Below are positions 1 through 64,000 of a DNA stretch of 64,000 nt, in pieces. Made by a program: the position numbers and the translations under genes. Below the pieces are notes generated by a model. It saw only the letters and a list, made by a program, of their open reading frames with translations. It searched no databases and had not been told where the DNA came from. Every line of letters starts with the position of its first letter. The stretch's first letter is position 1. The stretch is from positions 1 to 64,000 of the forward strand of contig QZKO01000018.1 of NCBI GenBank assembly GCA_003599505.1. The letters are read 5' to 3'. This DNA comes from Nitrospiraceae bacterium. Lineage in GTDB: Bacteria > Nitrospirota > Thermodesulfovibrionia > UBA6902.

Positions 1-542
1 GTTCCGCGCTGACGTCTGAGATGGAAGTGCCCAAGACAGGGGTCAGTGAAAAGACTGATTTGCCAATCCCCAATCTCCAATCGCTGATCCCTGTTACTTA
101 CGTCCCTGCGCGCAATACTATATTCCTTTCCTTTGCGCTGGGCTGGGCGGAAGTTTTAGAAGCGTCCGACATTTTCATCGGCGCAAACGCAGTTGACTAC
201 AGCGGTTATCCGGACTGCAGGCCTGAGTTTATAAAGGCATTTGAAGATATGGCAAACCTCGCGACAAAGGCCTCTGTCGAGGGGAAATTCAGATTTAAGA
301 TTCACGCGCCGTTGGTCTATCTCACAAAGAGTGAGATTATTAAAGAGGGGATTAAGCTTGGGGTGGATTATGCGCTGACGTGGAGCTGCTATGACCCGCA
401 ATATGAAACAGGGGTAAGGGGTCAGGGGTCAGGGGTTAGTGAAGAGACTGGTGATTTCATGCCCTGCATGAAATGTGACAGTTGTATTTTAAGGGCGAAA
501 GGTTTCAGGGAAGCAGGGGTTAAAGACCCTCTGCTTGTGTAA
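1..542 (+). CDS. queC: 7-cyano-7-deazaguanine synthase QueC (5' truncated by window edge)
   Basis: ATP-dependent synthase that makes preQ0 for queuosine tRNA modification. The frame is open from base 3 ([11 protein letters not shown]), so the gene begins outside the window with the N-terminal PP-loop missing. Family blocks seen are [45 protein letters not shown], and a C-terminal zinc site CMKCDSC plus an upstream WSCYDPQ. Two stretches do not look like QueC: about 17 residues after EVPK and about 18 residues before the Cys cluster. Both are encoded by repeat-like DNA (ggggtcagtgaa, ggggtcaggggt) of the kind otherwise seen between genes here. The frame and zinc ligands remain intact. Confidence 0.93.
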
Positions 543-772
543 TTGTCCGTCCTCATATCTTGTGATATACTTTTTATATGCTACTTATCCCCGGAAAGCT
601 GTCGTACGGACGACGCCGAAAACATAATAATACAGTTGAAGAAATAGTAGGTAATGGCTTTTAATATAAGATAAATGTTTAATTGAATATAAAGGTTGAA
701 AACAATGAAATGAGATGTTATAAGAGATAGGAACTGTATGAGGACGAGATTGATAAATATCAGGAGGTTTAT

Positions 773-1279
773 ATGAATGCCAGGAAACTACATTCATCAA
801 CACAAAGAAAGAGCATGGACACATGCGGCGATCCTTACCTTTTACAGAATGTGAGGTATGAGAGCGCAGTCTGTAAAAAATGTCATGCCGCTTACCAGAA
901 CAAAAGATGGAGCCTCGATGAAGACCTGTTTAATAAAATGAATGAATGTAAAGACGTCAATAAAGTTTATTGTCCCGCGTGTCAGAAGATAAAAGATAAA
1001 TTCCCCGGGGGGATTGTAACACTGAAAGGGGAATTCCTCAGGGAGCACAAAGATGAAATTATGAACCTGATCAGGAATGAGGAAGAAAGGGCCAGGGGGT
1101 TTAACCCGCTTGAAAGGCTTATGGAGATAAACAGCCTTGATTCGGGCCTGGAGTTGACCACAACGAATGAGAAGCTGGCGCAGAGAATCGGCAGGAGCCT
1201 GTTCCGGGCGTATCAGGGAAGGGTAGGGTATAAGTGGTCCCAGGATACAAAACTTCTCAGGGTCGAATGGGAGCGGTGA
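773..1279 (+). CDS. BCAM0308-family zinc-ribbon protein
   Basis: A 168-residue soluble protein of unknown function. It has a four-cysteine knuckle (CKKC near residue 36 and CPAC near 68) followed by a helical part with NEEERARGFNPLERLM and a C-terminal TTTNEKLAQRIGRSLFRAYQG block. I recognise this layout as the BCAM0308 family; some relatives resemble archaeal NMD3 zinc domains, but no activity is known to me. The start is supported by a CAGGAGG ribosome site 8 bases upstream. Its 3' end overlaps the convergent HD-GYP gene by 23 bases. Confidence 0.72.
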   Translation: MNARKLHSSTQRKSMDTCGDPYLLQNVRYESAVCKKCHAAYQNKRWSLDEDLFNKMNECKDVNKVYCPACQKIKDKFPGGIVTLKGEFLREHKDEIMNLIRNEEERARGFNPLERLMEINSLDSGLELTTTNEKLAQRIGRSLFRAYQGRVGYKWSQDTKLLRVEWER

Positions 1280-2378
1280 GCGGTTTTTCCCGCTTCTCAA
1301 GCACCCTCAGAAAGGCGTCAACTACTTCAGAGTCGAACTGCGTTCCCCTGTACCGGTGCAGTTCGGCCAGGGCGTATTCCACTCCCGGGGAGGCCCTGTA
1401 AGGCCGGTCAGAAGTCATGGAGTCGTATGAATCAGCCACATGAAGGATCTTCGCGCCCAGCGGGATGTTGTCTCCCCTGAGTTTGTAAGGATATCCGGTG
1501 CCGTCGATCTTTTCATGATGGTATTTGACCAGCGGGATAATATTATTTAATTGTTTGATCTCTTCCAGGATGGCGGCGCCCTGGGCGGGATGCTTCTTGA
1601 CTATTTCAAATTCCTCCGGTGAAAGCCTTCCGGGTTTGTCAAGGAGATAATCGGAAGTCCCGATCTTCCCGATATCGTGCAGCAGTCCGGCAAGCCGGAT
1701 GTCCTTTATCTCATCGCCGTCGATCAGCATTTCCAGGGCGATCTGCTCCGCGTAAAGAGACACCCTCACGGAATGTCCTTTGGTCCACGGGCTTTTTGCG
1801 TCAAGTGAGTTTACCATAACGCGGACCAGTTTCAGAAACAGTTCTTCCAGGTCCTTGTATGATTCCGTTATATCTTCAAGCATATTGAAAAAAGCTTCCC
1901 GACCCGTTTTCGCCTTCAACTCCCTTATTTTCATTTCATTAATTACCTGGGAATAGATGTCGACAAGCTCCCTGTGCTCTTTTTCGGATTCTTTTATTCC
2001 GGTAACGTCAGTGACGGAGTGGAGCGCCCCGATCAGGCGGTCCCTGAGAACCAGTGGAGAGGCATATATCAGCAAATGTTTTTTAAGCGACGGCAAATAT
2101 GCTTCAGCAGCCCCTGCATTCCCGTTTTTTGTCTGATTTATCAGAGGACAGGTTGCGGAAGGACCCGCGGATTGATGAAACAGTTGGTAACACTTTGCAT
2201 TCTTCAGGTTATCGACATCTCCCATAAAACGTTTCATGGAGCTGCTGCAGAACGCTATGTTGAAATCAGTGTCCGTTATAAAAAAAGGATGGGGAAGGAC
2301 ATCGATCATTTCCTGATGCGTTTTTATGTACTCTTCAAGATCGGACCGGGTCCCCGGATCAGGCTTTAACGAGATCAT
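1257..2378 (-). CDS. PAS domain / HD-GYP phosphodiesterase
   Basis: A 373-residue cytoplasmic signalling protein. An N-terminal PAS-like domain (about residues 20-135) is followed by a short coiled linker and an HD-GYP domain (about 185-360). The metal and signature motifs are present: HSVR, HDIGKIG and HHEKIDGTGYP. HD-GYP proteins of this type hydrolyse cyclic di-GMP. The gene follows the HAMP/PAS receptor with a 20-base overlap and an AAGGA ribosome site, so the two are probably translated together and work as receptor and output. The flagellar genes elsewhere in the window are plausible targets, but that is inference. Confidence 0.88.
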   Translation of the reverse strand: MISLKPDPGTRSDLEEYIKTHQEMIDVLPHPFFITDTDFNIAFCSSSMKRFMGDVDNLKNAKCYQLFHQSAGPSATCPLINQTKNGNAGAAEAYLPSLKKHLLIYASPLVLRDRLIGALHSVTDVTGIKESEKEHRELVDIYSQVINEMKIRELKAKTGREAFFNMLEDITESYKDLEELFLKLVRVMVNSLDAKSPWTKGHSVRVSLYAEQIALEMLIDGDEIKDIRLAGLLHDIGKIGTSDYLLDKPGRLSPEEFEIVKKHPAQGAAILEEIKQLNNIIPLVKYHHEKIDGTGYPYKLRGDNIPLGAKILHVADSYDSMTSDRPYRASPGVEYALAELHRYRGTQFDSEVVDAFLRVLEKREKPLTAPIRP

Positions 2379-4071
2379 TTTCCTTGTGCTGTGAAAGTTC
2401 GGTATTCAGACGTTTTATTTCTCTCTTCAGCTCTTTCATTTTCAGCTCCCTGCCGACCGCCATTTCATAGAATTTCTCGAGGTCTTCCACCTGCTGCTTG
2501 AGGTTCTGCTCCGACCTGCTCAGTTTCTGCTGTGTATTCTTGAGGTCGGTGATATCGGTGGCGATGACGACCGTATGAATATATTTGCCGCTTTTGTCCC
2601 GGATGGGGCGCTGGCTTAAATAAAACCACCGGTCGTCTTTTGTTTTAACTTCTATCCGGTCCATCGGCTCTTCACTGCGGACGAGATCCTCACAAAGCCT
2701 GACCTGTTCAGGGTCTGAGGAGGAAAGGTATTCATAAAATTTTCTGTTGACGAGCTTGCCCACAGGCATCCCGGTAAACTGGGCGAAACTGCTGTTGCAT
2801 CTTCTGATTTTAAATTCCTTGTCTATGAGCACGATAAAGGCGTTCACCGTGTCAAACGTTACTTCCCACTCTATCTTCGCCCTTGTCACCACCTTCAGGA
2901 GCTGGTTGTGCTCCTCTTCTATCTGTTTGCGCTGCGTTATGTCCCTCACGACATGAATAAGCCCTACTGTCTCGTTATTATGGTTGAGCCTGGGTATGGA
3001 CCGCAGCTCGATAAATCTTTCAAGGTGCGGCTCGAATATCTCAACGGATACGGGCTTTCCTGTCTGCATGCATTTACAGCTCGGGCAATCTCCGGGAGCG
3101 GTGTCCGTGCCGTGGTAATACTTGTAGCACCTGTTGGTCTTCCCCGGAGCAAGGACCGGCAGTTTAAGCATTTCCCGGGCCGCCCTGTTGGCCTGTATGA
3201 TATTAAAGTCCTTGTCATGAATGGTTATCATGTCGGGAAGGGTGTTAAAAGTGTCTTCCCAGTCCTGCTTGGACTGGAGGACCATTTCCTTCATTTTTAT
3301 TCGCACCGTAATGTCCGTAATGGTCAGAAGGACAGACGCCTTTTCTTCACTGCCGTATTCCGCTTTCGGCAGGTCTATTCGTGATATCACGGCAGAAAAA
3401 AACAGGTTTATATCCGACCCCTCCAGGGTGACCGTAAATTCTTTTTTTATGGTCTCGCCGCTCTCCAGATTATTTATGATTTCATCTTCGAGAAGAGTTA
3501 TGAATTGTTTAAGCGTAAGCGACGGGAACTGCTCATTCAGCTTATCAAACATCATATTTGCGGAAAGAACGTTCAGCCTGTCGCTCAGGATAATCAGGAT
3601 GGAGGGGACTGAAGCCACAATGTTATCAGTATACTCCTTTGCCGTCCCGAGCTTTTTGAGGTTCTCCTCTATATGCTCCGCCATGAAGTTAAATCCTTTT
3701 GCAAGCTGACCGACTTCGTCATTGCCCGAGACCTTTATCCTGGTGTCCCATCTGCCCTGCGCTATTTCGAGCATGCCGCCGGTCAGTTTTTTCAGCGGCC
3801 TTGTAATTTTTTCTGATAAATAAAGTGAGACGGCCAGGATAATGACGGTCCCCGCGACAGTTATTCCTGAGCCCATGACGGCAAAATTCCTGCTTATATG
3901 CTCGATGGCTTCCTGATTAAGCCCTTCACCGGACAACATATCCAGGATGATGTTCTGGAAAATCAGATTTATCGTGATACCGGCAAGTGACAGTACCAGG
4001 AAAAAAGACATGAGTATCTTGTTTCTCAGGCTCGTCTTTGATGTCGTATTGTTATCTGAATTATTATCCAT
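2359..4071 (-). CDS. membrane receptor with HAMP and PAS domains, no kinase domain
   Basis: A 570-residue inner-membrane sensor. Two hydrophobic segments (about residues 18-36 and 70-92) bracket a short, roughly 30-residue outside loop. A HAMP linker (about 92-145) follows, then PAS-like segments near 150-255, 265-385 and 395-515, two of them ending in PAC-like GLIHVVRDIT and TVVIATDITDLK. The C-terminus is a coiled coil (about 515-560). No histidine-kinase, GGDEF or EAL motifs are visible, so output must pass to a partner. The overlapping downstream HD-GYP gene is the obvious candidate. CxSC/CxC pairs near residue 338 (CPSCKC) could bind a metal or haem, but this is not shown. Confidence 0.82.
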   Translation of the reverse strand: MDNNSDNNTTSKTSLRNKILMSFFLVLSLAGITINLIFQNIILDMLSGEGLNQEAIEHISRNFAVMGSGITVAGTVIILAVSLYLSEKITRPLKKLTGGMLEIAQGRWDTRIKVSGNDEVGQLAKGFNFMAEHIEENLKKLGTAKEYTDNIVASVPSILIILSDRLNVLSANMMFDKLNEQFPSLTLKQFITLLEDEIINNLESGETIKKEFTVTLEGSDINLFFSAVISRIDLPKAEYGSEEKASVLLTITDITVRIKMKEMVLQSKQDWEDTFNTLPDMITIHDKDFNIIQANRAAREMLKLPVLAPGKTNRCYKYYHGTDTAPGDCPSCKCMQTGKPVSVEIFEPHLERFIELRSIPRLNHNNETVGLIHVVRDITQRKQIEEEHNQLLKVVTRAKIEWEVTFDTVNAFIVLIDKEFKIRRCNSSFAQFTGMPVGKLVNRKFYEYLSSSDPEQVRLCEDLVRSEEPMDRIEVKTKDDRWFYLSQRPIRDKSGKYIHTVVIATDITDLKNTQQKLSRSEQNLKQQVEDLEKFYEMAVGRELKMKELKREIKRLNTELSQHKENDLVKA

Positions 4072-4250
4072 TTCAGGAAAATATAAAGAGGGGTTTCCTT
4101 AAGTTTATCTCTTGTGTAATATTACAATCTTCCTAATGCATATAATCTTTATAATCGGTATGAATAAAGAAAACTTTAATATAATTTCATATATATATAA
4201 CTAACAGAGGTTTTAGGGAGGGGCGGGACAGGAAATAATCATCTGATTTC

Positions 4251-4259
4251 TGCTAAATT
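4251..4259 (+). promoter_or_regulatory. extended -10 box before the CinA-like gene
   Basis: TGCTAAATT ends 8 bases before the ATG at 4268, and no Shine-Dalgarno sequence is visible. The transcript would start at or next to the start codon, suggesting a leaderless mRNA. Confidence 0.35.
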
Positions 4260-4267
4260 ATCTTACT

Positions 4268-5002
4268 ATGGAAAATTCAAAGAGCGCGGGGATAATCATA
4301 ATCGGCAATGAAATACTTTCAGGAAAAGTCCATGACGTCAATTCATACTTTCTCGCATGTGAATTGAGGTCCCTCGGCGTGCATTTAAGGCGCATATCCG
4401 TCATCCCCGACGAGATAGAGACCATCGGAAAGGAAGCCCTCGAATTTTCAAGGAAATATGACTATGTGTTTACCTCGGGAGGGGTAGGCCCCACTCATGA
4501 TGACGTTACCATGGCCGGCATAGCAAAGGGGTTCGGGGTCGGATTATCGCTTCATCCTGAAATCAAGGGCATGCTGCTGGCGCGATACAAAAACGTTGTT
4601 AATAACGCGGCGCTTAAAATGGCTGAAGTCCCCGAAGGCGCTGAAATAATTTTAGATGAAACCATGAGATTCCCGGTGGTGTTATATAAAAACATATATA
4701 TATTCCCAGGGATACCCGAGTACCTGAAGACAAAGTTCTCTTTGATCAGGGAAAGATTCCGCTCCACGGCATTCTATCTTACAAGGATATTCCTGAACGC
4801 CCATGAATCGGAATTTGCGGAGATGCTGAACAGTGTTGTTGCGGAAAATCCGGCGGTGCAGTTCGGGTCTTATCCCGTTAAGGGAGACCAGGATTACAGG
4901 GTCATAGTGACCGCCGAGTCAAAATCCGGAGAGGCCCTGGACAGGGCCGTAAATGAGTTGAAGGGCCTCCTTCCCGGAAAAATAATTGTCCGTATCGAAT
5001 AA
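4268..5002 (+). CDS. CinA-type molybdopterin-binding domain protein
   Basis: A 244-residue protein matching the N-terminal MoCF_biosynth-like domain of CinA. It opens with IIIIGNEILSGKVHDVNS and carries the FTSGGVGPTHDDVTM signature (about residues 74-88). It stops where a full CinA would continue into the nicotinamide-nucleotide amidase domain, so only the COG1058 half is present. Members are linked to molybdopterin-like binding and ADP-ribose or NMN-related salvage; the substrate cannot be read here. It is a single gene, divergent from the HAMP/PAS receptor. Confidence 0.85.
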   Translation: MENSKSAGIIIIGNEILSGKVHDVNSYFLACELRSLGVHLRRISVIPDEIETIGKEALEFSRKYDYVFTSGGVGPTHDDVTMAGIAKGFGVGLSLHPEIKGMLLARYKNVVNNAALKMAEVPEGAEIILDETMRFPVVLYKNIYIFPGIPEYLKTKFSLIRERFRSTAFYLTRIFLNAHESEFAEMLNSVVAENPAVQFGSYPVKGDQDYRVIVTAESKSGEALDRAVNELKGLLPGKIIVRIE

Positions 5003-5085
5003 CTTCGTTTCGCCCCATTTTCCACTGGATTTTTTCCCTCCATTGCGGTATGTTATGTTTAAGCGTCAAGTGTAAGGGGATTTAT

Positions 5086-5319
5086 ATGGGCCTGGAAATA
5101 GGTAAGGACATATTAGACAGCACTGACAGATGCGGCAATAATTTCTCCTGCCTCTCTGATAAGACATGTCTGTGCGAGATTGAAGATAATTTCAACGGCA
5201 AGGTCCTCTTTATCAAACCTCAGGGCCGAAGCGCATGCAACTACATGATGTCCTTTGGATATTCGTATATATGCAATTGTCCTGTAAGGAAAGAGATTTT
5301 TAGACGCTACCAGATGTAA
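5086..5319 (+). CDS. small cysteine-rich protein, function unknown
   Basis: A 77-residue product (MGLEIGKDILDST...) with eight cysteines, several in pairs or near-pairs (CLCEIED, CNCPVRK). I chose the ATG at 5086 rather than the one 36 bases upstream because TAAGGGGA sits 4-11 bases before it. I see no membrane segment or signal peptide. It is not an assigned family; the Cys spacing suggests metal or Fe-S binding. It lies between the CinA-like gene and the convergent ABC permease. Confidence 0.55.
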   Translation: MGLEIGKDILDSTDRCGNNFSCLSDKTCLCEIEDNFNGKVLFIKPQGRSACNYMMSFGYSYICNCPVRKEIFRRYQM

Positions 5320-5340
5320 GTGCGACCCGGCGTGTCGCCC

Positions 5341-6102
5341 TTACTTTATCATCCTCCTGCGCATAAGCCTGAAAGGGTAGGGCGCAAGCAGTCCGGCCGC
5401 GGCCAAAAGCCATACAACGTCCCACCTCACTGAATATAATGAGCCTGAAGCAAACGCCCTGCAGATATTCACCAGGTGATAGAGGGGCGTAAAAAAAGCG
5501 ATTTTAGCCACAAGGGGCGGCAGCGTGTCGAGAGGGAAAAAAATACCTGAAAAAAGAAAGCTCGGCGTCAGCAGCAGCGTAAAAAAATAGCTGAAGGAAT
5601 CAATACCCGGCGCCAGCGCCGTTGCTATCAGCGATATCTCCGCGAAGATCAGGCCGCTCATAACAAGCACGGGCAGGGCAAGGATTATCAGGGGAGAATC
5701 AACAAGTCCGAAAAGGACAATAACGAGCGTGATTATAGCGCCGTAGAACGCGCTCTTGGTCGCTCCCCACAGCACCTCCCCCGCTATGAGGTCGTCGATG
5801 CCTACAGGGGTGGCAAGGATCGCGTCAAAGGTCTTCTGGTGCGCCATCCTTATATACGTGCCGTACGTGCATTCAGTCGCGACGGCAAACATGGACGAGG
5901 AAGCGATTAATCCCGGGGCGATGAATTTAATATAAGGCACGCCGTTTATCTCTTTAATGAATCCGCCAAGGCCAAGCCCGAGAGCTACAAGATAGAGCAC
6001 GGGTTCGACGAAATTGAAGGCTATGCTCGACATATAGAGTTTTTTGTAAACCGTGAAGTTCCTCTGCCATACCCTGAATGCCTTTCCGGTTTTCATCATC
6101 AA
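5341..6102 (-). CDS. ABC-2 type transporter permease (NodJ/DrrB-like)
   Basis: A 253-residue integral membrane protein with about six hydrophobic segments. It carries ABC-2 signatures such as FIAPGLIASSSMFAVATE and AILATPVGIDDLIAGEV in the first half and SFLFSGIFFPLDTLPP near residue 190. It would export a polyketide-, polysaccharide- or drug-like substrate with an ATPase partner. That partner is almost certainly the gene at 7014-7745 on the same strand, but a cytochrome gene on the other strand lies between them. The substrate is not predictable. Confidence 0.88.
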   Translation of the reverse strand: MMMKTGKAFRVWQRNFTVYKKLYMSSIAFNFVEPVLYLVALGLGLGGFIKEINGVPYIKFIAPGLIASSSMFAVATECTYGTYIRMAHQKTFDAILATPVGIDDLIAGEVLWGATKSAFYGAIITLVIVLFGLVDSPLIILALPVLVMSGLIFAEISLIATALAPGIDSFSYFFTLLLTPSFLFSGIFFPLDTLPPLVAKIAFFTPLYHLVNICRAFASGSLYSVRWDVVWLLAAAGLLAPYPFRLMRRRMIK

Positions 6103-6181
6103 ATACTTATCGAGGACCTGAAATTTTAAAACCTTCTCCGTCGGTGACGCCGTTTATAAAAACAATTATAACATCCTGCCA

Positions 6182-6266
6182 TGGTTCCGGCAAAAGCAAA
6201 GACATGGTAAAGCTAAATATTCTGATATATCCGTCCGATATATATAGTAGCTTTTCATCAGAACCA
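6182..6266 (+). other. structured 5' leader of the tetrahaem cytochrome, possible riboregulator
   Basis: Nested pairings can be drawn by eye. TGGTTC (6182-6187) pairs with GAACCA (6261-6266). AAAGCTA (6209-6215) pairs with TAGCTTT (6248-6254). An inner AT-rich hairpin lies around CCGTCC (6231-6236). The strand between the first two stems contains GCAAAGACATGG, which loosely recalls the GCAAAGCCACGG core of GEMM/cyclic-di-GMP riboswitches. The rest of that consensus is not convincing. The ribosome site of the cytochrome follows about 25 bases downstream. Confidence 0.3.
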
Positions 6267-6302
6267 GGGATGAACGCCTGTAAACGGAAGGAGAACGGAA
6301 AA

Positions 6303-7010
6303 ATGAAGGAGATTGTTTTTATTCTGTTGCTGCTGACCTTCGCCGTCAGCGAGGCCGGCGCCTCTATCAAGGGGACCCCGCATGATGTAAACGTTATGAG
6401 AAACTCAGGTAAAGAGCTTGAAACATGCGCGATGTGTCATACTCCCCACTCCAGTGTAGACGCGACACCCCTGTGGGACAGGCATCAGCTCCCGCAAAAC
6501 TATGCGATGTACGAAAGCCCGACCTTTGACATGAATGAACAAAAAGAGCTTCAGCCCCCATCCACCTATTGCATGACCTGTCATAACGGGGTAAGCAGCG
6601 GGCTCGTGAATTATCCGGGCCCCGGTTCAAAAATAAACCCTTTGTACAATATCTCCGATAACGACTCTCTTTTTTCAGCCTTTAGCAATATGGGAACAGA
6701 TCTGAAAAACAACCACCCTGTGAGCTTTACCTATGACCCTTCCCTGGACGTGGACAACAACGGTTTCCCGTACCCGCGTCCCGTGGGCGCGGGTGGGGGA
6801 AAGGCTGTCGTGGGTTCAAGAGGCAAATACCCGTTGTATGGAGCCGGCGGAGACCAGTTTGAGTGTTCAACATGCCATGATGTGCACAACACAGTTGATT
6901 ATGCCGGAAAAGGACTCGCAAAAAAAGAATCCTCCGGGAGGCAGATATACTTCCTGCGGGCCGATAACAGCGGCTCAGGAATGTGCACGGATTGCCATGT
7001 CAACAGGTAG
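6303..7010 (+). CDS. secreted tetrahaem c-type cytochrome
   Basis: A 235-residue exported protein. The N-terminus is a signal peptide (hydrophobic IVFILLLLTFAVS, cut near AGA-S). Four CxxCH haem sites follow: CAMCH, CMTCH, CSTCH and CTDCH. The first is followed by TPHSS, and the third, CHDVHN, is typical of doubled-CxxCH and NrfB/octahaem-like proteins. A periplasmic electron carrier is likely. The ATG at 6303 is chosen because GGAAGGAGAAC precedes it and the signal peptide follows at once. The gene runs opposite to the ABC genes on both sides and ends 4 bases from the ATPase stop codon. Confidence 0.85.
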   Translation: MKEIVFILLLLTFAVSEAGASIKGTPHDVNVMRNSGKELETCAMCHTPHSSVDATPLWDRHQLPQNYAMYESPTFDMNEQKELQPPSTYCMTCHNGVSSGLVNYPGPGSKINPLYNISDNDSLFSAFSNMGTDLKNNHPVSFTYDPSLDVDNNGFPYPRPVGAGGGKAVVGSRGKYPLYGAGGDQFECSTCHDVHNTVDYAGKGLAKKESSGRQIYFLRADNSGSGMCTDCHVNR

Positions 7011-7013
7011 AGG

Positions 7014-7745
7014 TCATATTTTCAGGCTTTTGCCTGTGAGTTTCAGGTAGACTTCTTCCAGGTTCCCGCCGTGTATGCTCATCAGTTTTGACGGTGCGTC
7101 AATGGTCAGTATCCTGCCTGAATCCATAATCGCGACCCTGTCGCAGAGTTTCTCGGCCTCCTCCATGTAATGGGTTGTAAGCACGAGCGTGATGCCCTTT
7201 GATTTAAGTTCGTTCAGTTGGTCCCATACTGAATGCCTGCTGTGCGGGTCGAGACCTGTGGTAGCTTCATCAAGTATCAGCAGCTCGGGGTTGTTCATCA
7301 ACGCCCGGGCCAGGAGCAGTCTGCGTTTCATCCCCCCGGAGAGGCTTGTTATTTTTACGTCCGCCTTTTCTTTCAGCTCCACAAAATCAAGCAGCTCCAG
7401 CGCAAGGCGTGAGGCATCTTTCTTCCTTATATCAAAATACCTGGCATAAACGATCAGGTTTTCAAATACCGAGAGGTCAGGATCAAGGTTATTATCCTGG
7501 GGCATGACGCCCAGCCGCGCCTTTATTTCTCCGGGGTTTTCAGTCACGTCCATACCGAATACCTTTACTTCACCTGAAGTCGGGGGCATAAAACAATAGA
7601 TAATACCCATCGCCGTAGTTTTACCGGCGCCGTTCGGCCCTAAAAAACCGAAACATTCTCCCCTGATAATTTCAAAATTGACCCTGTCGAGGGCGCATAA
7701 TGAATTGTAGTATTTCGTAAGGTCTCTGGCTGTGACTATATCCAT
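7014..7745 (-). CDS. ABC transporter ATP-binding protein
   Basis: A 243-residue ATPase with Walker A GPNGAGKTT (about residue 37), the signature LSGGMKRRL (about 135), Walker B LLILDEATTGLD (about 155) and a switch His in TTHYMEE. It belongs to the DrrA/NodI/CcmA type that pairs with ABC-2 permeases. The permease at 5341-6102 is its natural partner, although the cytochrome gene separates them. The C-terminal tail (GGNLEEVYLKLTGKSL) is typical of this subgroup. Confidence 0.92.
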   Translation of the reverse strand: MDIVTARDLTKYYNSLCALDRVNFEIIRGECFGFLGPNGAGKTTAMGIIYCFMPPTSGEVKVFGMDVTENPGEIKARLGVMPQDNNLDPDLSVFENLIVYARYFDIRKKDASRLALELLDFVELKEKADVKITSLSGGMKRRLLLARALMNNPELLILDEATTGLDPHSRHSVWDQLNELKSKGITLVLTTHYMEEAEKLCDRVAIMDSGRILTIDAPSKLMSIHGGNLEEVYLKLTGKSLKI

Positions 7746-7771
7746 TGAGGTAATTATAAACTATGAGCGAT

Positions 7772-7886
7772 TAGCTGTCAGCTATAAGCTGTAAGTTTTC
7801 TTGCGTTTCGGAAGTCCCTCCCGAAATTAGAAAGCGCAAGCTGTGATCTGATATACTTTTTAACAAAGGCTTATAGCTTACAGCTT
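7772..7886. repeat. inverted copies of a dispersed AGCTTATAGC repeat
   Basis: 7772-7788 (TAGCTGTCAGCTATAAG) and 7870-7886 (CTTATAGCTTACAGCTT) are near-perfect inverted copies (15 of 17 positions). They flank the DJ-1 promoter region and belong to the small-repeat population found throughout the window. Confidence 0.6.
7849..7857 (+). promoter_or_regulatory. extended -10 box for the DJ-1 family gene
   Basis: TGATATACT, followed by a T run, lies about 45 bases before the start codon at 7902. The same 14-base string TGATATACTTTTTA occurs at 563-576. No clear -35 box is seen, as is usual for extended -10 promoters. Confidence 0.45.
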
Positions 7887-7901
7887 CAAAAGGAGGACCA
7901 T

Positions 7902-8453
7902 ATGCCGAGAGTCGCGGTCATACTCGCGGAAGGTTTTGAAGAAGTGGAGGCGATTGCAATCATTGATGTATTAAGGAGGGCTGAAATAGATGTAGTTGCA
8001 GCAGGCCTGCATGACGGCGCTGTAACCAGCGCCAGAAAAGTGAGAGTGGTCCCGGACGCCTTAATCGATTCTATAAGGGCGGAAGATTTCGATATGATTG
8101 TTTTGCCCGGGGGGCAGCCGGGTTCGGACAATCTTAACGCGGACAAAAGGGTGAAAGACCTCGTCAGGGATTTTCACCTGAAAGGGAAACTTACCGGGGC
8201 CATATGCGCTGCCCCTTATGTCCTCGCAAACGCCGGCGTCCTGGAAGGAAGACACGCGACATCATATCCGACATACAGGGACAGACTCGGAAGCGCGGTC
8301 TATGAAGAAAAGACCGTCGTGGAAGACGGGAATGTCCTGACGAGCAGGGGACCGGGCACCGCGCTTTATTTCGGCCTGGCAATTGTTGAGAGGCTGATGG
8401 GAAAAGAGAAGGCGCAGAAAATACGCGGGGCGATGCTCGTGCAGCCGCTCTAA
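7902..8453 (+). CDS. DJ-1/PfpI (YajL-type) family protein
   Basis: A 183-residue cytosolic protein of the class-I glutamine-amidotransferase-like fold. It has the acid in AEGFEEVEA, the GGQPGSDNL loop, and the nucleophile elbow GAICAAP (Cys near residue 106), then ATSYPTY and TSRGPGTA. Relatives are protein/nucleotide deglycases or chaperone-like stress proteins; which applies cannot be read from sequence. AAAGGAGG stands 7 bases before the ATG. It is a single gene with a repeat-flanked promoter. Confidence 0.9.
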   Translation: MPRVAVILAEGFEEVEAIAIIDVLRRAEIDVVAAGLHDGAVTSARKVRVVPDALIDSIRAEDFDMIVLPGGQPGSDNLNADKRVKDLVRDFHLKGKLTGAICAAPYVLANAGVLEGRHATSYPTYRDRLGSAVYEEKTVVEDGNVLTSRGPGTALYFGLAIVERLMGKEKAQKIRGAMLVQPL

Positions 8454-8464
8454 ATGCCGGCAGG

Positions 8465-9277
8465 TCACTTATCTATGATCTGCCTGAACACGCTTTTTAC
8501 CTCTTTCAGCATCTCTCCGTAAATGACCGGAGTGGCGGTGACCACGTTGCCTGTCAGGAGGTAATCGCCTCCTCCGGCAAAATCCGTTATTATTCCACCG
8601 GCTTCCCTGATAAGAAGGCTTCCGGCCGCTATATCCCAGGGACCGAGGGCGATCTCAAAAAAGCCGTCGCATCTCCCACACGCGACATGGGCGAGGTCAA
8701 GAGCGGCGGACCCCGCGCGTCTTATATCGCTTACCCTGTTGAAAATATTTTTGAACACTTTCAGGTACGGGTCGATCAGTTTTCTTCTCCGGAAGGGAAA
8801 GCCGGTGGCGATAAGGCTGTTTGCCATATCGCTTACCGCTGAAACCGTTATTTTCTTCCCGTTCAGGAACGCCCCTTTCCCTTTTTCGGCTGTAAAGACC
8901 TCGTCTCTCAACGGGTCAAAAACAATCCCCGTGATTATTTCTTCATTAAATTGGAGAGCTATTGAGAGAGAGAAAACGGGATAGCCGTGAATATAATTCG
9001 TGGTGCCGTCAAGAGGGTCGATGATCCAGCGGTATGATCCTGCCGGGGTTTCTTTCAGAGATTCTTCCGCCAGGAAACGATGATGGGGGAATTTCTCCCT
9101 GATGATTTTAATGATGATCTGCTCGGATTCCCTGTCGATATGAGTTACAAAGTCCGACGCCTCTTTGATATCTATTTCATCTTTTGATATCGTGCCCAGG
9201 TTACGCCTGATAAAATCTCCCGCGAGCATTGCCGCGCGGAAGGCCGCGCCTAAAAATTCGCTCTTCTCATGGTTCAT
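8465..9277 (-). CDS. inositol-1-monophosphatase family protein (SuhB-like)
   Basis: A 270-residue Mg-dependent sugar-phosphate phosphatase. The metal motifs are complete: FLAEES (about residue 67), DPLDGTTNYIHG (about 87) and WDIAAGSLLIREAGG (about 218). The substrate could be inositol phosphate, PAP or FBP. The gene starts 11 bases inside the upstream methyltransferase gene with a GGGGGGAAAACC ribosome site. It is last in a run with DUF362 and the sugar kinase/uridylyltransferase, which suggests sugar or cyclitol phosphate metabolism (inference). Confidence 0.9.
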   Translation of the reverse strand: MNHEKSEFLGAAFRAAMLAGDFIRRNLGTISKDEIDIKEASDFVTHIDRESEQIIIKIIREKFPHHRFLAEESLKETPAGSYRWIIDPLDGTTNYIHGYPVFSLSIALQFNEEIITGIVFDPLRDEVFTAEKGKGAFLNGKKITVSAVSDMANSLIATGFPFRRRKLIDPYLKVFKNIFNRVSDIRRAGSAALDLAHVACGRCDGFFEIALGPWDIAAGSLLIREAGGIITDFAGGGDYLLTGNVVTATPVIYGEMLKEVKSVFRQIIDK

Positions 9278-9935
9278 GGTTTTCCCCCCAAATCAGAACA
9301 TGACGGTCGCTGACAATTTCTATATTCAGATAATCGAGATTTGACCTCACAAGCTGCTGTCGGATCTCCTCAACACTGTATGCGGCCAAAAGAGAATTGA
9401 AAAAATCTTTCCGTAATACGGGAGAAGCATCAGCAGCATAACGATCTAACAAGCCCTCCGCTGATTTTACAGTATCAGGACGAAATAAGTCCATAACAAA
9501 AACAGGGGCATAAGTCTTGGCGCAATGTCTTATTGTTTGCCACATTATGAAAGGATCAGCGAGGTGATGAAGCAGGCTGTTGGAAATAACGGCATCGTAT
9601 TTGTTCTGCAGCAGCGCGGTGTCAGGGACCCTGCATTTAAGGAGTCTTACCCGGTGCGCAAACCCCTTTTTGCCGACTTCGCTTGTACCGATGTCGAGCA
9701 TTGCCTGCGCGCCGTCAACTCCGGTTATATTAACTCCTGGAAACGCGCCGGCAAACCTGATAATAACATCAGCGGCGCCGCACCCGAGGTCCAGGACCTC
9801 ACCTTTAGAAAAACCGGGGAAACGCATCCTGAAATGCCGCACAAACGCCTCGTGCGGTTCAGCGAAATCGGCAGCGGCATAAGCCTCAGCCTGTTCAGCA
9901 TCGTCCATTAAATCCGGTTCGGGAATACGTTCCAT
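9267..9935 (-). CDS. class I SAM-dependent methyltransferase
   Basis: A 222-residue Rossmann methyltransferase. Motif I is VLDLGCGAADV (about residue 48), followed by ITGVDGAQAML, and motif IV is YDAVISNSLLHHLADP. The substrate is unknown. I place the start at 9935 because GGAGATAAGGGC precedes that ATG; an in-frame ATG 30 bases earlier lies inside the end of the DUF362 gene. It overlaps the IMPase gene by 11 bases, so the two are probably coupled. Confidence 0.85.
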   Translation of the reverse strand: MERIPEPDLMDDAEQAEAYAAADFAEPHEAFVRHFRMRFPGFSKGEVLDLGCGAADVIIRFAGAFPGVNITGVDGAQAMLDIGTSEVGKKGFAHRVRLLKCRVPDTALLQNKYDAVISNSLLHHLADPFIMWQTIRHCAKTYAPVFVMDLFRPDTVKSAEGLLDRYAADASPVLRKDFFNSLLAAYSVEEIRQQLVRSNLDYLNIEIVSDRHVLIWGENHEP

Positions 9936-9939
9936 GCCC

Positions 9940-10971
9940 TTATCTCCACTGACTCTGTATATCATACGTCCCGTGGCGTTTGAAGACTTTTTTAATCTTA
10001 TTCAGATCATCGCCCACAAGTCCGTCGAGTGAATAATCTCCCATCATTTCTTTGTTCTGAAGATAATAAAGATATCCGATTTCTTCAGGTTCAAAGCCGA
10101 TGGCCCTCGCCGCGAGACCGTCAGCTTTCAGGGGGTCTGTCGAGGCTATTGCTATTCTCATATCAACAGGCGTGCCGTCGACCGGACCGTTGTTTTCCAT
10201 ACATATGAAACCGTCAAGGACCAGCAGGTCGGGCCACGTCCTCTTTGCGAATTCCACAATGTTGTGGTGGATCATCTTCACGCTTTTACGGTAAGCGGGA
10301 TACCGGCGGAATAAAAAATTTATGAGCCAGGGAGGAAGCTTCCTCCTCGCCTTTGATACGGTCCCCGGAGGCAGCCTGTCAAGAAGGGTCTTCGGGGCGT
10401 CTACCTCGATGCCGCCCTTCATGCCGTGTATCATCGCCATGTCCTGTCTCATGACGAGACCCGCCATATTTTTAATGCCGAAGGTCGCGATGGCAAAATT
10501 GTGTGTCTTGGGAATGGCCAGGGATATTTTATAATCGAAATCCTTCACCCGGCCTGTTACTCTCAGATGGGTGTCGCCTACCACTGAATAGATCGGGCTG
10601 TGGATATATTGTTTATCATTGTCAAAATCTGTAAGCGCGACGTTTTTGTATTTCTTCTCCAAGCGGCAGTAATCATAATCCTCAAACACCTTCATTGTAG
10701 GCAGTCCCCGGTAAAAAGCCGATGCCGAGCTTTCTCCGACAGTTATCGGCGTGTCAGGAACGACTGCCCTGATAAATTCGATGACTGTCTCTATCGCTTC
10801 GACGTGTGTATTGGCAAAATCAGGTTTAAGTGCCACGAGATTGGGCTTGATCAGGATGTTTTTTGCTCTCCTGACCGGCTCAAGGTCTTCGCGAATCAGT
10901 TCGAGGCATTTTCTGATGTTCTCTTTTCTGTTATCGCCGCGAACCAGGGAAACTTTTTTATTATGGATCAT
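9940..10971 (-). CDS. DUF362 domain protein
   Basis: A 343-residue protein of the DUF362 family. It opens with a short strand (KVSLVRGDNRKENI) and contains ILIKPNLVALKPDFANTHVEAIETVI and a GESSASAF segment, plus IPKTHNFAIATFGIKNMAG (about residues 154-172). No 2[4Fe-4S] ferredoxin domain is attached, although one often is in other members. The function is unproven. It lies 12 bases downstream of the 1092-residue fusion gene and just before the methyltransferase gene, in one apparent operon. Confidence 0.85.
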   Translation of the reverse strand: MIHNKKVSLVRGDNRKENIRKCLELIREDLEPVRRAKNILIKPNLVALKPDFANTHVEAIETVIEFIRAVVPDTPITVGESSASAFYRGLPTMKVFEDYDYCRLEKKYKNVALTDFDNDKQYIHSPIYSVVGDTHLRVTGRVKDFDYKISLAIPKTHNFAIATFGIKNMAGLVMRQDMAMIHGMKGGIEVDAPKTLLDRLPPGTVSKARRKLPPWLINFLFRRYPAYRKSVKMIHHNIVEFAKRTWPDLLVLDGFICMENNGPVDGTPVDMRIAIASTDPLKADGLAARAIGFEPEEIGYLYYLQNKEMMGDYSLDGLVGDDLNKIKKVFKRHGTYDIQSQWR

Positions 10972-10983
10972 AATATCCTCCGG

Positions 10984-13900
10984 TTAACCGTCTTTGTTAA
11001 TCTGTGGCAAAAAACTGCATTTGTCCTTCACATACTCATATGACCCGTCGTTCAGCCACTTATCAAGCAGGGAAGGTTCTTTTAACTGCTGCCCTCGGTA
11101 TCTTGAAACCACGGTATAATTTACTTTCAAATCTTTTAACCCTGTCATGTCGCCCCATAATTTTTCGAACTGGGCTACAGGATAAACATCCTCATGGCCG
11201 CTTCCACGGACATGTTTCACTTCCTTGATTGTCACATAGACAGGCATCATTTTTTCAAGCCTGAGCACTGAATCGAGTATTATATCCTGGTTCTGTTTCC
11301 TGTTCTCTTCTTCAACAAGAACCCCTCTGTCCAGACCGAAATACCCGAGAAGGGAATCGATTGTGATCCAGTTAGTATTGGTGTTGTAAAGAGTCAATAT
11401 ATATTCGTCCTCTTCACGGGGGAGGGCCATGCCTTCAATAAGGCGGGTACGGCCGTTTATTTTTGCCAGCCCGCCGCCTGAATCTTCTATGCGCCTCGGC
11501 GTTACTTCAAAGGTCAAACAGGACTGTTTCCGAATATGCCGGCCCAGTATCACAGGGTCGATATACGCGCCCATTGTATCAATATTGTGGCAGAGCAGAT
11601 ATTTTAAACCCGGATTGTCTTTTATCATCCGCGACAGGACGCCGTTTTTTATCATATTCGGGATTTCGTGCCAATGTCCGGGGGGATTGAATCCGGGGAT
11701 GGACCCGTTTTCGCGGTAGTCTTCGCCTTCGCCTTTTGATTTGGCCCATTCAACAAGCGCTCTGTGCGCATCGTCCCGGACTTTCTGAACATTGTCCTCG
11801 AGTTTCTGACGCAGTTGCTCCTCCCGGTAAAAGCGGAGGTCCCTTTCCATTGGATAAACCCTTCGGGCTATTGATTTACCCGGGGAAAGATATATCCCGC
11901 CTTCGTAATTGAAGCTGTTGGATTTCTCGAGGAATCCCGCAACGGCATCATGTGTCAGGTAGCTTGTTGTGAAGACGTGTTGTATGCCGCGGCCGGACAG
12001 TTGCCCTGACTTTCTGCTTTTGGCAAGATGGACTTCAATGAACGTCCTGTATTTGCCGCCCATCTTAATGAAGGGGTTAATCGCTTTTACAACGGCAGCC
12101 CCGCGCGTCCATCTGCTGCCCATACCGCCCGCGAAAGTGACAACGGCGATCTCGTTGTTCCGGAGGGCGGACATGCCTGTTTCATAATAAATTCCGGATT
12201 CCGGATCTCGGATTTCGGATTTGAAATCCTCCTCCTCAAAATGGAAAATCTCATCATATGAAACATCCTCAATCTTTGTTGATAAAGGCAACCGGTTTTT
12301 AGCAAGGCCGATATCGCCTTTCTTCAGTAAAGACCTCATATGTTCATGAGATCTTGAATCGAATCCGTATTGTTTTTTGATTTCGTCTTCTGTTAATGGG
12401 ACAGAGAGTCGACCGTCTTTTTTTGGTAGGGGCAATTCATGAATTGCCCCTACATTGTCCTGATCCATCTCCGGCATCCTTGCGCCTTTCCCCTTCAGCA
12501 TCTTCGCGACAATGCCTTTATGGTTTATTTCAAAATCATACACAACCGGGTCTATTATGAAGGGCAGGGACGCGATGTATTTTTGTTTCAGTTCAAGCAT
12601 GATGCCGGAGACCCTGTCTTTAAAAACTTCCCTGATCTCCGGGGTCACGATAAAAGCCATTCCGCCCCCGGACATTCCTCCCAGCATGAGAAAGCCCATG
12701 TAATCTTCCCTGAACTCTTCTTTTACCTTTTCAATCAGATCTTCCGTGAAGGCGTTGTTTACCCATGGGATTACGTTCTGTATCGGGTCTTCCCAATCTT
12801 CTGTCGTAAGGCGGCCGAGCTCTTTCATGCTCCCTGTTTTCAATGCTTCAACGATCCTGTCGAACAACTGAATCCCTTTCAGACGGGCTTTCCATTCCTT
12901 ATCGTATTTCAGGAGATATTTTTCCGTCACCATCTCAAGAACAGGCCCGACGTCCTGGGAAATTCCGCCGTGCACAAGCACCATTGAGCCGAGGATTCTC
13001 CTCTCGACTTCTTCCGGGACCTCATCTTTCGTAAACACGTTGTGCTCGGGGAGCAGACACCCCCTGCTGACGCCGAATTCAGGGTCGCTTTCACGGGCCG
13101 GCTTTCCGGCAATCACTTTTATACCGGGCCATAGTCCCCCGGAGTCCTGCCAGCCTCCGCCCGACCCCCCGAGCCATTCGCCCAATATAGCTCGTGACGC
13201 CACAGTCCGTCTTTCTTCTCCGGTTAACGGGCCGGTCTGGTTTTTTATCTGACCGCTGAATCTCATCAGGCGGGTTATGACTGTTGACAGGAGGGTAGTG
13301 CTGACGGCGAGTCTCGATCCTTTTGGGATGTTATTTACTTTTGTCACTATCCCGATACCGCCTGGTTTACCTGATAACTTACGCAGCAGATCACGCAGAG
13401 AGAGGTCCCTGTTCTCAAAGCAGGGCGGGACAAGGCCCGAAGCCACAACCCCTGCTTTCAGCAACGAGAGATAATCATTACCGAAATTGAAAAGCTCCTT
13501 CAATGAGGAAATCTTCTTTGAGGTCTTTAAATCAACAGAGACAAGATGGATTACCGGTTCTTCAATGAAACGGCAATAGCATTCACACGGCGGTAATAAC
13601 GGTTTATCGCTGCCGTGAATTCCCAGATTTACCGAAAGGTTCACAACCCGCGCACCTTCCGGAAAATCCATTCCGAGAAAGAAGATGTCAGACCATCCGC
13701 TGTGAGAGGGGTCCAGCCTGACAGGCGACGCATCCATTCCAACCGGATACAGCCCTGTTTCAGGGTCCGGCGTGGTCAGCTCTTTACTGAAGGAATAAGG
13801 GTAATCTTCAATACCGTTGATATTAAAGAGAAGATGATTTTCCCTGCACTGACTGATGGAGAGCTTGACCTGGTCCAGAAGATAGTTGAAAGACAGGTTG

Positions 13901-14262
13901 TGATATGATTCCGCGACAGCGCTGAATACAGCCTGATTGGCATTATTTCTTATCGCTGAAAGATACACTTTTATTGATCCCTCAAAATCTCTTTCATACG
14001 CGGCCTTTACACCCTTGAAAGGGATTTCTCCATGTTGAAGTATATCCTTGGATAACTGGAGGTAATGTCCATAAATTACAGAAAGAAATAAAGAAGCTCT
14101 TACTTTATGATACAGGTTTTTGGAGGATTGCCTGAATTCTTCCAGCTCATGCGCTGCCGTAAGCAGTTCAGCGCTTTTTTTGTTCTGAAGAAGAACGTTT
14201 ATGGAACGGTTACGGATGGATTCATCATCACTGATTATCGTCTCGACAAGTTGATTGGACAT
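10984..14262 (-). CDS. fused GHMP-type sugar kinase / UTP-sugar uridylyltransferase
   Basis: A 1092-residue protein. Residues 1-190 are helical with no recognised motif. About 190-590 resemble the fucokinase/FKP branch of GHMP kinases: PPCECYCRF, IPKGSRLAVSTTLL (motif 2), GGSGGGWQDSGGL and GGMSGGGMAF (motif 3). About 690-1090 are UDPGP-like: VTFAGGMGSRWTRG followed by AVVKAINPF, then a sugar-binding CHNIDTMGAYIDP. The likely job is sugar phosphorylation followed by UTP activation. Motif 2 lacks the usual GLGTSS glycines, so kinase activity is uncertain. Two repeat-derived inserts lie between the modules (about residues 602-613 and 675-687). Bacteroides FKP has the reverse domain order. Confidence 0.78.
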   Translation of the reverse strand: MSNQLVETIISDDESIRNRSINVLLQNKKSAELLTAAHELEEFRQSSKNLYHKVRASLFLSVIYGHYLQLSKDILQHGEIPFKGVKAAYERDFEGSIKVYLSAIRNNANQAVFSAVAESYHNLSFNYLLDQVKLSISQCRENHLLFNINGIEDYPYSFSKELTTPDPETGLYPVGMDASPVRLDPSHSGWSDIFFLGMDFPEGARVVNLSVNLGIHGSDKPLLPPCECYCRFIEEPVIHLVSVDLKTSKKISSLKELFNFGNDYLSLLKAGVVASGLVPPCFENRDLSLRDLLRKLSGKPGGIGIVTKVNNIPKGSRLAVSTTLLSTVITRLMRFSGQIKNQTGPLTGEERRTVASRAILGEWLGGSGGGWQDSGGLWPGIKVIAGKPARESDPEFGVSRGCLLPEHNVFTKDEVPEEVERRILGSMVLVHGGISQDVGPVLEMVTEKYLLKYDKEWKARLKGIQLFDRIVEALKTGSMKELGRLTTEDWEDPIQNVIPWVNNAFTEDLIEKVKEEFREDYMGFLMLGGMSGGGMAFIVTPEIREVFKDRVSGIMLELKQKYIASLPFIIDPVVYDFEINHKGIVAKMLKGKGARMPEMDQDNVGAIHELPLPKKDGRLSVPLTEDEIKKQYGFDSRSHEHMRSLLKKGDIGLAKNRLPLSTKIEDVSYDEIFHFEEEDFKSEIRDPESGIYYETGMSALRNNEIAVVTFAGGMGSRWTRGAAVVKAINPFIKMGGKYRTFIEVHLAKSRKSGQLSGRGIQHVFTTSYLTHDAVAGFLEKSNSFNYEGGIYLSPGKSIARRVYPMERDLRFYREEQLRQKLEDNVQKVRDDAHRALVEWAKSKGEGEDYRENGSIPGFNPPGHWHEIPNMIKNGVLSRMIKDNPGLKYLLCHNIDTMGAYIDPVILGRHIRKQSCLTFEVTPRRIEDSGGGLAKINGRTRLIEGMALPREEDEYILTLYNTNTNWITIDSLLGYFGLDRGVLVEEENRKQNQDIILDSVLRLEKMMPVYVTIKEVKHVRGSGHEDVYPVAQFEKLWGDMTGLKDLKVNYTVVSRYRGQQLKEPSLLDKWLNDGSYEYVKDKCSFLPQINKDG
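12426..12453. repeat. perfect 28-bp palindrome inside the fusion gene
   Basis: The half-site GTAGGGGCAATTCA is followed by its exact complement. It is translated in frame as part of NVGAIHELPLP. It is related to the palindromes at 23016-23044 and 55518-55546, which share the outer GTAGGGGC...GCCCCTAC arms but have different centres. Confidence 0.85.
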
Positions 14263-14338
14263 GGTTGAGATTTATTATTTTAACATATAAAATTGCTTTG
14301 TTAGTCGGAAAACAAACACAGAGACAAGGAGCAAGACT

Positions 14339-14485
14339 TAAAAATCCGAAATCCTAATATCGAAATACGAAACAAATACAAAACTCGAATGCTCAAATGA
14401 TCAAAACTTTGCCTGTTTGGAACATTTGAGTTTCGGTCATTCGATATTGTTTCGGATTTTGTATTTCGTGCTTCGAATTTAAGAT
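14339..14485. repeat. AT-rich dispersed repeat with inverted arms before dtd
   Basis: The stretch is built from variants of ATCCGAAATC/CGAAATACGAAAC on one side and TCGGATTTTGTATTTCG on the other, able to fold into a long imperfect hairpin. The same unit (CGGATCTCGGATTTCGG) occurs inside the fusion gene near 12196-12221. It ends 8 bases before the dtd start codon. Confidence 0.6.
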
Positions 14486-14493
14486 TTAAAACT

Positions 14494-14937
14494 ATGAGAA
14501 TTCTTATCCAGAGAGTAAAAAGCGCAAGAGTCGTTGTGGCAGGGAATACAGTCTCTGTAATAGGGAAGGGGCTTCTGTTGTTTGCGGGCATCGGCAAAGA
14601 AGATAAAATGGAAGACATCCGGCGGCTTGCCGGAAAAGTAATAAACCTGCGCATCTTTGAAGACGATCAGGGAAAAATGAACCTTAACATAAGGCAGGCC
14701 GGAGGAAGCATTTTAAGCGTATCGCAATTTACGCTTTATGCAGATACCGGCAAGGGGAACCGTCCGGGATTTGACCAATCAGCTGATCCCGACATCGCAA
14801 AGGACTACTGGCAAAGATTCAACAACCTCCTGAAAGATGAAGGCATCGAAGTCCGGGAAGGGATATTTGCCGCGCATATGGAAGTCGGGCTTGTCAACGA
14901 CGGGCCTGTGACGATATGGCTGGACTCAAGAAAATAA
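14494..14937 (+). CDS. dtd: D-aminoacyl-tRNA deacylase
   Basis: A 147-residue proofreading enzyme that removes D-amino acids from tRNA. Full length for the family, with SQFTLYAD (about residue 77), the GNRPGFD segment and the C-terminal NDGPVTIWLDS carrying the GP cis-dipeptide. No ribosome site is visible before the ATG. An AT-rich repeat ends just upstream and may supply the promoter (TAAGAT about 7 bases before the ATG). The HDOD gene follows after 26 bases. Confidence 0.95.
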   Translation: MRILIQRVKSARVVVAGNTVSVIGKGLLLFAGIGKEDKMEDIRRLAGKVINLRIFEDDQGKMNLNIRQAGGSILSVSQFTLYADTGKGNRPGFDQSADPDIAKDYWQRFNNLLKDEGIEVREGIFAAHMEVGLVNDGPVTIWLDSRK

Positions 14938-14963
14938 CAAGTTGAGCCGAATAATATCTTGTA

Positions 14964-15818
14964 ATGACCTGCGCGAATATGAATGAATCCCTCATATCCT
15001 TTGTAAAGGGCATTAAAAATCTTCCGACTATCCCTCTTATCGCCCAGAAAATACTCGGACTTCTCGGAGACAATCAGCTTTCTGTCGATAAGATAGAAGG
15101 GATTATCGAGAAAGATCCGGCAATATCCGCAAAGATACTGAGCGTGGCAAATTCCGCTTTTTTCGGATTTCAGGTGAGCTCTGATCTTCTCAGGAACGCG
15201 ATAATGAGGATAGGCTTCGATAATGTCAAAAATATAGCCATAGGGATATCATTAATGACAATACTTGATGACGGGAAACGCGGGAAGGCGTTCGATTACC
15301 GGAGGGTTTTCAATCACTCCATCGCGGTCGGATTTACTTCAAGGCTTATTTCAAAAAAAATGAAGCTGGACAACGCGGATGACGCCCTCATGAACGGAAT
15401 GCTTCACGACCTCGGTTATCTTGTGCTGAGTGGATATTCCCAGGAAGCTTACCGGGAAGTGTTATATACCTTTGAAGAAGGGACGCCCCTGCTTGATGCG
15501 GAGAAGGAAGTCCTGCATTTCACCCACTCTGAAGTGGGTTCCTGGCTGGCCGAAGAATGGAAATTGCCGGAAATTATCATGGACATAAATATGTTTCACC
15601 ATGCCCCGTCTCTTGCGCAGCGGAATTCCAGACAGGTTGCCGCGATACATATTGCCGACTACCTGACTTCCAGGAATATCATGGGTCCGACTGAAAAAGA
15701 CCCTAAATATCCCCTCGATTTATCATCCCTCGAGATACTCGGCATATCGGAAAAGGACCTCAAAGACATGGAAGAATCCATTGGGGGCGTGCCTTTCGAC
15801 GACGGGATATTCAAGTAG
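14964..15818 (+). CDS. HDOD domain signalling protein
   Basis: A 284-residue protein with one HDOD domain (about residues 10-215). It shows IEKDPAISAKILSVANSAFFGF and the degenerate HD-like GMLHDLGYLVLS, and no EAL or GGDEF partner domain. Such proteins act as non-catalytic signalling scaffolds, sometimes in motility or cyclic-di-GMP circuits. An alternative start at 14979 gives a product 5 residues shorter; neither has a clear ribosome site. Confidence 0.85.
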   Translation: MTCANMNESLISFVKGIKNLPTIPLIAQKILGLLGDNQLSVDKIEGIIEKDPAISAKILSVANSAFFGFQVSSDLLRNAIMRIGFDNVKNIAIGISLMTILDDGKRGKAFDYRRVFNHSIAVGFTSRLISKKMKLDNADDALMNGMLHDLGYLVLSGYSQEAYREVLYTFEEGTPLLDAEKEVLHFTHSEVGSWLAEEWKLPEIIMDINMFHHAPSLAQRNSRQVAAIHIADYLTSRNIMGPTEKDPKYPLDLSSLEILGISEKDLKDMEESIGGVPFDDGIFK

Positions 15819-15988
15819 CCGTTAAGCTTTCTGTTACGCGGGCTTCCTTGACAAACAACCGCTTTCCGGGTAAAACTACAGGAGTTGCCGCCAACATGCG
15901 CGAATAAAATAAAATTAGTTTGGACGCGGACCAACTTTTATTCGTGATAATCAGTGAAAATTCGTGGCTAAGCAAAAGGAGAATTCCA

Positions 15989-16234
15989 GTGGGTTTTGAT
16001 TCCGAGAAAGTAGCGCTAATCGCGCAGAAAATCAGTTTTGCCTTCGAAGACCACTATCCTGACGAAACAAAGCGGAAATTGTTTCTTGCCCTGTTCGACA
16101 GATACCTGTCGCCGGTAGACCCGACAGGGTCCATGGAAACATATGACGTGATTATCCAGTTGGGAAGAAAAGAGCCGGAAGAACTTGAGCGAATGCTCAA
16201 AGAGATGAGAGATAATTCATTGATTTCAGAATAA
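15989..16234 (+). CDS. small acidic protein, function unknown
   Basis: An 81-residue helical product (VGFDSEKVALIAQKIS...). I chose the GTG at 15989 because AAAAGGAG lies 7 bases before it. The longer in-frame extension to 15920 reads through a dispersed repeat (attcgtgataat...attcgtggct) and is unlikely to be translated. No motif is recognised. It is isolated between the HDOD gene and the convergent phosphatase gene. Confidence 0.5.
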   Translation: MGFDSEKVALIAQKISFAFEDHYPDETKRKLFLALFDRYLSPVDPTGSMETYDVIIQLGRKEPEELERMLKEMRDNSLISE

Positions 16235-16279
16235 TTTTCGGCCACGGATTTACACGGATAAACACGGATAGATTTTTAC

Positions 16280-17035
16280 TTAGCTGTTTTTATTTAAATA
16301 GATCGGCTCATACCCCGGTGTTGCGGTGTCAATCCTGAGAATAAACGGTTTCCTTAATCCGCCATAGGTAGTGCACGAATTGACGGTAACGATCTTTCCC
16401 TCGTGTTCAACGTATGGACCAAACGCGGCCTTGTAAGGTTCATGACTCCTCACAATCATTTTCAGTCCAAGCAAAGAAAGCGTTTTTTGTGTTATATCTT
16501 CTCCGAACAATAAACCGCTGCCTCTCGGGTTTTTATGTTCCCCCTTCATATGGAACGGATCACTCCACAGAAGATTTTTTTCATTTTCAGGGTTTGATAA
16601 ATCACGCGCTGAATGTATGTTTGACGATATCCCGGCATGAATAAACAGGACCTTGCCGATAATTGCCGCGATGTACAGTTTAGACAGGAAACCGAGCATC
16701 ACATCCTGATAAAATTTCGCCCAGGAGTCAACCTTTCTGTCCGCTTCATTAATCAGGTCGCACGGATAAAAAGCCGGCCTGCCGTCCCTGTAAATTTCAT
16801 GATTGCCTTTCAGTGCGACGATGTCGTCTCTTGTGTCCAAAAGCCTGCTGAGCTCCGTTATGATCTCGACGCCGTAAAGACCCCTGTCGGCATAATCTCC
16901 GAGGAAAACCAGAAGAGCGTCTTTTCTGTTTTTTTCGTAGATGTTCAGTATTGTCTCGTAACTTTGATAATCTCCATGCAGGTCCCCGGCGGCATAGACA
17001 ACTGCGGTATTCCCGGTGAAAACTTTATTTACCAT
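16280..17035 (-). CDS. PPP-family metallophosphoesterase (serine/threonine phosphatase type)
   Basis: A 251-residue protein with the PPP signature set: GDLHGDY (about residue 18), LGDYADRG (about 45) and LKGNHEIY (about 76), later HAGIS and RSHEPYKAAFG. These bind two metals and catalyse phosphoester hydrolysis. Targets may be phosphoproteins or nucleotides such as Ap4A; the sequence does not decide. The gene stands alone. Confidence 0.88.
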   Translation of the reverse strand: MVNKVFTGNTAVVYAAGDLHGDYQSYETILNIYEKNRKDALLVFLGDYADRGLYGVEIITELSRLLDTRDDIVALKGNHEIYRDGRPAFYPCDLINEADRKVDSWAKFYQDVMLGFLSKLYIAAIIGKVLFIHAGISSNIHSARDLSNPENEKNLLWSDPFHMKGEHKNPRGSGLLFGEDITQKTLSLLGLKMIVRSHEPYKAAFGPYVEHEGKIVTVNSCTTYGGLRKPFILRIDTATPGYEPIYLNKNS

Positions 17036-17214
17036 ACAATAGAACCGTTCAAGCGGAGCAAACTGCTTAAACGCCTCCTGAATAAATCATAGCACAGAAA
17101 AATACAGGGCTGAATACCAGTCTACACCTTTAGATTGTACTCTAAGCCTCTCAAAATTCATGACACTGCGTCTTTCTGTCATTTATTAAAAGCTTCAAAT
17201 ATATAGATTGCAAG

Positions 17215-17223
17215 TGCTATAAT
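17215..17223 (+). promoter_or_regulatory. extended -10 box of the DUF4258/DUF2283 operon
   Basis: TGCTATAAT ends 7 bases before the ATG at 17231. There is no ribosome site, so a leaderless transcript is likely. Confidence 0.5.
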
Positions 17224-17230
17224 TCTTCCC

Positions 17231-17533
17231 ATGAATAAGGTTATAAAGATCAAAGAGTCTGATATTCATTCACATATAAAAGCGAGGATGAAACAGCGGG
17301 GAATTTCTATGGAAGAAATACAGGCTGTTTTGACTAAAGGCTGGAATGCCGATGATGCTGTCGGAGGAACAATTGGCAAGGTGTTTGTATTTCCTTATAA
17401 AGCAGAATGGGAAGGGAACTCCTTTGAAGAAAAAGAAGTAACAGTATATTATAAATATAAGGACAAGCAATTTATTTTATTGACGGCAAAGGCAAGATAC
17501 GGGAAAGAGTTTTTACGAAGGGAGGATAAATGA
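17231..17533 (+). CDS. DUF4258 domain protein
   Basis: A 100-residue basic protein. It starts with HIKARMKQRGISMEEIQAVLTKG, typical of the DUF4258 fold, which is related to BECR/RelE-like and HicA-like small toxins, then YKYKDKQFILLTAKARYG. It is followed by a DUF2283 gene through an ATGA overlap, a pairing common in bacterial genomes and resembling toxin-antitoxin layout. The toxin role is inference; no killing activity is established for this pair to my knowledge. Confidence 0.72.
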   Translation: MNKVIKIKESDIHSHIKARMKQRGISMEEIQAVLTKGWNADDAVGGTIGKVFVFPYKAEWEGNSFEEKEVTVYYKYKDKQFILLTAKARYGKEFLRREDK

Positions 17534-17739
17534 AAATTGAGTATGATCCTGAAAGAGACCTGCTTTACATATATTTCGCAGAGGCCGGGGCAAAGGCAGC
17601 ACAGACAATAACTGTCACGCCAGGCGTGCATGCAGATTTTGATAAAGACAGCAAACTCATTGGTATTGAAGTGATTGAAGCGTCCAAGATCATGGGTGAT
17701 AAGATAGAATTCAAATTGCCTGAACTTTCCGTAGCCTGA
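17530..17739 (+). CDS. DUF2283 domain protein
   Basis: A 69-residue protein with the DUF2283 pattern: YDPERDLLYIYF at the N-terminus and HADFDKDSKLIGIEVIEAS in the middle. The start overlaps the DUF4258 stop (ATGA), with GGAGGATAA giving a ribosome site. By analogy with other small paired genes it may bind and control its partner, but this is not shown. Confidence 0.75.
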   Translation: MKIEYDPERDLLYIYFAEAGAKAAQTITVTPGVHADFDKDSKLIGIEVIEASKIMGDKIEFKLPELSVA

Positions 17740-17863
17740 CAAGCTATATTAAGCTCATATTATTTCTTTTTTTTATTGGAAAAGTATTTCTGTCTTTTCA
17801 TCTGCTGTATACTTTGTTTCCCGTAGCTATTATTTTTAATTATCTGATTGAATATTTTCTTTT

Positions 17864-19213
17864 ATGACTGATAAATATTTCATCCATACTTTCGGCTGCC
17901 AGATGAACGTTCACGATTCCGAGAAGATCGCCGGGATTTTATCCGAATCCGGTTTAGGTGAAACGGATTCTTTGAATGAAGCCGACGTTATTGTCCTGAA
18001 CACCTGCAGCATCAGGGAGAAAGCGGAACAGAAATTCTACAGCGAGCTTGGAAGGCTGGGGGCGGCAAAGAAGAATAATCCGGGACTGAAAATTGCCGTG
18101 GCAGGATGCATTGCTCAGCAGAAAGGCAGCGTGTTGTTCAAGAGGTTCCCTTATGTTGATTTTGTTTTCGGCCCTGACAATATCGATAACCTGCATGCAT
18201 GGATAAACAAGAGACCACAGAGCACAGACCACAGAGCACAGACAACGGCCCTGGCCCATAATCCGGAATATCACAATAAAGCGCTCCCGGTGAAAAGGGA
18301 AGGGAAGGTGAGGGCATGGGTATCCATCATGTACGGTTGCGACAACTTCTGCGCTTATTGCGTTGTTCCCCATACCCGGGGGAGGGAAAGGAGCAGGAGC
18401 AGCAAGGATATATTAGATGAAATATCAACGCTTGCAAGGCAAGGGTTCAGGGAAGTCACGCTCCTGGGACAAAACGTAAATTCCTACGGCAAAAACCTGC
18501 CTGAGAAGATCGATTTCCCGGGCCTTCTTGGAATGATTCATGATATTGAAGGGATAGAGAGGATCCGGTTTGTTACCTCTCATCCGAGGGACCTTTCTGA
18601 AAAACTTATTGACGCGATGAGCAATCTGTCCCGGATTTGCAAACACCTGCATCTGCCTGTACAAGCCGGGTCTGATAAAATTCTTTCCCTGATGAACAGA
18701 GGTTACACATATAAACAATATAAAGAGAAGATTGATATATTGAGAAGCGCCGTGCCTGATATCGCGGTCACAACGGACATAATCGTCGGTTTCCCCGGAG
18801 AAAGTGAGAAAGATTTTCAGGGTACGATCAGTGCCCTGAGAGAAATAGAATTTGACGGTATCTTTGCCTTTAAATACTCGATAAGACCCGGCACCGCGGC
18901 TGTCGGCCTGCCGGACCATATTGATGAAAAAGACAAGTCGGCGAGGCTCTCGGAGGCCCTGGACCTCCAGGCCGGGATAACTTACGCCAAAAATAAGGCG
19001 CTTGAAGGCAAAACAATTACTGTTCTTACGGAAGGATTGAGCGAGACTGATAAGGAAAAATTGACCGGGAGGACAAGTTCGAACAAGATAGTAAATTTTT
19101 ACGGGGATGAGAGCGACATAGGGAGACTCGTCGACATTAAAATATCAGAGGCAAAACAGCATTCGTTATTCGGTACAAAAGAAGCAATTTTAGCCACGAA
19201 TATACACGAATGA
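17864..19213 (+). CDS. miaB: tRNA-2-methylthio-N6-dimethylallyladenosine synthase MiaB
   Basis: A 449-residue radical-SAM methylthiotransferase that converts i6A37 to ms2i6A37 in tRNA. The N-terminal UPF0004 domain carries FGCQMN, NTCSIREKA and AGCIAQ. The radical-SAM site is CDNFCAYC (about residue 157), and a C-terminal TRAM-like part follows. About 13 residues near 117-129 (PQSTDHRAQTTAL) are encoded by a CACAGAGCACAG direct repeat typical of intergenic DNA here. They lie in the variable linker between domains. The last codons (ATNIHE) also read into a repeat (gccacgaatatacacgaatg). Confidence 0.95.
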   Translation: MTDKYFIHTFGCQMNVHDSEKIAGILSESGLGETDSLNEADVIVLNTCSIREKAEQKFYSELGRLGAAKKNNPGLKIAVAGCIAQQKGSVLFKRFPYVDFVFGPDNIDNLHAWINKRPQSTDHRAQTTALAHNPEYHNKALPVKREGKVRAWVSIMYGCDNFCAYCVVPHTRGRERSRSSKDILDEISTLARQGFREVTLLGQNVNSYGKNLPEKIDFPGLLGMIHDIEGIERIRFVTSHPRDLSEKLIDAMSNLSRICKHLHLPVQAGSDKILSLMNRGYTYKQYKEKIDILRSAVPDIAVTTDIIVGFPGESEKDFQGTISALREIEFDGIFAFKYSIRPGTAAVGLPDHIDEKDKSARLSEALDLQAGITYAKNKALEGKTITVLTEGLSETDKEKLTGRTSSNKIVNFYGDESDIGRLVDIKISEAKQHSLFGTKEAILATNIHE

Positions 19214-19292
19214 AGACGAGTCAATAAAATTAAGGTGATACATTTCTGTTTTTCGTGAAATTCCGTGATAATTCGTGGCTGAAAAAAATAGA

Positions 19293-20579
19293 ATGAAAGT
19301 AGCTATACAGACATTGGGGTGCAAGGTCAACCAGTCGGAGAGCGCCGCCATCGAAGGGACACTACGGGCCCATAATTTTGAAATTGTAAGACACACCGAT
19401 AGCCCGGATATTTGTATAGTAAACACATGCACGGTAACGGCAAAAAGCGATTACCAGTCAAGGCAGCTTATAAGGAAAGCCATAAAATCAGGGGCCAGGG
19501 TTATCGCAACGGGCTGTTATGCGCAAGTAAGGTCCAAGGAAATATCAAAGATAGAAGGCCTTGACCTCGTTATAGGTAATTCCGGGAAAAATGATATCCT
19601 TGACCATATCCGAAACTTGAAGGAAAATAATGGAAGCTCTTCGGTAATCATCAACCACCCGCTTTCACCTCTATCAGCGCAGCCGTATTATTCATCAAGG
19701 TCGAGGGCCTTCCTGAAAATTCAGGACGGGTGTAATTTCTCATGTTCCTATTGCGCAGTGCCCTCGGCAAGAGGAAAGAGCCGCAGCCTCAACCCGGATG
19801 ATATGCTAAAGGCTGCCGGACTGCTTTTTTCACAAGGATACAGGGAGATTGTTTTAACAGGAATTCATATTGGTTCCTATGGGTTAGACCTCAAACCTCA
19901 AAGTTCATTATTACATATTGTAGAAATGTTGATAAAATCATTCCCCCTTGTACGTTTCAGGTTAAGTTCTTTGGAACCACAGGAATTTAAAGAGGAATTA
20001 TTGTCTTTTATTAAAGAAGGCTCAGTGTGTGGGCATCTTCATTTTCCTCTTCAAAGCGGGTCCGACAAAATCCTCAAGGCAATGAACCGGGGGTATACGA
20101 CCGGTTATTTTAAGGGCCTGATTGAAAAAATAAGATCTCTTTGTCCTGATATTTCAATCGGTACCGACATCATAACCGGCTTTCCCGGTGAAAATGAAAG
20201 TGATTTTCTCGAAACAGTACGGTTTATAGAACAATTACCTTTCAGCTATCTTCATGTATTCCCGTATTCAAAAAGGCCCGATACCAGGGCTGCGTTACTG
20301 GAGAACCATCTTTCCGATAACATTAAGCAGGATAGAGTAAAAATATTATTGGAGATATCAAAAAACAAGAAAATATTATTTATGCAAAGCAAGTTAGGCA
20401 ATATATTGGATGTAATAGTTGAGAATAAATATACAAGAGCCGGTTATTATTCAGGAATATCTGATGATTATCTGAAAATATCAATTAAATCCGATAGCCT
20501 TATGAGGGGACAACGATTGAAAGTAAAGGTCATATCTTTGACTGACGAAGGTTTAATAGCAGAACCCCTTCATAAATAA
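19293..20579 (+). CDS. mtaB: tRNA t6A37 methylthiotransferase MtaB
   Basis: A 428-residue radical-SAM methylthiotransferase that makes ms2t6A37. It opens MKVAIQTLGCKVNQSES, the MtaB version of the N-terminal Cys motif, then NTCTVTAKSDYQSR and ATGCYAQV. The radical-SAM cluster motif is CNFSCSYC. I chose the ATG at 19293; an in-frame GTG 18 bases earlier lies in the repeat attcgtggct. With miaB it gives the cell both known tRNA A37 methylthiolation enzymes side by side, joined by repeat DNA of about 80 bases. Confidence 0.93.
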   Translation: MKVAIQTLGCKVNQSESAAIEGTLRAHNFEIVRHTDSPDICIVNTCTVTAKSDYQSRQLIRKAIKSGARVIATGCYAQVRSKEISKIEGLDLVIGNSGKNDILDHIRNLKENNGSSSVIINHPLSPLSAQPYYSSRSRAFLKIQDGCNFSCSYCAVPSARGKSRSLNPDDMLKAAGLLFSQGYREIVLTGIHIGSYGLDLKPQSSLLHIVEMLIKSFPLVRFRLSSLEPQEFKEELLSFIKEGSVCGHLHFPLQSGSDKILKAMNRGYTTGYFKGLIEKIRSLCPDISIGTDIITGFPGENESDFLETVRFIEQLPFSYLHVFPYSKRPDTRAALLENHLSDNIKQDRVKILLEISKNKKILFMQSKLGNILDVIVENKYTRAGYYSGISDDYLKISIKSDSLMRGQRLKVKVISLTDEGLIAEPLHK

Positions 20580-20803
20580 ATATAATTAGATAACACATTG
20601 TTATAATTATATTTTTCATGTGCCTAAAAGTTAAGCAATCCTTGCAAAACCCCCGTTAGAAGCCATTTTAAAAGGGGGGCCGGTGGAGTTTTAACATCTT
20701 CTTAACAAAAGTTTGACATATTGAATGTCCGATAAGTTATATTATGTTAAATTAGATAACAGAGGATTAAGAGATTAAGGGATTGAGGGATTAAGAGATT
20801 GAG

Positions 20804-22858
20804 TTAGCTGCGGAGTTCGGCGTTGAGTTTATTTATTAGCCTTTCAACGATAATACGGTGCAGGGAGTCAACCTCTGCGTCTGTGAGGGTCCTGTCGGCA
20901 GCCCTGAAGCGGACAGAAAAAGCGAGGCTTTTCCTGTCCTGAGGGATAGGTTTGCCTGTATAAACATCAAAAAGTGTAACAGATTCTATAAGATCTGAAT
21001 CAATGCTTGATATTTCATTCCTTGCCTGCTCTGCTGTAATGTCCTTAAAAACCACAATAGCGATGTCCCTTTCAACATACGGGAACCTGGGCAATGACAG
21101 GAATGTTGTTCCCGGAGATATATGCCGGGACAGTTTTTCAACATCCAGTATCTCCAGTACAGTCAAGTTCCCTTTAATATTAAAGGCCTCGAGGACTGTC
21201 GGGTGCACTGTGCCCAGGGAGCCGATCTTATCGCCGCCTGATATTATCGAACAGGATTTTCCGGGATGAAGATACGGTTCAAGCCCTGAGATTTCCTGAT
21301 CGAGATAAAAATCTCTTATGCGCAGGACCTTAAAGAGATTTTCCATCGCTCCTTTAATATCGTAAAATCCGTCGTGCCTGGTTTGCCATAAAGACGCGGA
21401 CGTCTCCTGGTTGCAGACCGCCGCCATCTGGACCACTTCCTCCGGCAGGCTCTTATTTGATGGGAGAAAGACCCTCGATACCTCGAAAAAACGAAGCGCC
21501 TTTTCTCCCCGGTTTATGTTCAGTGCCACATTATTAAGCAGGGCCGGCAGCAGGGTCGTTCTCATCGCCGATTCTTCTTTCCTGAGGGGATTTTTTATGA
21601 AAACAAGGTCCCTCCTTGAATCAGCAGGAGGGATGTTCAGTTTGTCGAGGGCGTCAGGGTAAAAGAAACTGTAATTAATGGCCTCATAAAAACCTGATCC
21701 GGTCATGGAATCCTTTATGGGTTTAATAATCCCGGTTTTCTTGCCGGACGGCGCGGGCTGCATCCTGATAGAGGGCAGCGTGGCTGGGATCCTGTCGTAC
21801 CCGTAAAGCCGCGCTATCTCCTCGATAACATCCACATCCGTCTGTATATCCTCTCTGAAACCCGGCGGCCGGACATTGAAGCCGCCCCCTTCCCTTTCCA
21901 CTTCAAATCCGAGATCAGCCAATATGCCTTCAGAAAACGATTCCGGAATAACAGTCCCGAGCACGGAATTGATTTTTTCAAATGAGATCCGTACATGCCG
22001 CGCGGCAGAAGGCCCCGGATAAACGTCGGTCAGGCCGGAAATCCGTCCGCCCGCTATTTCCGCAATAAGCGCGGCGGCCCTGTCGAGCGCAAACACAATA
22101 TTATTTATGTCTGCGCCCCTTTCGAACCTGTATGACGACTCAGAGGCAATGCCGAGTGATTTTGATGTGCGTCTGACGGATGAAGGATAAAAATACGCGC
22201 TTTCAAGGAGGATATTGACTGTTGAAGAGGAGACCTCGGTGTTGAGTCCGCCCATGATGCCGGCCAGGGCCACAGGTTTTTCAGCGTCCCATATCAACAG
22301 CATTTCGCTGTTCAAGTCCCTGTCTTCATTGTCGAGGGTGTGGAATTTCTTTACTGGACCCGCGGTCTTTACTTCAATTTTTCGACCCGAAAGCTTGTCG
22401 AGATCGAATGCGTGAAGGGGCTGCCCGGTTTCCAGGAGCACATAATTGGTAATATCAACGATATTAAGAGAAGTCCTGAAGCCGTGGGCCTCAAGACGTT
22501 TGATGAGCCACTCAGGAGAAGGGGCAGGCTTTACGCCGGTAATAAGGCGCGCTGCGTATCTCCTGCAAAGCCTGGTATCTCCGATTTCAACTTCAGGCCC
22601 CCTGCCCTCCTGTTTTCTGATATCGACCTGTTTGCTTCTTGAAGGAATTTTCAGGATAGCGGATATCTCGCGCGCTATGCCGGTTATACTAAGACAGTCA
22701 GGCCTGTTTGGAGTTACATTTATGTCGAACACGGCGTCATTGTCGGTCCTGCTCATCCCCTCCACTTCAAAGCCCGCCATTGTCAGGGCATGAGCAAGTT
22801 CTTCGGGCGGCAGCCTGAAATCGACAAATTCCCTGAGCCAGTTATACGATGCCTTCAA
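20804..22858 (-). CDS. pheT: phenylalanyl-tRNA synthetase beta chain, short form
   Basis: A 684-residue beta subunit of PheRS. It opens with YNWLREFVDFRLPPEELA, contains DINVTPNRPDCLSITGIARE, B3/B4 and B5 regions, and a C-terminal anticodon-binding FDX-ACB domain (RFPYVERDIAIV ... LTDAEVDSLHRII). The EMAP-type OB tRNA-binding insert usually found near residues 40-150 is absent, which explains the short length compared with about 800 residues. A C1 peptidase gene lies between it and pheS. Confidence 0.95.
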   Translation of the reverse strand: MKASYNWLREFVDFRLPPEELAHALTMAGFEVEGMSRTDNDAVFDINVTPNRPDCLSITGIAREISAILKIPSRSKQVDIRKQEGRGPEVEIGDTRLCRRYAARLITGVKPAPSPEWLIKRLEAHGFRTSLNIVDITNYVLLETGQPLHAFDLDKLSGRKIEVKTAGPVKKFHTLDNEDRDLNSEMLLIWDAEKPVALAGIMGGLNTEVSSSTVNILLESAYFYPSSVRRTSKSLGIASESSYRFERGADINNIVFALDRAAALIAEIAGGRISGLTDVYPGPSAARHVRISFEKINSVLGTVIPESFSEGILADLGFEVEREGGGFNVRPPGFREDIQTDVDVIEEIARLYGYDRIPATLPSIRMQPAPSGKKTGIIKPIKDSMTGSGFYEAINYSFFYPDALDKLNIPPADSRRDLVFIKNPLRKEESAMRTTLLPALLNNVALNINRGEKALRFFEVSRVFLPSNKSLPEEVVQMAAVCNQETSASLWQTRHDGFYDIKGAMENLFKVLRIRDFYLDQEISGLEPYLHPGKSCSIISGGDKIGSLGTVHPTVLEAFNIKGNLTVLEILDVEKLSRHISPGTTFLSLPRFPYVERDIAIVVFKDITAEQARNEISSIDSDLIESVTLFDVYTGKPIPQDRKSLAFSVRFRAADRTLTDAEVDSLHRIIVERLINKLNAELRS

Positions 22859-23015
22859 TTATTCCTCCGGAATAAAGAAAATTTAACGTATAAAATACTA
22901 TCCGAATATGATGGATTTTGCAAGGCAGGGGAAAGTAAAAAAAGAAGTAAACACGGAGACACCGAGGCACAGAGGGAAGACCGGTGAAGAATTTCTAACG
23001 CAACACCTTTTTAAA

Positions 23016-23044
23016 GTAGGGGTGGGTTTGAAACCCGCCCCTGC
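23016..23044. repeat. GTAGGGG...CCCCTGC palindromic repeat
   Basis: The arms GTAGGGGTGGGTTT and AAACCCGCCCCTGC surround one central G. It is a near-copy of 55518-55546 and shares outer arms with 12426-12453. Upstream (22946-22976) sits another repeat type (aacacggagacaccgaggcacagag). Confidence 0.8.
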
Positions 23045-23085
23045 AAGAGTGATAAATCAGCAACCCGAATCAGGCGTAAAGCTTT

Positions 23086-24000
23086 TTACAGTTTGAAGGC
23101 CCCTGAATCAATCCACTCGTTTTTCAGAAGCGACCACCAGTCAATAGCCAACCCCTTCAATACATAGTCATAAGGCAGCCACCCGTAGCCTTTGTCGCCC
23201 CATCCAAGGCCCCAGGAGTTTCTGATGAGCAAGGCCCCAGTGGTCTCTTTGCCTCCGGGATTGGTATTTTTGATCTTCATGTTGTCATCATAACCGGCCG
23301 CAATAACGGCGTGGCCTCCGGCAATTTTTTCGCCTGGCGCCGGATAAGGTATTTCCCCGGTTGCCGTAGCCTGAGAGATTGAATTATAGACCGTAAACCC
23401 GAACATCGAGGGTAACCCGGCGGCCAGGTTTGTCCTTATCCGGTTCAGCAGGACGTCCCTCGGGGTGCCGGCAGGGTCAAGACGGTAGTAGCTGATGGCC
23501 TGATAGTTCTGCGCGAAGGCATAGCAGAAGGCGGTCGGCTCTTTGTCAAAATCACTGATAGCGTACTTCCAGTATTCCTCAGGAGGGATGCCGAATAATA
23601 CCAGCGCGCCCATTGTTGTCCTGAGAAAGGCGCCGGTATCTCCGGTCCAGCCCAGCAGGTTTCTCGTGACCTTGTAGAGAAAAAGCCTGGAGGCGTCGAT
23701 ATGTTTTCCGAAGGCCCGCCGTTCAAAATACTCGACTATCCCGACACCGGCGTGCGCAGTGCAGGAACCGAGGGATGACTGGTTCTCAATCGGAGAACAC
23801 CATGCCCTCAAGTCGGCGGAAGCCGGGAGTTTTGACGCCGGTTTTGCCGCACCGGCTTTCGCAAGCATGGCTTTAACGGAATCATTTTGCCCCAATGACT
23901 TTAACCTGGGGGCGACTTCATCATGCTCTACTGAATAGTCCTGAAAATTGGGATAATCGGGCAGCCATCCCATCCCTGATGTTTTGATAATCTCATCCAT
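23086..24000 (-). CDS. papain-like C1 family cysteine peptidase
   Basis: A 304-residue protein. The catalytic triad can be read: Cys in SSLGSCTAHAG (about residue 85), His in IAGGHAVIAAGYDD (about 235) and Asn in LLIRNSWGLGWGDKGYGW (about 263). The oxyanion Gln is the one before SSLGSC. There is no signal peptide or N-terminal propeptide; the first 70 residues are short and polar. The start at 24000 is set by AAAGGAGGC; a longer frame to 24105 reads repeat DNA. It sits between pheS and pheT on the same strand, an unusual place for a peptidase. Confidence 0.87.
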   Translation of the reverse strand: MDEIIKTSGMGWLPDYPNFQDYSVEHDEVAPRLKSLGQNDSVKAMLAKAGAAKPASKLPASADLRAWCSPIENQSSLGSCTAHAGVGIVEYFERRAFGKHIDASRLFLYKVTRNLLGWTGDTGAFLRTTMGALVLFGIPPEEYWKYAISDFDKEPTAFCYAFAQNYQAISYYRLDPAGTPRDVLLNRIRTNLAAGLPSMFGFTVYNSISQATATGEIPYPAPGEKIAGGHAVIAAGYDDNMKIKNTNPGGKETTGALLIRNSWGLGWGDKGYGWLPYDYVLKGLAIDWWSLLKNEWIDSGAFKL

Positions 24001-24436
24001 TGAATTGCCTCCTTTAAAGCGATAGTGTTTTGAATCCTGAATCCTACTCTTGAATTTTACAGAGCGCATCACCTCCCCTCTTCTGCCGGCTGATTGTAAT
24101 GGCAAAAGGCGAAGGGCTAAAGGCTAAAGGCAAATAAAGAACGCCCTTGGCCATTTGCCCTTTGACCGTCACGTCGCGGAGCTTTAAAGGAGGGGAGCTT
24201 TACGATACCGGCAATTGTCACTGAGAGGCAATAATACTGTATGAGTGAGTATGGATTGATTCTATGCGATATTCCCCTGCCCTCATTTGTCCGACGCTAA
24301 GAATTCTGTAACCGGGATTAATATACCTTAAAAGGATGGAGTTCTGTCAAGGAGTTTTTTAGGATCAGGCGCTTTTTTTATAAGGATAGAAGCTTTCAGG
24401 AGAAGTAAAATTATCTGCGAAAATCCGTGGCTGGCA
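24001..24436 (-). other. 436-bp gap between pheS and the C1 peptidase gene
   Basis: No gene is seen. It holds dispersed repeat fragments (aaggcgaagggctaaaggctaaaggc near 24106-24131; gcgaaaatccgtggctg near 24417-24433) and the ribosome site of the peptidase gene. No T-box, terminator or leader peptide rich in Phe codons was found. Confidence 0.6.
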
Positions 24437-25453
24437 TCAAAACTGTTCCAGGAACCTTTTATCGTTTTCGTAAAAAAGCCTGATGTCGTCAATCCCGTAT
24501 TTCAGCATAGCGACACGCTCTATCCCCATGCCGAAGGCAAAACCCGTATACTGCTCGGGATCGTATCCTGCCATTTCAAAAACCCGGGGGTTGATCATCC
24601 CGGCGCCGAGGATCTCAAGCCAGCCGGTATTCTTGCAGACGCTGCACCCGGCGCCCCTGCATATGACGCACGATATATCTATTTCCGCGCTCGGCTCGGT
24701 GAAAGGGAAAAAGCTCGGCCTGAAGCGTAATTTCGTGTCGGTCCCGAAGACCTTGTGAATGAACACTTCAAGCACGCCTTTAAGATCGCTCATTGTGATA
24801 TGTTTATCCACCATAAAGCCTTCCAGTTGATGGAACATCGGTATGTGCGTTACGTCCGCGTCACATCTGTAAACTTTTCCAGGCGCAATGACCCTGAGCG
24901 GAGGAGTGTTATTTTTCATAATGCGGACCTGCACAGGGGAAGTGTGCGTCCTCAGCACGACATCGTCTGTTATATAAAATGTGTCCTGCATGTCCCGGGC
25001 GGGGTGGTCTTTCGGCATGTTCAGCGCTTCGAAATTATAAAAATCGAGCTCTACCTCCGGACCTTCTTCAACGTGAAACCCCAGCGAGGTAAAGACATCC
25101 ACAATTTCATCCAGAACCTGTGTCGTGGGATGGAGATGACCCGGCGGTATGAAATAGCCCGGAAGGGTAACATCAATACGCTGGGTTTGAAGGGTCCTGT
25201 TCAGCTCGGCGGCCTTGAATGTTTTTTCGGACCTGCAGAGGAGGTCTTCAATGTAAGTCTTCACTTCGTTGAGAAGCTGTCCGTAATTACGACGATCTTC
25301 GGGGGAGACGGCGCCGAGGGATTTAATCCTGCCGGTTATTATCCCTTTCTTGCCAAGGTATTTTATCCTTAATTCCTGGACCTGCCTGAGACTGTCTGAC
25401 TTTTCAATTTCATCTCCGGCCAGGTCCTTTATGGAATGAAGGTCATTGAGCAT
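24437..25453 (-). CDS. pheS: phenylalanyl-tRNA synthetase alpha chain
   Basis: A 338-residue catalytic subunit of PheRS, normal length. An N-terminal coiled coil precedes class II motifs: [12 protein letters not shown] (motif 1/2 region), [10 protein letters not shown] and [15 protein letters not shown] (motif 3). [13 protein letters not shown] segment is seen near residue 260. I chose the ATG at 25453, giving [13 protein letters not shown]; the longer frame to 25519 lies wholly inside rplT. It overlaps the rplT end by 11 bases, so translation is probably coupled. Confidence 0.96.
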
Positions 25454-25802
25454 TCCCTTTTTTAACCATTTCCACGAGGTTGCTGAAGGTCTGCGGGTCG
25501 TTATATGCCATATCGGCAAGGGCTTTCCTGTTTAACGCGATATCCATCTTTTTCAGTTTGTTCATGAATTGGCTGTAAGTCAAACCGAGGGCCCTTAGGG
25601 CCGCATTGATCCTTATAATCCACAGCGACCTGAATTCTCTCTTTTTCGCTTTTCTGTCTTTGTAAGCATACGTCAGCGCTTTGTCGACCGCTTCCGTCGC
25701 TATCCTGTACAAACGGCTTTTGGCCCCATAGTAGCCTTTCGCCATGTTGAGGACCCTTTTCCGTCTCCTTCTTGTTTTGAAACCACCTCTTGCTCTCGGC
25801 AT
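25443..25802 (-). CDS. rplT: 50S ribosomal protein L20
   Basis: A 119-residue very basic protein of normal length, [18 protein letters not shown] at the N-terminus and [20 protein letters not shown] in the middle. It binds 23S rRNA early in assembly, and in other bacteria L20 represses its own operon. A good ribosome site (AGGAGG) precedes it. Confidence 0.98.
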
Positions 25803-25996
25803 TTATTTATACCTCCTGAATTTCGATTGTACGCAGATTAACGCAGATTTTCTCCGATATTCTCCGGAATTATTATCTGTCTCTTCAATTTGTATTAAAG
25901 TGATAATTATACAGTATTAATAAAAATTTTAAAATACTTTGAAAAAAACAGTTAAAGAAAGGATGGTTTTAATCTGCGTCAGATTCTCTTTCCGTA

Positions 25997-26191
25997 TTAA
26001 TAAGGGAGCATTTTTTTGACGGCGTCAAGATTTGTCTTATCGACCAGCACGCTCTTTCTCAAACTTCTTGTTCTCTTGGAGGACTTGCCGGTCATGATAT
26101 GACTTTTATATGCCTTGTTCCTCTTGACCTTTCCGGTCGCTGTTTTCCTGAACCGCTTGGCAGCTCCTCTGTGAGTTTTCAGTTTCGCCAT
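25997..26191 (-). CDS. rpmI: 50S ribosomal protein L35
   Basis: A 64-residue basic protein ([21 protein letters not shown]), full length. It lies 17 bases after infC. The next gene, rplT, starts only after a 194-base gap, which is wide for this operon. That gap contains an ACGCAGATT direct repeat (25830-25850) and its inverted copy AATCTGCGT (25971-25979). Confidence 0.97.
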
Positions 26192-26208
26192 TTTACCTCC
26201 TCTTCCCG

Positions 26209-26706
26209 TTACTTCGGCGCAAGGACCATGATCATGCGGTTGCCTTCCATTTTCGCAGGCTGCTCGATATTCGCGGCCAGTGAAAATTCTTCGATAATCC
26301 GGTTAAAAACCTTTTTACCGATCGACGCATGAACGATTTCCCTTCCTCTGAACATCATGGTGATTTTCGCCTTGTCTCCGTGTTCCAGAAATTTCTTTAT
26401 GTTCTTCATTTTGAAAAGCAGGTCGTGTTCATTGATCTGCGGCCTTACTTTTATCTCTTTTACAGTTATTGTCTTGCTTTTTGTTGAATGTTTTTTGCTC
26501 TGCTGGTAACGGTATTTTCCATAATCCATTACGCGGCATACAGGAGGCTGAGCGCCCGGAGCCACTTCAACAAGATCAAGGTCATGCTCCTGCGCGAGTT
26601 TTATGGCGTTCCTGACATCCATTATGCCCAATTGAGCGCCGTCATGGCCTATTACCCTGACTTCTCTGGCCCTGATCCATCTGTTTATTCTGAGTTCTTT
26701 TTCTAT
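26209..26706 (-). CDS. infC: translation initiation factor IF-3, probable AUA start
   Basis: A 165-residue IF-3. The N-domain begins [22 protein letters not shown] and the C-domain has [20 protein letters not shown] and [10 protein letters not shown]. There is no ATG, GTG or TTG before the conserved RINR block. AGGAGG (26717-26712) points to ATA at 26706 (5 bases away), or less well ATC at 26709. Rare start codons in infC are known to make IF-3 limit its own synthesis. ATA overlaps the thrS stop as ATAG, so the genes are tightly coupled. Confidence 0.92.
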
Positions 26707-28454
26707 GATTGCCTCCTGCCCGATATTCCATCTTTGAGAAATGCCGCGAGTTTCTCCACAGTCATTTCTCCGATATTTTCTCCGTTTCTTTTTCTTATAT
26801 TGACTGTATTGTTTTCCATTTCTTTGTCACCTATTATACACATATAGGGGGTTTTTAATACAGCGGCTTTTCTTATTTTATAGCCTATTTTCTCATTTTC
26901 TTCATCGGTGTCGACCCTGACGCCTTCAGCGATCAGAAAGTCATATATTCGCCTGCAATATTCTACATGTCTTTCGGAAATAGTCAATATGGAAATGTGC
27001 ACCGGCGAAAGCCATAGAGGGAACGCCCCGGCGTAATGCTCTATCAATATCCCGAAGAAACGCTCAAGAGACCCCATGAGCGCGCGGTGTATCATAATGG
27101 GCCTGTAATCTTTGCTGTCCGCGCCCCGGTATGTTATATCCAGCCGTTCCGGAATGTTAAAATCCACCTGAATGGTGCTGCACTGCCATTGCCTGCCGAG
27201 AGTATCTCTTACTTTAATGTCGATCTTCGGGCCGTAAAATACACCTTCGCCGGGGTCGATTTCATACTTCAGCCCCTTTTGTGAAAGCGCGTTCTCAAGC
27301 GCTCCGGTCGCCTTTTTCCATGCCGCGTCTGTTCCCACATATTTCTCAGGCCTTGTTGAAAGATAAATATCATAGTCGGAAAACCCGAATGTCTTCAGAA
27401 TGAATAATGTAAACTCCAGCACCCTTAAGACTTCATCTTCGATCTGGTCTTCCATGCAGAATATGTGAGCGTCGTCCTGGGTAAACCCTCTCACTCTGAG
27501 GAGACCGTGCAGCACGCCGGAGCGTTCGTACCTGTAAACGGTGCCGAGCTCTGCAAACCGCAGCGGCAGGTCCCTGTAGCTCCTTAGATGACTCTTGAAA
27601 ACAGATACATGGAAAGGACAGTTCATGGGTTTTATTTCATACTCCAGCCCTTCGATTTCCATGGGCGAATACATGTTCTCCTTATAAAAATCCACATGTC
27701 CTGTCTTTTTCCATAAATCGAGTTTTGCCATATGAGGAGTGTAAAGCACCTGATAGCCCGCCCTGTAATGTTCGTCCAGCCAGAAATTTTCAATAGACCT
27801 TCTGACGGCGGCGCCCCTTGGGTGCCAGAGCACCAGGCCCGGGCCTATGTCGTCATTCATGCTGAAAAGGTCGAGTTCCCTGCCGAGCCTCCTGTGGTCC
27901 CTCTTCCGGACTTCTTCAAGGAACTCAAGATGCTTCTTCAGCTCATCTTTTGTCGGAAACGAAACGCCGTAAATACGCTGGAGCATCTTGTTCTTCTCGT
28001 CACCCCGCCAGTAAGCGCCGGCAACGGACAGGAGTTTGAAGGCCCTGACCTTCCCGGTGGATTCAAGATGAGGCCCCCGGCAGAGGTCAATAAAATTGTC
28101 CTCTTCATAGAGTGATACGGTTTCGTCCGCGATCTCATTTATCAGTTGAACCTTATATTCCTCACCGCGCTCCCTGAAAAACCTTGCCGCTTCTTCTTTC
28201 GGCAATTCTTTTTTTATAAACGGTTTGTTCGCTTTTATGATTTCCTTCATTTTTTCTTCGATGCGGGGCAGGTCTTCCTGTGTAAAGGCATGACCGCTGT
28301 CGAAATCATAATAGAAGCCGTCAGGGATGGCGGGGCCTATGGCAAGTCTTGTATCCGGAAAAAGCTCTTTAACGGCATGCGCCATAATGTGGGAAGTGCT
28401 GTGGCGGTACGTGTTGAGAAATTCCTTATCGTTTTGCGGCTCTTCTAAAATAAT
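26703..28454 (-). CDS. thrS: threonyl-tRNA synthetase lacking the TGS domain, probable AUU start
   Basis: A 583-residue class II synthetase. It begins directly at the editing-domain motif YRHSTSHIMAHAV, then the core (HPRGAAVRRSIENF, MNCPFHVSVF) and a C-terminal anticodon domain. The N-terminal TGS and N1 part (about 60 residues) is missing. The in-frame stop is TGA at 28457-28455; the only ATG downstream (28385) would cut the conserved helix and has no ribosome site. AAGGAGG (28467-28461) stands 6 bases before ATT at 28454, so AUU is the likely start. The TDO-like gene ends 35 bases upstream. Confidence 0.9.
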   Translation of the reverse strand: MILEEPQNDKEFLNTYRHSTSHIMAHAVKELFPDTRLAIGPAIPDGFYYDFDSGHAFTQEDLPRIEEKMKEIIKANKPFIKKELPKEEAARFFRERGEEYKVQLINEIADETVSLYEEDNFIDLCRGPHLESTGKVRAFKLLSVAGAYWRGDEKNKMLQRIYGVSFPTKDELKKHLEFLEEVRKRDHRRLGRELDLFSMNDDIGPGLVLWHPRGAAVRRSIENFWLDEHYRAGYQVLYTPHMAKLDLWKKTGHVDFYKENMYSPMEIEGLEYEIKPMNCPFHVSVFKSHLRSYRDLPLRFAELGTVYRYERSGVLHGLLRVRGFTQDDAHIFCMEDQIEDEVLRVLEFTLFILKTFGFSDYDIYLSTRPEKYVGTDAAWKKATGALENALSQKGLKYEIDPGEGVFYGPKIDIKVRDTLGRQWQCSTIQVDFNIPERLDITYRGADSKDYRPIMIHRALMGSLERFFGILIEHYAGAFPLWLSPVHISILTISERHVEYCRRIYDFLIAEGVRVDTDEENEKIGYKIRKAAVLKTPYMCIIGDKEMENNTVNIRKRNGENIGEMTVEKLAAFLKDGISGRRQS

Positions 28455-28489
28455 TCAATACCTCCTTCGGGACCCTGCCCTGTTCCGTG

Positions 28490-29863
28490 TCAAAGTATAG
28501 CAGAAGAAGCTTTGCCTTTTCCAGATGTTACCAAATTATTCCAACGCGCAGCCTTTACCGCGATGAGCGCGGGAAACCGTACGGTCAGCGTCTGCGAAAA
28601 ATCGAGAAAGGGCGCGCCGCTGCCCGCGGTCCCGGGGACCTCTCCGAGCCTGCGCTTCACCACGTGAAGGTGCGCAAGAAGAAACCCTTCCGACAATCGC
28701 CTGTCGGCCTCGATGAGCGCGTCAAAGACATCCCTGAAATGAATGGTCCGCGCGTCCGCACAGAGGAACCGGGCAGCCCCGCACGCCGGGCCGTACCGCG
28801 CCCTTCTTGCGTTCTCATCGCGCACGGCCCGGGACCAATCCTCTTTGAACACCCTCCCCTTCCTTTCCAGCAATGCCATTTCGTCTTCCGTCAACCGGGG
28901 CGACAGATCGCGTTTTTTTCTGATCCTTTCGGTTCCCTCCCTCATCCTCTCCCTGAATGCGTCCTCCATATCACGGAACGATATCTCGTCGTCAGGAAGC
29001 ATGGGGACCGGGCACGTCGGGTCAGTAGTCAAACGTCCGAGCTCATCTATGGACGATATTCGGGTGAGCATATCATGCGCCAGTTTGTCCAACTCCGCAA
29101 CCGGCGCATATGGGCTACTGTGAGGCGGCGTGGCTATATCAGCGCCCTCCCGCAGGATTAACCCGTCGACTAATCTTACAAGGCCCGCGTTTTCCGACTC
29201 TGCCGCAGCCCGCATGATACCTGCGTCGTCCATTCCGAGGTAGTTCTTTAAATAAAAATCCGCGGGGAACAGCCGTATTGCGAGCAGCGGCGATTTGCCG
29301 AGGGCCCTCTGTATGAGCCGGAACTGGGCGGACTGAAACCCGCTTGCGGCCGCGAGATTAGGCCTGAATTTTTCCGTAAACTCCCGGTTGTCGAACAATT
29401 CATCAGTCGCGAGATACCCCATAATCGATGGGACCATGCGCTTGCATGAATGCCTGATCCGCGCCGCGGATGTACTCGCGGGTCTCCAGAAATCCTCAGC
29501 CCCTGCCGCGTTATCACCTGTTCCGAGGCCTGTAAGACGGAAAAGCTCCCGGCCTTCAGCCTCCATGACTGCGCGGAATGTGGCGGCAATCACCCGGAGA
29601 TCGAAGATCATCTGCCTGAATACCAGTTCAAACATCTGGTGCGCGATGATGAATATCCGCTCATCAGGGGCGCGCGAGGTCGGCGCCTGTGCGCTCAGAA
29701 GCGTATCGAGTCTCAGATACCGGTGATAGGAGAGCAGCCTCTTGCCGTCGAATTCGGGATTGACTTCGACAGTGCCCTTATCAGGATCGTCACGGATCGT
29801 TTCGCCCCTCTGTGCCGGGTCGACTGAAAAGCACCACCAGTTCGCATCAGGCCGCGGATTCAT
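28490..29863 (-). CDS. tryptophan 2,3-dioxygenase superfamily haem enzyme
   Basis: A 457-residue protein with TDO motifs: YHRYLRLDTLLSAQ (about residue 45), IIAHQMFELVFRQ holding the distal His (about 75), GFQSAQFRLIQRALG (about 170) and the proximal-haem-His region HLHVVKRRLGEVPGTAGS near 420. It would oxidise an indole such as tryptophan. It is longer than common bacterial TDO (about 280) and has GTAGS instead of GTGGS. It starts inside the aminotransferase stop (4-base overlap). No kynureninase or formamidase is nearby, so simple tryptophan degradation is not the obvious role. The DNA is visibly GC-richer than the flanks. Confidence 0.82.
   Translation of the reverse strand: MNPRPDANWWCFSVDPAQRGETIRDDPDKGTVEVNPEFDGKRLLSYHRYLRLDTLLSAQAPTSRAPDERIFIIAHQMFELVFRQMIFDLRVIAATFRAVMEAEGRELFRLTGLGTGDNAAGAEDFWRPASTSAARIRHSCKRMVPSIMGYLATDELFDNREFTEKFRPNLAAASGFQSAQFRLIQRALGKSPLLAIRLFPADFYLKNYLGMDDAGIMRAAAESENAGLVRLVDGLILREGADIATPPHSSPYAPVAELDKLAHDMLTRISSIDELGRLTTDPTCPVPMLPDDEISFRDMEDAFRERMREGTERIRKKRDLSPRLTEDEMALLERKGRVFKEDWSRAVRDENARRARYGPACGAARFLCADARTIHFRDVFDALIEADRRLSEGFLLAHLHVVKRRLGEVPGTAGSGAPFLDFSQTLTVRFPALIAVKAARWNNLVTSGKGKASSAIL
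28494..28502 (-). promoter_or_regulatory. extended -10 box for thrS within the end of the TDO-like gene
   Basis: On the reverse strand TGCTATACT lies 40 bases before the thrS start at 28454. It would give thrS-infC-rpmI-rplT their own promoter, independent of the TDO cassette upstream. Confidence 0.45.
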
Positions 29864-31059
29864 CGCGCCCGTCCTCTGAGGGCTTCTTGCAGCGCCGCGG
29901 CGAACCCGGGCAGCGCGCGTTCGACCATCCCGTCATCAGCGGTGAGGGAGAGACGAAAATATCCGGGGATGTCCATGACGGATCCGGGGATGCAAAAAAT
30001 ATTGTATCCGGCAAGCATCTTCACAAAGACAAAGTCATCGGCAATCGGTGAACGCACGATCACGTAGAACGTGCCTTCCGGCATGTTCGTCTCATATCCC
30101 ATTGCCTGAAGTGCTGAAACGAGACGGTCCCTTCGCTGTTGAAGCCGGCTGATATCGATCGATATCCGGTCCAGATCGGCCAACGCGTGCTGAAGCAGGG
30201 CGTTGGGGAATGCCCAGCCCGCGAGCATCTGAAAACCGTAGAGCGCCCTCCGCATGTCTTCCCGGTCCGGCATCTCCGGCGGCAGCGCGATGAAGCCTAT
30301 CCTCTGGCCGGGGGTAAGAAGGACCTTTCCATAGGTATAAACCAGAAACGACCGGGGATAGAATGCCGTAGGGCTGTGGTATGCCCGTCCGTCGAAGATG
30401 ATCCGGCTGTATGCCTCATCGGAGATCAGATAGACTGGCCGCCCTCCCCGGCCGGATGCCTCCGTGAGCATGGCGGCGAGGGCCTTGAGCGTTTCAGGAG
30501 GATAGATCTTGCCCGTAGGATTATGAGGCGAATTCACGATTATCGCCCTGGTCCTCTGCGTCAGCGCGCCGCCGATTGCATTCAGGTCCAGATCGAGCGT
30601 CGTCATGTCGGCTTTCACGCGCACGGGCGCACCGCCGGCGAGCATGATCATGCCTTCGTACTGAAACCACGGCGGGCTGATGAATATAACCTCGTCGCCC
30701 TGTTCGATGATCACATTTAACACCACATTGAGAGCGGCGGTCGATCCGTTGGTGAGGAAGATGTCCTTTTCCTCAAAGTTCACACCGCGCCATCTTCGAA
30801 GAGATTTACAAACAACGGCGCGCGATTCAGGCTCATTCATCTTATAGGTATACCACCATAGGTTCCCCGGCTCCACATGTCTCCTGAGCGCGTCCACGAA
30901 CGCGGGTATCGGCGCCTCGTGCGGATTGCCCAGGGTGAAATCGCATACAGACAAATCATTCGAATGGCGCAACCATTCTGTCTCCTCCAATATCCTCTGG
31001 AGAGGAGCAAGGGCATCGAGCGCGGCCCGCGTCTTTGCGGTCAGTGACGTAGAATGCAT
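29860..31059 (-). CDS. fold-type I PLP aminotransferase (class I/II)
   Basis: A 399-residue PLP enzyme. Seen in order: TNGSTAALNVVLN (cofactor phosphate loop), NSPHNPTGKIYPPE (about residue 175), SDEAYSRIIFD (Asp/Tyr, about 215) and TYGKVLLTPGQRIGF with the Schiff-base Lys (about 247). The substrate is likely an aromatic or other amino acid; in this context tryptophan or kynurenine is attractive (inference). It lies 22 bases after the methyltransferase gene and overlaps the TDO-like gene by 4 bases, so the three form one unit. Confidence 0.88.
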   Translation of the reverse strand: MHSTSLTAKTRAALDALAPLQRILEETEWLRHSNDLSVCDFTLGNPHEAPIPAFVDALRRHVEPGNLWWYTYKMNEPESRAVVCKSLRRWRGVNFEEKDIFLTNGSTAALNVVLNVIIEQGDEVIFISPPWFQYEGMIMLAGGAPVRVKADMTTLDLDLNAIGGALTQRTRAIIVNSPHNPTGKIYPPETLKALAAMLTEASGRGGRPVYLISDEAYSRIIFDGRAYHSPTAFYPRSFLVYTYGKVLLTPGQRIGFIALPPEMPDREDMRRALYGFQMLAGWAFPNALLQHALADLDRISIDISRLQQRRDRLVSALQAMGYETNMPEGTFYVIVRSPIADDFVFVKMLAGYNIFCIPGSVMDIPGYFRLSLTADDGMVERALPGFAAALQEALRGRAR

Positions 31060-31081
31060 GCATACCTCCGTATTCTGTATT

Positions 31082-32245
31082 TCAATCTGCCTTTTCCCCG
31101 GGCTTCTTCCCGGAGACGATATGCCAATATCCGAATGTCGGTGTCACCTGTATTTCCGTAAAACCGGCCTCTCTCAGCATTGTCGAGAGCTCGCTTCCGG
31201 AAAACTGCTGCCCCCGGGTCCAGAGAAGCATCGAGACGTTGTATCCGGCAACGGTAAACGGCCCGGCCTTGTCATCGTTGAAGAGCATTTCATGAATAAT
31301 GATGCGCCCTCCTCTGTCAAGGGCCGCAAAGCTCTTGGCCGTGAGAAAGCGGCACTCTTCAGGCGTGAAGTCGTGGTAGATGTCCGAGTAGAAATGCAGG
31401 TCTGCCTTTGGAAAAGGCCCGTTCCACATATCGACGGCACACGTGCCGATGCGTTCTTTCAACCGGAAGCGCGCGATATATTCATCGGCGACTTCGCACA
31501 CCGGCGACAGGTCGAGGACAAAGGCCCTGAGTGACGGCCACCGCAGCGCCGCTCCGATGGAGTGCGCGCCTGAACCGCCGCCGATATCGAGCATCAAGCT
31601 GTGCTGCGACAGATCGATTGCGTCCGGCCACGCAAGTGCGGGGGCCATACTGTGGCTGTGCATCATGCGGGTAAAAACGCGGGCGCGCTCCGCCTGCGAC
31701 TCATTGGTTATATACAGGTCCTCTCCGCCGTAGATCTGCGGCATGTCGGTCAGCGCCGCCCTCTTCAGGCTTTCAAGCGTCAGCACGCTGTTAGCGATCG
31801 ATACGTCGAAAAATGTGCCGAAATAGGTAGGGCTGCTTTTGACAAGATATAGTTCAGATGCCGGAGTCAGGGTGAACCGGCCGTTCTGATAATCGAGTAG
31901 TCCGAGGGAGCGGCAGGCAAGGACCAGGGCTTCGGCAGGACGGGCAGGGACGCGCAGCCCGTCACAAATGTCTTTCAGGGAACGCGGCTTCTCTGACAGG
32001 AGTGAAAACAGACCGAGGGAGTGCGCAAGAAGTACGGCCTGATAGCCGTAGATGCCCATGACAATGTCATAAAACAGGCGGTCATCGGTAGCAGGCTTAC
32101 TTGTGCCGGCGGAGTCAACAGGCTTCAACAAAGACGACCTCCTTCCTTTAAATATCTTATCAGGAATTGCCTTCGAGTCAAGCCCGCGCAATATGGGAGA
32201 TAAAACACGCGTAAGGAACTGCAGCAGAAGGTCAAAAGCGGACAA
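31082..32245 (-). CDS. O-methyltransferase, Methyltransf_2 family
   Basis: A 387-residue SAM enzyme. An N-terminal winged-helix dimerisation domain (about residues 50-150, SLGLFSLLSEKPRSLKDI) precedes a Rossmann domain with LMLDIGGGSGAHS (about 215), DLSPVCEVADEY and SDIYHDFTPEEC, which holds the usual catalytic His. Relatives methylate phenols, hydroxyindoles or enols of small aromatic metabolites. The reading frame starts with TTG at 32245 without a clear ribosome site, so the exact start is unsure. First gene of the three-gene cassette. Confidence 0.85.
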   Translation of the reverse strand: MSAFDLLLQFLTRVLSPILRGLDSKAIPDKIFKGRRSSLLKPVDSAGTSKPATDDRLFYDIVMGIYGYQAVLLAHSLGLFSLLSEKPRSLKDICDGLRVPARPAEALVLACRSLGLLDYQNGRFTLTPASELYLVKSSPTYFGTFFDVSIANSVLTLESLKRAALTDMPQIYGGEDLYITNESQAERARVFTRMMHSHSMAPALAWPDAIDLSQHSLMLDIGGGSGAHSIGAALRWPSLRAFVLDLSPVCEVADEYIARFRLKERIGTCAVDMWNGPFPKADLHFYSDIYHDFTPEECRFLTAKSFAALDRGGRIIIHEMLFNDDKAGPFTVAGYNVSMLLWTRGQQFSGSELSTMLREAGFTEIQVTPTFGYWHIVSGKKPGEKAD

Positions 32246-32288
32246 GACAAACGTGGAGAAGAGGGAAAGACTGAATAAATATTAACGA

Positions 32289-32456
32289 TCAGGCGTTCTT
32301 GTTGTCTTGTTTTGTATCTTTATTAACGCAGTTAACTTTTTTACGGACCGGTTTGCTTAAACAGGCCTTGCAAATCGTTGAACCTTTTGCATCATAACAC
32401 CCATCTTCATAAATCTTTTTTTCCAAATCCTCACAATATATTCTTATCCCTTTCAT
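32289..32456 (-). CDS. small cysteine-containing protein (55 residues)
   Basis: Reading frame MKGIRIYCEDLEKKIYEDG..., with five cysteines including CKAC and a basic C-terminus. No family is recognised. TACAAT lies 8 bases before the ATG and no ribosome site is seen, a leaderless pattern like that at 17231. It lies on the same strand between the 118-residue gene and the O-methyltransferase. Support is only the intact frame and the -10 box. Confidence 0.4.
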   Translation of the reverse strand: MKGIRIYCEDLEKKIYEDGCYDAKGSTICKACLSKPVRKKVNCVNKDTKQDNKNA

Positions 32457-32582
32457 ATAAATATATTGTAGGCCCCATGTGATTTAATAGCAAGGCATTT
32501 CAGCGCAACGGTTCCGGTTGGAAGATGGCAAGCTGAAGAAATAAAACGCATGAAGTTCAATTAGTGATGTGTAATGCCGTTT

Positions 32583-32939
32583 CTATGTGTATTGTATGGC
32601 AACTTCATAGACAATATTTGAGTGATGGGGGCGAGGACCATTGTCATCACAACCCAGTTCTCCTTTTGACGCCTCACTGTGGTTTCTGATCATGGAGGTT
32701 ATTATCCTGGTCATATCAAACCCGCCGTCAACACAGTCGTCGCTCAAACAGGCCACCTTGAAAAAAGCATAACTGTCGGGAGAGAAATTCAGGGTCCGGA
32801 GTAAAGACTTTGCCCCCCTCTGGGTGTACATTATGCTAATAACGATGCTTGCAACCTCAGGGAATTGTCCGGCCATAAAACCCGCGTCCAGCCTCTCCTG
32901 ATTTCTTTCTGCCCTTGCCTGATTATTTTTATTAAACAT
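32583..32939 (-). CDS. conserved-looking protein of unknown function, downstream of csp
   Basis: A 118-residue product. I take the ATG at 32939, just after AGGAGG; a longer frame (to 32969) reads through the hairpin behind the cold-shock gene. It has a charged helical start, a hydrophobic middle (VASIVISIM) and a region with CLSDDCVDGGFD and HSNIVYEVAIQY. No motif is recognised. The short gap to csp suggests read-through from it. Confidence 0.55.
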   Translation of the reverse strand: MFNKNNQARAERNQERLDAGFMAGQFPEVASIVISIMYTQRGAKSLLRTLNFSPDSYAFFKVACLSDDCVDGGFDMTRIITSMIRNHSEASKGELGCDDNGPRPHHSNIVYEVAIQYT

Positions 32940-32952
32940 GTTCCTCCTGAAT

Positions 32953-32986
32953 GAGAAGTCCCTCTCCAAAGGGAAAGGGACTTCTC
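32953..32986 (-). terminator. hairpin behind the first cold-shock gene
   Basis: GAGAAGTCCC and GGGACTTCTC pair across a 14-base loop. No T run follows on the reverse strand, so it may slow rather than stop transcription, or stabilise the csp message. The AAGTCCC arm recurs in the terminator at 45521-45555 behind the second csp gene. Confidence 0.5.
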
Positions 32987-32993
32987 TGTCTGT

Positions 32994-33194
32994 TTACAGC
33001 TTCACTACATTGATGGCTTTGGGGCCTTTCGGGCCGCTCTCAGTATCAAAACTGACCGCGTCACCTTCGGCAAGGGATTTAAATCCATTGCCCTGGATGG
33101 ACGTGTGATGAACGAAAGCTTCACTTCCGTCTTCACAAGCAATAAAGCCAAAACCTTTTTGGTCGTTAAACCATTTTACAGTTCCCTGGTTCAT
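32994..33194 (-). CDS. cold-shock domain protein (first copy)
   Basis: A 66-residue single-stranded nucleic-acid-binding protein. RNP1 KGFGFIA and RNP2 VHHTSI are intact. The ribosome site is AAGGAGG. It is about 75% similar by eye to the second copy at 45566-45766 and shares a leader hairpin with it. Confidence 0.95.
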
Positions 33195-33251
33195 TTCTTT
33201 TACCTCCTTATCTATAAATTAAAATCACGGAAGTCCTCAACAATTAAAAAA

Positions 33252-33279
33252 GGCCACAAAGTTAAAAATCTTTGTGGCC
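33252..33279 (-). promoter_or_regulatory. leader hairpin of the first csp gene, terminator-like
   Basis: GGCCACAAAG and CTTTGTGGCC pair around an 8-base loop, followed on the reverse strand by TTTTTTAATT. It lies 58 bases before the csp start. No reverse-strand gene lies upstream until 36371, so it is more likely a leader attenuator than the end of another unit. The matching element is at 45826-45853. The remainder of 33280-33571 is low-complexity DNA (ctctgtctttgtctctg near 33351) with no gene. Confidence 0.55.
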
Positions 33280-33571
33280 TCATAAACGACAAAAACTTCC
33301 AAAATTCTTTACTGAGCTTAGCACTTCCACACACGCTTGTCAATGCCATACTCTGTCTTTGTCTCTGTCTTTGCTCTGTCTCAGGCATCAGGCGATAGGC
33401 GCAGCGGAAGACCAGACCCGCCAAGTACAGGAATTTGACAAGGGGGCAGGGATTCATGTATTGTCGTGATACCGGCTCGTGCCTTAATTCCGGTCCCCGC
33501 TGATTGGGGACATGAGCGGGGAATCCACAAACTTCCCACTTCTAAAAAGTTAATCAATCAGGAGGGTGACT

Positions 33572-33763
33572 ATGGCAATGCGTTCAGGGATGTACAGCAG
33601 CAATAAGCGGAAGAAAGAATTGATGCGGCAGAAAAAGCAGGAAGAGAAAAGACTGAGACGGCAAAAGAACGTTAAAGATTCTCCTCAGGACCCCGGAGAA
33701 CCGGGCCCGGTGGATGCCGCGCCCGAAACAACTGCGGATGCGACGGGGCCTGTGACCGAATAA
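33572..33763 (+). CDS. small highly charged protein, function unknown
   Basis: A 63-residue product. The N-terminal half is strongly basic (SNKRKKELMRQKKQEEKRLRR), the C-terminal half acidic and Pro/Ala-rich. CAGGAGGG is 7 bases before the ATG at 33572, a convincing ribosome site. A nucleic-acid or ribosome contact is possible from composition only. The YwbE-like gene follows after 60 bases. Confidence 0.55.
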   Translation: MAMRSGMYSSNKRKKELMRQKKQEEKRLRRQKNVKDSPQDPGEPGPVDAAPETTADATGPVTE

Positions 33764-33823
33764 AAATATGAGACCACATGGATCGTTAATTACTCAAAAG
33801 CCTGCGCAACAGGAGAACGCCCT

Positions 33824-34039
33824 ATGGACGGGACCAGACGTTCGGACATAAAACCGGGACTGCGTGTATCAATAGTGCTTAAAAAGGACCAGCGGACCGG
33901 GAAACTGACAGAAGGAATTGTAAAAGATATTTTGACCAAATCACCGGTGCATCCACATGGGATTAAAGTCCGTCTGGAAAGCGGAGAAGTAGGGCGTGTA
34001 AAAGTCGCCGGCGGTAGTCGGGATAAAGATTCTGCCTGA
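33824..34039 (+). CDS. YwbE-family protein
   Basis: A 71-residue protein with the family core RSDIKPGLRVSIVLKKDQRTGKLTEG and HPHGIKVRLESGEVGRV. This is a small KOW-like beta-barrel of unknown role. After GRVK the tail (VAGGSRDKDSA) departs from the usual short ending. Another frame continues after it (ILPEADREWIERLKDEIDRR to a stop at 34097-34099), which may be the remains of a further small gene. Confidence 0.8.
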   Translation: MDGTRRSDIKPGLRVSIVLKKDQRTGKLTEGIVKDILTKSPVHPHGIKVRLESGEVGRVKVAGGSRDKDSA

Positions 34040-34109
34040 AGCTGATCGCGAATGGATAGAACGTCTTAAGGATGAAATAGATAGGAGAAGTAATAAGTAA
34101 GGCTCAGAA

Positions 34110-34247
34110 TTACTCCCCCTTCACCACAAAACTCACTGTCTCAATCACATTATTATCAAAATCAGTAAGTGATAATGTATGCCTTCCAGGCATGGGCTTC
34201 CAGGAAACGGAGTTTTCATCGCTGCCAAGTAATTCACCGTCGGACTT
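34110..34247 (-). pseudogene. remnant of the 3' end of a penicillin-binding protein 1C gene
   Basis: Forty-five residues in one frame (KSDGELLGSDENSVSW, then KPMPGRHTLSLTDFDNN, ending VVKGE and TAA) match the C-terminal domain pattern of PbpC. An in-frame TGA closes it upstream and no start codon is present, so only the tail survives. The assignment rests on the W-K-P-x-P-G-x-H-T pattern. Confidence 0.55.
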
Positions 34248-34332
34248 AATTCATCTTTCATAATGAAGACATGTTGAAAAGATTTAAATTGAAGAGATTG
34301 ACAACTCATATAATTCGGGGTAGATTCTTTCT

Positions 34333-34539
34333 ATGAAGAAATACTCATCAATAATCTTTGTTTTCCTTTTGCTCTTTCCCTTTACCATTAAAGCTCAGGA
34401 AGGTGTTCGGCAAACAAAGAAACCGGCCCCGACAGAAAGGTCCGAGTTGCGGTTTGTGATTTATGTAATAAGCGGAGGCAGGAAACCGGGCGGGTCGTTC
34501 AGCTCCGTCAATGAAGCTTTCACGCCTCCCCGTCCCTGA
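34333..34539 (+). CDS. possible small exported peptide or gene fragment
   Basis: A 68-residue frame with a clear signal-peptide-like start (KKYSSIIFVFLLLFPFTIKAQ), then a Pro-rich stretch and no domain. It ends 4 bases before the pirin start. It may be the head of a decayed exported protein, given remnants on both sides. No strong ribosome site is seen. Confidence 0.3.
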   Translation: MKKYSSIIFVFLLLFPFTIKAQEGVRQTKKPAPTERSELRFVIYVISGGRKPGGSFSSVNEAFTPPRP

Positions 34540-34543
34540 TAAT

Positions 34544-35452
34544 ATGAGCGCCACAAGAAAAATCCGGAAGGTCCTGAAGAGCAGGCGCACCATCGAAGGC
34601 GCCGGTGTACACCTAAGGAGGGCCTTCGGAAATAGTGAAGTCCCCATGTTTGATCCATTCCTGCTTCTTGATGATTTCCGCTCGGATGCCCCGGACCATT
34701 ACATGAAGGGTTTCCCCTGGCATCCTCATCGCGGCATTGAGACAATAACATATATGTTAAGCGGAAAAGTGGAGCACGGCGACAGCATGGGTAACAAGGG
34801 AGTGATCACACCCGGCGACGTCCAGTGGATGACGGCAGGAAGCGGCATCATTCATCAGGAGATGCCGAAGGGCGATGATGACGGAATCATGGGAGGATTT
34901 CAGCTATGGGCGAATCTGCCCTCGTCTCACAAAATGATGGAGCCCCGGTACAGGGACGTAAAAAACGCTCAGATTCCGGAGGTAACTCTTGAAAAGGGAA
35001 GCAGGATCAAAATCATATGCGGGAAGGTTGGAAACACTGAAGGCCCGGTCAGGGGCATTGTCATTGAACCGGAGTACCTCGACATCTCTGTTCCTCCCCG
35101 TTCGGAGTTGATTCATGCCGTTCGACCCGGGCACACGGTATTCGCATATGTGATTGAAGGCAGGGGATATTTCTGCCGGGAGAAAAACCCGTTCACTTAT
35201 GAAGTCACGGGGGAGAACTATTTCGACATTGAGCGTGATCCTTTTATCGGGGACGGCACATTGGTACTTTTCGGTGGCGGCAATGAAATAATAGCCCAGA
35301 CTGAGGATGAGCCCTTCAGATTCCTCCTTATTTCCGGAAAACCAATAGGCGAGCCTGTGGCATGGTATGGGCCGATTGTGATGAACACCCAGGAGGAGCT
35401 GCGAATCGCCTTTGAGGAGTACCGAAACGGTACGTTTATAAAGTACAAATAA
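34544..35452 (+). CDS. pirin family protein
   Basis: A 302-residue bicupin. The metal-binding His/Glu set is visible in PWHPHRGIETITYML (about residues 58-72) and GSGIIHQEMP (about 101-110). The C-terminal cupin has FGGGNEIIAQTE. Bacterial pirins are iron proteins with regulatory or quercetinase-type activities; which applies is unknown. I chose the ATG at 34544 (MSATRKIRKVL), as in relatives; the in-frame ATG at 34511 adds 11 unconserved residues. Confidence 0.88.
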   Translation: MSATRKIRKVLKSRRTIEGAGVHLRRAFGNSEVPMFDPFLLLDDFRSDAPDHYMKGFPWHPHRGIETITYMLSGKVEHGDSMGNKGVITPGDVQWMTAGSGIIHQEMPKGDDDGIMGGFQLWANLPSSHKMMEPRYRDVKNAQIPEVTLEKGSRIKIICGKVGNTEGPVRGIVIEPEYLDISVPPRSELIHAVRPGHTVFAYVIEGRGYFCREKNPFTYEVTGENYFDIERDPFIGDGTLVLFGGGNEIIAQTEDEPFRFLLISGKPIGEPVAWYGPIVMNTQEELRIAFEEYRNGTFIKYK

Positions 35453-35472
35453 AATTAATTAAGGAGAACATC

Positions 35473-35634
35473 ATGGCGACAATGAAGGCAGTAAGAATAC
35501 ACTCCTTCGGCGAACCGGAAGTTCTTAGGATAGTTAGGGACACATCCCGAATTTCTCCAAAAAATATGGGATGTGTCCCCATATTTCCCCCATATTTCCC
35601 GCATATGGGATGTGTCCCCATATTTCCAAGATAA
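35473..35634 (+). pseudogene. remnant of a zinc-type alcohol dehydrogenase/quinone reductase gene cut by repeat DNA
   Basis: A good ribosome site (AAGGAGAAC) and start codon lead into MKAVRIHSFGEPEVLRIVRD, the classic N-terminus of medium-chain dehydrogenase/quinone oxidoreductases. After about 23 residues the frame runs into the GGGATGTGTCCC repeat and stops at 35634. The other roughly 300 codons are gone. The intact translation signals suggest a fairly recent loss. Confidence 0.7.
35537..35618. repeat. GGGACACATCCC / GGGATGTGTCCC repeat cluster
   Basis: One copy of GGGACACATCCC (35537-35548) and two inverted copies (35568-35579, 35607-35618), the latter two within a longer direct repeat ATGGGATGTGTCCCCATATTT. 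Related GGGACA units occur near 38038-38064. The form recalls REP-like elements moved by TnpA_REP transposases, but no transposase gene is in the window. Confidence 0.7.
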
Positions 35635-35650
35635 ATCTTATTTTCTCCTA

Positions 35651-35659
35651 TGCTATAAT
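35651..35659 (+). promoter_or_regulatory. extended -10 box before the thermonuclease gene
   Basis: TGCTATAAT lies 36 bases before the proposed start at 35696. It is identical to the box at 17215-17223. Confidence 0.45.
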
Positions 35660-35695
35660 CGAAAAAACCGGGGGGGCGGATTGTGAGATTCCGGA

Positions 35696-36223
35696 TTGAG
35701 ATGTTGTAAGAAATTTATATCTGTAGTTTTTCTTTTCTTTCTCCTATCACTCTGCATATCCTTTCAAGCATACGCCAAAGATTCCAAAATCATCAGAGGC
35801 GCGGTAACGAAAGTCAGTGACGGAGACACTGTTACCATCAGGCCCTTCACCGGCAAGCTCTTCAAGTGCAGGTTATACGGCATCGATGCGCCAGAGGTCT
35901 CTCATAATGGCAAGCCGGGGCAACCTCATGGTCGGGCCGCTGAAAGGGAGCTTGGCAACCTTGTTCTTCATTCAACTGTTGATATTATTCTCACGGGAGA
36001 TTCGTCATATGACAGGGAGATATGCATCCTCAAGAAAAATGGTCTTGAAATAAACCGCGAAATGGTGAAACGCGGTTATGCCTGGGCGTACCTGCAGTAT
36101 CTTAAACGCCCTTATGCATCAGAGTATATCGAGGCTGAAAATGAGGCACGAAAGATGCGTCGTGGATTATGGCAGGAGACGAATCCGACACCGCCGTGGG
36201 AGTTCCGGAAACGTCATAAATAG
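35696..36223 (+). CDS. secreted thermonuclease (SNase) family protein
   Basis: A 175-residue nuclease-like protein. An N-terminal signal peptide (ISVVFLFFLLSLCISFQAYA) precedes an SNase domain: VTKVSDGDTVTIR, RLYGIDAPE (catalytic Arg and Asp), YDREICILKKNGLEINREMVKRGYAW. It probably cuts DNA or RNA outside the cytoplasm. The frame starts with TTG; no ATG is available before the signal peptide, so the exact start is unsure. Confidence 0.85.
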   Translation: MRCCKKFISVVFLFFLLSLCISFQAYAKDSKIIRGAVTKVSDGDTVTIRPFTGKLFKCRLYGIDAPEVSHNGKPGQPHGRAAERELGNLVLHSTVDIILTGDSSYDREICILKKNGLEINREMVKRGYAWAYLQYLKRPYASEYIEAENEARKMRRGLWQETNPTPPWEFRKRHK

Positions 36224-36370
36224 CGATCATGATTTAATATCTCCTACCGATTTAACCCTTGAAGAAATGCAGAAACCCTTTCAAGGATTTGTTAGGACAC
36301 AAGACCTTGACCATGACCCTCAGATATTCTCACCTCGCACAGGCCCACAAAGTTGCGGAAGGCCCGGGGG

Positions 36371-36793
36371 TTATTTCCGTTTTATGGAAAAATTTTGTTT
36401 AGGGTAGGCGATTTCGAGGATAAATTGATCTAAAAAATTTTTTACTCCCAATAGAACAACTTGTAACCCGTCCGTAAAATCAATCAGTGTATTAGGAATA
36501 TGATACGCAACCGTTTTCAGGTCTTTTCCGAAAATATCAATTTCTGTTGTATGTGAATATGCGGTAGTTAATCCACCAGCCGTATTAATACCTTTTGGAG
36601 TCCCTTTGTTAAGATCATGTCCTAACTGGGAAGCAAAAAATGAAGGCATTGAGCATTCATCAGCGCCTGTATCAATCAATCCATAAGTGAATATGTCTTT
36701 ACCTTTATGAGGATTTACCACTTTAATCGGCAACCACGGGCGAGGCACATTATCAGGAGTGATACTTAAAAAAGGGAAGTTTCTTATGGGCAT
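36371..36793 (-). CDS. retropepsin-like aspartic protease domain protein
   Basis: A 140-residue protein whose core is YGLIDTGADECSMPS (about residues 37-51), the Asp-Thr-Gly signature of retropepsin-like proteases. A second conserved strand near VVLLGVKNFLDQF resembles the usual hydrophobic-G end. It would work as a dimer. It starts on the last base of the DUF5678-like gene (TAATG). The pairing of a small DUF5678-like gene with a retropepsin-like gene recalls mobile two-gene modules; the substrate is unknown. Confidence 0.7.
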   Translation of the reverse strand: MPIRNFPFLSITPDNVPRPWLPIKVVNPHKGKDIFTYGLIDTGADECSMPSFFASQLGHDLNKGTPKGINTAGGLTTAYSHTTEIDIFGKDLKTVAYHIPNTLIDFTDGLQVVLLGVKNFLDQFILEIAYPKQNFSIKRK

Positions 36794-36984
36794 TAGTAGA
36801 TATGCGCCATTCCCTTTAGTGGTACATAAAAGATGACGGGGTTTCTTGCTTTCTTTCTTGCGGCTTCAAGGACCTTTATCGGATCTTTACCGGAACTTAG
36901 CACTTCATTGTTTTTAAAAGAACGCGTAGCAACATATTTACCGCCGTATTTGTTGCCGTCTTTCAATAACACTGATGTTTGCAT
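36793..36984 (-). CDS. DUF5678-like small protein
   Basis: A 63-residue product. NKYGGKYVATRSF and EVLSSGKDPIKVLEAARKKARNPVIFYVP follow the DUF5678 pattern, a short beta-alpha fold with a conserved YxGKxVA start. I chose the ATG at 36984 after GGAGAGGAAC; a frame 24 bases longer has no ribosome site. It precedes and is coupled to the retropepsin-like gene. Confidence 0.65.
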   Translation of the reverse strand: MQTSVLLKDGNKYGGKYVATRSFKNNEVLSSGKDPIKVLEAARKKARNPVIFYVPLKGMAHIY

Positions 36985-37194
36985 ATTGTTCCTCTCCTCC
37001 TTTCTCACATATTACTCATCGGCATAATATGCAAGACCTTGAGATTTTAAAAATAGGGGAATTTGTCTTTATTGATATGACATATATCATAATTATATAT
37101 GACTGCCAATGGTTTTTACATCATATTGAAACCAATCATAATTTGTCAAGCAAGACTAAATCCGGCAGCCGTTCTTGGATAGCGGATCGTCCAC

Positions 37195-37900
37195 TTATCT
37201 GTAATTTATTTTCCTTCTCAAATACCATCTGCCCGTCAACATCGCCGCGCCTGTAACAAAGAGAACGGAGCTTATCGGTTCGGGGACGACGGTAACATCG
37301 CCGGGATGCACTGCAAGAGCGTAGTAATTGATGCCCTTACTGCCACCCCACTGGACACCATCCGTGAAGCCGAAGTACAATGCGCCGTCAGAATCAGACA
37401 CGCCTGGACCCCACCCGAATCCAGTCATCGACCAGTACATAACATTAGTTCCAGTCCTTATATCTTGAAATGGCCCGTAATTTAACATTCCCGAACCCGG
37501 CTGTGCAGAGTCGCAACCGAGCCCATTACCTGTTACCCATTTACATCTACCCAAATTATCAAGTTCTGTTATAGAATAAATGTCCCATCTCGCTACTTGT
37601 TATATTGTAGCCAGCTTGCTCAGGCCATGGGGCATACACACTTGATGGTAATCTCCAATTGTCATAAACAGTACTGTTGAAATTCACTGTCAAGGCTGCT
37701 GCCCAGTCCATCTGATTGTACCAGGTATCAGGTGAATTCGAATAATCGTACCACGTGATATTAAGATCGTCATCATAGATAAGCTGATTGCCGAGACTAT
37801 CTGATCCACGGTTGAATAATTCGGCATGACCGGTATTAATAAGAAACAATACTGCCCAAAAAACTATGATGCAGAAACCTCTTTTCATTCCCTTTTCCAT
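37195..37900 (-). pseudogene. PEP-CTERM protein gene with a frameshift
   Basis: The first part (37559-37900) encodes a signal peptide (GFCIIVFWAVLFLINTGHA) and a DUF1566-like repeat (YDDDLNITWYDYS, NWRLPS). The second (37195-37554), in another frame, continues it (LNYGPFQDIRTGTNVMYWSM) and ends in a PEP-CTERM sorting tag: VPEP, a hydrophobic stretch, RWYLRRK. Reading AACAGAACTTGATAATTTGGG in two frames joins them (YNR...LDNLG), so one indel near 37564-37570 explains the break. It may be a real mutation or an assembly error. The protein would be exported and processed by an exosortase. Confidence 0.8.
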
Positions 37901-38176
37901 TTTCCATTACCCTTTAAAAACAACTATTGCGTATGAAGTTATGTGAATGAGAATAACGCCCGAACCGGAATAATTAATTATTTCTGAAACGACAGATAGT
38001 AGTCAATGAAAATATAGGGGCCATAAAAATAATTAATAGGGACACTGACCCATGAGGGGACATGGCTGAAGTTGAAAGGTAGGCTTTCAAAATCAAGGTC
38101 AGCGTCCCAAAGATTTAGTATACCATAACCGGCCTAATCGGCCGGACATTAATTAACGCTAATTTTGATTTGTATA

Positions 38177-38219
38177 TTGACATAATAACTACATTAGTGT
38201 AATCTTAATTATGATAATT
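38177..38219 (+). promoter_or_regulatory. promoter and operator-like palindrome of the merR-hicB/hicA operon
   Basis: TTGACA (38177-38182), a 17-base spacer and TAATCT (38200-38205) form a good sigma-70 promoter. A 13-base palindrome, AATTATGATAATT (38207-38219), lies at the expected transcription start, well placed for a repressor. The rest of 37901-38176 has no gene, only GGGACA-type repeat traces near 38038-38064. Confidence 0.65.
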
Positions 38220-38238
38220 GATTATTAAAAGGAGAAAT

Positions 38239-38871
38239 ATGAACTTTAACAGTAAGACCGTATCAAAAATTACAGGCTTAAGTTTCAGACAGGTTGATTA
38301 CTGGGACAGGACTCATTTTATAAAACCCTCCGTAAGCGAGGCTTCAGGCTATGGCTCTGTAAGGCTCTACTCTTTCAATGATCTGATTCAATTGAGAGTT
38401 GCAAGGACCCTTATGGATAAGGGAGTAAGCCTACAGAAAATCAGAAAGTCTTTAACATATCTCAAGAAGCATATACCCGAAATAGAAAAGCCTCTTTCGG
38501 AATTGAAATTCCTGACAGACGGAGAAACGATCTTCATTATTACAAAAAACCAGAAGGAAATTATTGATACCTTAAAAAGCGGGCAGCTTGTCTTCTCAAT
38601 CGCAATCGGAGAGATCGTAGAAAACCTTAAAGGAGAGGTTGTAGCTTTTCAGCAAAATAAGAAATACTCTGTTACCGTAAAAGGCAAAAAGTATGAAGTT
38701 GTTTTGCATCCCGACACAGAAGACGGCGGATTCTGGATAGACTGCCCTTCTCTTCCCGGGTGTGCTTCTCAAGGTGAGACGATTGAAGAAGCGCTTGAGA
38801 TGATAAAGGATTCTATAGAGGGACATCTTGAGGTTGCAGAGAAAAAGAAAAAGGTTAAAAAGGCTTCATGA
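38239..38871 (+). CDS. HicB-type antitoxin fused to a MerR-like DNA-binding domain
   Basis: A 210-residue protein. Residues about 1-70 form a MerR-like winged helix (SKITGLSFRQVDYWDRT, RLYSFNDLIQLRVARTLMDKGVSL). A middle helix region links to residues about 140-205, a HicB fold (YEVVLHPDTEDGGFWIDCPSLPGC, then SQGETIEEALEMIKDSIEGHL). Ordinary HicB antitoxins carry a ribbon-helix-helix or Xre domain; here a MerR-type domain takes that place. AAGGAG before the ATG at 38239 sets the start. It overlaps hicA (ATGA) and should neutralise HicA and repress the operon. Confidence 0.85.
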   Translation: MNFNSKTVSKITGLSFRQVDYWDRTHFIKPSVSEASGYGSVRLYSFNDLIQLRVARTLMDKGVSLQKIRKSLTYLKKHIPEIEKPLSELKFLTDGETIFIITKNQKEIIDTLKSGQLVFSIAIGEIVENLKGEVVAFQQNKKYSVTVKGKKYEVVLHPDTEDGGFWIDCPSLPGCASQGETIEEALEMIKDSIEGHLEVAEKKKKVKKAS

Positions 38872-39098
38872 GCAGCCTTCATAATCTGAAACCTCAGAGA
38901 GTAATAAAGGCATTTGAAAGGGCGGGTTGGGAGGTGGCAACACAAAGAGGCAGTCATGTGAAGCTGACAAAAGAGGGAAGCCAGTATATCTTGTCAATCC
39001 CGATGCACAAAGGAAAGCCGATAAAGCAGGGATTGTTAAGAGACCAGATCAAAAAAGCCGGGCTGACAGTGGAAGAATTTTTGAAGTTGTATTTGTAA
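38868..39098 (+). CDS. hicA: HicA-type mRNA interferase toxin
   Basis: A 76-residue double-stranded-RNA-binding-like toxin. It has VIKAFERAGWEVATQRGSHVKL with the catalytic His in GSHVK, then IPMHKGKPIKQGLLRDQIKKAGL. Full length for HicA. The start codon overlaps the antitoxin stop as ATGA. Antitoxin-first order is less common for hicAB but known. Confidence 0.9.
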   Translation: MSSLHNLKPQRVIKAFERAGWEVATQRGSHVKLTKEGSQYILSIPMHKGKPIKQGLLRDQIKKAGLTVEEFLKLYL

Positions 39099-39118
39099 CA
39101 GGTGACCGGAGGGAAATA

Positions 39119-39301
39119 ATGGAAAAGAAAAAGAAGACGACAATTGAAGAAGGAGTATTGGAATATCCGATTAGTCTTTCTTTGAAATGTCCTTCTTGTG
39201 ACTGGGAGTGGAGCGATTCCATTTATTATGTACCAGCTTCTATTTCGACACAATGTCCAAGATGTTTTCATAAGCCAATTTATTTAATTAGTCTCTGTTA
39301 A
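39119..39301 (+). CDS. small zinc-ribbon protein
   Basis: A 60-residue product starting MEKKKKTTIEEGVLEYPIS with two CxxC knuckles, CPSCDW (about residue 24) and CPRCFH (about 47), as in zinc ribbons. GGAGGG lies 6 bases before the ATG. It follows hicA after 20 bases on the same strand, so it may be part of the same transcript. The role is unknown. Confidence 0.6.
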   Translation: MEKKKKTTIEEGVLEYPISLSLKCPSCDWEWSDSIYYVPASISTQCPRCFHKPIYLISLC

Positions 39302-39374
39302 GAGAGCAGTAGCAAAAAGAAAATACGAGTTAAAAATATACTGCTTCACATTTTACTTCACACTTAGCACAAAA

Positions 39375-39400
39375 GGAGCTAACCGTTGCCGGTTAACTCC
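39375..39400 (-). terminator. terminator of the tRNA-Val gene
   Basis: On the reverse strand GGAGTTAACCG, a GCAA loop and CGGTTAGCTCC are followed by TTTT, an intrinsic terminator 11 bases after the tRNA. Confidence 0.8.
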
Positions 39401-39411
39401 CTGATTTTTAA

Positions 39412-39486
39412 TGGTAGGCACGAGGGGTATTGAACCCCTGACCTCTTCCGTGTCAAGGAAGCGCTCTCCCACTGAGCTACGCGCCT
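39412..39486 (-). tRNA. tRNA-Val (anticodon GAC), CCA encoded
   Basis: Cloverleaf read by eye on the reverse strand: 7-bp acceptor AGGCGCG/CGTGCCT, D arm GCTC...GAGC, anticodon stem CTTCC/GGAAG with loop TTGACAC (anticodon GAC, 39454-39452), T arm AGGGG-TTCAATA-CCCCT, discriminator A and encoded CCA (39414-39412). Confidence 0.95.
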
Positions 39487-39500
39487 TCAAGTTGTATAAG

Positions 39501-39528
39501 ATAACATTTTTACAATCCTTAAAGTCAA
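39501..39528 (-). promoter_or_regulatory. promoter of the tRNA-Val gene
   Basis: Reverse strand TTGACT (39528-39523), a 16-base spacer and TGTTAT (39506-39501), about 15 bases before the tRNA 5' end. Confidence 0.55.
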
Positions 39529-39554
39529 CATCACGCGGCCGGCTTTCCGGCAGT

Positions 39555-40760
39555 TTATTTCGCCGCGAGAATCGTCTCTACAGTCTGGCCGGCGATCTCA
39601 AGCTCTTCATTTGTCGGAATAACAAGAATTCTTACTTTCGCGTCAGCTTTATTTATTTCATGGGCCGCCCCGGAAGATGAGGCATTCTTCTGCTCATCGA
39701 TTTTGATTCCAAAAGCTTCAAGACCTTCACAGCACCTGGCCCTTATAAGCCCCGCGTTTTCTCCGATCCCCCCTGTAAATACTATGGCATCAGTTCTGCC
39801 GAGGACTGCATGGTACGCGCCTATGTATTTCTTTATGCGGTAACAGAACATATCAATAGCCAGCTTGGCCAGGTCGTCTTTCCCGGAATTGCTGATGATT
39901 TCCCTCATGTCATTCGCTCCGCAGATGCCTTTAAGCCCGCTCTCCTTATTGAGCATTCTTTCAATATCATTAATCGACAGACCGCTTCTCTCCGCGATAT
40001 AAAACGGCAGGGAGGGGTCGATATCTCCGCACCGGGTGCCCATGATGAGTCCTTCAAGCGGCGTCATTCCCATGGAAGTATCTATGCTCCTGCCTCCCCT
40101 GACAGCCGCTGCGCTGACGCCGTTGCCGATGTGAAGTGTAATCAGGTTAATCTCTTCCGGGGGTCTTCCAAGATAAGCGGCCGCCTGTTTTGAAACAAAC
40201 TGATGTGAAGTGCCGTGAAACCCGTAACGCCGGACGTGGTAATTCTTATAGAGCTCATAAGGGACCGCATAGTGGAACGCATGCGGAGGCATGGTTTGAT
40301 GAAATGCCGTGTCAAACACAGCGACCTGCGGGACATCCGGGTAGTTTTTCACGGCGGCTTCAATGGCGACGAGATTTGCGGGATTATGCAGCGGGGCAAG
40401 GGGGGCCATTTCCCTTATGGTTTCAATTACCTTATCATTGATGACAGCCGGCTTTTGAAAAACCTCGCCTCCATGCACAACCCGGTGGCCTATGCCGAAC
40501 AGCTCCTCCAATTGCCGCGTCAAACCTGTATCTTCCGACACACAGGTAATCCACTGAAGGCCCTCACTGTGGTCATCAATCTTTCGCGTCAGGGAAATTT
40601 CTTCATACTCACCGTCAGCCTTCATCCACCTGTGTTTCAGGCTGCTGACGGGTTCTCCGATGCGATCAATAACGCCCGAGGCAAGCACGCTTTTATCCGA
40701 CATATTGAAGATTTTGTACTTGATGGACGAGCTGCCTGAATTTATTACAAGGACGTTCAT
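39555..40760 (-). CDS. ackA: acetate kinase
   Basis: A 401-residue kinase that converts acetyl phosphate and ADP to acetate and ATP. VLVINSGSSSIKYKIF at the N-terminus, FDTAFHQTMPPHAFHYAVP, RRYGFHGTSHQFVS and VFTGGIGENAG near the end are all diagnostic. I prefer the ATG at 40760; an ATG 15 bases upstream adds MNPFF. It follows pta after about 20 bases, giving the usual Pta-AckA route. Confidence 0.96.
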   Translation of the reverse strand: MNVLVINSGSSSIKYKIFNMSDKSVLASGVIDRIGEPVSSLKHRWMKADGEYEEISLTRKIDDHSEGLQWITCVSEDTGLTRQLEELFGIGHRVVHGGEVFQKPAVINDKVIETIREMAPLAPLHNPANLVAIEAAVKNYPDVPQVAVFDTAFHQTMPPHAFHYAVPYELYKNYHVRRYGFHGTSHQFVSKQAAAYLGRPPEEINLITLHIGNGVSAAAVRGGRSIDTSMGMTPLEGLIMGTRCGDIDPSLPFYIAERSGLSINDIERMLNKESGLKGICGANDMREIISNSGKDDLAKLAIDMFCYRIKKYIGAYHAVLGRTDAIVFTGGIGENAGLIRARCCEGLEAFGIKIDEQKNASSSGAAHEINKADAKVRILVIPTNEELEIAGQTVETILAAK

Positions 40761-40779
40761 AAAAAAAGGGTTCAAGGGG

Positions 40780-42906
40780 TCAAGGGTCCGAGGGTCCAGG
40801 GGTCAGCGGGACCGTGGGTTTGAGGGCCTGCGCCTGGATCGCCGTAATGGCGACTGTGTTGACAATATCAGGCACTGTGCATCCCCTGCTCAGGTCATTC
40901 ACCGGTTTTTTCAGCCCCTGCATCACGGGGCCGATTGCAACGGCATTTGCAGACCGCTGAACTGCCTTATATGTATTATTGCCTGTATTGAGGTCAGGAA
41001 AAATAAAGACCGTGGTATTGCCGGCAACTTCGCTGCCCGGCATTTTTGCCTTTGCGACGCTTGCGTCAACGGCTGCGTCATACTGGATCGGCCCCTCAAC
41101 TTTCAGATCGGGTCTCAGCCTCCTTACTATTCCTGTTGCCTCCCTGACCCGGTCCACGTCCTCACCTTTCCCGGATTCTCCCGTAGAGTAGGACAGCATG
41201 GCAATATACGGCTCGATAGAAAACATTCCCGCTGTTTCCGCGGAGCTGATAGCGATGTCCGCCAACTGTTGTGCCGACGGTTTGGGATTTACCGCGCAGT
41301 CGCCGAAAACAAAAACGCGGTCCGCGAGGCACATGAAGAAGACGCTCGAGACGATGGAGCATCCCGGTTTTGTCCTGATTATTTCAAAGGCGGGACGGAC
41401 GACGTGCTGAGTAGTATGCGCAGCGCCCGACACCATGCCGTCGGCAAGTCCCCGGTGCACCATCACGGTCCCGAAATAGTTTACGTCCGCCATGACGTCA
41501 TATGCCATCTGGTATGAAATGCCTTTATGCTTTCTTGATTCATAATATGTATCCGCGAAGGCGGTACGGAGCTCCGAGTTCGCCGGATCGATGATACGGA
41601 CATGGTCCATTGAAAGGCCGAGGTCCGTAATTTTTCCGGCGACTTCATCAGGGTCTCCAAGCAGGGTAATGTCCGCCACGCCCCGGAGGAGAAGGATTTC
41701 GCATGCCTTGAGTATCCGTTCATCCGTCCCTTCAGGCAGCACGATGTGTTTGCGTTCTTTCTTCGCTCGTTGAATCAGTTCATATTCAAACATCAGCGGC
41801 GTGACACGGCCGGAAGGGGTCACGGCGATCCGGCGCTCCAGTTCTCCGAAATTGATATTCGCCTCCATCAGGCCGAGGGCCGCTGAAGTCTTCCTTTTGT
41901 TTTCAGGCGCCATAGTCCCTTCAATGGCGTTTACGTTCATCGCGGTCGTAAATGTATCGGTCTGCACCGAAAGTATGGGCACAAGAGACCCTCTGAGCCC
42001 TGAAAGCAGGCTGACTATCTGGCTTGCTGGCTTAAGGTCGCCGGTAAGGAGAATGCCGGCGATTTGCGGGTAGGCCCTTGAAGCATCAGCGAGCAGAGAG
42101 CCGATGATGATATCGGAACGGTCGCCGGGCGTTATGATGAGACTTCTGTCCTCCACATGATCAAGGAAGTTCGGCAATTCCATTGCGGCAACTTTATAAT
42201 TTCTGATTTCCCTGTCAAGGCTCTCAATGTCGCCGCTGATCACCTCTGCCTTCAGAAGTCTCGCTATTTCTCCGACAGTCGGCTTGTTTAAAAGGGGGTG
42301 GTCAGGAAGCACATAGACAGGGAAGGCGTCCGTAAATTCCTGCTTCAACGCGGTTTCGGCTTTATTATGTTCTTCACCTGCCACCCGGTTGACGACAACA
42401 GCAAGCAGTTCTCCGTTTTTGTCTCTTACGGAATTTTTCAGCACTCTCACCGCTTCAACTATGTCCCTTACGCTCCTGCCGTTTCCTTTTACTACCGGGA
42501 CAAGGGGTATGCCGAGATGGTTCGCCATCTCAATATTGAATTCAAACTCGAAGGCGTTTGCCATGGCAGTATAATCGGTCCCGGCGCAGATAATAAAGTC
42601 GCAGCGGCTCTCAAGTTTTTTATATTTCTCGAGGATAAGGCTGTAGAGGTCATTAATACGCCCGTTCGCGATGAACTTCCGGACCTCCTCGAAGGCGCAG
42701 CCGTACATTTCGTCTGCGGCCCCTTCAAGGGCGTACCGTGTTGATAATAACCTGATAAGGCTGTCTCCGTTTTCTCCCGGATAAATCACGGGCCTGAAAA
42801 AACCGGTTTTCCGTCCATGACCGGAAAGCATTTCCATCATCCCAAGCACGACTACAGACTTTCCGCTTCCGGGCACGGTCCCTGTTATGTATAACCCCTT
42901 CGGCAT
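40780..42906 (-). CDS. pta: phosphate acetyltransferase, long form with BioD-like and DRTGG domains
   Basis: A 708-residue enzyme that interconverts acetyl-CoA and acetyl phosphate. The N-terminal P-loop domain (GTVPGSGKSVVVLGMMEML) resembles BioD, a DRTGG domain follows (about residues 215-330), and the catalytic PTA_PTB domain fills the C-terminal half (PEGTDERILKACEIL, FVFGDCAVNPKP). The last residues (VPLTPGPSDP) are encoded by the gggtccgagggtccaggggtc repeat at 40777-40805, beyond the normal end. Confidence 0.95.
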   Translation of the reverse strand: MPKGLYITGTVPGSGKSVVVLGMMEMLSGHGRKTGFFRPVIYPGENGDSLIRLLSTRYALEGAADEMYGCAFEEVRKFIANGRINDLYSLILEKYKKLESRCDFIICAGTDYTAMANAFEFEFNIEMANHLGIPLVPVVKGNGRSVRDIVEAVRVLKNSVRDKNGELLAVVVNRVAGEEHNKAETALKQEFTDAFPVYVLPDHPLLNKPTVGEIARLLKAEVISGDIESLDREIRNYKVAAMELPNFLDHVEDRSLIITPGDRSDIIIGSLLADASRAYPQIAGILLTGDLKPASQIVSLLSGLRGSLVPILSVQTDTFTTAMNVNAIEGTMAPENKRKTSAALGLMEANINFGELERRIAVTPSGRVTPLMFEYELIQRAKKERKHIVLPEGTDERILKACEILLLRGVADITLLGDPDEVAGKITDLGLSMDHVRIIDPANSELRTAFADTYYESRKHKGISYQMAYDVMADVNYFGTVMVHRGLADGMVSGAAHTTQHVVRPAFEIIRTKPGCSIVSSVFFMCLADRVFVFGDCAVNPKPSAQQLADIAISSAETAGMFSIEPYIAMLSYSTGESGKGEDVDRVREATGIVRRLRPDLKVEGPIQYDAAVDASVAKAKMPGSEVAGNTTVFIFPDLNTGNNTYKAVQRSANAVAIGPVMQGLKKPVNDLSRGCTVPDIVNTVAITAIQAQALKPTVPLTPGPSDP

Positions 42907-43081
42907 TCAGCTCCTCTCAATTCCTTATTGGCCGGTCAGCTCCGAATACGGCCATGTCATATTATTCACCTGTTCTACTCAAGTTTCGGCTTCTTTACGA
43001 AAGAAGTTAAGTTTGTTGCAACGTATGACGATATAACCCTAAGGAGTTTATATATAAAATCTTACCATTAAGGATACAACT

Positions 43082-45532
43082 ATGGAAGACATTAAGAGGA
43101 CCGAAAAGCTGGAATCAACGATCAAGGGCTATATAGAGCACCATCTCGGCAAGGACTGCGAGAGGTCGCATATTTTTGACTTTTATATCGGGCTTGCCTA
43201 TGCCATCCGGGACAGGCTTATAGAGGAATGGCTTGCCACCCAGCGGTCTTATTATAAGACCAAGGCCAAGCGCGTCTATTATCTTTCCCTTGAATTCCTT
43301 GTCGGCAGGACGCTTGGAAACAGCATGGTGAATCTCGGCATTGAGGATGAATGCACCCGGGCGCTGGAGACGCTGGGCTGCAGGATGGAGGATATAAGGG
43401 AGTCAGAGTGGGACGCAGGGCTCGGCAACGGCGGGTTGGGACGTCTTGCAGCCTGTTTCCTTGATTCCTTTGCTACGTTGGGAATCCCGGCTTACGGATA
43501 CGGGATAAGATATGAATACGGGCTCTTTTACCAGAAGATAAAGGACGGATACCAGGTTGAAACCCCTGACAACTGGCTGAGGTACGGCAATCCATGGGAA
43601 ATAGCCCGGCATGGACACTTTTTCTCAGTCCGTTTTCATGGAAGGGTAGACCAGCATACCGACTCAAACGGGATATTGAGAAATGAATGGGTCGACACTG
43701 AAGAAGTCATGGCAATGGCCTGCGACACTCCCATACCGGGCTACAGGAACGACAAGGTAATCAATATGCGGCTCTGGACAGCGAAGTCTTCGAGGGATTT
43801 TGATTTGCACTTTTTCAACGGCGGCAATTATATCAACGCAGTTGAAAACAAGGCAAAGTCGGAAAGCATCTCAAAGGTGCTCTACCCCTCGGACCACATT
43901 ATGGAGGGCAGGCTGCTGAGGCTGAAGCAGCAGTATTTCTTTGTCTCCGCGACCTTTCAGGACATCATAAGGAGATATAAAAAAGATGAGCTTGCTTTTG
44001 ATAATTTTACAAACAGGGTGGCCGTGCAGCTCAATGACACCCATCCCGCCATCGCCATTCCGGAGCTTATGAGGATACTGGTGGATATCGAGGGGCTTCC
44101 CTGGAAAGATGCATGGGACATTACGGTCGGGACATTTGGATATACAAATCACACTGTCATGCCCGAGGCCCTTGAAAAATGGCCGGTCTCAATGTTTGAA
44201 AATCTTTTGCCGAGACATTTACAGATAATCTATGAGATCAACAGGAGATTTCTCGAAGAGATAAACTGGCGCTTCCCCGGAGATTTTGAAAAGAGAAAAA
44301 GGATGTCGCTTATTGAAGAAGGTGATGAAAAGATGATAAGGATGGCGCATCTCGCCATTGTGGGAAGCCACTCTGTCAACGGCGTTTCAAAGCTCCATAC
44401 CGAAATACTCAAGGACCGGATATTCAAAGATTTTTATGATATGTTTCCTGAGAGGTTCAACAATAAGACGAACGGCATTACCCCGCGCAGGTGGCTCAGG
44501 AAGGCAAATCCCCTCTTGTCCGACCTGATCACGGAGTATATAGGAGATAAGTGGATTGCGGACCTGGATGAGCTGAAAAAACTGGTCCCGCTGTCCGGGG
44601 ACAAGGAATTCAGGGAAAGGTGGATGGACGCCAAGACAGAAAATAAAAAGCGGCTCGCTGAATATATTTTCAAAAAGAACAGGATAAGGGTTGATGCCGG
44701 CTCCATGTTCGATGTCCAGGTCAAGAGGGTTCATGAGTACAAAAGGCAGCTTCTGAATGTCCTGCATGTTGTGACCCTCTACAACAGGATAAGACGCGGT
44801 AAAGATGAGAACGTTTCACCCCGCACGGTGATTTTTTCCGGCAAGGCGGCCCCTTCATACCGGATGGCAAAGCTTGTAATCAAGCTGATTCATTCAGTGG
44901 CAAATGTTGTTAATCACAGCAAAGAGACAGGCGAAAGATTGAAGGTGGTTTTTCTCTGTAATTATAATGTTTCTCTTGCGGAAAGGATAATTCCCGCCGC
45001 TGATTTGTCCGAGCAGATTTCAACCGCCGGGACAGAAGCGTCCGGCACAGGCAACATGAAGCTTTCATTAAACGGCGCCATGACAATCGGCACCCTTGAC
45101 GGCGCGAATATTGAGATAATGGAAGAGGTGGGTAAAGACAACATTTTCATCTTCGGGCTGACCCCTGAGGAGGTCCTGGAACTGAGGGGTTCAGGTTATA
45201 ATCCCCGCCTCTATTATGAAAAGGACCAGGAATTGAGAGAGGTTTTAGACATGATAGGGAATGGATATTTCTCCCCTGAAAACCCCGGGCTTTTCAAGCC
45301 TGTAATCGACTCCCTCCTCTATCATGGTGATACGTATATGGTCCTTGCCGATTACAAATCCTATATCGACTGTCAGAAAGAAGCCGGCAACCTCTATAAA
45401 GACAAACATGAATGGGCCGGGAAGTCTATCCTGAATGTCGCGAATATGGGGAGATTTTCCAGCGACCGCACTATACTGGAATACGCGAAAGAGATATGGG
45501 GAATAGACACGGAAATAAAAAAGTCCCTCTGA
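43082..45532 (+). CDS. glgP: glycogen/alpha-glucan phosphorylase
   Basis: An 816-residue GT35 phosphorylase that releases glucose-1-phosphate from alpha-glucans. LSLEFLVGRTLGNS, GLGNGGLGRLAACFLDS, VQLNDTHPAIAIPELMR and the PLP-lysine motif EASGTGNMKLSLNGAMTIGTLDG are intact, full length for the family. AAGGA lies 8 bases before the ATG. It diverges from pta; the stop codon sits inside the bidirectional terminator shared with the second csp gene. Confidence 0.97.
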   Translation: MEDIKRTEKLESTIKGYIEHHLGKDCERSHIFDFYIGLAYAIRDRLIEEWLATQRSYYKTKAKRVYYLSLEFLVGRTLGNSMVNLGIEDECTRALETLGCRMEDIRESEWDAGLGNGGLGRLAACFLDSFATLGIPAYGYGIRYEYGLFYQKIKDGYQVETPDNWLRYGNPWEIARHGHFFSVRFHGRVDQHTDSNGILRNEWVDTEEVMAMACDTPIPGYRNDKVINMRLWTAKSSRDFDLHFFNGGNYINAVENKAKSESISKVLYPSDHIMEGRLLRLKQQYFFVSATFQDIIRRYKKDELAFDNFTNRVAVQLNDTHPAIAIPELMRILVDIEGLPWKDAWDITVGTFGYTNHTVMPEALEKWPVSMFENLLPRHLQIIYEINRRFLEEINWRFPGDFEKRKRMSLIEEGDEKMIRMAHLAIVGSHSVNGVSKLHTEILKDRIFKDFYDMFPERFNNKTNGITPRRWLRKANPLLSDLITEYIGDKWIADLDELKKLVPLSGDKEFRERWMDAKTENKKRLAEYIFKKNRIRVDAGSMFDVQVKRVHEYKRQLLNVLHVVTLYNRIRRGKDENVSPRTVIFSGKAAPSYRMAKLVIKLIHSVANVVNHSKETGERLKVVFLCNYNVSLAERIIPAADLSEQISTAGTEASGTGNMKLSLNGAMTIGTLDGANIEIMEEVGKDNIFIFGLTPEEVLELRGSGYNPRLYYEKDQELREVLDMIGNGYFSPENPGLFKPVIDSLLYHGDTYMVLADYKSYIDCQKEAGNLYKDKHEWAGKSILNVANMGRFSSDRTILEYAKEIWGIDTEIKKSL

Positions 45533-45555
45533 ACATGGGGAATACAGAGGGACTT
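45521..45555. terminator. bidirectional terminator between glgP and the second csp gene
   Basis: AAGTCCCTCTG and CAGAGGGACTT pair, with TTTT after the stem on the forward strand and TTTTTTA on the reverse. It contains the glgP stop codon. Confidence 0.85.
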
Positions 45556-45565
45556 TTGCGGTCAA

Positions 45566-45766
45566 TCAGATCTTTACTACGTTAACAGCCTTGGGGCCTT
45601 TTGGTCCCTGTTCAATATCGAAGCTTACTGCCTGACCTTCGGCGAGGGTTTTAAAGCCGTTGCTCTGGATAGAAGAATAGTGTACAAAAATATCGCCACT
45701 CTCTTCAGAAGTTATAAAGCCGTAACCCTTAGCTTCATTGAACCACTTTACTTTTCCGTCAGCCAA
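45566..45766 (-). CDS. cold-shock domain protein (second copy)
   Basis: A 66-residue cold-shock protein with RNP1 KGYGFIT and RNP2 VHYSSI. The only fitting start is TTG at 45766 (product [13 protein letters not shown]), behind AAGGAGG at 9 bases. The first copy starts with ATG, so the two may be translated at different rates. Confidence 0.94.
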
Positions 45767-45825
45767 CTTCTTATACCTCCTTATTAAAACTTAAGCAAAA
45801 AAAAGATTTGCTTCTCTTAAAATAA

Positions 45826-45853
45826 GGCCATAAAGTTTAAAGCCTTTGCGGCC
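45826..45853 (-). promoter_or_regulatory. leader hairpin of the second csp gene
   Basis: GGCCGCAAAG and CTTTATGGCC pair around GCTTTAAA, followed on the reverse strand by TTATTTT. It lies about 60 bases before the csp start and closely resembles the element at 33252-33279 in sequence, shape and distance. It could also terminate the NtrC gene upstream. Confidence 0.5.
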
Positions 45854-45980
45854 CCTTTTTAATGCTTATAAAAAACATCTCAAATTTTTTATATGATGTC
45901 ATCTTTTTTATCAAAAGTCAACAAAAAAATACATAAAACTAACGCCTTAGTGGTAAGTTGGCTCCATCCGCTCCAATTGT

Positions 45981-47375
45981 TTATTCAGCGCTTCTTGCCT
46001 GAAATCCGATTGACTTCTTTTTCATCTTTTCGATTAAAGTCGTCCTGTTGAGTCCGAGAAGGCTTGCGGCCTTGCTCTTGATGCCTTTTGACATTTCCAG
46101 CGCCTGGATAATCATATTGTTTTCTATTTCATCAAGCATCAGGTTGAGGTCGACTCCGGTGGAAGACAAGGATTGAATTTTTTCGACCGGCTTAGTCGCC
46201 CTGCTTCTTTCATGAAATCTTTCCGGGAGGTCGTCCGGAGTAATGGTGTCCCCTTCTTTCAGAATAATCAGCCTCTCAATAAAATTTTCCAGCTCCCTTA
46301 CGTTTCCCGGCCATCTGTAATCCACAAGGCAGTCCATCGTCTCCGGAGAAATTTTCGGGGGCTCTTTTTTCTTTCTTTTTGACATTTCCACGATAAAATG
46401 TTCAGTCAGCAGAGGTATGTCTTCCTTCATTTTCCTCAGCGGGGGCAGGTGGACCGGGATCACATTAAGCCTGTAAAAAAGGTCTTCCCTGAACAGCCCC
46501 TCTTTGACCGCCTTCTCCAGGTCACGGTTTGTCGCGGCAATAATGCGGACATCAACTTTTATCGTCTTTATCCCCCCTACCCTTTCAAATTCCTTTTCCT
46601 GCAGGACCCTCAACAGTTTTACCTGAAGTGAAGGCGCCAGTTCTCCTATCTCATCAAGGAAGAGCGTTCCGTTATTGGCAAGCTCAAAACGTCCTATCCT
46701 TGTATTCACGGCCCCGGTAAAGGCGCCCCTTTCATGACCAAAAAGCTCCGACTCGAGAATGTCTTTCGGTATGGCGGCGCAGTTCAGGGGGACAAACGTA
46801 TAACGGGACCTGGAGCTGTTATAGTGTATCGTTTTCGCGACAAGCTCCTTCCCTGTGCCGCTCTCGCCGGTGATAAGCACGGTGCTGTCCGTATCGGCTA
46901 TTTTTTCTATAAATTTAATGACCTCCTGGACCGGGGCCGAGTTTCCGATGATTTTGAGCGGGCTGAACTTCCTCTTCAGTTCTTTTTTGAGTCTCGTGTT
47001 TTCTTCCTGCAGCCTGGAGACATCAAGCGCCCTCTTTATCGCCATGTATACATCTTCAAGGACAAAAGGCTTTGTTATATAGTCAAAGGCGCCGAGCTTC
47101 ATTGCTTCAACTGCCGTAGGGACGCTGGCATAAGCGGTTATCATTATTGAGGAAGTGTCAATCTTTTCCGAGTCGACCTCCCTCAGGACGTCGAGGCCGT
47201 TCATTCCAGGCATCATGAGGTCCAGAAGCATGAGGTCGAATTTTTCGGATTTAAGAAGATTGATACCCGAGGCGCCGTCTGACGCGGTTAGGACTTCAAA
47301 CCCCTTGCCCGTGAGAAAATCTTTTAACAGTTCTCTGATAGACGCTTCATCATCTATTACCAGGATCCGTTGCAT
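45981..47375 (-). CDS. sigma-54-dependent NtrC-family response regulator
   Basis: A 464-residue activator. Receiver domain (1-120) with phospho-Asp in MLLDLMMPGMNG; AAA+ domain (about 140-370) with GESGTGKELVAK, the sigma-54 contact loop GAFTGA and Walker B GTLFLDEIGEL; Fis-type helix-turn-helix at the C-terminus (SKAASLLGLNRTTLIEKMK). It closes the flagellar block 89 bases after fliW, suggesting an FlrC/FleR-like role in switching on flagellar promoters. No partner kinase gene is in the window. Confidence 0.93.
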   Translation of the reverse strand: MQRILVIDDEASIRELLKDFLTGKGFEVLTASDGASGINLLKSEKFDLMLLDLMMPGMNGLDVLREVDSEKIDTSSIMITAYASVPTAVEAMKLGAFDYITKPFVLEDVYMAIKRALDVSRLQEENTRLKKELKRKFSPLKIIGNSAPVQEVIKFIEKIADTDSTVLITGESGTGKELVAKTIHYNSSRSRYTFVPLNCAAIPKDILESELFGHERGAFTGAVNTRIGRFELANNGTLFLDEIGELAPSLQVKLLRVLQEKEFERVGGIKTIKVDVRIIAATNRDLEKAVKEGLFREDLFYRLNVIPVHLPPLRKMKEDIPLLTEHFIVEMSKRKKKEPPKISPETMDCLVDYRWPGNVRELENFIERLIILKEGDTITPDDLPERFHERSRATKPVEKIQSLSSTGVDLNLMLDEIENNMIIQALEMSKGIKSKAASLLGLNRTTLIEKMKKKSIGFQARSAE

Positions 47376-47464
47376 GTTACTATATTGCCATATCGCAATA
47401 ACAACGTCAACAGATTGACGGCAAATTTAAATATTTTTTTCCAACGATTTCAGGGGATTCAATC

Positions 47465-47875
47465 TTACCCGGTTTTCAGGCGCGCCCTGCGGGGGGTATC
47501 GAGTATGATCTGGACGCCTCTCATATTCCGGACATTTACAAGAAGCGGCCCCTGGGAATTCGCTATGACATCGCCTCCGCTGACTCTGATAATAACAAGC
47601 ACAACCAGGTCATTATCGTTTTCAAGCCTGATAAATTCCCTGACCGTCCTGTCGAGCTCTATTGAAAAATCAATTGAGACAACGTCGGGGGGAGAGACAA
47701 TAAATGCCATATCAGGGTCATCAACAGACTGGAGCCATTTGAGCGGGGTATCTTTATGGTCCACAATAATGAACCGTTTCAGGTCCGGCAGGCCTACGAG
47801 TCCTTCGGGGAAATTTATGATTTTATCTTCCTGGGCTTCCAGGGTCCCAAACCTTGACGTGTTGAGTGTGATCAT
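47465..47875 (-). CDS. fliW: flagellar assembly factor FliW
   Basis: A 136-residue protein starting with the family strand [27 protein letters not shown]. FliW binds both flagellin and CsrA and so links flagellin supply to its translation. It overlaps csrA by 4 bases, the usual partnership. No flagellin gene is in the window. Confidence 0.93.
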
Positions 47876-48102
47876 TTCGTCCTCAGTGTTTTATTGATTT
47901 TTTCGAATTCTTCCAGTGAAATATTCAGGGACATGACATTTTCCTTCCTGATTTTCTCGTAAAGCTCATCACGGTAAATCTTCATGCGGGCCGGGGCCTT
48001 GATGCCGAGTCTTACGGAATTCCCCTTTATTTCAACAATAGTGATGGTGATATCATCACCGATTTTTATGGATTCGTCCGACTTCCTTGTCAAAACCAGC
48101 AT
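47872..48102 (-). CDS. csrA: carbon storage regulator CsrA
   Basis: A 76-residue RNA-binding repressor: [20 protein letters not shown] and [22 protein letters not shown]. The slightly long C-terminal tail is as found where FliW acts as the antagonist. It sits between flgL and fliW in the late operon. Confidence 0.97.
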
Positions 48103-48157
48103 CCTGCCTCCATTTTATAAACCTGTCTCCGCGACCTCCGCGGTTAATTAATCTTTC

Positions 48158-49036
48158 CTATCCCAGAAAATCCATCAACGATTGCGATATTACTTTTGAG
48201 CCGGAAGCCCTCAGGGATTCCAGGGCTACCTGTATCTTCGTCAGCTCGCTGATGTTCCCCGCGATGTCGGCATCTTCGGTATTCGAGAGCATCGTTTTCA
48301 TTGTAAGGCTTCTGTCTTCGTGAGTGGTTTTTACCCTTTCAAGATAGTTCATCCTCGCGCCTACGGAAGCGCGCACGTTTGCGACCTGGTTGATATCGTT
48401 ATCAATGGATGTAATCGATGCCCGTATCGCCGGAGCGTCATTATTGACCAACGAGTCATACAGATTGTCAAGAGTTTCCATGAAAGTCTCGCTTCCGTAA
48501 CTGAAGGCCTCATCTCCCGTAATATTTATGGCAATAGAGGAATCCCTGTCGGTAAGAATATTCATTTCATTAGTATCACCGGCATAATTAAAACCGGAAT
48601 CAAACGGCTGAGTGTCTGTTTTGTAACCGGAAAATATATACCTGTTGCGGAGTTTGGTTTGAGAAAGCCTCATGACCTCATCCCTCAGGTTGGCGACTTC
48701 CTCGGCCATTGAGGCCCTGCTCTCCGCGGTTTGTGTGTCTGTGGCGGCCCCAACCGCAAGCTCGCGGGCGCGGATCAGCGAGTTCGCTACAGATGACATA
48801 ATCGTGTCCGTCAGCCCCAACTGGCTTTCGGCCTCATCCATATTTTTCATGTATTGCTCGATTTCATTAAGGCTCACCTTGTAATCCATCGCGCTTATCG
48901 TTCCGAAGACGTCATCTGAAGGCTTGTTGATCTTTTTCCCTGTGGAGAGTTGTTCCGAATGAACAAACATATCCTTTATCCTTTCCTGCAGGGACCTTGT
49001 CATCTGGTTGAATATTGTAAATGCCGTTATTCTCAT
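48158..49036 (-). CDS. flgL: flagellar hook-filament junction protein FlgL
   Basis: A 292-residue flagellin-like junction protein. The N-terminal coiled coil (MTRSLQERIKDMFVHSEQLSTGKKINKPSDD) and C-terminal helix (ALESLRASGSKVISQSLMDFL) are in place. It overlaps flgK by 4 bases. Confidence 0.93.
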   Translation of the reverse strand: MRITAFTIFNQMTRSLQERIKDMFVHSEQLSTGKKINKPSDDVFGTISAMDYKVSLNEIEQYMKNMDEAESQLGLTDTIMSSVANSLIRARELAVGAATDTQTAESRASMAEEVANLRDEVMRLSQTKLRNRYIFSGYKTDTQPFDSGFNYAGDTNEMNILTDRDSSIAINITGDEAFSYGSETFMETLDNLYDSLVNNDAPAIRASITSIDNDINQVANVRASVGARMNYLERVKTTHEDRSLTMKTMLSNTEDADIAGNISELTKIQVALESLRASGSKVISQSLMDFLG

Positions 49037-50658
49037 AAGTTTATTATCATTTCGAGCAATTCATCGGTTACCTTTAATATCCTCGCGCCCGCTTCATAAG
49101 AGCGCTGATAACGGATAAGGTTGGCGGCCTCTTCATCAAGAGAGACACCGGATGTCTGCTCTCTTTTCTTCTGGAGCTCAAAAAGCATATTGTCATCATA
49201 TGTCAGGCTGTCCGACGCCGCCTTGCTCATGATGCCGAGGTTTGAAACAATCCCGCTGTAGTAATTATCAAAGGTGGCCCCGCTGAGGTTGGAAACGCCG
49301 TTCTGGGACAACTGATACATCTGGAGCGCCTTTGTATTGTCCCCCGGAAGCGTCAGATTTGAAGACGCCGCGGCGATTTTCCGGGTGTCCGTCAGGGCGA
49401 CGCTGAAATTTTCAATTACGCCCGTAAGGGGACTGATGAAAAAACTGTCGCCCGCGGCCGGAGCGCCGTCGATAACCACATCGATGCCGTCGAAAGTAAT
49501 CGTGCTTCCGGCAGAATATGATTGTCCTGACGCGACTGTTGCGCCTGTTGTTTGATTTATTATGTCATAAGTAGAGGCCCCTGTAAAATTTATATCATAT
49601 TCATCAAGCGTCAGAGCAGAGGTGTCGGAAACAACGGCTGACGAGATATACGCGCCTGATGAATAATCGAGTGAATATATTTGCAGCGGTCCAAAAAAAT
49701 CATTGTTTGTGGAGCCGTCGAGTCCGTAGCCGGACTGGTGCAGGGTGTTGGTTTCCTTGACGATTGAGGCGATCAATTTCCTCAGACGCGTCAACGTCTC
49801 CGATTCAATATCGTCCTTGACATCGAGATATCCGCCGAGCTGTCCTTTGTTGAATACGGATGTTATGTCTTCATCGTTATATGTAATGGTACTGTTCCCT
49901 TCAAGGTCCGTTGATGTGGAAAGTTCGTAAGCCTGTTGGGGAGTCACAAGACTCTTGCCTCCCACCAGGATCGTTACGTAATTATTATTGTCTTCATACC
50001 ATGTATAGTTTATAAGCCCCGCGAGGTCGTTGAGAAGCTGGTCCCTCTGGTCTCTCATATAACTTGCTTCATTTTCTCCCTGCCCCGCTTCTGTCAGAGA
50101 CATCTTCTCATTTAATAATGAAATTTCCGAGGTTATCGAGTTAATCTTATCAACAACATTTCTGATTTCGAGATTTACATTATCCAGCGCGGATGAGACA
50201 TCTCTTTCCATCTGCTTTGCGTTGAGTACCAGGGCATCCGCCTGCTGGAGCAGAGCGGTCCTCTGGGCCTGGTCTTCCGGGTTGGACGCCACCCCCTGCC
50301 AGGCGTTGAAATAATTCTGCAGCGACTTGGACAACCCCAGGTCTTTTGCCTCGTTGAATATCTGCTCAACCTGGCTCAGGGAGCGGTCAAGCGCATAGGA
50401 CCTGCCGAAACTCTGATTTTGTCCTAATATCTGGAGATGAATAAATTTGTCATAATTCCTTCTTATTTCATTGACCCTTACGCCCCTGCCTAAATAATTT
50501 CCCCTGACCTGGACGGCACTCGCCACCTCGAGCACTACATCCTGACGATTATACCCGGGCGTATTGACATTCGCTATATTATTGCTCACTACATTAAGCG
50601 CGGACTGACTTGCAAACAGGGCTGATTTGCCTATATCAAAAAGTCCAAAGAGGGACAT
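49033..50658 (-). CDS. flgK: flagellar hook-associated protein FlgK
   Basis: A 541-residue junction protein. It starts with the rod/hook motif ALFASQSALNVVSNNIANVNTPGYNRQ and ends with the C-terminal motif VSLDEEAANLIRYQRSYEAGARILKV. The middle is a variable outer domain. It begins at the last base of flgN (TAATG). Confidence 0.95.
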   Translation of the reverse strand: MSLFGLFDIGKSALFASQSALNVVSNNIANVNTPGYNRQDVVLEVASAVQVRGNYLGRGVRVNEIRRNYDKFIHLQILGQNQSFGRSYALDRSLSQVEQIFNEAKDLGLSKSLQNYFNAWQGVASNPEDQAQRTALLQQADALVLNAKQMERDVSSALDNVNLEIRNVVDKINSITSEISLLNEKMSLTEAGQGENEASYMRDQRDQLLNDLAGLINYTWYEDNNNYVTILVGGKSLVTPQQAYELSTSTDLEGNSTITYNDEDITSVFNKGQLGGYLDVKDDIESETLTRLRKLIASIVKETNTLHQSGYGLDGSTNNDFFGPLQIYSLDYSSGAYISSAVVSDTSALTLDEYDINFTGASTYDIINQTTGATVASGQSYSAGSTITFDGIDVVIDGAPAAGDSFFISPLTGVIENFSVALTDTRKIAAASSNLTLPGDNTKALQMYQLSQNGVSNLSGATFDNYYSGIVSNLGIMSKAASDSLTYDDNMLFELQKKREQTSGVSLDEEAANLIRYQRSYEAGARILKVTDELLEMIINL

Positions 50659-51113
50659 TATGTCTCCTTTGAAAGCAGGACCCCTGTTGTCCGGGGCATA
50701 TGATGGGTTGTAAACGAGCTGAAAAAACTTGTTGATGTTTTTACATGCCTCAGGGAACGGTCCAGCAGGATGCTGTTGAACCTGTTCATCTCTTCTATAC
50801 TCTGAAGGAGGGAGATCATCTGTAACCGCAACGCGGAAAACGTATCGTCGCCTGTATGTCTTGCCAGCTCTTCAAGGTTACCGGCTTTCATGTCCCCGCT
50901 GTCTTCCGCGAACTTTTTCATTAACCTGACGCGCTCTTCTTCGAGGAGTCTGAGACGCATAACGACTGTATCTTTCTCTTTTGAGATTTCTTCAATCTTG
51001 TCCGCGTTGATGTCCACAAGACAGGCCCTCTCCTTTTTCAGAAGGTCAAGAAGCGTCTTGTAGGCGTTGATCTGCTCTTCCAGTATGTTCTTAATCGCCT
51101 TGCCGGATGTCAT
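50658..51113 (-). CDS. flgN: FlgN-type flagellar export chaperone
   Basis: A 151-residue, mostly helical protein (EEQINAYKTLLDLLKKERACL...). By position just before flgK and by its helical pattern it is the FlgN chaperone that delivers FlgK and FlgL to the export gate. Sequence conservation in FlgN is weak, so context carries the call. Confidence 0.8.
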   Translation of the reverse strand: MTSGKAIKNILEEQINAYKTLLDLLKKERACLVDINADKIEEISKEKDTVVMRLRLLEEERVRLMKKFAEDSGDMKAGNLEELARHTGDDTFSALRLQMISLLQSIEEMNRFNSILLDRSLRHVKTSTSFFSSFTTHHMPRTTGVLLSKET

Positions 51114-51182
51114 ATCTCTTCTTATTATGTTCTCGGTTATTTTTCTTTTTCCTTGAGAAGGCCTTTACGGTCCGGTTTAACG

Positions 51183-51476
51183 TCAGATCTCTTCCAGTAT
51201 TTTTTGCGCTATTTTTCTCGGGTCGATATTATAGTTGCCGGCGTCTATGGCTTTCTTAAGCTCGTCAACCTTGTCGGTCCTTATGTCCGGAAGCTCATCT
51301 ATTTCCGCTTTAAGCTCGCTTATTTCCTTTGCCTTCTCTGACAGACTGATCTTGTCTTTTTCAGCTTCAGACTTTTGGGCTTCTCCCTTCTTGTCTGCCT
51401 TCTTGCTGTCAGTTACCTCCTGGACCTTGTTGTACAAATCCTTTTTGTCAACCGGGTTATTTCCATCAATTTTCAT
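51183..51476 (-). CDS. flgM: anti-sigma-28 factor FlgM
   Basis: A 97-residue charged protein with the FlgM C-terminal pattern KISLSEKAKEISELKAEIDELPDIRTDKVDELKKAI and ending in IAQKILEEI. It holds back FliA until hook completion lets it be exported. A sigma-28 promoter stands upstream, so it is under the feedback it controls. Confidence 0.92.
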   Translation of the reverse strand: MKIDGNNPVDKKDLYNKVQEVTDSKKADKKGEAQKSEAEKDKISLSEKAKEISELKAEIDELPDIRTDKVDELKKAIDAGNYNIDPRKIAQKILEEI

Positions 51477-51546
51477 TTTTTACCACCCCTTTGTGTTAAA
51501 CATTTTTCCATTCCACTGTTTTGTTTTTTTACACCTCCTGTTTCTC

Positions 51547-51573
51547 TTATCGGCACTTCCTTAATTTTCTTTA
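51547..51573 (-). promoter_or_regulatory. sigma-28 (FliA) promoter of the flgM-flgN-flgK-flgL-csrA-fliW unit
   Basis: On the reverse strand TAAAGAAA (51573-51566), an 11-base spacer and GCCGATAA (51554-51547) match the FliA consensus TAAAGTTT-N11-GCCGATAA with a perfect -10. The leader to flgM would be about 65 bases. Confidence 0.85.
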
Positions 51574-51628
51574 ATTTAATTTCCATCAACCTTCTGCACC
51601 CTATTTCCTCTGCCCTATTCCCTGCTCC

Positions 51629-51967
51629 CTACTTTGTATTATCCTCCATATCGGGTCTTCTTTCAAGCCAGCCTTCTATTGCCTTTTGAAGTCCTAACCC
51701 CCTGCCGGCAAGCGCCTTCGATACTTCCATATCAAAAAGACTCATGTATGTTTCATTGCCTGCGCCTTTCACGTCCGGAGCAATGCTCTCTGAAGTCTTT
51801 CTCATAACTTTTATTAACTCATGCACAAAAAGCGCCTCCATCTCTTTTGCTACTTTACTGATTTCGGATTTCCTGTTTACAGCATCTGTTCTGAGCTCTT
51901 TATCCTGTGTCCTCTGCGCTCTATCCAGTAAACCGGCCTTAAGTAACTCTGTATTTATCATATCCAT
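51629..51967 (-). CDS. flgJ: rod-binding protein FlgJ, N-terminal domain only
   Basis: A 112-residue protein with the rod-binding pattern KVAKEMEALFVHELIKVMRKT and a C-terminal helix. The muramidase half found in enterobacterial FlgJ is absent, as is common outside that group. Its stop is close to a CCCTACTCCC-type repeat. Confidence 0.88.
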   Translation of the reverse strand: MDMINTELLKAGLLDRAQRTQDKELRTDAVNRKSEISKVAKEMEALFVHELIKVMRKTSESIAPDVKGAGNETYMSLFDMEVSKALAGRGLGLQKAIEGWLERRPDMEDNTK

Positions 51968-52004
51968 AATTAACTCTACTACCCCCTATTCCCTACACCC
52001 TTCT

Positions 52005-53180
52005 TCATATTATTTCCAGCTCCGCCTTTAATGCGCCCGCCGCTTTCAGCGCCTGGAGGATGGATATAAGGTCACGGGGCGTAACTCCCAGGGCGTTCAG
52101 GGCCTTTATTACTTCGCCCAGGGTCACTCCGGATATCTGTACCAGCGACCCCTTCTGCTCTTTCACTGAAATTTCCGTGCGCGGCAATGTAACCGTCTCG
52201 GCCCCTTTAGGAGCGAACGGAAGAGGTTGTGAAACCTCGGGAGTTTCCCTGATTTCAATAGACAGCGAACCGTGAGCGATAGCTACCGGCGATATTGTCA
52301 CATTTTCGCCGACAACTACAGTTCCGGTCCTCTCGTTAATAACTATCTTAGCGGTCATATCAACCCTGACGTCAAGGGACTCAATTTTTGTGATTAATCC
52401 GACGAGACTGTCCTGATATTCATCAGGTATCGACAGCCTGACCGATGAAGAGTCCGCAGGGACCGCGTAACTGCCATGCAATGCGTCATTGATTTGCCCG
52501 GCTATCATATGCGCTGTCGTGAAATCAGCCCTGTGCAGGAACAGCCGGACACTGCCGCCGTTTCCGAGCACGAACGGAGGTTCTCTCTCTATGGTCGCGC
52601 CTTCCGGGATCTTGCCCGCGGCGAGGTGATTTTTCTGTGCCTTCGAACCTTCTCCTTCCGCGGCAAAACCGCCTATTGAGAGAGGCCCCTGGGCCAGGGC
52701 GTAGACTTTGCCGTCCGGGCCTTTGAGGGGCGTAAGAAGCAGTGTGCCTCCCTGAATGCTTTTTGCGTCGCCGATCGTTGAAACGAGCGTATCAACCCTG
52801 GTGCCCGGTTTTGCGAACGGCGGAAGCGTGGCGGTGACGATGACCGCGGCAATATTCTTTGATTTCAGGTCCTCCAGACTGATTGTAAGGCCCGTCCTTT
52901 TCAACATGTTGATAATGCCCTGCACTGCCGCCTGTCCTTTATCTCCGGTGCCGTCAAGGCCGACCACTACGCCGTTGCCTATAAGCTGATTGTCCCTCAC
53001 CCCTTCAAAATGCGCTATGTCTTTTATACGCTCGGCGTATGCGGCAGGGGCAAGGGGCAAGGGGCAAGAGGCAAAAAAGAAGATAATTATGAATAACGCA
53101 AATATTCCGCTTCGTGTTACTTCCGAATTCTTATTCCTGACCCCTGGTTTCTGTTTTATAACTCTTAACTCATAACTCAT
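52005..53180 (-). CDS. flgI: flagellar P-ring protein FlgI
   Basis: A 391-residue periplasmic ring protein. The mature part has RIKDIAHFEGVRDNQLIGNGVVVGLDGTGDK and ends VTPRDLISILQALKAAGALKAELEII. I take the ATG at 53180 (AAAGGCGG upstream); a longer frame to 53219 overlaps flgH. The first codons (MSYELRV) and the end of the signal peptide (SCPLPLAPAAYA) are written in repeat DNA (atgagttatgagtt; ggggcaaggggcaa). Confidence 0.93.
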   Translation of the reverse strand: MSYELRVIKQKPGVRNKNSEVTRSGIFALFIIIFFFASCPLPLAPAAYAERIKDIAHFEGVRDNQLIGNGVVVGLDGTGDKGQAAVQGIINMLKRTGLTISLEDLKSKNIAAVIVTATLPPFAKPGTRVDTLVSTIGDAKSIQGGTLLLTPLKGPDGKVYALAQGPLSIGGFAAEGEGSKAQKNHLAAGKIPEGATIEREPPFVLGNGGSVRLFLHRADFTTAHMIAGQINDALHGSYAVPADSSSVRLSIPDEYQDSLVGLITKIESLDVRVDMTAKIVINERTGTVVVGENVTISPVAIAHGSLSIEIRETPEVSQPLPFAPKGAETVTLPRTEISVKEQKGSLVQISGVTLGEVIKALNALGVTPRDLISILQALKAAGALKAELEII

Positions 53181-53196
53181 AACTCTTAACCGCCTT

Positions 53197-53943
53197 TCAG
53201 AACGGCCAAACCCTATCAAGTACCCGTACCAGCCAGCCCGGGCTTTGCTTGTCCTGGATTACCCCGTCTCCAACATAATAAATCCTGGCGTCCGCTATTT
53301 TATTGCTCAACACGGTATTGCTTGTGTCAATGTCGTCGATCCTTGTCATCCCGGAAAACACCAGTATCTGTTTTTCGTTGTTAATAGTCATTTCCTTCCT
53401 TGCTTCCAGCACGAGGTTTCCGTTAGGCATCACCTCCACAACCTTCGCGGTTATTGTGGCCGCGAGTTTCCCCTCTCTGTTTGTGTCTCCCTTGCCTGTA
53501 AACTCCGATATTCCCGTACCGGCGACTTTTGGCTCGAATATATTTGCGCCTTTATAAAGATCTTTCAGCAGGAACGCATTGTGCAGGTTGAAATCCGTAT
53601 TCATCCCGAATATCTCCGTCGCGTCAAAATCCGCCGATGAATCACGGCTTGTATCCGTATCAGCCTTGCCCGAGCCGGACAAATTCTCCACGATCCGTAT
53701 CGTAACAAGATCGTTGAGCCTTCGCGCCTTTGTGTCTTCGAATATGTTAGCCGAATCATTCCAGAGGGAGTTGGCGGACGGCGTTATTTTTTCCTTTTCA
53801 TGATAAACGTATTTCGGGGGCTCCGGCGGCAATTTTGAGGACGGAGTAGCGCAGGAAAACAGCGGTAAGCAGTAAGCGGTAAGCAGTAAGCAAAAAACTA
53901 AGAGTTTAGATTTGTTATAGTTCCACTCTAACCGTATTTTCAT
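53197..53943 (-). CDS. flgH: flagellar L-ring lipoprotein FlgH
   Basis: A 248-residue outer-membrane lipoprotein. Signal peptide LLVFCLLLTAYCLPLFSC with the lipobox Cys near residue 31, then SLWNDSANIFEDTKARRLNDLVTIRIVE and VMPNGNLVLEARKEM, IDDIDTSNTVLSNKIADARI. The hydrophobic core of the signal peptide is encoded by a direct repeat (gcagtaagcggtaagcagtaagc on the plus strand, 53866-53891). It overlaps flgA by 29 bases. Confidence 0.94.
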   Translation of the reverse strand: MKIRLEWNYNKSKLLVFCLLLTAYCLPLFSCATPSSKLPPEPPKYVYHEKEKITPSANSLWNDSANIFEDTKARRLNDLVTIRIVENLSGSGKADTDTSRDSSADFDATEIFGMNTDFNLHNAFLLKDLYKGANIFEPKVAGTGISEFTGKGDTNREGKLAATITAKVVEVMPNGNLVLEARKEMTINNEKQILVFSGMTRIDDIDTSNTVLSNKIADARIYYVGDGVIQDKQSPGWLVRVLDRVWPF

Positions 53944-54673
53944 CGATTAAAACTCCTCTCACCTCTTTTTTTGAGGACAGGTTCATTGCCTTTATCTGCG
54001 TTCCGACATATCCCTTCTCTTTCGTCTCACCGGCTGCGGCAATGCTGAACCCCTCCGCGCCTATTAAAAGGACCACCTTTCTCCCTTTTCTGACAAGTTG
54101 TTCTTTTTCCACCATTTCTTCAGCAATTACCATGTCAGCCATAACAGACCGCTTTAAATTTTTTCCGATAACGGCCCCCGGATCTTTGACGGCGCCCTTC
54201 GGGATTTTATTTATATCCATCTCCGACACGTACAGGTCTTCATCCTGTAAAACATATCCCTTATTAAACGGCCTCCTGCTTTTAACAACAAAGTCAAAAG
54301 CCCTGACGTCCGCCCTAACGGTTGTTTTTCGGCTGTTATCATAACTGAAAGAAAAAACCCCTTTGCCGAGCGGGCCCCGTTCAACTGTTATCAGATCCGG
54401 CAGCCGGGCCGGGACATCTCCTGTAACGTGCACATTGCTCACTTCTATCTTTTCCCACGGATAATTTTCCGCCAGGAATGCCTGCAGCGCTTCCGCCGGA
54501 TTCCATGTCTCGTCCGCAAGATCTGAAGTTTGGAAGCCTGAGGCGCATACCGGCAGAAGACAAAAGGCCGCGAAAAGAAGACAGCGGAGAAATATTCTTG
54601 CAGCCGACTCCCGATTTGCGTTTTCCTTATTCTGTATTTTTTTTCTCCTCATCTTTTTCTCCAGGCCTTTCAT
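53915..54673 (-). CDS. flgA: flagellar P-ring assembly chaperone FlgA
   Basis: A 252-residue periplasmic protein: signal peptide (RCLLFAAFCLLPVCASG) and a SAF-type C-terminal domain with RRPFNKGYVLQDEDL, PGAVIGKNLKRSVMADMVI and GVLIDENTVRVEL. Needed for P-ring formation from FlgI. Confidence 0.9.
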   Translation of the reverse strand: MKGLEKKMRRKKIQNKENANRESAARIFLRCLLFAAFCLLPVCASGFQTSDLADETWNPAEALQAFLAENYPWEKIEVSNVHVTGDVPARLPDLITVERGPLGKGVFSFSYDNSRKTTVRADVRAFDFVVKSRRPFNKGYVLQDEDLYVSEMDINKIPKGAVKDPGAVIGKNLKRSVMADMVIAEEMVEKEQLVRKGRKVVLLIGAEGFSIAAAGETKEKGYVGTQIKAMNLSSKKEVRGVLIDENTVRVEL

Positions 54674-54704
54674 TTCCTACACCCTACACCCTGCTCCCTA
54701 CACC

Positions 54705-55493
54705 CTATCTTCTGATATTGTTTGCCATTTGCAGCATTTCATCCGAGGCCTGCACCACCTTTGCGTTCAGCTCATACGCCCTTTGACTTACTATCATGTT
54801 CACCATCTCTTCCACTATATTCACATTGCTCATTTCAAGAAACCCCTGGTTTACAGTCCCCAGTCCGTCAGACGCGGGGTTCCCGGTAGTCGCTTCACCT
54901 GAGGAGCCCGTCGGAAGGAACAGGTTTTTGCCTATCGCGTTCAGGCCGCCCGGATTAATAAACTGGGCCAATTCTATTTGTCCTACCTGTACAGGCGTAG
55001 AGCTGCCGGCCTGTAACACCGACACCGCGCCGTCGGATGTAATGGTAATCTGCAAGGTATTTGAAGGGATTGTGACGGCGGGCTCCAGAGGATATCCGTC
55101 AGAGTTGACCACGCGCCCTTCACTGTCAATCTTGAAAGAGCCTGAACGTGTGTATGAAACCTCCCCGTCAGGCTTCGTTATCTGGAAAAAGCCGTTTCCT
55201 TCAATTACCAGATCAAGACTGTTGCCGGTGGAAACAAAGTCTCCCTGCTGGAACATCTTCTGGACCGCGGCGGGTTTGACGCCGAGACCGACCTGGATGC
55301 CGGAAGGAAGCGTGGCCCCTTCAGCCGAAGACGCGCCGGCCGACTTCAGTCCCTGATATAACAGCTCCTGAAAATCCGCCCTGCTTTTTTTGAACCCCGT
55401 GGTATTAACGTTTGCGAGGTTATTGGAGATGACGTCGATACCGAGTCTCTGCGCCTCCATTCCCGTTGCCGCTATAAATAATGACCTTTGCAT
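54705..55493 (-). CDS. flgG: flagellar distal rod protein FlgG
   Basis: A 262-residue rod protein. It opens MQRSLFIAATGMEAQRLGIDVISNNLANVNTTGFKKS (split here: start about 1-18, SNNLANVNTTG motif about 25-36) and ends EEMVNMIVSQRAYELNAKVVQASDEML, both diagnostic. Length is normal. Confidence 0.96.
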   Translation of the reverse strand: MQRSLFIAATGMEAQRLGIDVISNNLANVNTTGFKKSRADFQELLYQGLKSAGASSAEGATLPSGIQVGLGVKPAAVQKMFQQGDFVSTGNSLDLVIEGNGFFQITKPDGEVSYTRSGSFKIDSEGRVVNSDGYPLEPAVTIPSNTLQITITSDGAVSVLQAGSSTPVQVGQIELAQFINPGGLNAIGKNLFLPTGSSGEATTGNPASDGLGTVNQGFLEMSNVNIVEEMVNMIVSQRAYELNAKVVQASDEMLQMANNIRR

Positions 55494-55517
55494 ATCTTAT
55501 CCCTCCATTTTAACCCC

Positions 55518-55546
55518 GTAAGGGCGGGTTTAAAACCCGCCCCTAC
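55518..55546. repeat. GTAAGGGCGGG...CCCGCCCCTAC palindromic repeat
   Basis: It lies between flgF and flgG. The core GGGCGGGTTT/AAACCCGCCC matches 23016-23044 and the right arm matches 12426-12453. Confidence 0.8.
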
Positions 55547-55558
55547 TCTAAACTTTTA

Positions 55559-56266
55559 TTATTTCCCCAGCTCATTTGCTACTTTCGACGACGCTTCGTC
55601 AAAAGTCTGTATCATCTTCTGATAGGCCTCAAACTCTCTCAGGGACGTAAGCATCTGCACGATCTCCCTCATCGATTCAACGTTTGAAGCCTCCAGATAT
55701 CCCTGGCTTACCGTGGATTTTATCTCTATGCCCTGCTCATCGGCAGCGAATGCTCCGCCGCTGAGTTTCTGTAATTTTTCTTTCTCCGCGAAATCGACAA
55801 TCCTGAGCGCGCCTGCGGATATGTCGTCGATAAAGACCTCACCGGCGGCATTCACGTCGATCTTTCTGCCCTGCGCTGAAATGGGCCCGCCGCTGCCCAG
55901 GAGTTTTATATTGTCCTGTGTGGTCAGGTAGCCCTCGCCGTCGATTTTGAAATTACCGTTTCTTGTATACCTGCCGCCTTCAAGCGCAAAAAAACCTTCG
56001 CCGTTTATCGCGAGGTCCAGAGGATTGCCTGTCCTCATTAGAGTGCCGCTCGAAAAGTCGGTCACTACGCGCGAGGTTTCAGTCATGGTCCTCCCGTCCT
56101 CAACAAGAGGAGGCTTGTTGTCGACAGGGATCAGATAATCCTTAAACGCAATACGCTCCTTTTTGTAGCCCGGGGTTGCCGCGTTCGCGACATTCTGGGC
56201 AAAGATATCCAGATGCCTCTGCTTGATGACAGCTCCGGAAAGCGCTATGTATATTCCTTTATACAT
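55559..56266 (-). CDS. flgF: flagellar proximal rod protein FlgF
   Basis: A 235-residue rod protein: MYKGIYIALSGAVIKQRHL, NVANAATPGYKKERIAF and C-terminal ASNVESMREIVQMLTSLREFEAYQKM. It is first in the flgF-G-A-H-I-J run. A sigma-54-like element lies immediately upstream. Confidence 0.93.
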   Translation of the reverse strand: MYKGIYIALSGAVIKQRHLDIFAQNVANAATPGYKKERIAFKDYLIPVDNKPPLVEDGRTMTETSRVVTDFSSGTLMRTGNPLDLAINGEGFFALEGGRYTRNGNFKIDGEGYLTTQDNIKLLGSGGPISAQGRKIDVNAAGEVFIDDISAGALRIVDFAEKEKLQKLSGGAFAADEQGIEIKSTVSQGYLEASNVESMREIVQMLTSLREFEAYQKMIQTFDEASSKVANELGK

Positions 56267-56280
56267 TCCTTATTAAGTTA

Positions 56281-56298
56281 TCGCAAACCTGATGCCAG
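56281..56298 (-). promoter_or_regulatory. sigma-54-like -24/-12 element before flgF
   Basis: Reverse strand CTGGCATCAGGTTTGCGA: GG and GC separated by exactly 10 bases, matching TGGCAc-N5-TTGCa with two mismatches. The start site would fall only about 5-8 bases before the flgF ATG, leaving little leader. The NtrC-type gene at 45981-47375 would be the expected activator. The rest of 56299-56464 shows no gene. Confidence 0.45.
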
Positions 56299-56464
56299 AG
56301 ATTTATTTTTTCCCGTTAATTTTATTGTTGTGAAATCAGTCACTTATATTTTGCCTTTAAAATCCCTGTGTCAATTTCCTGTTTGTCACAGGGAAGATAT
56401 TTCCTTGTATTGAAAATCTTTCCCTGCCCCTACTCCCTGCATCCCGCAACATGCCCCTTTATCT

Positions 56465-56632
56465 TTATATCCTGATATCCACTCTGCCTTCTTTTTTTTC
56501 AGGCTCATCCTTGTCCTTTTTTTGTTCCCTGTCCCTGTCCTTCTTCGGATTTCTCCGGGGGGCCTGTCCGGCTTCCCTTTCCTGTTTTACAGGGAGTATC
56601 ACGTCTATGTTTTTTAATCCGTCAATCGCCAT
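56465..56632 (-). CDS. small charged protein downstream of fliA
   Basis: A 55-residue frame beginning MAIDGLKNIDVILPVKQE, followed by a Lys/Asp/Glu-rich middle and ending EGRVDIRI. It starts 9 bases after the fliA stop on the same strand. A hydrophobic strand at each end with a charged centre gives it a protein-like look. No family is recognised and no strong ribosome site is seen; translation may be coupled to fliA. Confidence 0.55.
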   Translation of the reverse strand: MAIDGLKNIDVILPVKQEREAGQAPRRNPKKDRDREQKKDKDEPEKKEGRVDIRI

Positions 56633-56641
56633 TGCAGCATT

Positions 56642-57373
56642 TCATTTCGCCCATTTGAGCTTTGACTTCAGTTTTACAAGCGCCTGACTGTGAATCTGAC
56701 AAACCCTTGACTCCGTAATACTCAGCACCTTCCCTATTTCCTGCATCGTAAGCTCTTCATAGTAATACAATGATAAAACCAGTTTTTCCTTTTCAGGCAG
56801 ACGGTCTATCAGCTCCGCCAGATTCTCCTGCAAATCTTTTTCCTCAAGGGTTTCAAGGGGCGTTTTCGAAGAAGTATCGGCAATACATTCCGAGAAGTTC
56901 AGGTCGCTGTCATTATATTTATTGGTCTTGAAATCCTCGATCCGTACCGGCGATGAAGCGACAGCGTACTGCAATATCCTGTAATATTCATCGAGGGGCA
57001 TCTTCAACTGCTTCGCCACCTCGGTATCGTCAGGCGCCCTGCCGTGCTGTTTTTCAAGTCTTTCCCGGGCGCCGTTAATTACGTCTATCTTCTTTCTCAT
57101 GGACCTCGGGATCCAGGCCGTGGCCCTCAGCTCATCGATCATCGCCCCCTTTATGCGCAATTCAGCGTATGTCTTCAGCTTGACCTTGCCGGGCTCAAAC
57201 CTTTTAAGCGCGTCCATCAGGCCCATAAGGCCGACGCTTATAAGATCATCGATGGTCACATGGGGAGGGAGTTTCCACGAAAGCCTGTACGCCGTATACT
57301 TTATGTACGGCAAAAACTCCTTGATGATTTGTTCTTTTGTTTCTTCTTTTATCTCTGTCCTGTATTTCAGCAT
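56642..57373 (-). CDS. fliA: flagellar sigma factor FliA (sigma-28)
   Basis: A 243-residue sigma-70-family factor. Region 2 is VTIDDLISVGLMGLMDALKRF and FKTYAELRIKGAMIDELRA-like (here LKTYAELRIKGAMIDEL), region 3 QLKMPLDEYYRIL, and region 4 LPEKEKLVLSLYYYEELTMQEIGKVLSITESRV. It drives late flagellar promoters such as that at 51547-51573. It overlaps flhG by 7 bases. Confidence 0.96.
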   Translation of the reverse strand: MLKYRTEIKEETKEQIIKEFLPYIKYTAYRLSWKLPPHVTIDDLISVGLMGLMDALKRFEPGKVKLKTYAELRIKGAMIDELRATAWIPRSMRKKIDVINGARERLEKQHGRAPDDTEVAKQLKMPLDEYYRILQYAVASSPVRIEDFKTNKYNDSDLNFSECIADTSSKTPLETLEEKDLQENLAELIDRLPEKEKLVLSLYYYEELTMQEIGKVLSITESRVCQIHSQALVKLKSKLKWAK

Positions 57374-58188
57374 TTTGCCTTCAACAGACCTCCAAGAAAA
57401 AACTGGAGCGTCCCCTTTACATGGTTATTGTTTTCAACGGATATTTTTTCGGCTATCTGCATAATGCTCCTGGCCGCTTCGCTCTCCGGGTAAACCTCCA
57501 GCAGCGCTTTCTGCTGCCGCACCGCCTTTTGCAGGAGGGGGTCATAGGGAACATGTCCCAGATAGTCAAGAGATATGTTGAGGAATTTCTCCGCCGCGAC
57601 CGAGAGCCTTCTGAACACTTCTCTCGCCTCTTTTTCGCCTTTCACGTTGTTGACCAGTATCTTGAATTTCTTCTCCTGGTATTTTGTGAAGAGCACTTTC
57701 ATAAGGGCGTATGCGTCGGTCATTGCCGTCGGTTCGGCTGATGTTACGATTATGATTTCCTGCGCGGCCATGCAGAAGAAGGCGACGTTGGAGGATATCC
57801 CGGAAGATGTGTCTATAAGGAGATAGTCCACCGGGTCTTCATATCCCTCAAATTCTTCAATAAGCCTCAGTCTCTGGAATTCATCAAGCTCCGTGAGCTC
57901 CTGGATGCCGGAGCTCGCGGGCAGGACTTTTATCCCGGAGGGACCTTCCACGATAAGGTCCTTCAGCTTCTTTTCCCCCTTGAACAGATGCCTGATGTTG
58001 TACTTTGTCGCCAGGTTCAGCACGACGTCTATATTGCTGAGGCCGAGGTCCGCGTCAAAGACCATCACTTTCTTGTTAAGCCTGCTGAACCCTATCGCAA
58101 GGTTTGCCGTGATATTTGTTTTTCCGACACCGCCTTTGCCGCTCGCTACCGCTATCGTTCTTACTGTCTTTCCTTCCGTGATGTCCAT
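57367..58188 (-). CDS. flhG: MinD/ParA-like flagellar number regulator FlhG (FleN)
   Basis: A 273-residue P-loop ATPase with a deviant Walker A ASGKGGVGKTNITANLAIG, FDADLGLSNIDVVLNL and DYLLIDTSSGIS. It limits flagellar number by acting on FlhF and on transcription. It starts on the last base of flhF. Confidence 0.94.
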   Translation of the reverse strand: MDITEGKTVRTIAVASGKGGVGKTNITANLAIGFSRLNKKVMVFDADLGLSNIDVVLNLATKYNIRHLFKGEKKLKDLIVEGPSGIKVLPASSGIQELTELDEFQRLRLIEEFEGYEDPVDYLLIDTSSGISSNVAFFCMAAQEIIIVTSAEPTAMTDAYALMKVLFTKYQEKKFKILVNNVKGEKEAREVFRRLSVAAEKFLNISLDYLGHVPYDPLLQKAVRQQKALLEVYPESEAARSIMQIAEKISVENNNHVKGTLQFFLGGLLKAKC

Positions 58189-59252
58189 TATGCGCTCCCT
58201 GTTCTCAGAATAAGATTGGTCAGTTTTCTGTTCTCGATAAATTCAATATTGCCCGGGACCCTCTGTCCCGTAGTTATATACGCGACCGGTTTCCTGTAGG
58301 TGCGGCACAGGTTATATATGGAACCCAGTTTCACTGCTTCGTCCGTCTTTGTAAAGGCTATATAATCTATAGGAAGACCGCCGTAGTGCTTATAGGTATC
58401 AATGAGGAAGTCACAATCGCTCGAGGCGCTGAGCAGAAGCTGGGTCTCCAGCGGCAGGCCCATTTTATAAATATCCTTGAGACTCTTTATATATTCATCA
58501 TCCTTCGGGTTCTGCCCCGTGGTGTCTATAAGCAGGATGTCCCTGTCGTTGAATTTCCTGATGCTTTTTTTCAGGTCCTGCGCGTTTGAAACAATCTCCA
58601 GCGGGACCCCCAGCATTTTCGCGTAAATCCTTATCTGCTCCACCGCCCCTATCTTGAATGTGTCTACCCCGATGACGGCCGTTCTTCTTCCTTCCTTGAC
58701 AGCCTTTGAAGCGAGCTTCGCGATTGTAGTAGTTTTCCCCGCGCCTGTGGGGCCTATGAGCATAACGGCCCTCATGTTGTATCTGCCCGACATGTTCCAG
58801 ACGCCGGAATAAGGGGTGTCGTAAAGCCTCGAACGGCTTATGTCCTCGGATATCAGCGTTTCCAGGTCTTCTATGCCCCCGGCCCTTTCCACAAGATTTA
58901 ACGCGTATTCGTCGCGGATCGACCGTTCCCGGAGAAAATAAAACATTTTCTTCCTGTCCGCGGGCAAGGTCAGCTCGCACCCGCTGTTCCGCATGGCTTC
59001 GACGCATTCTCTCAGAGTTCTGATTTCATTTTTCAGCTCGGCGATATCGCCCGTTGAAGCCGTGGAGGCCGGCAACACGCTCTTGCCGTCATAGTGTTCA
59101 ATGTCAAAGTCGACGGCGGCCGTAATCTCCACATACGGCTTCGAGCCTTTCCTGTCTTGCGAAGAGATGATGACCGCGTCCTCCCCCAGCTCTCTCTTGA
59201 CGCTCGCCAGGGCTTCGCTGAAAGTCCTTGCCTGATATTTTTTAATTTTCAT
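58188..59252 (-). CDS. flhF: SRP-type GTPase FlhF
   Basis: A 354-residue GTPase that places the flagellum. B domain at the N-terminus (KYQARTFSEALASVKRELGEDAVIIS), then NG domain with G1 LIGPTGAGKTTTIAKLA, G3 LLIDTTGQNPKD (DTTG instead of the common DTAG) and G4 TKTDEA. It overlaps flhA by 11 bases and flhG by one. Confidence 0.94.
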   Translation of the reverse strand: MKIKKYQARTFSEALASVKRELGEDAVIISSQDRKGSKPYVEITAAVDFDIEHYDGKSVLPASTASTGDIAELKNEIRTLRECVEAMRNSGCELTLPADRKKMFYFLRERSIRDEYALNLVERAGGIEDLETLISEDISRSRLYDTPYSGVWNMSGRYNMRAVMLIGPTGAGKTTTIAKLASKAVKEGRRTAVIGVDTFKIGAVEQIRIYAKMLGVPLEIVSNAQDLKKSIRKFNDRDILLIDTTGQNPKDDEYIKSLKDIYKMGLPLETQLLLSASSDCDFLIDTYKHYGGLPIDYIAFTKTDEAVKLGSIYNLCRTYRKPVAYITTGQRVPGNIEFIENRKLTNLILRTGSA

Positions 59253-61287
59253 AGCGTAACATTCCCCTTATATCCAGATTCGCAGTCGATACGATTTCTG
59301 CGCTTGAAAGCACTACGATAGACGATGAAATCCTCTCCACAATCCTTCTCAGGTATTTTCTGGCGTTCGGAGAACAGAGGACGACCGGCTGTATCCCTCT
59401 CAGCTTCCCTGATGAAAGGATTTTTTCAATGCTTTTTACCAGCCTGTTTATGACATCCGGGCTTATGGCGCCGCCGTCTGTCTGCGACATCAGTTTTTCA
59501 AAAGTCGGGTCCAGCGTAAATACCGGCAGCCTGCCGTCTTCGCTTACATATTGTTTGGTAATTGTCCTTGAAAGGGACTGCCTTACGTACTCCGTCAGGG
59601 CTTCAGGGTCCTTGATATTGGGTGAATAATCCAGCAGGGTGTCAAAAATCGTGATAATGTCTTTAATCGGGACCCGCTCCTTAAGGAGGTTCTGCAGCAC
59701 CCTCTGCACCGCGCCGAGCGTAAGGTTCGCAGGCACAAGCTCTTCGACGATCTTGGGATAGGCTTTTGAAATATTATCCATCAGCTTCTGGGTCTCTCTC
59801 CTGGTAAGGAGCTCCCAGGCGTGCCCTCTGATAAGCTCCGTAACATGCGTGCCGATAACAGTGGCAGTATCGACAACCATGTATCCTGAAAGCTGGGCCT
59901 TTTCCACTTCCTTTTCATCGATCCAGTACGCGGGCAGGCCGAACGCGGGTTCTTTCGTGGGAATGCCCTCTATCTTCTCGGCTTCCCCTGACGCGACGGC
60001 AAGCCAGTTCCCCATCATCACCTCTCCCTTTGCTATTTCTACGCCGCGTATCAGAAAACTGTACTCATGGGGCCTGAGCTGAAGGTTGTCCTTGATATGG
60101 ATGGGCGCGACGACAAACCCTATCTCTGACGCTATCTGGCGTCTCATCGCCTTTATCTTCCCTAACAGCTCCCCTTTCGGTTCGTCGACAAGCGGGATAA
60201 GACCGTAGCCTATCTCGAGGCTCAGGGGGTCCAGCTCAAGATAAGATTCTATCTTCGGCTCCTCGCCTGCGGGCTGAGGAGTCGCCTCTGTGTTTTCTTC
60301 TTCCGCCGGCATCTTCGTTATAGCATACGCGGTCCCCCCGGCGACGATGGAGACAAGGAAAAACGGAATGTGAGGGAGACCGGGGACAAAGCCGAGGACC
60401 ATCAAGACTCCCGCCACGGTGACAAGGGCCTTCGGGTTCATCAAAATCTGCTGGGTAATGTCTTTGCCTATGTCGCTGTCTTTGCCTGCGCGGCTCATTA
60501 CAATGCCCGCTGCGGTTGAAGTAAGAAGCGCCGGTATCTGGGACACCAGACCGTCGCCGATAGTCAGAATCGTATACGTCGTAGAGGCGTCGCTGAACGG
60601 CATGCCTTTCTGGAATACCCCGATGATCAACCCCCCTACGATATTTATTGCCGTGATTACCAGCCCCGCGACGGCGTCGCCCCTGACAAATTTGCTGGCG
60701 CCGTCCATCGAGCCGTAAAAATCCGCTTCCTGCGAGATCAGCTCCCTGCGTCTTCTCGCCTCCCTGTCGTCTATAAGTCCCGTATTGAGGTCCGCGTCTA
60801 TAGCCATCTGTTTTCCGGGCATCGCGTCCAGTGTAAACCTGGCCGCGACCTCCGCTATCCTTCCGGAGCCTTTCGTTATGACCACAAAATTCACAATTAC
60901 AAGTATAAGAAATACCACTATCCCGACAGCGTAATTTCCTCCGACCACAAAATTTCCGAAAGACTTTATGACCTGTCCTGCGGCCTCCACGCCCTCGTTG
61001 CCTTTCAGGAGTATCAACCTTGTCGACGCTACATTCAGGGCCAGCCTGTAAAGCGTCGCCAGAAGCAGGACAGAAGGCAGGACTGAAAAATCGAGAGGTT
61101 TCCTGATATATATGGATGTAATAAGAATTGTGACTGACAATGAAATTGAAAGCGTCAGCAGGATATCAAGAAAAAAGGATGGAAGAGGAAGGATCATCAC
61201 CCCGATTATCGATACCGACAGCACGGCGATAAACACATCTTCTCTTTCTTTAAGCATCCTGAAAAAGTTCATTCCGCTCCTCTGCAA
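59242..61287 (-). CDS. flhA: flagellar export gate protein FlhA
   Basis: A 681-residue gate protein. About eight membrane helices in the first 320 residues, with the FHIPEP-region motif [22 protein letters not shown] and [22 protein letters not shown]-like sequence (here [19 protein letters not shown]). The cytoplasmic ring part follows ([16 protein letters not shown] ... [13 protein letters not shown]). Confidence 0.96.
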   Translation of the reverse strand: [681 protein letters not shown]

Positions 61288-61327
61288 TTAATATTGAATT
61301 TTAAATTTTGAATTTTGAATTTCTTTA

Positions 61328-62365
61328 TCATATCTTCCCCTTGATCTTGTAGATATACGCCAGTATCCGCGCAACCGCGACATAGAGCTCTTCAGGTATG
61401 AAAGTATCGATCTCGTGTTTAAAAAGCGCCCTCGCGAGAGGTTTGTCTTCCACTATCGGCACCCCGTGCTCAGCGGCGATTTCCTTTATCTTTTCAGCGA
61501 CGACCCCGGCGCCTTTCGCGATTATCTTCGGAGCGAACATCTTTCTGTCCTCATACCTGAGCGCAATCGCCAGGTGGGTCGGGTTGGTAATGACCACCGT
61601 GGCCTTAGGCACTTCCTGCATCATACGCTTGCGCGCGGTTTCTTTCTGAATGCTCCTTATCCTTGATTTGATCATCGGGTCGCCTTCCATCTCCTTGTGC
61701 TCTTCCTTGACCTCCTGCTTTGTCATTCTGAGAGACTTTTCATATTGCCATTTCTCCAACAGGAAACTGACAAACGCCACCACCAGATAATAAAAAAAGG
61801 CAATCCCTACGGCGCGGGCCAGCATCCCGCCGGAAACCTTTACCAGAGCAGGCAGCTCCATTGCCGAAAGCGAAGGAAGCGCCTTCAGGTCATTCTTTAA
61901 TACGTAATAGACAACCCATCCGCCTACCGTAAACTTCAGAATGCTCTTTAATAAGTCGGTCAGGCCGCTCAGGGAGAAGAAACTTTTTATCTTGCCGAGA
62001 GGGTTGACCTTTTCGAAATCGAATTTAAAAGGTTTTATGGACCATCCGCTCTGTACAACACTTGTGAATATGACCAGGGCCATTGCTGTAATAAAGAAAG
62101 GAAGGAGTATCTTTGCGCCGTGCAGGAACGCGATCCTGGTCACCTCTATGGGGTCCGTGCCGTACCGCATGCTGAGGATGCCGCCTGTAAGCGTCGACAT
62201 GTCCAGCAACATATATTTGCCGCCGATATAAAATACCATCAGTATTCCGCCTGTCGCAGCCATCGAGACAAGATCCTTGCTTTGAAGGATCTGTCCCTTT
62301 TCTCTTGCCTTCTGCCTCTTTCGGGGCGTCGCCCGTTCAGTTTTTTCCTGGAATTCTTCAGCCAT
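61328..62365 (-). CDS. flhB: flagellar export switch protein FlhB
   Basis: A 345-residue protein: basic start with TERATPRKRQKAREKGQI, four membrane helices, and the autocleavage motif NPTH in VVITNPTHLAIALRYED (about residue 258). It sets the length-dependent switch of export substrates. A 40-base AT-rich repeat (ttttaaattttgaattttg) separates it from flhA. Confidence 0.96.
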   Translation of the reverse strand: MAEEFQEKTERATPRKRQKAREKGQILQSKDLVSMAATGGILMVFYIGGKYMLLDMSTLTGGILSMRYGTDPIEVTRIAFLHGAKILLPFFITAMALVIFTSVVQSGWSIKPFKFDFEKVNPLGKIKSFFSLSGLTDLLKSILKFTVGGWVVYYVLKNDLKALPSLSAMELPALVKVSGGMLARAVGIAFFYYLVVAFVSFLLEKWQYEKSLRMTKQEVKEEHKEMEGDPMIKSRIRSIQKETARKRMMQEVPKATVVITNPTHLAIALRYEDRKMFAPKIIAKGAGVVAEKIKEIAAEHGVPIVEDKPLARALFKHEIDTFIPEELYVAVARILAYIYKIKGKI

Positions 62366-62376
62366 AACTCTTGACT

Positions 62377-63147
62377 CTAATCTGTTCTCGCCATTGCGAT
62401 AATACGCGCCATTTCATTTCGCAAATCAATAATATTCAGGTTAAAGACATGTTCAAAGACCGGGATGCTTAATATAATCAGCGTCAATCCTAAAAAGATA
62501 TTAAGCGGCAATGTAATAAAGAATATGTTCATCTGGGGCGCGACCTTGTATAAAAAACCTGTCAGGATATTGCTCAACAGCAGACCGACAATAACAGGCG
62601 CTCCGATTTTTAATGCAAGGACAAACAGCTTATTCCCCAGGGAAATCACTTGAGGGATGACCGGCATGATGTTTAACTGACCTGAGGGCAGCAGCTCAAA
62701 ACTTTTCACGAAGATATATATAATTTCATGATGGGCGTCCATAACAAGAAAATACAGCATCGCCATGACCCCGTAAATCTCTGAAATCAGCGTAGTCTGG
62801 CCCAGTTCAGGGTTAAACACCGCAGCGACGGACAATCCCATAGCCTGACTGATGACATGCCCCGCCAGATTAATTGCCATAAAAACAAACCTGACTGTAA
62901 GCCCGAGGGCAAAAGCTATAAGGATTTCCTTGATTACCAGCAGCGCTATGACATCCTCCCGGACTTCTACATTAACCACCGGCGTCAGCATAATCGCTAT
63001 AAAAACCGCTAAGCCCAGCCTGAACTGTCCCGGCATTTCTTTTCCTCCGATAATAGGCAGCAGGCTGACAAAGATGCTGCTCCTGATAAGGATGACCAGG
63101 AAGTTGGTGATGTATGGTGAGAGAGATTCTATAGTTATATTATTCAT
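62377..63147 (-). CDS. fliR: flagellar export gate protein FliR
   Basis: A 256-residue membrane protein of the export gate. I place the start at the ATG at 63147 ([19 protein letters not shown]), which overlaps the fliQ stop (ATGA); the frame open to 63417 upstream reads through fliQ in the wrong phase. Conserved segments include IAFALGLTVRFVFMAINLAG and AVFNPELGQTTLISEIYG. Confidence 0.93.
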   Translation of the reverse strand: MNNITIESLSPYITNFLVILIRSSIFVSLLPIIGGKEMPGQFRLGLAVFIAIMLTPVVNVEVREDVIALLVIKEILIAFALGLTVRFVFMAINLAGHVISQAMGLSVAAVFNPELGQTTLISEIYGVMAMLYFLVMDAHHEIIYIFVKSFELLPSGQLNIMPVIPQVISLGNKLFVLALKIGAPVIVGLLLSNILTGFLYKVAPQMNIFFITLPLNIFLGLTLIILSIPVFEHVFNLNIIDLRNEMARIIAMARTD

Positions 63148-63413
63148 TTTATATAATTCGGTATCTGCTCTATCAGGTTCGTAGTAAAAGACATAAGCTT
63201 TCCCAACATCCACGGCATCATAAGAAAGATACATATAAACACTGCAAGCATCTTGGGCACAAATGTCAGTGTAAACTCCTGTATCTGCGTCACCGTCTGG
63301 AAAAAACCGACCAGCACGCCGACGACCAGACCGGTGAGCAGCGGCGGACCGGCAACGAGCATCGTAATTTTGAACACTTCCTCTGAAATCCCTCTTACAA
63401 ATTCCGGACTCAT
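63144..63413 (-). CDS. fliQ: flagellar export gate protein FliQ
   Basis: An 89-residue protein with two membrane helices and the family stretch [26 protein letters not shown] followed by FVPKMLAVF. It overlaps fliP and fliR by 4 bases on either side. Confidence 0.96.
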
Positions 63414-64000
63414 GCAAAACTCCTTACCATTGAACCGATTATCAGGTTCCAGCCGTCGACAAGCACAAACAGGAGCAGTTTAAAAGGCAGCGATATCATG
63501 ACCGGCGGAAGCATCATCATTCCCATGCTCAGCAGTATGCTGGCTATCACCATGTCTATTATCAAAAACGGCAGAAACAGCAGGAACCCGATTTCAAACG
63601 CGGTCTTCAGCTCGCTTATCGCAAAAGCGGGAACGAGCACGCTTACCGAAAGCTCCCCCGGGGTTTTGGGAGCGGGCTGCTTCGACAGACCGACAAACAG
63701 CGCAATGTCTTTCTGCCTTGTCTGTTTCAGCATGAACTCCTTTAAAGGCGGGAGGGCCTGGGTGACCGCTTCCCCGAAATCTATGTCTTCTTCGATATAT
63801 GGCGTAATCGCCTTTTCATTAATCACATTAATTGTCGGAGACATTATAAAAAAAGTCAGAAACAGCGCAAGCCCGATAATTACAGGGTTCGGCGGTATGC
63901 TCTGTCCTCCGAAGGCGTGACGCAGGAATGAAAGCACCACGACAATGCGCGTGAACGAAGTAAACATTATCAGCACGGCCGGCAGGAATGAAAGGAAACT
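63410..64000 (-). CDS. fliP: flagellar export gate protein FliP (5' end beyond window)
   Basis: The C-terminal 196 residues of FliP; the frame is still open at the window edge. Diagnostic stretches are [41 protein letters not shown] and [32 protein letters not shown]. It heads the fliP-fliQ-fliR-flhB-flhA-flhF-flhG-fliA run as far as visible. Confidence 0.95.

Follow-up and report, generated by a model that had tools for sequence, protein, structure and literature searches.

The window analysed here, a stretch of 64,000 nucleotides, carries a horizontally acquired operon of three genes under purifying selection, which encode a SAM methyltransferase, a PLP aminotransferase and a long, divergent haem enzyme of the tryptophan 2,3-dioxygenase (TDO) family. 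We tentatively propose that this operon constitutes a mini-pathway to a tryptophan-derived O-methylated quinoline acid, a reading that falls a little short of an even chance. Quinoline and oxindole chemistry that starts from tryptophan is known above all from actinomycetes that carry large NRPS clusters. If the proposal is true, a stand-alone three-enzyme version in an uncultured Nitrospirota bacterium would be a compact pathway that could be tested heterologously. Its divergent TDO-like enzyme would also be a naturally occurring variant with which to study how haem aromatic oxygenases are steered towards mono- or dioxygenation. We found no direct match in the literature for a bacterial set of TDO, aminotransferase and O-methyltransferase.

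Operon layout and gene starts

The three genes are located on the minus strand in the order methyltransferase, aminotransferase and TDO-like gene, the methyltransferase being the first (Table 1). As the first-pass annotation had noted, they are closely joined: 22 bases separate the methyltransferase and aminotransferase genes (31060-31081), and the end of the aminotransferase gene shares 4 bases with the TDO-like gene (ATGA, 29860-29863). Pfam families supported all three assignments. The open reading frames that it had called (28490-29863, 29860-31059 and 31082-32245) are present, but the methyltransferase start at 32245 probably lies upstream of the true one. Judging from the sequence, the most likely start is the TTG at 32128, preceded by AAGGAGG, because the copy in a second genome of the genus (G002) starts identically and DNA similarity stops about 17 bases upstream. 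The candidate promoter listed in Table 1 lies in a region where 7 promoter-like sites were found against 4.2 ± 2.0 expected, a number not clearly above chance. A pirin gene at 34511 lies apart from the operon, on the opposite strand.

Table 1. Features of the operon and of its thrS-side flank (positions in the window)
Feature	Position	Strand	Basis
Methyltransf_2-family SAM methyltransferase, 348 aa, predicted O-methyltransferase	31082..32128	-	PF00891 and PF08100
Fold-type I PLP aminotransferase, 399 aa, NCBIfam NF005305-like	29860..31059	-	PF00155, 1.8e-39
Long divergent tryptophan 2,3-dioxygenase-family haem enzyme, 457 aa	28490..29863	-	PF03301
Possible operon promoter, TTGACT-16-TAAGAT, extended TG	32154..32181	-	Consensus match only
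thrS-side junction, TDO-like stop codon within TTGACACGGAA	28449..28493	-	Three-way junction alignment
thrS, chromosomal neighbour, outside the pathway	26703..28385	-	TIGR00418, 737 bits

Horizontal acquisition of the operon

The GC contents of the three genes were 0.578, 0.576 and 0.563 (56-58%), compared to a mean of 0.488 ± 0.026 (48.8 ± 2.6%) for the other genes of the window, and the GC3 values were 0.657, 0.682 and 0.668 against 0.568 ± 0.048 for the remaining genes. The codon-usage distance of the three genes was moderately raised (0.158-0.169). Among the 10 genus genomes compared, a second carrier (JACRHD010000026.1) presented the same operon, likewise before thrS, repeating both the co-occurrence of the genes and their position, while the other eight members did not contain it; within the order, the operon was present in 2 out of 47 genomes. 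Fourfold-site divergence between the two operon copies (0.28-0.33) was below that of four chromosomal genes (0.47-0.63), which supports horizontal transfer. Altogether, composition, patchy presence and synonymous divergence support the horizontal acquisition of the operon, bearing out what the first-pass annotation had suggested from a GC content visibly higher than that of the neighbouring genes. The dN/dS ratio between the two copies was low for all three genes (0.12-0.24), supporting that they are under purifying selection.

The insertion was located using thrS as an anchor, a gene found in 10 out of 10 genus genomes. The junction sequence TTGACACGGAA is the start of the thrS leader and also occurs in the cassette-free genome G008, in a comparison that covers the thrS side only. 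The DNA preceding thrS is different in each member of the genus, so that no full empty site could be demonstrated, and no convincing integration signature (flanking repeats or tRNA) was found beside the operon. A recombination tract extending into thrS was considered and rejected: the third-position identity of thrS was low throughout and its 5' end presented no clear extended stretch of low divergence. A genome-wide scan with two strict peptide patterns returned solely the G002 copy, a result that leaves room for distant relatives in other phyla. The viral_contigs scan yielded no relative, and neither the TDO-like protein nor the methyltransferase matched anything in PHROGs.

The three encoded proteins

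The TDO-like protein matched the Pfam family Trp_dioxygenase (PF03301) at 2.5e-18, with 67 bits against a cut-off of 34.9, and a profile-profile comparison matched it to the same family at 98.5% over residues 26-202, placing it within the superfamily. Its score with the TDO equivalog TIGR03036 was 70.7 bits, far under the cut-off of 390.7, and its identity to ordinary TDOs did not exceed 31%. Its unusual length, already pointed out by the first reading, amounts to 457 aa versus about 285 aa in bacterial TDOs and is mainly due to an insertion of ~100 residues that follows the ASGFQS region and precedes the axial-His helix. When aligned with seven ordinary TDOs, residues H75, R167, S174-G175, R182, H398 and G411-T412 were invariant. 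Both haem-site His residues are retained at the sequence level, H75 being the distal and H398 the axial one, while R167, the substrate Arg, and R182 correspond to R144 and R159 of human TDO. The PASG and GTGGS loops appear as AASG and GTAGS, retaining the Ala, Ser, Thr and Ser residues (A173-S174-G175 of the former and T412 of the latter are conserved); the GTAGS change noticed earlier is minor because Thr and Ser are kept. The WRxRH motif ahead of the axial His is lost and FLLAH is found instead. The DATG and SLGGR loops of MarE are missing, and it is by such loop features that MarE and dioxygenating TDO can be told apart (PMC11904535; PMC12312684). A structure model from an 8-row alignment reached a mean pLDDT of 40.7, too poor for modelling the pocket with its haem and indole sites; in a Foldseek search with this low-confidence model, TDOs came out on top and MarE was ranked 37, with poor TM-scores, a ranking that faintly suggests that the protein might be nearer TDO than MarE.

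The aminotransferase is of class I/II (Pfam Aminotran_1_2) and scored 333.7 bits with NCBIfam NF005305, whose cut-off is 376. Its nearest PDB entry was 3ele, while kynurenine aminotransferases matched more weakly. Relatives with 43-49% identity stand alone on cyanobacterial and rhizobial plasmids and thus provide no link between the family and kynurenine.

The methyltransferase combines the Methyltransf_2 (1.5e-29) and Dimerisation domains, and its closest solved structures were 5i2h, DSYB, RedM, SibL and ASMT. Its YHDF motif aligns with LHDW of 5i2h, and from this His-Asp pair of O-methyltransferases we predicted an O-methyltransferase function. The catalytic pair of ASMT is H255-D256, and the C-methyltransferase SibL lacks it (PMC4426599). 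Elsewhere, relatives of the methyltransferase and of the aminotransferase are found separately. This family of methyltransferases acts on a wide variety of substrates.

Proposed pathway and alternatives

We infer every substrate, the order of the reactions and the product of the mini-pathway, which would proceed as follows. Using O2, the TDO-like haem enzyme would cleave tryptophan, or a tryptophan substituted on the ring, at the C2-C3 bond, producing an N-formylkynurenine, whose formyl group would be lost spontaneously or via a housekeeping amidase. Then, the aminotransferase would remove the alpha-amino group, and the resulting alpha-keto compound would cyclise onto the aryl amine, yielding kynurenic acid (4-hydroxyquinoline-2-carboxylate). 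Finally, the methyltransferase would methylate the phenolic oxygen to give, for example, 4-methoxyquinoline-2-carboxylate. The product of each enzyme would be acceptable as a substrate for the next. The proposal is supported by the TDO key residues, the sequence that the aminotransferase shares with kynurenine transaminases and the His-Asp pair of the methyltransferase, while the divergence of the TDO-like protein, the WRxRH loss, the lone aminotransferase relatives and the varied methyltransferase substrates count against it. In agreement with the first-pass annotation, which had found no such genes nearby, profile searches detected neither kynureninase (TIGR01814) nor Cyclase-type formamidase (PF04199) in the two carrier genomes (G000 and G002), so that no kynurenine would be lost by conversion to anthranilate.

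The cassette had initially been read as tryptophan-type secondary metabolism resembling the maremycin and streptonigrin pathways; the cassette reading was supported, whereas the comparison was not. The quinaldic-acid route of TioF/TioG (thiocoraline) or san9/san8 (sandramycin) appears to be a better analogue than maremycin. TioF/TioG convert hydroxytryptophan into 3,4-dihydroxyquinaldic acid, and the sandramycin cluster applies the same logic and, like this operon, has no formamidase gene (PMC4052310, PMC9962454). What their 3-hydroxyquinaldic acid route has in common with the pathway proposed here is that a TDO-family enzyme opens the ring and an aminotransferase then forms a quinoline-2-carboxylate. 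The likeness is one of gene types: TioF/TioG and san9/san8 use beta-hydroxytryptophan and feed an NRPS, whereas the operon has no P450, reductase, AMP ligase or NRPS but includes a methyltransferase.

The likeliest alternative, although somewhat unlikely, is that the substrate of the three gene products is a different aromatic amino acid or an externally supplied compound, in a degradative or unrelated assembly, and that the TDO-like enzyme no longer uses tryptophan. The low TDO identity, the motif loss, the insertion and the separate relatives of the other two proteins are consistent with it; however, the TDO residues holding the alpha-carboxylate, the alpha-amino group and the indole NH are retained and dN/dS is low for the three genes together. 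A further reading, which we consider rather doubtful, rests on the changed proximal side (FLLAH for WRxRH) and the inserted residues: the protein would found a distinct long branch of haem-dependent aromatic oxygenases, with a modified or deaminated tryptophan replacing tryptophan itself as the substrate for oxygenation, and together with the aminotransferase and O-methyltransferase would produce a metabolite of unknown type.

It is improbable that the operon follows a maremycin/streptonigrin-like order, in which the aminotransferase would form indolepyruvate, the methyltransferase would methylate the beta-carbon, the aminotransferase would restore the amino acid and the TDO-like enzyme would monooxygenate beta-methyltryptophan to a 2-oxindole or pyrroloindoline. 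MarE with MarG/H/I and StnR/K3/Q1 do share the broad enzyme types of the operon (TDO superfamily, aminotransferase, methyltransferase), and (2S,3R)-beta-methyltryptophan can be made by StnQ1 and StnR on their own, with no need for the cupin (PMC4742848). Moreover, the residues changed in FLLAH lie close to the haem, and in human TDO the R325A substitution increased the monooxygenation of a substrate lacking the amino group. The analogy is nevertheless weak because the operon carries AASG/GTAGS and not the MarE loops (PMC11904535), has no cupin epimerase next to the methyltransferase and aminotransferase, and encodes an O-methyltransferase His-Asp pair, so that loops, C-methyltransferase and epimerase were all unmatched at the level tested; MarE also fell under the TDOs in the fold comparison with the low-confidence model.

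It is very unlikely that the methyltransferase acts in the manner of SibL and that the operon makes a C-methylated building block of the 3-hydroxykynurenine type, like those of sibiromycin and actinomycin. The SibL/AcmI/AcmL 3-hydroxykynurenine C-methyltransferases share family and tryptophan-derived context with the operon methyltransferase, SibL matched it with 104.6 bits, and a D-L-Y triplet in the operon enzyme aligns with SibL D132/Y134. However, from the SibL substrate set (Y99, Y134, Y288, D292 and Y295), Y134 is kept while the 3-hydroxykynurenine-binding Y288, D292 and Y295 align with T, Y and S, the His-Asp pair missing in SibL (PMC4426599) is present, and the cassette has no kynurenine 3-monooxygenase. 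Unless divergent enzymes take the place of the missing ones, ordinary tryptophan catabolism via kynurenine to anthranilate is scarcely credible: TDO family membership would fit, but kynureninase and Cyclase-type formamidase are missing in both carriers and the TDO-like gene is joined to a methyltransferase instead, with no kynurenine-pathway genes alongside.

With regard to oxygen, a heme-copper oxidase match in G000 was rejected as a sign of O2 respiration, as its sequence scored very poorly with oxidase equivalogs and its gene has a cytochrome c gene next to it, an arrangement typical of NO reductases. G000 also presented a weak cytochrome-bd-like match and G002 a strong oxidase match. The host is described as a groundwater-type Nitrospirota bacterium.

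Layout and distribution of the three genes

The methyltransferase, the aminotransferase and the gene for a haem enzyme of the tryptophan-2,3-dioxygenase (TDO) family lie side by side on the minus strand where the first-pass annotation placed them, with the 22-base gap and the 4-base ATGA overlap that it reported, and Pfam backed all three family names. Its methyltransferase start at 32245 was moved to about 32128, since the copy in G002, a second member of the genus, shares the 348-aa frame and the AAGGAGG ahead of it, and the two DNA sequences cease to resemble each other about 17 bases farther upstream. The operon was GC-richer than the other window genes, as had been noticed (0.563-0.578 versus 0.488 +/- 0.026), also at third positions (GC3 0.657-0.682 versus 0.568 +/- 0.048), and codon-usage distance was moderately raised.

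Coordinates of the operon, the thrS junction and other features
Feature	Position	Strand
Methyltransferase	31082-32128	-
Aminotransferase	29860-31059	-
TDO-like gene	28490-29863	-
Promoter-like site	28494-28523	-
In-frame stop of thrS	28455-28457	-
Region of the putative ATT start	28449-28454	-
thrS from first ATG	26703-28385	-
MerR_1/HicB_lk_antitox ORF	38218-38871	
LuxE-type and radical SAM genes	L003:12793-16224 (G002)	
Heme-copper-oxidase-family and cytochrome c genes	L041 (G000:C48:14500-18500)	

The TDO-like gene was present in two of the 47 genomes of the order, the window's own (G000) and G002 (GenBank JACRHD010000026.1, a Nitrospirae bin from a groundwater metagenome). The remaining six matches among 396 sampled phylum genomes were ordinary TDOs of about 285 aa. 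Apart from the window's own genome, no match to the aminotransferase was found at 1e-60 among 198 phylum genomes, a sample outside which G002 lies, and methyltransferase relatives in the sampled genomes reached at most 33% identity. Beyond Nitrospirota, coverage consisted of plasmid records and a single scan by strict peptide patterns. Plasmids from other phyla carried relatives of the aminotransferase (43-49% identity) and of the methyltransferase (identity of at most 53%, in Nostoc), each without the other two genes. Within the genomes and plasmids covered, the trio is thus a rare combination rather than a widespread conserved set. On each of two Nostoc sp. C052 plasmids, an AIPR-family gene preceded an aminotransferase of 48-49% identity, and on one (L047) this pair adjoined a vanadium-nitrogenase cluster.

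Transfer of the operon and the thrS junction

In both carriers the operon lies directly upstream of thrS, which the other eight genus members also have, behind different genes. Between the operon copies, the three genes diverged at fourfold sites by 0.286, 0.281 and 0.329, versus 0.523 (thrS), 0.468 (pheS), 0.631 (pheT) and 0.573 (gene 10984-14262) for the same genomes; bootstrap intervals (95%) for the TDO-like gene and the aminotransferase overlapped none of those for these four. The dS values agreed (0.41-0.47 versus 1.1-2.7), and dN/dS of 0.12-0.24 shows that purifying selection acts on all three operon genes. By thrS, G000 and G002 were not nearer each other than either was to the remaining members. 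Together with raised GC and the two carriers, the low divergence upholds the suspected transfer and fits an event later than the split of the carrier species, rather than inheritance from the genus ancestor. The common position suggests either a single insertion that recombination subsequently moved or a single preferred site.

On the thrS side, sequence common with the cassette-free member G008 starts at TTGACACGGAA, the site of the TDO-like stop codon. An in-frame stop leaves too little space for an N-terminal TGS domain in thrS, and the first ATG comes only after the editing motif HSTSH, so initiation seems to occur at a non-standard ATT codon. The corresponding place in L003 (the G002 locus) and L024-L031 is likewise non-standard (ATA in L031), and the apparent ATT/ATA start is kept throughout the genus, preceded by a strong Shine-Dalgarno. 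The 3′ end of the TDO-like gene contains a promoter-like TGGAAA-18-TATACT with an extended TG. As this site is kept in G002, whose TDO-like frame stops sooner, and absent from G008, a promoter within the operon may drive thrS in both carriers.

Predicted chemistry of the operon

All chemistry considered here is inferred from sequence. The TDO-like protein scored above the Pfam family cut-off and below the TDO equivalog cut-off. An alignment with seven ordinary bacterial TDOs shows that it retains Y46, Y49, F71, H75, R167, S174-G175-F176, R182, H398, G411-T412 and G416 and has roughly 100 extra residues inserted between positions 204 and 390. The main active-site difference between TDO and MarE, the maremycin enzyme, lies in the loops PASG/GTGGS versus DATG/SLGGR; the GTGGS Thr holds the substrate amino group in MarE and human TDO work, and changing the last Ser to Ala had no visible effect with L-Trp (PMC11904535, PMC12312684). 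With AASG and GTAGS, the protein falls on the TDO side. Before the axial His it reads FLLAH where TDOs have WRxRH. The lost Arg is the counterpart of human TDO R325, whose Ala mutant makes N-formylkynurenine from L-Trp in normal amounts and more monooxygenated product from an amino-free probe.

The methyltransferase motif YHDF puts His-Asp at the ASMT catalytic-pair position, where the C-methyltransferase SibL has Val-Ile (PMC4426599), and three residues of the SibL substrate set are substituted, which favours O- over C-methylation. The aminotransferase lies near the NF005305 group, scoring 333.7 bits against a cut-off of 376, and kynurenine transaminases are just one group among the many fold-type I relatives that match it.

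Kynureninase and Cyclase-type formamidase were sought in both carrier genomes and neither was found, in line with the initial reading. The sandramycin cluster offers a precedent for TDO and aminotransferase without a formamidase gene: quinaldic acid is made by TioF-/TioG-like enzymes without TioL/TioM, and the formyl group can leave spontaneously (PMC9962454, PMC4052310). TDO and aminotransferase could likewise yield kynurenic acid with no formamidase gene, and the phenolic oxygen of this product would be free, as an O-methyltransferase requires. We tentatively regard such a route as the most economical explanation for this set of gene types, with odds somewhat below even. That the enzymes act on an unrelated substrate, as the low sequence identities would allow, appears rather unlikely. 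A maremycin/streptonigrin-like pathway is improbable, as it requires a C-methyltransferase, MarE-type loops and, when complete, also a cupin (PMC4742848).

Upstream of the operon, G002 alone carries genes for a LuxE-type acyl-protein synthetase and a B12-binding radical SAM protein, which the window does not share. Elsewhere in the window, a 217-aa ORF scored to both MerR_1 and HicB_lk_antitox, an unusual pairing that is possibly a fusion or an ORF artefact. For O2 use by the host, the window's own genome offers partial evidence. In another locus of G000, a heme-copper-oxidase-family gene adjoins a cytochrome c gene, and the two together look like an NO reductase pair, not like an oxygen reductase.
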